DNA of 7,111 bases from Oscillospiraceae bacterium (lineage in GTDB: Bacteria; Bacillota_A; Clostridia; Oscillospirales; WRJC01), in assembly GCA_009782405.1 (NCBI GenBank), contig WRJC01000089.1, positions 1 through 7,111 on the forward strand, given 5' to 3'. The position numbers and the translations under genes are program-made. Shown piece by piece: positions 1-7,111 of the stretch. The stretch's first letter is position 1, and every line of letters begins with the position of its first letter. The notes beneath the pieces were generated by a model. The model searched no databases, had not been told where the DNA came from, and was given only the letters and a program-made list of their open reading frames with translations.

Positions 1-456
1 GACAAATGGGCGGAAGATATTGTCCCCGGGGATTTCATATGCCTTGACATATGCGGGCTCGACGTGGGGCTGTTGGGCTCGAACAATACGCTGAACTGCA
101 CAAACAAGGGCGCGGTCGGGTTTTTGCTCAACGGCGGGGGGATCAGGGACACGGACGAAGTGATACTCCAAAAAATCCCGGTGTTCACAAAACACGCATC
201 GCAGCCCATGGACCAGGCGCGCATAAGGTACCACGAAAAAAACATCCCGATAGCCATAGGGGGCGTGGCCATATATCCGGACGATCTGGTCGTCGCGGAC
301 GGCGACGGGATAATAGTCGTGCCGTGTAAATTGATATACGATGTCTACAAATACGCTTACCAGGAGATGAAAAACGACAAAATCCAAAGGCGCGGCCTGT
401 ACGAAAAAGGCGGCCGCGAATTTGACGGAACAGTTGACGTCTCGATATTGAATTGA
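1..456 (+). CDS. RraA-family protein (aldolase/RraA-like), 5' end outside window
   Basis: The reading frame is open from the first base and gives 151 residues, so the true start lies upstream. The RraA fold signature is clear. A glycine-rich stretch runs into G-G-G-I-R-D (arginine 49 and aspartate 50, counted from the window edge) with a glutamate three residues later, the R-D-x2-E part of the divalent-metal aldolase motif. Further on come P-V-F, then G-G-V-A-I-Y-P-D-D, and A-D-G-D-G-I-I-V-V-P near residues 87-108. Family members include the RNase E inhibitor RraA and 4-hydroxy-4-methyl-2-oxoglutarate/oxaloacetate-type aldolases; many are annotated as demethylmenaquinone methyltransferase by error. 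Because R-D-x2-E is present, a small-acid aldolase or decarboxylase role is more likely than RNase E regulation, but the substrate cannot be read from the sequence. The C-terminal 40 residues after the core are charged. A 79-base gap separates it from the next gene. Confidence 0.85.
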   Translation, partial: DKWAEDIVPGDFICLDICGLDVGLLGSNNTLNCTNKGAVGFLLNGGGIRDTDEVILQKIPVFTKHASQPMDQARIRYHEKNIPIAIGGVAIYPDDLVVADGDGIIVVPCKLIYDVYKYAYQEMKNDKIQRRGLYEKGGREFDGTVDVSILN

Positions 457-535
457 CAAGCGGGAATCGGAAAAATGCCGCAGCCTGATAGTGAGTGCTA
501 TAAAATTTTTGGAATGAAAAATAAACGGGTATGAT

Positions 536-1432
536 ATGCATAATGAGAACAAAACAACAAACGCGAACAGAAAATATAAAGACAGCGTGTTCACCAAGCT
601 TTTCGGCGAGAAAGATAAACTTGCGGAATTATACAACGCGATAAGCGGCGCAAATCACAAACCAAACGAAATAAAATTGATAACATTGGAAAATATCATA
701 TTTATCGGGCGCGAAAACGACATAGCGTTCACTGTAGGCGATAGATTTATTGTTTTGGTGGAGCACCAATCTTCGATAAATCCGAATATGCCGTTGAGGT
801 TTTTGCTTTACATCGCACGGCAATATCAAATGATAACGGACAGTGAGGCGATGTATAGCTCGCGCATGATGAAAATAATGCCGCCGGAGTTTATAGTGGT
901 ATATAACGGCAAGGACGAATACCCGGAAAAATCGACTTTAAGTTTGTCCGACGCTTTCATTGACAAAAATGCAAGCAGCCTGGAATTGAAAGTGAAAGTC
1001 TACAATATCAACAAAGGATACAATCCTGAAATCATGCGCCGGAGCGGCACGCTGAATGAATACTGTATTTTCGTAGCGCGGGCACGCGAAAACGCGGCCG
1101 CCGGGCTCGAATTGGCGGCGGCATTGGAAAAGGCAGTCAAAGATTGCATAAGGGAAAATATATTAAGGGAAATTTTGAAAATATATGGAAGTGATGTGAT
1201 TAGTATGTTGAGCATGGAATGGAATATGGACGATGCCTTGAGAGTCAGGGAAAAAGACGGTATGGAAAAAGGCATGGAAAAAGGCATGGAAAAAGGTATG
1301 AAAACAAAAGCAGAAATAGTAGCAGAAAAGATGCTAAAACGTGGAACACCGATAGAAATAATCGCCGAAGACACCGAACTGTCAATCGAACAAGTGAAAA
1401 AGATAGCGAAAAAATTAAAACAAAATGGGTGA
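536..1432 (+). CDS. Rpn-family recombination-promoting nuclease / putative transposase (PD-(D/E)XK)
   Basis: The 298-residue protein has the layout of the Rpn (YhgA-like transposase_31/PDDEXK) family. The N-terminal Y-K-D-S-V-F-T-K-L-F-G-E segment (residues 14-25) is typical of Bacillota members. The nuclease core shows N-D-I-A-F (D62) followed by the beta strand V-L-V-E-H-Q-S-S (E76, Q78), matching the D...ExQ form of the PD-(D/E)XK active site. Residues 243-254 are three perfect M-E-K-G repeats, a charged helix linker common in these proteins. The last 30 residues (G-T-P-I-E-I-I-A-E-D-T-E-L-S-I-E-Q-V) resemble a small helix-turn-helix. Family members cut DNA and promote RecA-independent recombination; activity here is not shown. 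The length is normal and no frameshift was seen. The ribosome binding site is weak (GGG five bases before ATG), so the start is the longest plausible one rather than a certain one. The LRR gene follows after five bases. Confidence 0.85.
   Translation: MHNENKTTNANRKYKDSVFTKLFGEKDKLAELYNAISGANHKPNEIKLITLENIIFIGRENDIAFTVGDRFIVLVEHQSSINPNMPLRFLLYIARQYQMITDSEAMYSSRMMKIMPPEFIVVYNGKDEYPEKSTLSLSDAFIDKNASSLELKVKVYNINKGYNPEIMRRSGTLNEYCIFVARARENAAAGLELAAALEKAVKDCIRENILREILKIYGSDVISMLSMEWNMDDALRVREKDGMEKGMEKGMEKGMKTKAEIVAEKMLKRGTPIEIIAEDTELSIEQVKKIAKKLKQNG
1262..1297 (+). repeat. Three tandem 12-bp in-frame repeats (M-E-K-G)
   Basis: Three copies of ATGGAAAAAGGY lie head to tail, and a fourth ATG follows. 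Each copy encodes Met-Glu-Lys-Gly in the Rpn-family gene. The third copy differs from the others only in its last base (GGT rather than GGC). The unit is a multiple of three, so gain or loss of copies changes linker length without a frameshift. Confidence 0.9.
1427..1432 (+). promoter_or_regulatory. Ribosome binding site of the LRR gene, overlapping the Rpn stop codon
   Basis: GGGTGA lies five bases before the ATG at 1438 and contains the TGA stop of the Rpn gene. This arrangement suggests that the two genes are translated in a coupled way from one transcript. Confidence 0.6.
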
Positions 1433-1437
1433 AATAA

Positions 1438-1887
1438 ATGGGAAAATCTGCCCGAATTATATTGTTTGTCTTGGTGCCTTTGCTTTTTTTATTAATCATA
1501 TCGATTCCAATAGCAATTTTTGTCATTGATTCGAATAGTCAGAAGCATAATAGCTACATAACCATAAAAAACGAACAGTACGATGTTACTTTGACGGAAC
1601 TTTATTTGTATAGAATGGACCTTTCAAATGCTGACATAGAACCTTTGAAATATATGACCAAAATTACGTATTTGTATTTTTGGGACGACCAAATCAGCGA
1701 TATAAGCGCGTTGAGCGGATTAATTAAATTAGAATGGTTGGATTTGGATGGCAACCGAATCAGCGACATAAGCGCGTTGAGCGGATTGGTCAACTTGGAA
1801 CGATTGTATTTGAAAAATAATCCATTGACGCAAACCCAAATAGACGAATTGCGAAAAATGCTTCCTGATTGCGATATTTATTTTTGA
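1438..1887 (+). CDS. Small membrane-anchored leucine-rich repeat protein
   Basis: The 149-residue protein has one strongly hydrophobic segment at residues 7-30, after a short basic N-terminus, with no lipobox and no clear signal-peptidase site. It is best read as an N-terminal signal anchor with the rest outside the cell. From residue 52 on there are four 22-residue leucine-rich repeats of the internalin/SDS22 type (pattern L-x-x-L-x-L-x-x-N-x-I-S-D-I-x-x-L), at about 52-73, 74-95, 96-117 and 118-142. The last one ends in a typical cap (L-T-Q-T-Q-I-D-E-L-R-K-M-L-P-D-C). Such repeats form a curved protein-binding surface; no catalytic domain is present and the partner is unknown. Repeats two and three are almost the same, which suggests recent duplication. 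The gene starts five bases after the Rpn-family stop and is rich in A and T. It faces the solute-binding protein gene tail to tail. Confidence 0.85.
   Translation: MGKSARIILFVLVPLLFLLIISIPIAIFVIDSNSQKHNSYITIKNEQYDVTLTELYLYRMDLSNADIEPLKYMTKITYLYFWDDQISDISALSGLIKLEWLDLDGNRISDISALSGLVNLERLYLKNNPLTQTQIDELRKMLPDCDIYF
1693..1788 (+). repeat. 66-bp-period direct repeat inside the LRR gene
   Basis: A 30-base block at 1693-1722 recurs at 1759-1788, exactly 66 bases (22 codons) later, with only two mismatches, both in third codon positions. It encodes I-S-D-I-S-A-L-S-G-L in both copies. The near identity at DNA level points to recent duplication or gene conversion of one repeat unit. Confidence 0.85.
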
Positions 1888-1910
1888 TAATTATTGACGG
1901 CAAAATTTCG

Positions 1911-1939
1911 GGGCAGGTGGACGAATCGAACACCTGCCC
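1911..1939 (-). terminator. Hairpin after the solute-binding protein gene, probable terminator
   Basis: GGGCAGGTG (1911-1919) pairs perfectly with CACCTGCCC (1931-1939) around an 11-base loop. It sits two bases beyond the stop codon of the - strand operon, where a terminator is expected. The run of T after the stem is poor on the - strand (CGAAATTTTG) and absent on the + strand. It may therefore be a weak intrinsic terminator, or simply an mRNA-stabilising 3' hairpin, possibly serving both converging transcripts. Confidence 0.55.
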
Positions 1940-1941
1940 GG

Positions 1942-3426
1942 TCAATCCTCTATGCTCGCCACGAATTTTTCGATTGCGGAGATCACTTTCGGCTCTATTT
2001 TTTCATAGGACGAACTGTATGTGTTTTCGCCTTTTAAAATCAAATTTTGGACAGTGCCGGATATGTTGCCGAAATCCGCGTAGAGCCCCAAATCATAGAC
2101 CGTGGATTTGAAGATGATGTCGAGCATTTCGTTCGATTCCTCGTCGCGCGTGTATTTTCTGGTCAGACACATGTCGTAATACGCGGGCTTTATTATCTTT
2201 TCGCCGTAAAAGCCCATCGCGTCGAATATATACGCGGTTCTTTCCGGGTCCGAAACGGTTTTGGGCATCATGTAGCAATATGTGTGGTAGGCGTTGGTCG
2301 AAGTGTAATAGCGGCTTTGGGCCTCGTCCAGCTTTGGGATGGGAATGATCCCGAAATCGTGCTCCACGCCCCGGAGCTGCCACTGTATATAGTGCAGCAT
2401 TATCCCGTTGAACAGCGCGCGCCCTTCCGGGAACAGCCAGAACGCGCTCAAATGCGCGTTGTTCGCGTCGCGGGTGGTGTCCCAGGAATAATCCCTGAAA
2501 AAATCCAAAAATTTGTCTATGGCCATGTTCATCCTCTCGGTGTTTGCCATCGTGTACGGGATGTCGTCGGCATTTTTGTACATATATTTCAATTCCGCCC
2601 CGTTTATGACCGCCCCGACTATGTCGCCCTGCTGGGCATATCCCCACATATCGTCTTTGTCCAAGATCCCGTCGCCGTTGACGTCCTTCGTGACCGCTTT
2701 TACCATTTCGCCCATCGCGTCAAGCGTCCATTTCCCTCCGCTGACAATCGGGTAAGGGGAGGAAAGCCCGTGCTCCTGCAATATCTGCTTGTTGAAAATA
2801 AGCAGCATGATCCCGTCGTAATGTTTTGTGAAAGCGTCGCCTGTGATCGTGTACAGTTTTTTTGCCACCGACAAATTTTCTATGCAGTTCTGGTCATACC
2901 AGGATTCCCCGAGCGAAAGGTTTTGGAGCGCCAGCAGATCGGCGCAGTACGTGATCAAATTCCAGGCTGAATTGAGGCGGGGAAGAACCAGATCGTATTC
3001 GTCGGTGCCGGCGTTCACCGTTTTTTTGACGTCGCCCGATATGTCGCCTTTGTTTATGCTGGAAAATTTCACGTTGAAATTATCCTCGAGGGCGAGCCTG
3101 CGCTCATACAGAGCGTCGTTATATACATCCCCGATGGCTTCCTCGATCTCAAAATCCTCGTAGTACAGGCCGTTTCCGTTTTGGTCCTCCGCCGTGATGA
3201 GCCTGAAGACATATCCGCCGAAATCCAAAGTTTCGTGCGGGAAAATCTTTTCGGGTTCGGCGGGCGCTTCCGCTTCCGCCTCCGCCGGATCCCCGCCGTC
3301 TTGGTTTTGCTGCGCATTGTCCAAATCATCCGATTTTTGCGCGTTGTCTCCGCACGAAGCAAGCACAGTCGCCATTGCCGCGCATATCAGCGCCAGGCAA
3401 AAAACGCGAAAATTTAAATTCTTCAT
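1942..3426 (-). CDS. Lipoprotein extracellular solute-binding protein (ABC sugar transporter type)
   Basis: The 494-residue protein starts with a lipoprotein signal peptide: a basic start, a hydrophobic core at residues 7-23, and lipobox L-A-S-C with cysteine 25 as the lipid-bearing residue. A flexible acidic/alanine/proline linker follows (about 26-62). The mature part has the size and style of family 1 extracellular solute-binding proteins of ABC carbohydrate importers. D-V-N-G-D-G-I-L-D-K-D-D-M-W-G-Y (248-263) is an EF-hand-like loop seen in many sugar-binding lipoproteins and may bind calcium. W-L-F-P-E-G-R-A-L-F (330-339) and F-G-I-I-P-I-P-K (358-365) match conserved strands of the family. 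Aromatic residues suit sugar stacking, but the ligand cannot be named. It is the second gene of an operon, 19 bases after the GH38 mannosidase, so a mannose-containing oligosaccharide is a reasonable guess. No permease or ATPase gene is in the window. Confidence 0.88.
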   Translation of the reverse strand: MKNLNFRVFCLALICAAMATVLASCGDNAQKSDDLDNAQQNQDGGDPAEAEAEAPAEPEKIFPHETLDFGGYVFRLITAEDQNGNGLYYEDFEIEEAIGDVYNDALYERRLALEDNFNVKFSSINKGDISGDVKKTVNAGTDEYDLVLPRLNSAWNLITYCADLLALQNLSLGESWYDQNCIENLSVAKKLYTITGDAFTKHYDGIMLLIFNKQILQEHGLSSPYPIVSGGKWTLDAMGEMVKAVTKDVNGDGILDKDDMWGYAQQGDIVGAVINGAELKYMYKNADDIPYTMANTERMNMAIDKFLDFFRDYSWDTTRDANNAHLSAFWLFPEGRALFNGIMLHYIQWQLRGVEHDFGIIPIPKLDEAQSRYYTSTNAYHTYCYMMPKTVSDPERTAYIFDAMGFYGEKIIKPAYYDMCLTRKYTRDEESNEMLDIIFKSTVYDLGLYADFGNISGTVQNLILKGENTYSSSYEKIEPKVISAIEKFVASIED

Positions 3427-3437
3427 TTTTATTTACA

Positions 3438-3446
3438 GCTCCTTTT
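3438..3446 (-). promoter_or_regulatory. Ribosome binding site of the solute-binding protein gene
   Basis: On the - strand AAAAGGAGC overlaps the last base of the TGA stop of the mannosidase gene. The AGGAG core is 12 bases from the ATG at 3426, longer than the usual 6-9. No closer in-frame start exists, so the ATG is kept. Confidence 0.7.
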
Positions 3447-5788
3447 CACTTTAACTTTATTTTCAGCGTGGCTATTTTGAATTTGGGCAAAGCCGCGCTG
3501 TAATTTTTTGCATATTCATAATTTTTGCCATCCAGCGGGTTTTCGAGCATGTCGCATTCGCACACAAAAACCTCTCTTTTAAAATCGATCGCGGCCTCGC
3601 ATCCTTCGCCGGTGGGGTCGTAAAAGCGTAAAACAAACGCTTGGCCGTCTTCCGAGGGCTTGAACGCCGTAAGTATCGCGCCTCCTGTAATTTCAAAAGG
3701 CAGCTCTATTTTTTCGCGCCGGTTGTAATTGTGCGCTATTTTTGCGATATCGCCGATTTTTTTGGCGTCGCGGTATGCCAAAACGGCAAACTCGAAACTG
3801 TGGCTTCCCTGATCGCGGAGCCCTGCGATATCGTTAAAGTCATAATGCGCCTGTTCGTTAACGCAAAAATTGCATTGCGGCGAACGCAGAAGCGACAATT
3901 CCATGCAGCCGGGATACCAGCGGTAACACGGCAGCCCGCGGTTCAGCACGGCGACGCCGCAGCTTTCGTCTATTGTGCGCAGGACGAAATTTTGCGCCGG
4001 ATATTCCATGGAATTTGGCGACCATGCCTCATAGGCCAGTTTTTTGGGGTCGTATTTTCTCTCTATATGCCCGAACGGAACCTCGAAAATCGCGCCGTTT
4101 TCAAAATTGTTCACGGGAAACAGCACTTTAATCCTCCTGCTGTCCGCTTCCCAATCCATATCGATTTTAAACTCCAAAAGCCCGTTTTCGCCCGCGCCCA
4201 GCTCGGTTGTCCATTCGAGCTTTTTCACCATATAATCCGTGCCGGCATATTTTCCCTCCCAGACGACCGAATCCGTGCCGGCTTTTTTTACGCGCTGGAA
4301 ATCCCCGAGGGGCACGAGGTTCCAATTGTTTGAGGGGCCGAATTGCGGCGGCACCCTTGTGGCCCATGCGTCCCCGACATCCTGCTCGAGGCACAGTTCG
4401 GCTATCCTGAAGGGGCGGCGCACCCTGCCGTAGGGCATCTCCCTGAATATTTGCTTTTCTTGTTTGCCGATTTCAATGTCTTTTATCCCCATATCGTCAA
4501 AAATTATCTTGTTTCCTCCTAAGACAATGCTATAATCGATTCCGTTTTTTTCGCCGCAACCGGCCTTTTCGCATATCCCGGAAGGTTTTGCGCCCGGTTT
4601 TTTGTATTTTTTTGTGACCGCTTCGACTTCGCCCAAAAATCCTAAAAGTTCGTCATACGCGTTGTCTATATGGGTGCCGGTGACAGCATCGTGAAATTGG
4701 CAGAATGTCAGAGTTTTCCACGCTTCCCGTATATCTTCCGGGAGCTTTCCGGCTTCGCCCCTGCGCCAAAATTCATCGGCGAGCCTCGATTCCATCGCAA
4801 GGAGCAGATACGCAAGCTCGCGCACTTTTTGTTTTAGTTTTATCCTCGACACATAACAGCCCGAAAATACCGGATTCAAATCCGGGGATATTTCGAAACT
4901 TTTTTCGAGGGCTTCATGCACCTCGCTTTTCACGTGGTCATATATGTCGGATTCGGTGCCGAAACGTATGTCTATTTCCGGATATTTTCCGGACATTTCC
5001 GCTATCGCCTTTCCCAGATCCGGTTCGGGCAAAAGTTCCTCGCCGCCCACTTCCAGCGCGATCATTTCAAGATTTTCCTCGTCGAGCAAATTCGCGGCGC
5101 GTTCAAGGGCGGAGCGGATCGCATCGATTCCAAGCGGCTCTATGAGTTTCATGCCGGTTTTTGCGCAGGTTTCGCAGCCTTCGCCGAGGCAGTCCGGGCA
5201 ATACGGATGTTTTTCGAATCCGCCCAAGCCCATGCTTCTGTAAAATCGGTCGAGCACCGCGACTTTGGAGCCGTCTATGCCGACCCATATGTTTTCAGGC
5301 GGGGTTATGTAGCAAAACTTGCAAACGGCCTCCCCTCCGACCCCTTTTATGATTTGCGGATAATTGGGGCTTGAGCCGAATGCGTCTTCTATCCATACGA
5401 GCTTCAAATCTTCCGGATGCGCCCCAAGCGAGTTGTATAGCGGCGCGGCGCATAAAAAATTCCGTATCAGCCCTTCCGGGGCGGGCAGGTTGGTGTCCTG
5501 AACGGTCCAGCCCGCCATCGGCACGCAGATTCTCCTGTCCGCGATTCCCTTTTTCAACCTTTCGATTTTTTCGGGGCTGTTTTTGTTTCTTTCCATGTAT
5601 TTTTCCAGAACGGCCGCCTGCCCTTCGGTGAAAGTCTGGCGTAAATCCAGCCATTTGTCTATGATGATCTCTTCGAGCCGGGCGTATGAGGCCAAAGTTA
5701 TGTTTCCAAGCCGCGCTTCTTTGTCGAAGCAGCGGCGCCATGTCGGGTCAAAGTGATTGTGCGGGACCACTATTATTCTTTTTTTCAC
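3446..5788 (-). CDS. Glycoside hydrolase family 38 alpha-mannosidase, cytoplasmic
   Basis: This 780-residue enzyme should release terminal mannose from alpha-mannosides with retention, using a divalent metal. The GH38 signatures are in order. P-H-N-H-F-D-P-T-W (9-17) supplies metal ligands H12 and D14. V-W-I-E-D-A-F-G with P-Q-I downstream (131-146) carries the expected nucleophile and metal ligand D135. G-C-Y-V-S-R-I-K-L-K (310-319) begins the middle domain. Q-F-H-D-A-V-T-G-T-H (364-373) gives the fourth metal ligand H366. Residues from about 420 to 780 form the beta-rich C-terminal region. These positions were set by comparison with Drosophila Golgi mannosidase II (H90, D92, D204, H471). 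There is no signal peptide, so it probably acts on imported oligosaccharides. It is somewhat shorter than many bacterial GH38 enzymes. Unusually it has three C-x2-C pairs (156/159, 197/200, 205/208) near the catalytic domain. The start is GTG with a good GGGGGA site eight bases upstream. Confidence 0.92.
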   Translation of the reverse strand: MKKRIIVVPHNHFDPTWRRCFDKEARLGNITLASYARLEEIIIDKWLDLRQTFTEGQAAVLEKYMERNKNSPEKIERLKKGIADRRICVPMAGWTVQDTNLPAPEGLIRNFLCAAPLYNSLGAHPEDLKLVWIEDAFGSSPNYPQIIKGVGGEAVCKFCYITPPENIWVGIDGSKVAVLDRFYRSMGLGGFEKHPYCPDCLGEGCETCAKTGMKLIEPLGIDAIRSALERAANLLDEENLEMIALEVGGEELLPEPDLGKAIAEMSGKYPEIDIRFGTESDIYDHVKSEVHEALEKSFEISPDLNPVFSGCYVSRIKLKQKVRELAYLLLAMESRLADEFWRRGEAGKLPEDIREAWKTLTFCQFHDAVTGTHIDNAYDELLGFLGEVEAVTKKYKKPGAKPSGICEKAGCGEKNGIDYSIVLGGNKIIFDDMGIKDIEIGKQEKQIFREMPYGRVRRPFRIAELCLEQDVGDAWATRVPPQFGPSNNWNLVPLGDFQRVKKAGTDSVVWEGKYAGTDYMVKKLEWTTELGAGENGLLEFKIDMDWEADSRRIKVLFPVNNFENGAIFEVPFGHIERKYDPKKLAYEAWSPNSMEYPAQNFVLRTIDESCGVAVLNRGLPCYRWYPGCMELSLLRSPQCNFCVNEQAHYDFNDIAGLRDQGSHSFEFAVLAYRDAKKIGDIAKIAHNYNRREKIELPFEITGGAILTAFKPSEDGQAFVLRFYDPTGEGCEAAIDFKREVFVCECDMLENPLDGKNYEYAKNYSAALPKFKIATLKIKLK

Positions 5789-5796
5789 AAAAATAT

Positions 5797-5802
5797 TCCC
5801 CC
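5797..5802 (-). promoter_or_regulatory. Ribosome binding site fixing the GTG start of the mannosidase
   Basis: On the - strand GGGGGA lies eight bases before GTG at 5788. No in-frame ATG gives a protein that keeps the full H-x-H-x-D metal motif, which lies only ten residues from the start, so GTG is the likely start. Confidence 0.7.
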
Positions 5803-5832
5803 AATCGCCATCGCGAATATTTTTATGTAAGC

Positions 5833-5861
5833 ATTATACCATATGCGGCAAAATATTTCAA
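5833..5861 (-). promoter_or_regulatory. Sigma-A-type promoter of the mannosidase / solute-binding protein operon
   Basis: Read on the - strand, the -35 box is TTGAAA (5856-5861), the spacer is 17 bases, and the -10 box is TATAAT (5833-5838), preceded by TGG, which makes an extended -10. Transcription should start near 5826, leaving a leader of about 38 bases before the GTG start. Confidence 0.8.
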
Positions 5862-5873
5862 GATATTTGAAAT
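5855..5873. promoter_or_regulatory. Inverted repeat, candidate operator over the -35 box of the mannosidase promoter
   Basis: ATTTCAA (5855-5861) and TTGAAAT (5867-5873) are perfect inverted 7-mers separated by GATAT. The left arm covers the whole -35 box of the leftward promoter. The right arm ends seven bases before the -35 box of the pyrB promoter. The 19-bp size and half-site spacing suit a dimeric repressor, but the sequence is AT-rich and no regulator gene lies in the window. Confidence 0.5.
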
Positions 5874-5879
5874 TTTATA

Positions 5880-5908
5880 TTGACAAGCCATCGCCCGTGC
5901 TGTATAAT
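5880..5908 (+). promoter_or_regulatory. Consensus sigma-A promoter of pyrB
   Basis: TTGACA (5880-5885), a 17-base spacer, and TATAAT (5903-5908) match the consensus at every position. The start site should be near 5915, only about 32 bases before the pyrB ATG. That leaves no room for a PyrR-type attenuator or a long leader. Confidence 0.88.
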
Positions 5909-5930
5909 ACTGTATTTGGAAAGAATTTCA

Positions 5931-5938
5931 AAAGGAGG
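5931..5938 (+). promoter_or_regulatory. Strong ribosome binding site of pyrB
   Basis: AAAGGAGG lies eight bases before the ATG at 5947. This near-perfect match to the anti-Shine-Dalgarno sequence fixes the start. Confidence 0.9.
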
Positions 5939-5946
5939 AAAGATTT

Positions 5947-7005
5947 ATGTTTTTTGATTTGATCGATTTCAGCGATTTGGCGCTTGCGGACTGGGAACAG
6001 CTGCTCGAGCTCGGATTTGACATTTGCGAAAATCCCGCCGCCTACCGCGAACGCCTCAAAGGCAGAATTTTGGCGAACCTGTTTTATGAACCCAGCACGA
6101 GGACGAATCTGTCGTTTCAGGCGGCCATGCAAAGGCTCGGGGGCGGGGTTATCGGTTTTTCCGGGACTTCGGCCACTTCCGTATCAAAAGGGGAAAGCCT
6201 GAAAGACACCGTGAAAATCGTATCCAACTACGCCGACGCGGTGGTCATACGGCATCCAAGCGAGGGCGCGGCGTATGCGGCTTCCATTTACTCCAAGCTG
6301 CCGGTGATAAACGCGGGCGACGGGGGGCATCTCCACCCGACCCAGACAATGGTGGATTTGTTCGCGATCAGCAAGCTCAAATCCAAAAAAATGACGGGGC
6401 TTGCCATAGGGGTTTGCGGCGATCTGCTGTACGGGCGCACCGTCCATTCGCTCCTCCGGGCCTTTTCTTTATACAAAGACAACACTTTTTATCTCATATC
6501 CACTCCGGCTTTGCAAACGCCGGAATATTTTTTATCCGAACTCAAAAAAAGAAACGAAATAATAATGGCCGAAACGATAGAGGAATGCATAGATAAGCTC
6601 GATATCATATACATGACCCGGATACAGCGCGAGAGATTTGAAAACGAAGATGACTGCAATGCGCAAATCGGGATATATGTGCTCGATAAAAACAAATTGA
6701 AAAAAGCCAAAGACGATCTGGCGATTTTGCACCCTCTCCCCAAAAACGACGAAATTTTCGCGGAAATCGACGACGACCCGAGGGCGAAATATTTTTACCA
6801 GGCGGAACTGGGGATGTATATACGGATGGCGCTGTTGATCAAGATCCTCGAAAATCCCAAACCTCGCGTTTCGGCAGCGGCACAAAACACCGGAAAAAAA
6901 TGCCAAAATGCGACATGCATAACAAAAACCGAAAAAGCCCTGCCAAACATAGCCAAAACAAGCGGCGGCAAAACAATCTGCGCCTATTGCGAAAACGAAA
7001 TTTAA
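5947..7005 (+). CDS. pyrB: Aspartate carbamoyltransferase catalytic chain with C-terminal PyrI-like zinc domain
   Basis: The enzyme joins carbamoyl phosphate and L-aspartate to carbamoyl aspartate, the committed step of pyrimidine synthesis in the cytoplasm. Compared with E. coli PyrB, the active-site residues are present: S-T-R-T at 50-53, K81 from the mobile loop of the neighbouring chain, R102 in R-H-P, H130 and Q133 in H-P-T-Q, R164 in Y-G-R-T, R225 and Q227 in T-R-I-Q, and L264 in H-P-L-P. The catalytic part ends near residue 303, as expected for a chain of about 305-310 residues. About 49 more residues follow: a short linker, then C319-x4-C324-x20-C345-x2-C348. E. coli PyrI binds zinc through C-x4-C-x23-C-x2-C, and flanking matches (C-x-N-x-x-C-I and C-x-Y-C-E-x-E) make homology likely. 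The roughly 100-residue allosteric domain of PyrI is missing. The gene has its own consensus promoter and is divergent from the mannosidase operon. Confidence 0.95.
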   Translation: MFFDLIDFSDLALADWEQLLELGFDICENPAAYRERLKGRILANLFYEPSTRTNLSFQAAMQRLGGGVIGFSGTSATSVSKGESLKDTVKIVSNYADAVVIRHPSEGAAYAASIYSKLPVINAGDGGHLHPTQTMVDLFAISKLKSKKMTGLAIGVCGDLLYGRTVHSLLRAFSLYKDNTFYLISTPALQTPEYFLSELKKRNEIIMAETIEECIDKLDIIYMTRIQRERFENEDDCNAQIGIYVLDKNKLKKAKDDLAILHPLPKNDEIFAEIDDDPRAKYFYQAELGMYIRMALLIKILENPKPRVSAAAQNTGKKCQNATCITKTEKALPNIAKTSGGKTICAYCENEI

Positions 7006-7036
7006 CCTTTTTCCAAAGCCGCGCCTCTATATCTTA

Positions 7037-7048
7037 TGCAGGCCTGCA
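7037..7048. repeat. 12-bp perfect palindrome downstream of pyrB
   Basis: TGCAGGCCTGCA is a perfect palindrome in the 68-base gap after pyrB, followed by AAAATTTTC. It could be a weak terminator or a protein-binding site, or chance. The lack of a loop and of a T run argues against a good terminator. Confidence 0.3.
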
Positions 7049-7073
7049 AAAATTTTCATACCGGGGGTGAGCC

Positions 7074-7111
7074 GTGAGCTCGGAATACGAAAAAATCGTC
7101 AACGCATACAA
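7074..7111 (+). CDS. Start of an unidentified gene, 3' end outside window
   Basis: A GTG codon follows GGGGGTGA (7063-7070), a good ribosome binding site, and opens a frame reading M-S-S-E-Y-E-K-I-V-N-A-Y up to the window edge. An in-frame TGA just upstream (7068-7070) limits the start to this GTG or later. A GTG at 7067 in another frame is also open, but its product (M-S-R-E-L-G-I-R-K-N-R) looks less natural and the spacing is worse. Twelve residues are too few to name the protein. A pyrimidine-pathway gene is possible from position alone. Confidence 0.5.
   Translation, partial: MSSEYEKIVNAY

Follow-up and report, generated by a model that had tools for sequence, protein, structure and literature searches.

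The window, by which we mean the whole stretch of 7,111 nucleotides that was analysed, carries near its downstream end a frame in which the catalytic chain of aspartate carbamoyltransferase (ATCase), PyrB, runs on into a zinc domain of the kind that the regulatory chain, PyrI, carries. Its features are the following:

1-453, plus strand: end of an RraA-like gene (Pfam)
536-1429, plus strand: YhgA-like putative transposase/nuclease (Pfam)
1438-1884, plus strand: small leucine-rich-repeat protein (Pfam)
1945-3426, minus strand: frame without a Pfam match at E 0.01
3449-5788, minus strand: glycoside hydrolase family 38 protein (Pfam)
5880-5908, plus strand: candidate sigma-70-like promoter, TTGACA-17-TATAAT, with 12 of 12 consensus positions (consensus match only)
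5933-5938, plus strand: AGGAGG ribosome-binding site, read from the sequence, upstream of the ATG at 5947
5947-7005, plus strand: pyrB-zinc fusion gene, 352 codons from the ATG, then a stop
5956-6372, plus strand: carbamoyl phosphate-binding domain, residues 4-142 (PF02729, OTCace_N, 141.7 bits)
6397-6840, plus strand: aspartate-binding domain, residues 151-298 (PF00185, OTCace, 90.8 bits)
6862-6900, plus strand: linker of about 14 residues (approximately 306-318) between the catalytic domain and the zinc domain
6898-7002, plus strand: PyrI-type zinc domain, residues 318-352 (PF02748, PDB profile search, fold search, cysteines shared by all 120 listed homologues)
6901-6903, 6916-6918, 6979-6981 and 6988-6990, plus strand: codons of the zinc-site cysteines

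Three promoter-like sites occur in positions 5780-7111, against 1.9 expected, and an Rfam search for an RNA element ahead of the fusion gene matched nothing in the window, even with E values up to 1 allowed. In the nearest named relative (L001:11207-14642), the fusion gene is followed by an adenine phosphoribosyltransferase gene and, further on, by one for a sigma-70 family protein; a plus-strand frame cut by the end of the window (7075-7111) resembles the beginning of the latter, by eye only.

An earlier note on this DNA, made from its letters alone, had described a complete catalytic chain, and our searches bear this out. Both OTCace_N and OTCace are found, the protein passes the NCBIfam equivalog for aspartate carbamoyltransferase (TIGR00670; 310.1 bits, cut-off 236.95), and the active site is kept, with equivalents of all eight of the E. 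coli residues S52, R54, K84, R105, H134, R167, R229 and Q231. The match of the catalytic domain to solved ATCases stops at residue 304-305. At residue 237 (6655-6657) the window has Cys where E. coli has Tyr240; the other 78 of the 79 aligned fusion sequences have Tyr.

The zinc tail and the missing nucleotide-binding domain

The tail reads as the earlier note had described it, C319-x4-C324-x20-C345-x2-C348, and the chain does end just past the zinc site, its last residue lying four beyond C348. The same note had taken the tail for the zinc domain of PyrI and suggested a profile comparison with the PyrI C-terminal family (PyrI_C, PF02748), in which the 49-residue tail by itself scores 27.8 bits (E 2.3e-6), above the curated cut-off of 23.4; the whole protein scores 22.1 bits (E 1.4e-4), slightly below it, and scores in sister groups of the window reach 45 bits. 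Against the PDB, a single-sequence search with the 59-residue C-terminal end gave weak matches, the best of them (E 0.045) to an ATCase regulatory chain. A profile of 47 tails found 12 sequences with E below 0.001, the next match following at E 0.14, and all 12 are ATCase chains of regulatory-chain length aligned over the zinc domain. A fold search with the modelled tail likewise led to the ATCase regulatory chain; with the whole window model, only catalytic chains stood among the matches listed, because the catalytic domain fills the list. The tail has both the C-x4-C ... C-x2-C pattern and the zinc-domain fold, and its identity as a PyrI zinc domain is supported by the family match (above the cut-off for the tail alone) and by the PDB-profile and fold searches. 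A chance motif or another kind of zinc ribbon is excluded, since the tail profile hits ATCase regulatory chains alone below E 0.001 and the fold searches agree. The structure model of the window protein has a pTM of 0.90, with pLDDT values of 87-92 in the tail and 78-80 in the linker, and a tail so confidently placed in a full-chain prediction fits one that packs against the rest of the protein.

The tail is not peculiar to this gene. Of 8000 candidates scored in a homologue search, 7670 lay at E 1e-60 or better, and every one of the 120 listed, at 54-99% identity, ends in a four-cysteine tail of the form C-x4-C-x(16-26)-C-x2-C. The few that carry names are Oscillospiraceae, Ruminococcaceae, Clostridiales and Clostridia metagenome-assembled genomes. 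Across 47 diverse tails (alignment A2), the zinc cysteines, N321 and E329 are invariant. A frameshift or sequencing error masking a full PyrI in the true gene is excluded by the 99% identical protein (three member sequences, two contigs) and the other 119 listed homologues, which share the short tail.

The other half of PyrI, its nucleotide-binding domain (PF01948, 93 positions), is absent from the window chain, as the earlier note had held in describing the loss of the allosteric domain. The chain has no space for it, because the catalytic domain ends at 304-305 and the zinc site already begins with C319. That note had also proposed a genome search for a separate full-length pyrI, and among the genomes of the window's relatives PF01948 was found in 0 of 27 with fusion loci, in agreement with its reading; these 27 belong to the 64 fusion loci among 77 loci fetched, and a control search found the domain in 7 of 14 named genomes. 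All but one of these genomes (26 of 27) have PyrI_C, each time within a frame of at least 363 aa; in the remaining genome, G003, the tail (in L003) scores 16.6 bits (E 0.0073), beneath the threshold. By analogy with these 27 genomes, and by analogy only, a separate full pyrI is presumably lacking from the source organism as well.

Distribution and history of the zinc-only forms

To place the fusion more broadly, we use 391 genomes sampled from the class to which the Ruminococcus flavefaciens genome G007 belongs, a class that we read as Clostridia. PF01948 occurs in 155 of these genomes, PyrI_C in 174 by the Pfam model, and the zinc domain in 177 by the tail profile. Comparing the tail-profile and PF01948 lists by hand gives 22 genomes with the zinc domain but without PF01948, which split into 19 with PyrB-zinc fusions (frames of at least 357 aa, 0 of 19 with PF01948), two with stand-alone zinc-only frames (G172 and G310) and one with a fragment (G059). 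The Pfam model at E 0.001 recovered only 15 of the 19 fusions, and Pfam-based counts are therefore low; a first-look set with PyrI_C but without PF01948 held 19 genomes, two of which were set aside. One match, at L125, proved to be a chance PyrI_C hit in a frame with stops. The G059 fragment (L134:1172-1339, the same place as L122) is a 56-codon frame with a zinc-tail-like end, no catalytic domain and other genes alongside, and may be a remnant, a rearrangement or an assembly joint. In a phylum sample around R. flavefaciens, the tail profile found the zinc domain in 13 of 149 genomes, two of them in fusion-length frames; in one around Porphyromonas, the zinc domain occurred in 1 of 148 genomes, the centre genome itself, which has a separate PyrI. 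The PyrB-zinc fusion is a clade-wide architecture, not the single protein as which the earlier note had treated it.

The stand-alone forms are these:

L108:1441-1644, genome G172: stand-alone PyrI zinc-domain gene, 68-codon frame (PF02748, 57.8 bits)
L110:1453-1644, genome G310: stand-alone PyrI zinc-domain gene, 64-codon frame (PF02748, 51.5 bits)

In both loci a tail-less pyrB (TIGR00670; 352 bits in L108, 360 in L110), the zinc-only gene and a dihydroorotase gene, pyrC (TIGR00857; 360 and 367 bits), directly adjoin in that order, and neither genome gave a match to PF01948. Searching proteins for relatives of the 58-aa product of the L110 gene turned up one more cluster of equal length (P0121; 88% identical, six sequences, two contigs), which makes an assembly error unlikely for the stand-alone form. 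The nearest tree relative of the L110 PyrB, from locus L103 (genome G381), is accompanied by a full-length PyrI. The position of these zinc-only genes between pyrB and the dihydroorotase gene, which a full pyrI may also occupy, would suit a zinc domain that acts as the docking plug of a different enzyme, such as carbamoyl phosphate synthetase or dihydroorotase, and so serves channelling. We consider this improbable: a dihydroorotase frame starting within 2.5 kb downstream was found in 0 of 64 fusion loci (one query; in 9 of these loci the downstream sequence is shorter than 2.5 kb), and the domain's familiar docking partner is the catalytic chain itself.

Trees were built on the catalytic domain alone, with rows more than 82% identical thinned, leaving 50 of 112 rows in a first tree and 51 of 116 in a second. 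Three rows, L076, L062 and L092 (the last a separate-PyrI row), were dropped for very long branches. Separate PyrI is represented by the 20 rows with the highest PF02748 scores in the class sample, which is not a random choice. The fusions of the 51-row tree form two clades. The larger (19 rows, support 93/86) holds the window together with relatives of R. flavefaciens and further Oscillospiraceae, and the smaller (seven rows, 95/76) nests within separate-PyrI enzymes; these supports fall under the tree tool's support mark. The fusion clades of the 50-row tree, at 96/94 and 98/87, both carry that mark. A single fusion origin is rejected on both trees (AU p 0.00188 with 51 rows, 0.0112 with 50), a single change appears in 0% of 200 bootstrap trees of the 51-row set, and a quick tree of all 115 rows requires two changes too. 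To judge from these catalytic-domain sequences, the fusion architecture arose at least twice. The two stand-alone cases do not form one clade either (p 0.0187), and the 51-row tree needs four changes for the loss of the nucleotide domain. Related bacteria seem more than once, about four times in all, to have lost the sensing domain while keeping the zinc domain.

The direction of change was probably loss, a polarity set by the outgroup, in which PyrI is seen as a separate gene in E. coli and two Bacteroidota genomes, the only outgroup members checked. In 20 of 20 separate-PyrI loci, and also in E. coli, pyrB and a zinc-bearing pyrI lie within one 3-kb locus, so that one in-frame deletion could fuse the two. 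The likeliest origin of the fusion would be a deletion of this kind across neighbouring pyrB and pyrI, removing the pyrB stop together with the PyrI nucleotide domain.

This history bears on the suspicion that the tail is a functionless remnant of PyrI, as the whole-protein PyrI_C score of the window, below the family cut-off, and the 4 of 19 class fusions missed by the Pfam model at E 0.001 might suggest. We regard that explanation as very unlikely, given that the four cysteines persist in all 120 listed homologues across 54 to 99% identity, that the Asn and Glu beside them are invariant in 47 tails, and that the same outcome was reached in separate lineages.

Contact residues and a proposed working

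In E. coli, PyrI touches the catalytic chain through its zinc domain. A paper on that enzyme (PMC6056424) describes a bond in the R state between Asn111 of PyrI and Glu109 of the catalytic chain, and a substitution of Lys164 that locks the enzyme in the R state and does away with cooperativity. The window has both partners of this bond, as N321 and E106. N321 is invariant in alignment A1 (67 rows: the window plus 66 homologues out of the 120 listed) as well as in A2 (47 rows), and E106 is nearly invariant in the window's closer relatives. Two loci, L129 and L130 (genomes G040 and G077), have Ser for N321, plus a longer linker. The Glu109 equivalent is Glu in 20 of 20 separate-PyrI rows, in both stand-alone rows and in 32 of 79 fusion rows, the window included; it is Ala in 43 and Pro in 4. 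Since Glu is absent from 47 of the 79, the contact is not generally kept among fusions. Docking at the E. coli-type face is likely in the neighbourhood of the window, and elsewhere among the fusions its details must be different. Covariation as a test of docking brought out no clear site: 4 of the 25 top tail-catalytic domain pairs fall in residues 104-119 against 1.4 expected (relatedness uncorrected), and other segments are equally enriched.

At the position of Lys164 the window has Leu. Of the 79 fusion rows, 30 have Lys there and 49 another residue, against Lys in 19 of 20 separate-PyrI rows; in fusion clade II Lys is retained in 8 of 9. The Glu239 equivalent is Asp in the window. Together, the contact residues, the model and the Lys164 data favour an R-like, zinc-clamped trimer blind to nucleotides. 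We give a probability of roughly 60% to the reading that the zinc (docking) domain of PyrI was taken onto the catalytic chain and the nucleotide domain lost, leaving an effector-blind clamped trimer. According to this proposal, the fusion chains would assemble as the usual catalytic trimer, and each zinc domain, held on its short linker, would pack onto the catalytic subunit at or near the PyrI face, where the zinc domains, in place of regulatory dimers, would act as a clamp that stabilises the enzyme and sets its activity. So clamped, the trimer would neither be bridged into a c6r6 dodecamer nor respond to CTP or ATP, and the three zinc domains may keep the enzyme in an active, R-like form. 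The putative non-allosteric role in assembly or stabilisation that the earlier note had assigned to the tail is plausible.

In the T state of the E. coli enzyme, however, the zinc domain of PyrI touches more than a single catalytic chain, and this leaves some room for an arrangement in which the fused domain bridges trimers, by docking on a second trimer or by chain swap, to give a hexamer with aspartate cooperativity and no nucleotide response. Some fusions do keep residues of the T/R transition of the Lys164 and Glu239 type, as the counts for Lys164 illustrate (30 of 79 overall, 8 of 9 in clade II). The window itself has Leu and Asp at these places, and the nucleotide domain, through which two regulatory chains pair up, is gone. 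We therefore think bridging unlikely, though somewhat less so than a docking plug for another enzyme, and keep to the clamped trimer as the preferred reading.

Relation to known aspartate carbamoyltransferases

ATCase is a textbook allosteric enzyme, and the role of its regulatory zinc domain beyond relaying the nucleotide signal has been studied mainly with engineered E. coli pieces. The fused enzyme resembles the class B c6r6 enzyme of E. coli in its class B-like catalytic chain and the same four-cysteine PyrI zinc pattern, but it is without the nucleotide-binding domain and has its zinc domain within the catalytic chain. PF01948, a feature of class B, is absent from the window chain and from all 27 fusion-locus genomes. 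Closer in layout is the full PyrB-PyrI fusion of Thermotoga maritima, where regulatory sequence also stands behind the catalytic chain; that protein, reportedly an allosteric enzyme by the title of Chen et al. 1998 (cited in PMC4581275), has both PyrI domains (both Pfam families in the control genome), whereas the window has the zinc domain only and scores 112.3 bits, far below the cut-off of 800, against the model for Thermotoga-type fused PyrBI (NF009916). A zinc domain acting on the catalytic trimer without the nucleotide domain has a further likeness in the isolated E. coli PyrI zinc-binding polypeptide that Markby and colleagues are said to have found, in 1991, bound to catalytic trimers. 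Their fragment was made in the laboratory, whereas the version in the window is genome-encoded and covalently attached; the two stand-alone zinc-only genes look like the natural counterpart of that polypeptide.

With class C enzymes such as the trimer-only ATCase of Bacillus subtilis, the fusion would share nucleotide insensitivity and the lack of regulatory dimers. In the available text of two reviews (PMC4581275, PMC6022934), bacterial ATCases fall into three classes: class A is combined with dihydroorotase, class B has regulatory chains that are either separate or fused, and class C comprises the trimers, whose chains by definition are without a zinc domain. The window differs from class C in carrying one, so that the class C feature of having no regulatory domain does not describe it, and a zinc-only form is not among the classes given in that text (PMC4581275, PMC6022934). 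As for class A, in which the dihydroorotase can be active or inactive, a frame for that enzyme begins within 2.5 kb downstream in 0 of the 64 fusion loci (one query, with shorter sequence in 9 loci). Among the papers listed in searches of the open full-text literature, a scope outside which most subscription journals lie, no title or abstract opening describes a PyrB-zinc-only form either. Where the sources of the fusion proteins name them, they are called aspartate carbamoyltransferase, some of them "catalytic subunit", and such names conceal that a control circuit is missing from a group to which R. flavefaciens belongs.

The architecture is real, conserved and reached repeatedly. It varies a familiar enzyme and does not make a system of a new kind; what it does besides catalysis is what we infer. 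The odds are about even that it amounts to a further type of prokaryotic ATCase, a trimer that lacks an effector site and is covalently clamped by zinc domains, and that Clostridia evolved this type repeatedly by reducing PyrI to the zinc domain (at least two fused and at least two free cases). If this is true, selection maintains the zinc domain for a task separate from allostery, and a textbook enzyme can shed its feedback control and keep the clamp. Natural enzymes with only the zinc half of PyrI, in two covalent and two free-standing lineages, are found beside close relatives with the whole regulatory chain, and a comparison of the zinc-only with the whole-PyrI relatives would be a direct way to tell the two roles of PyrI apart.
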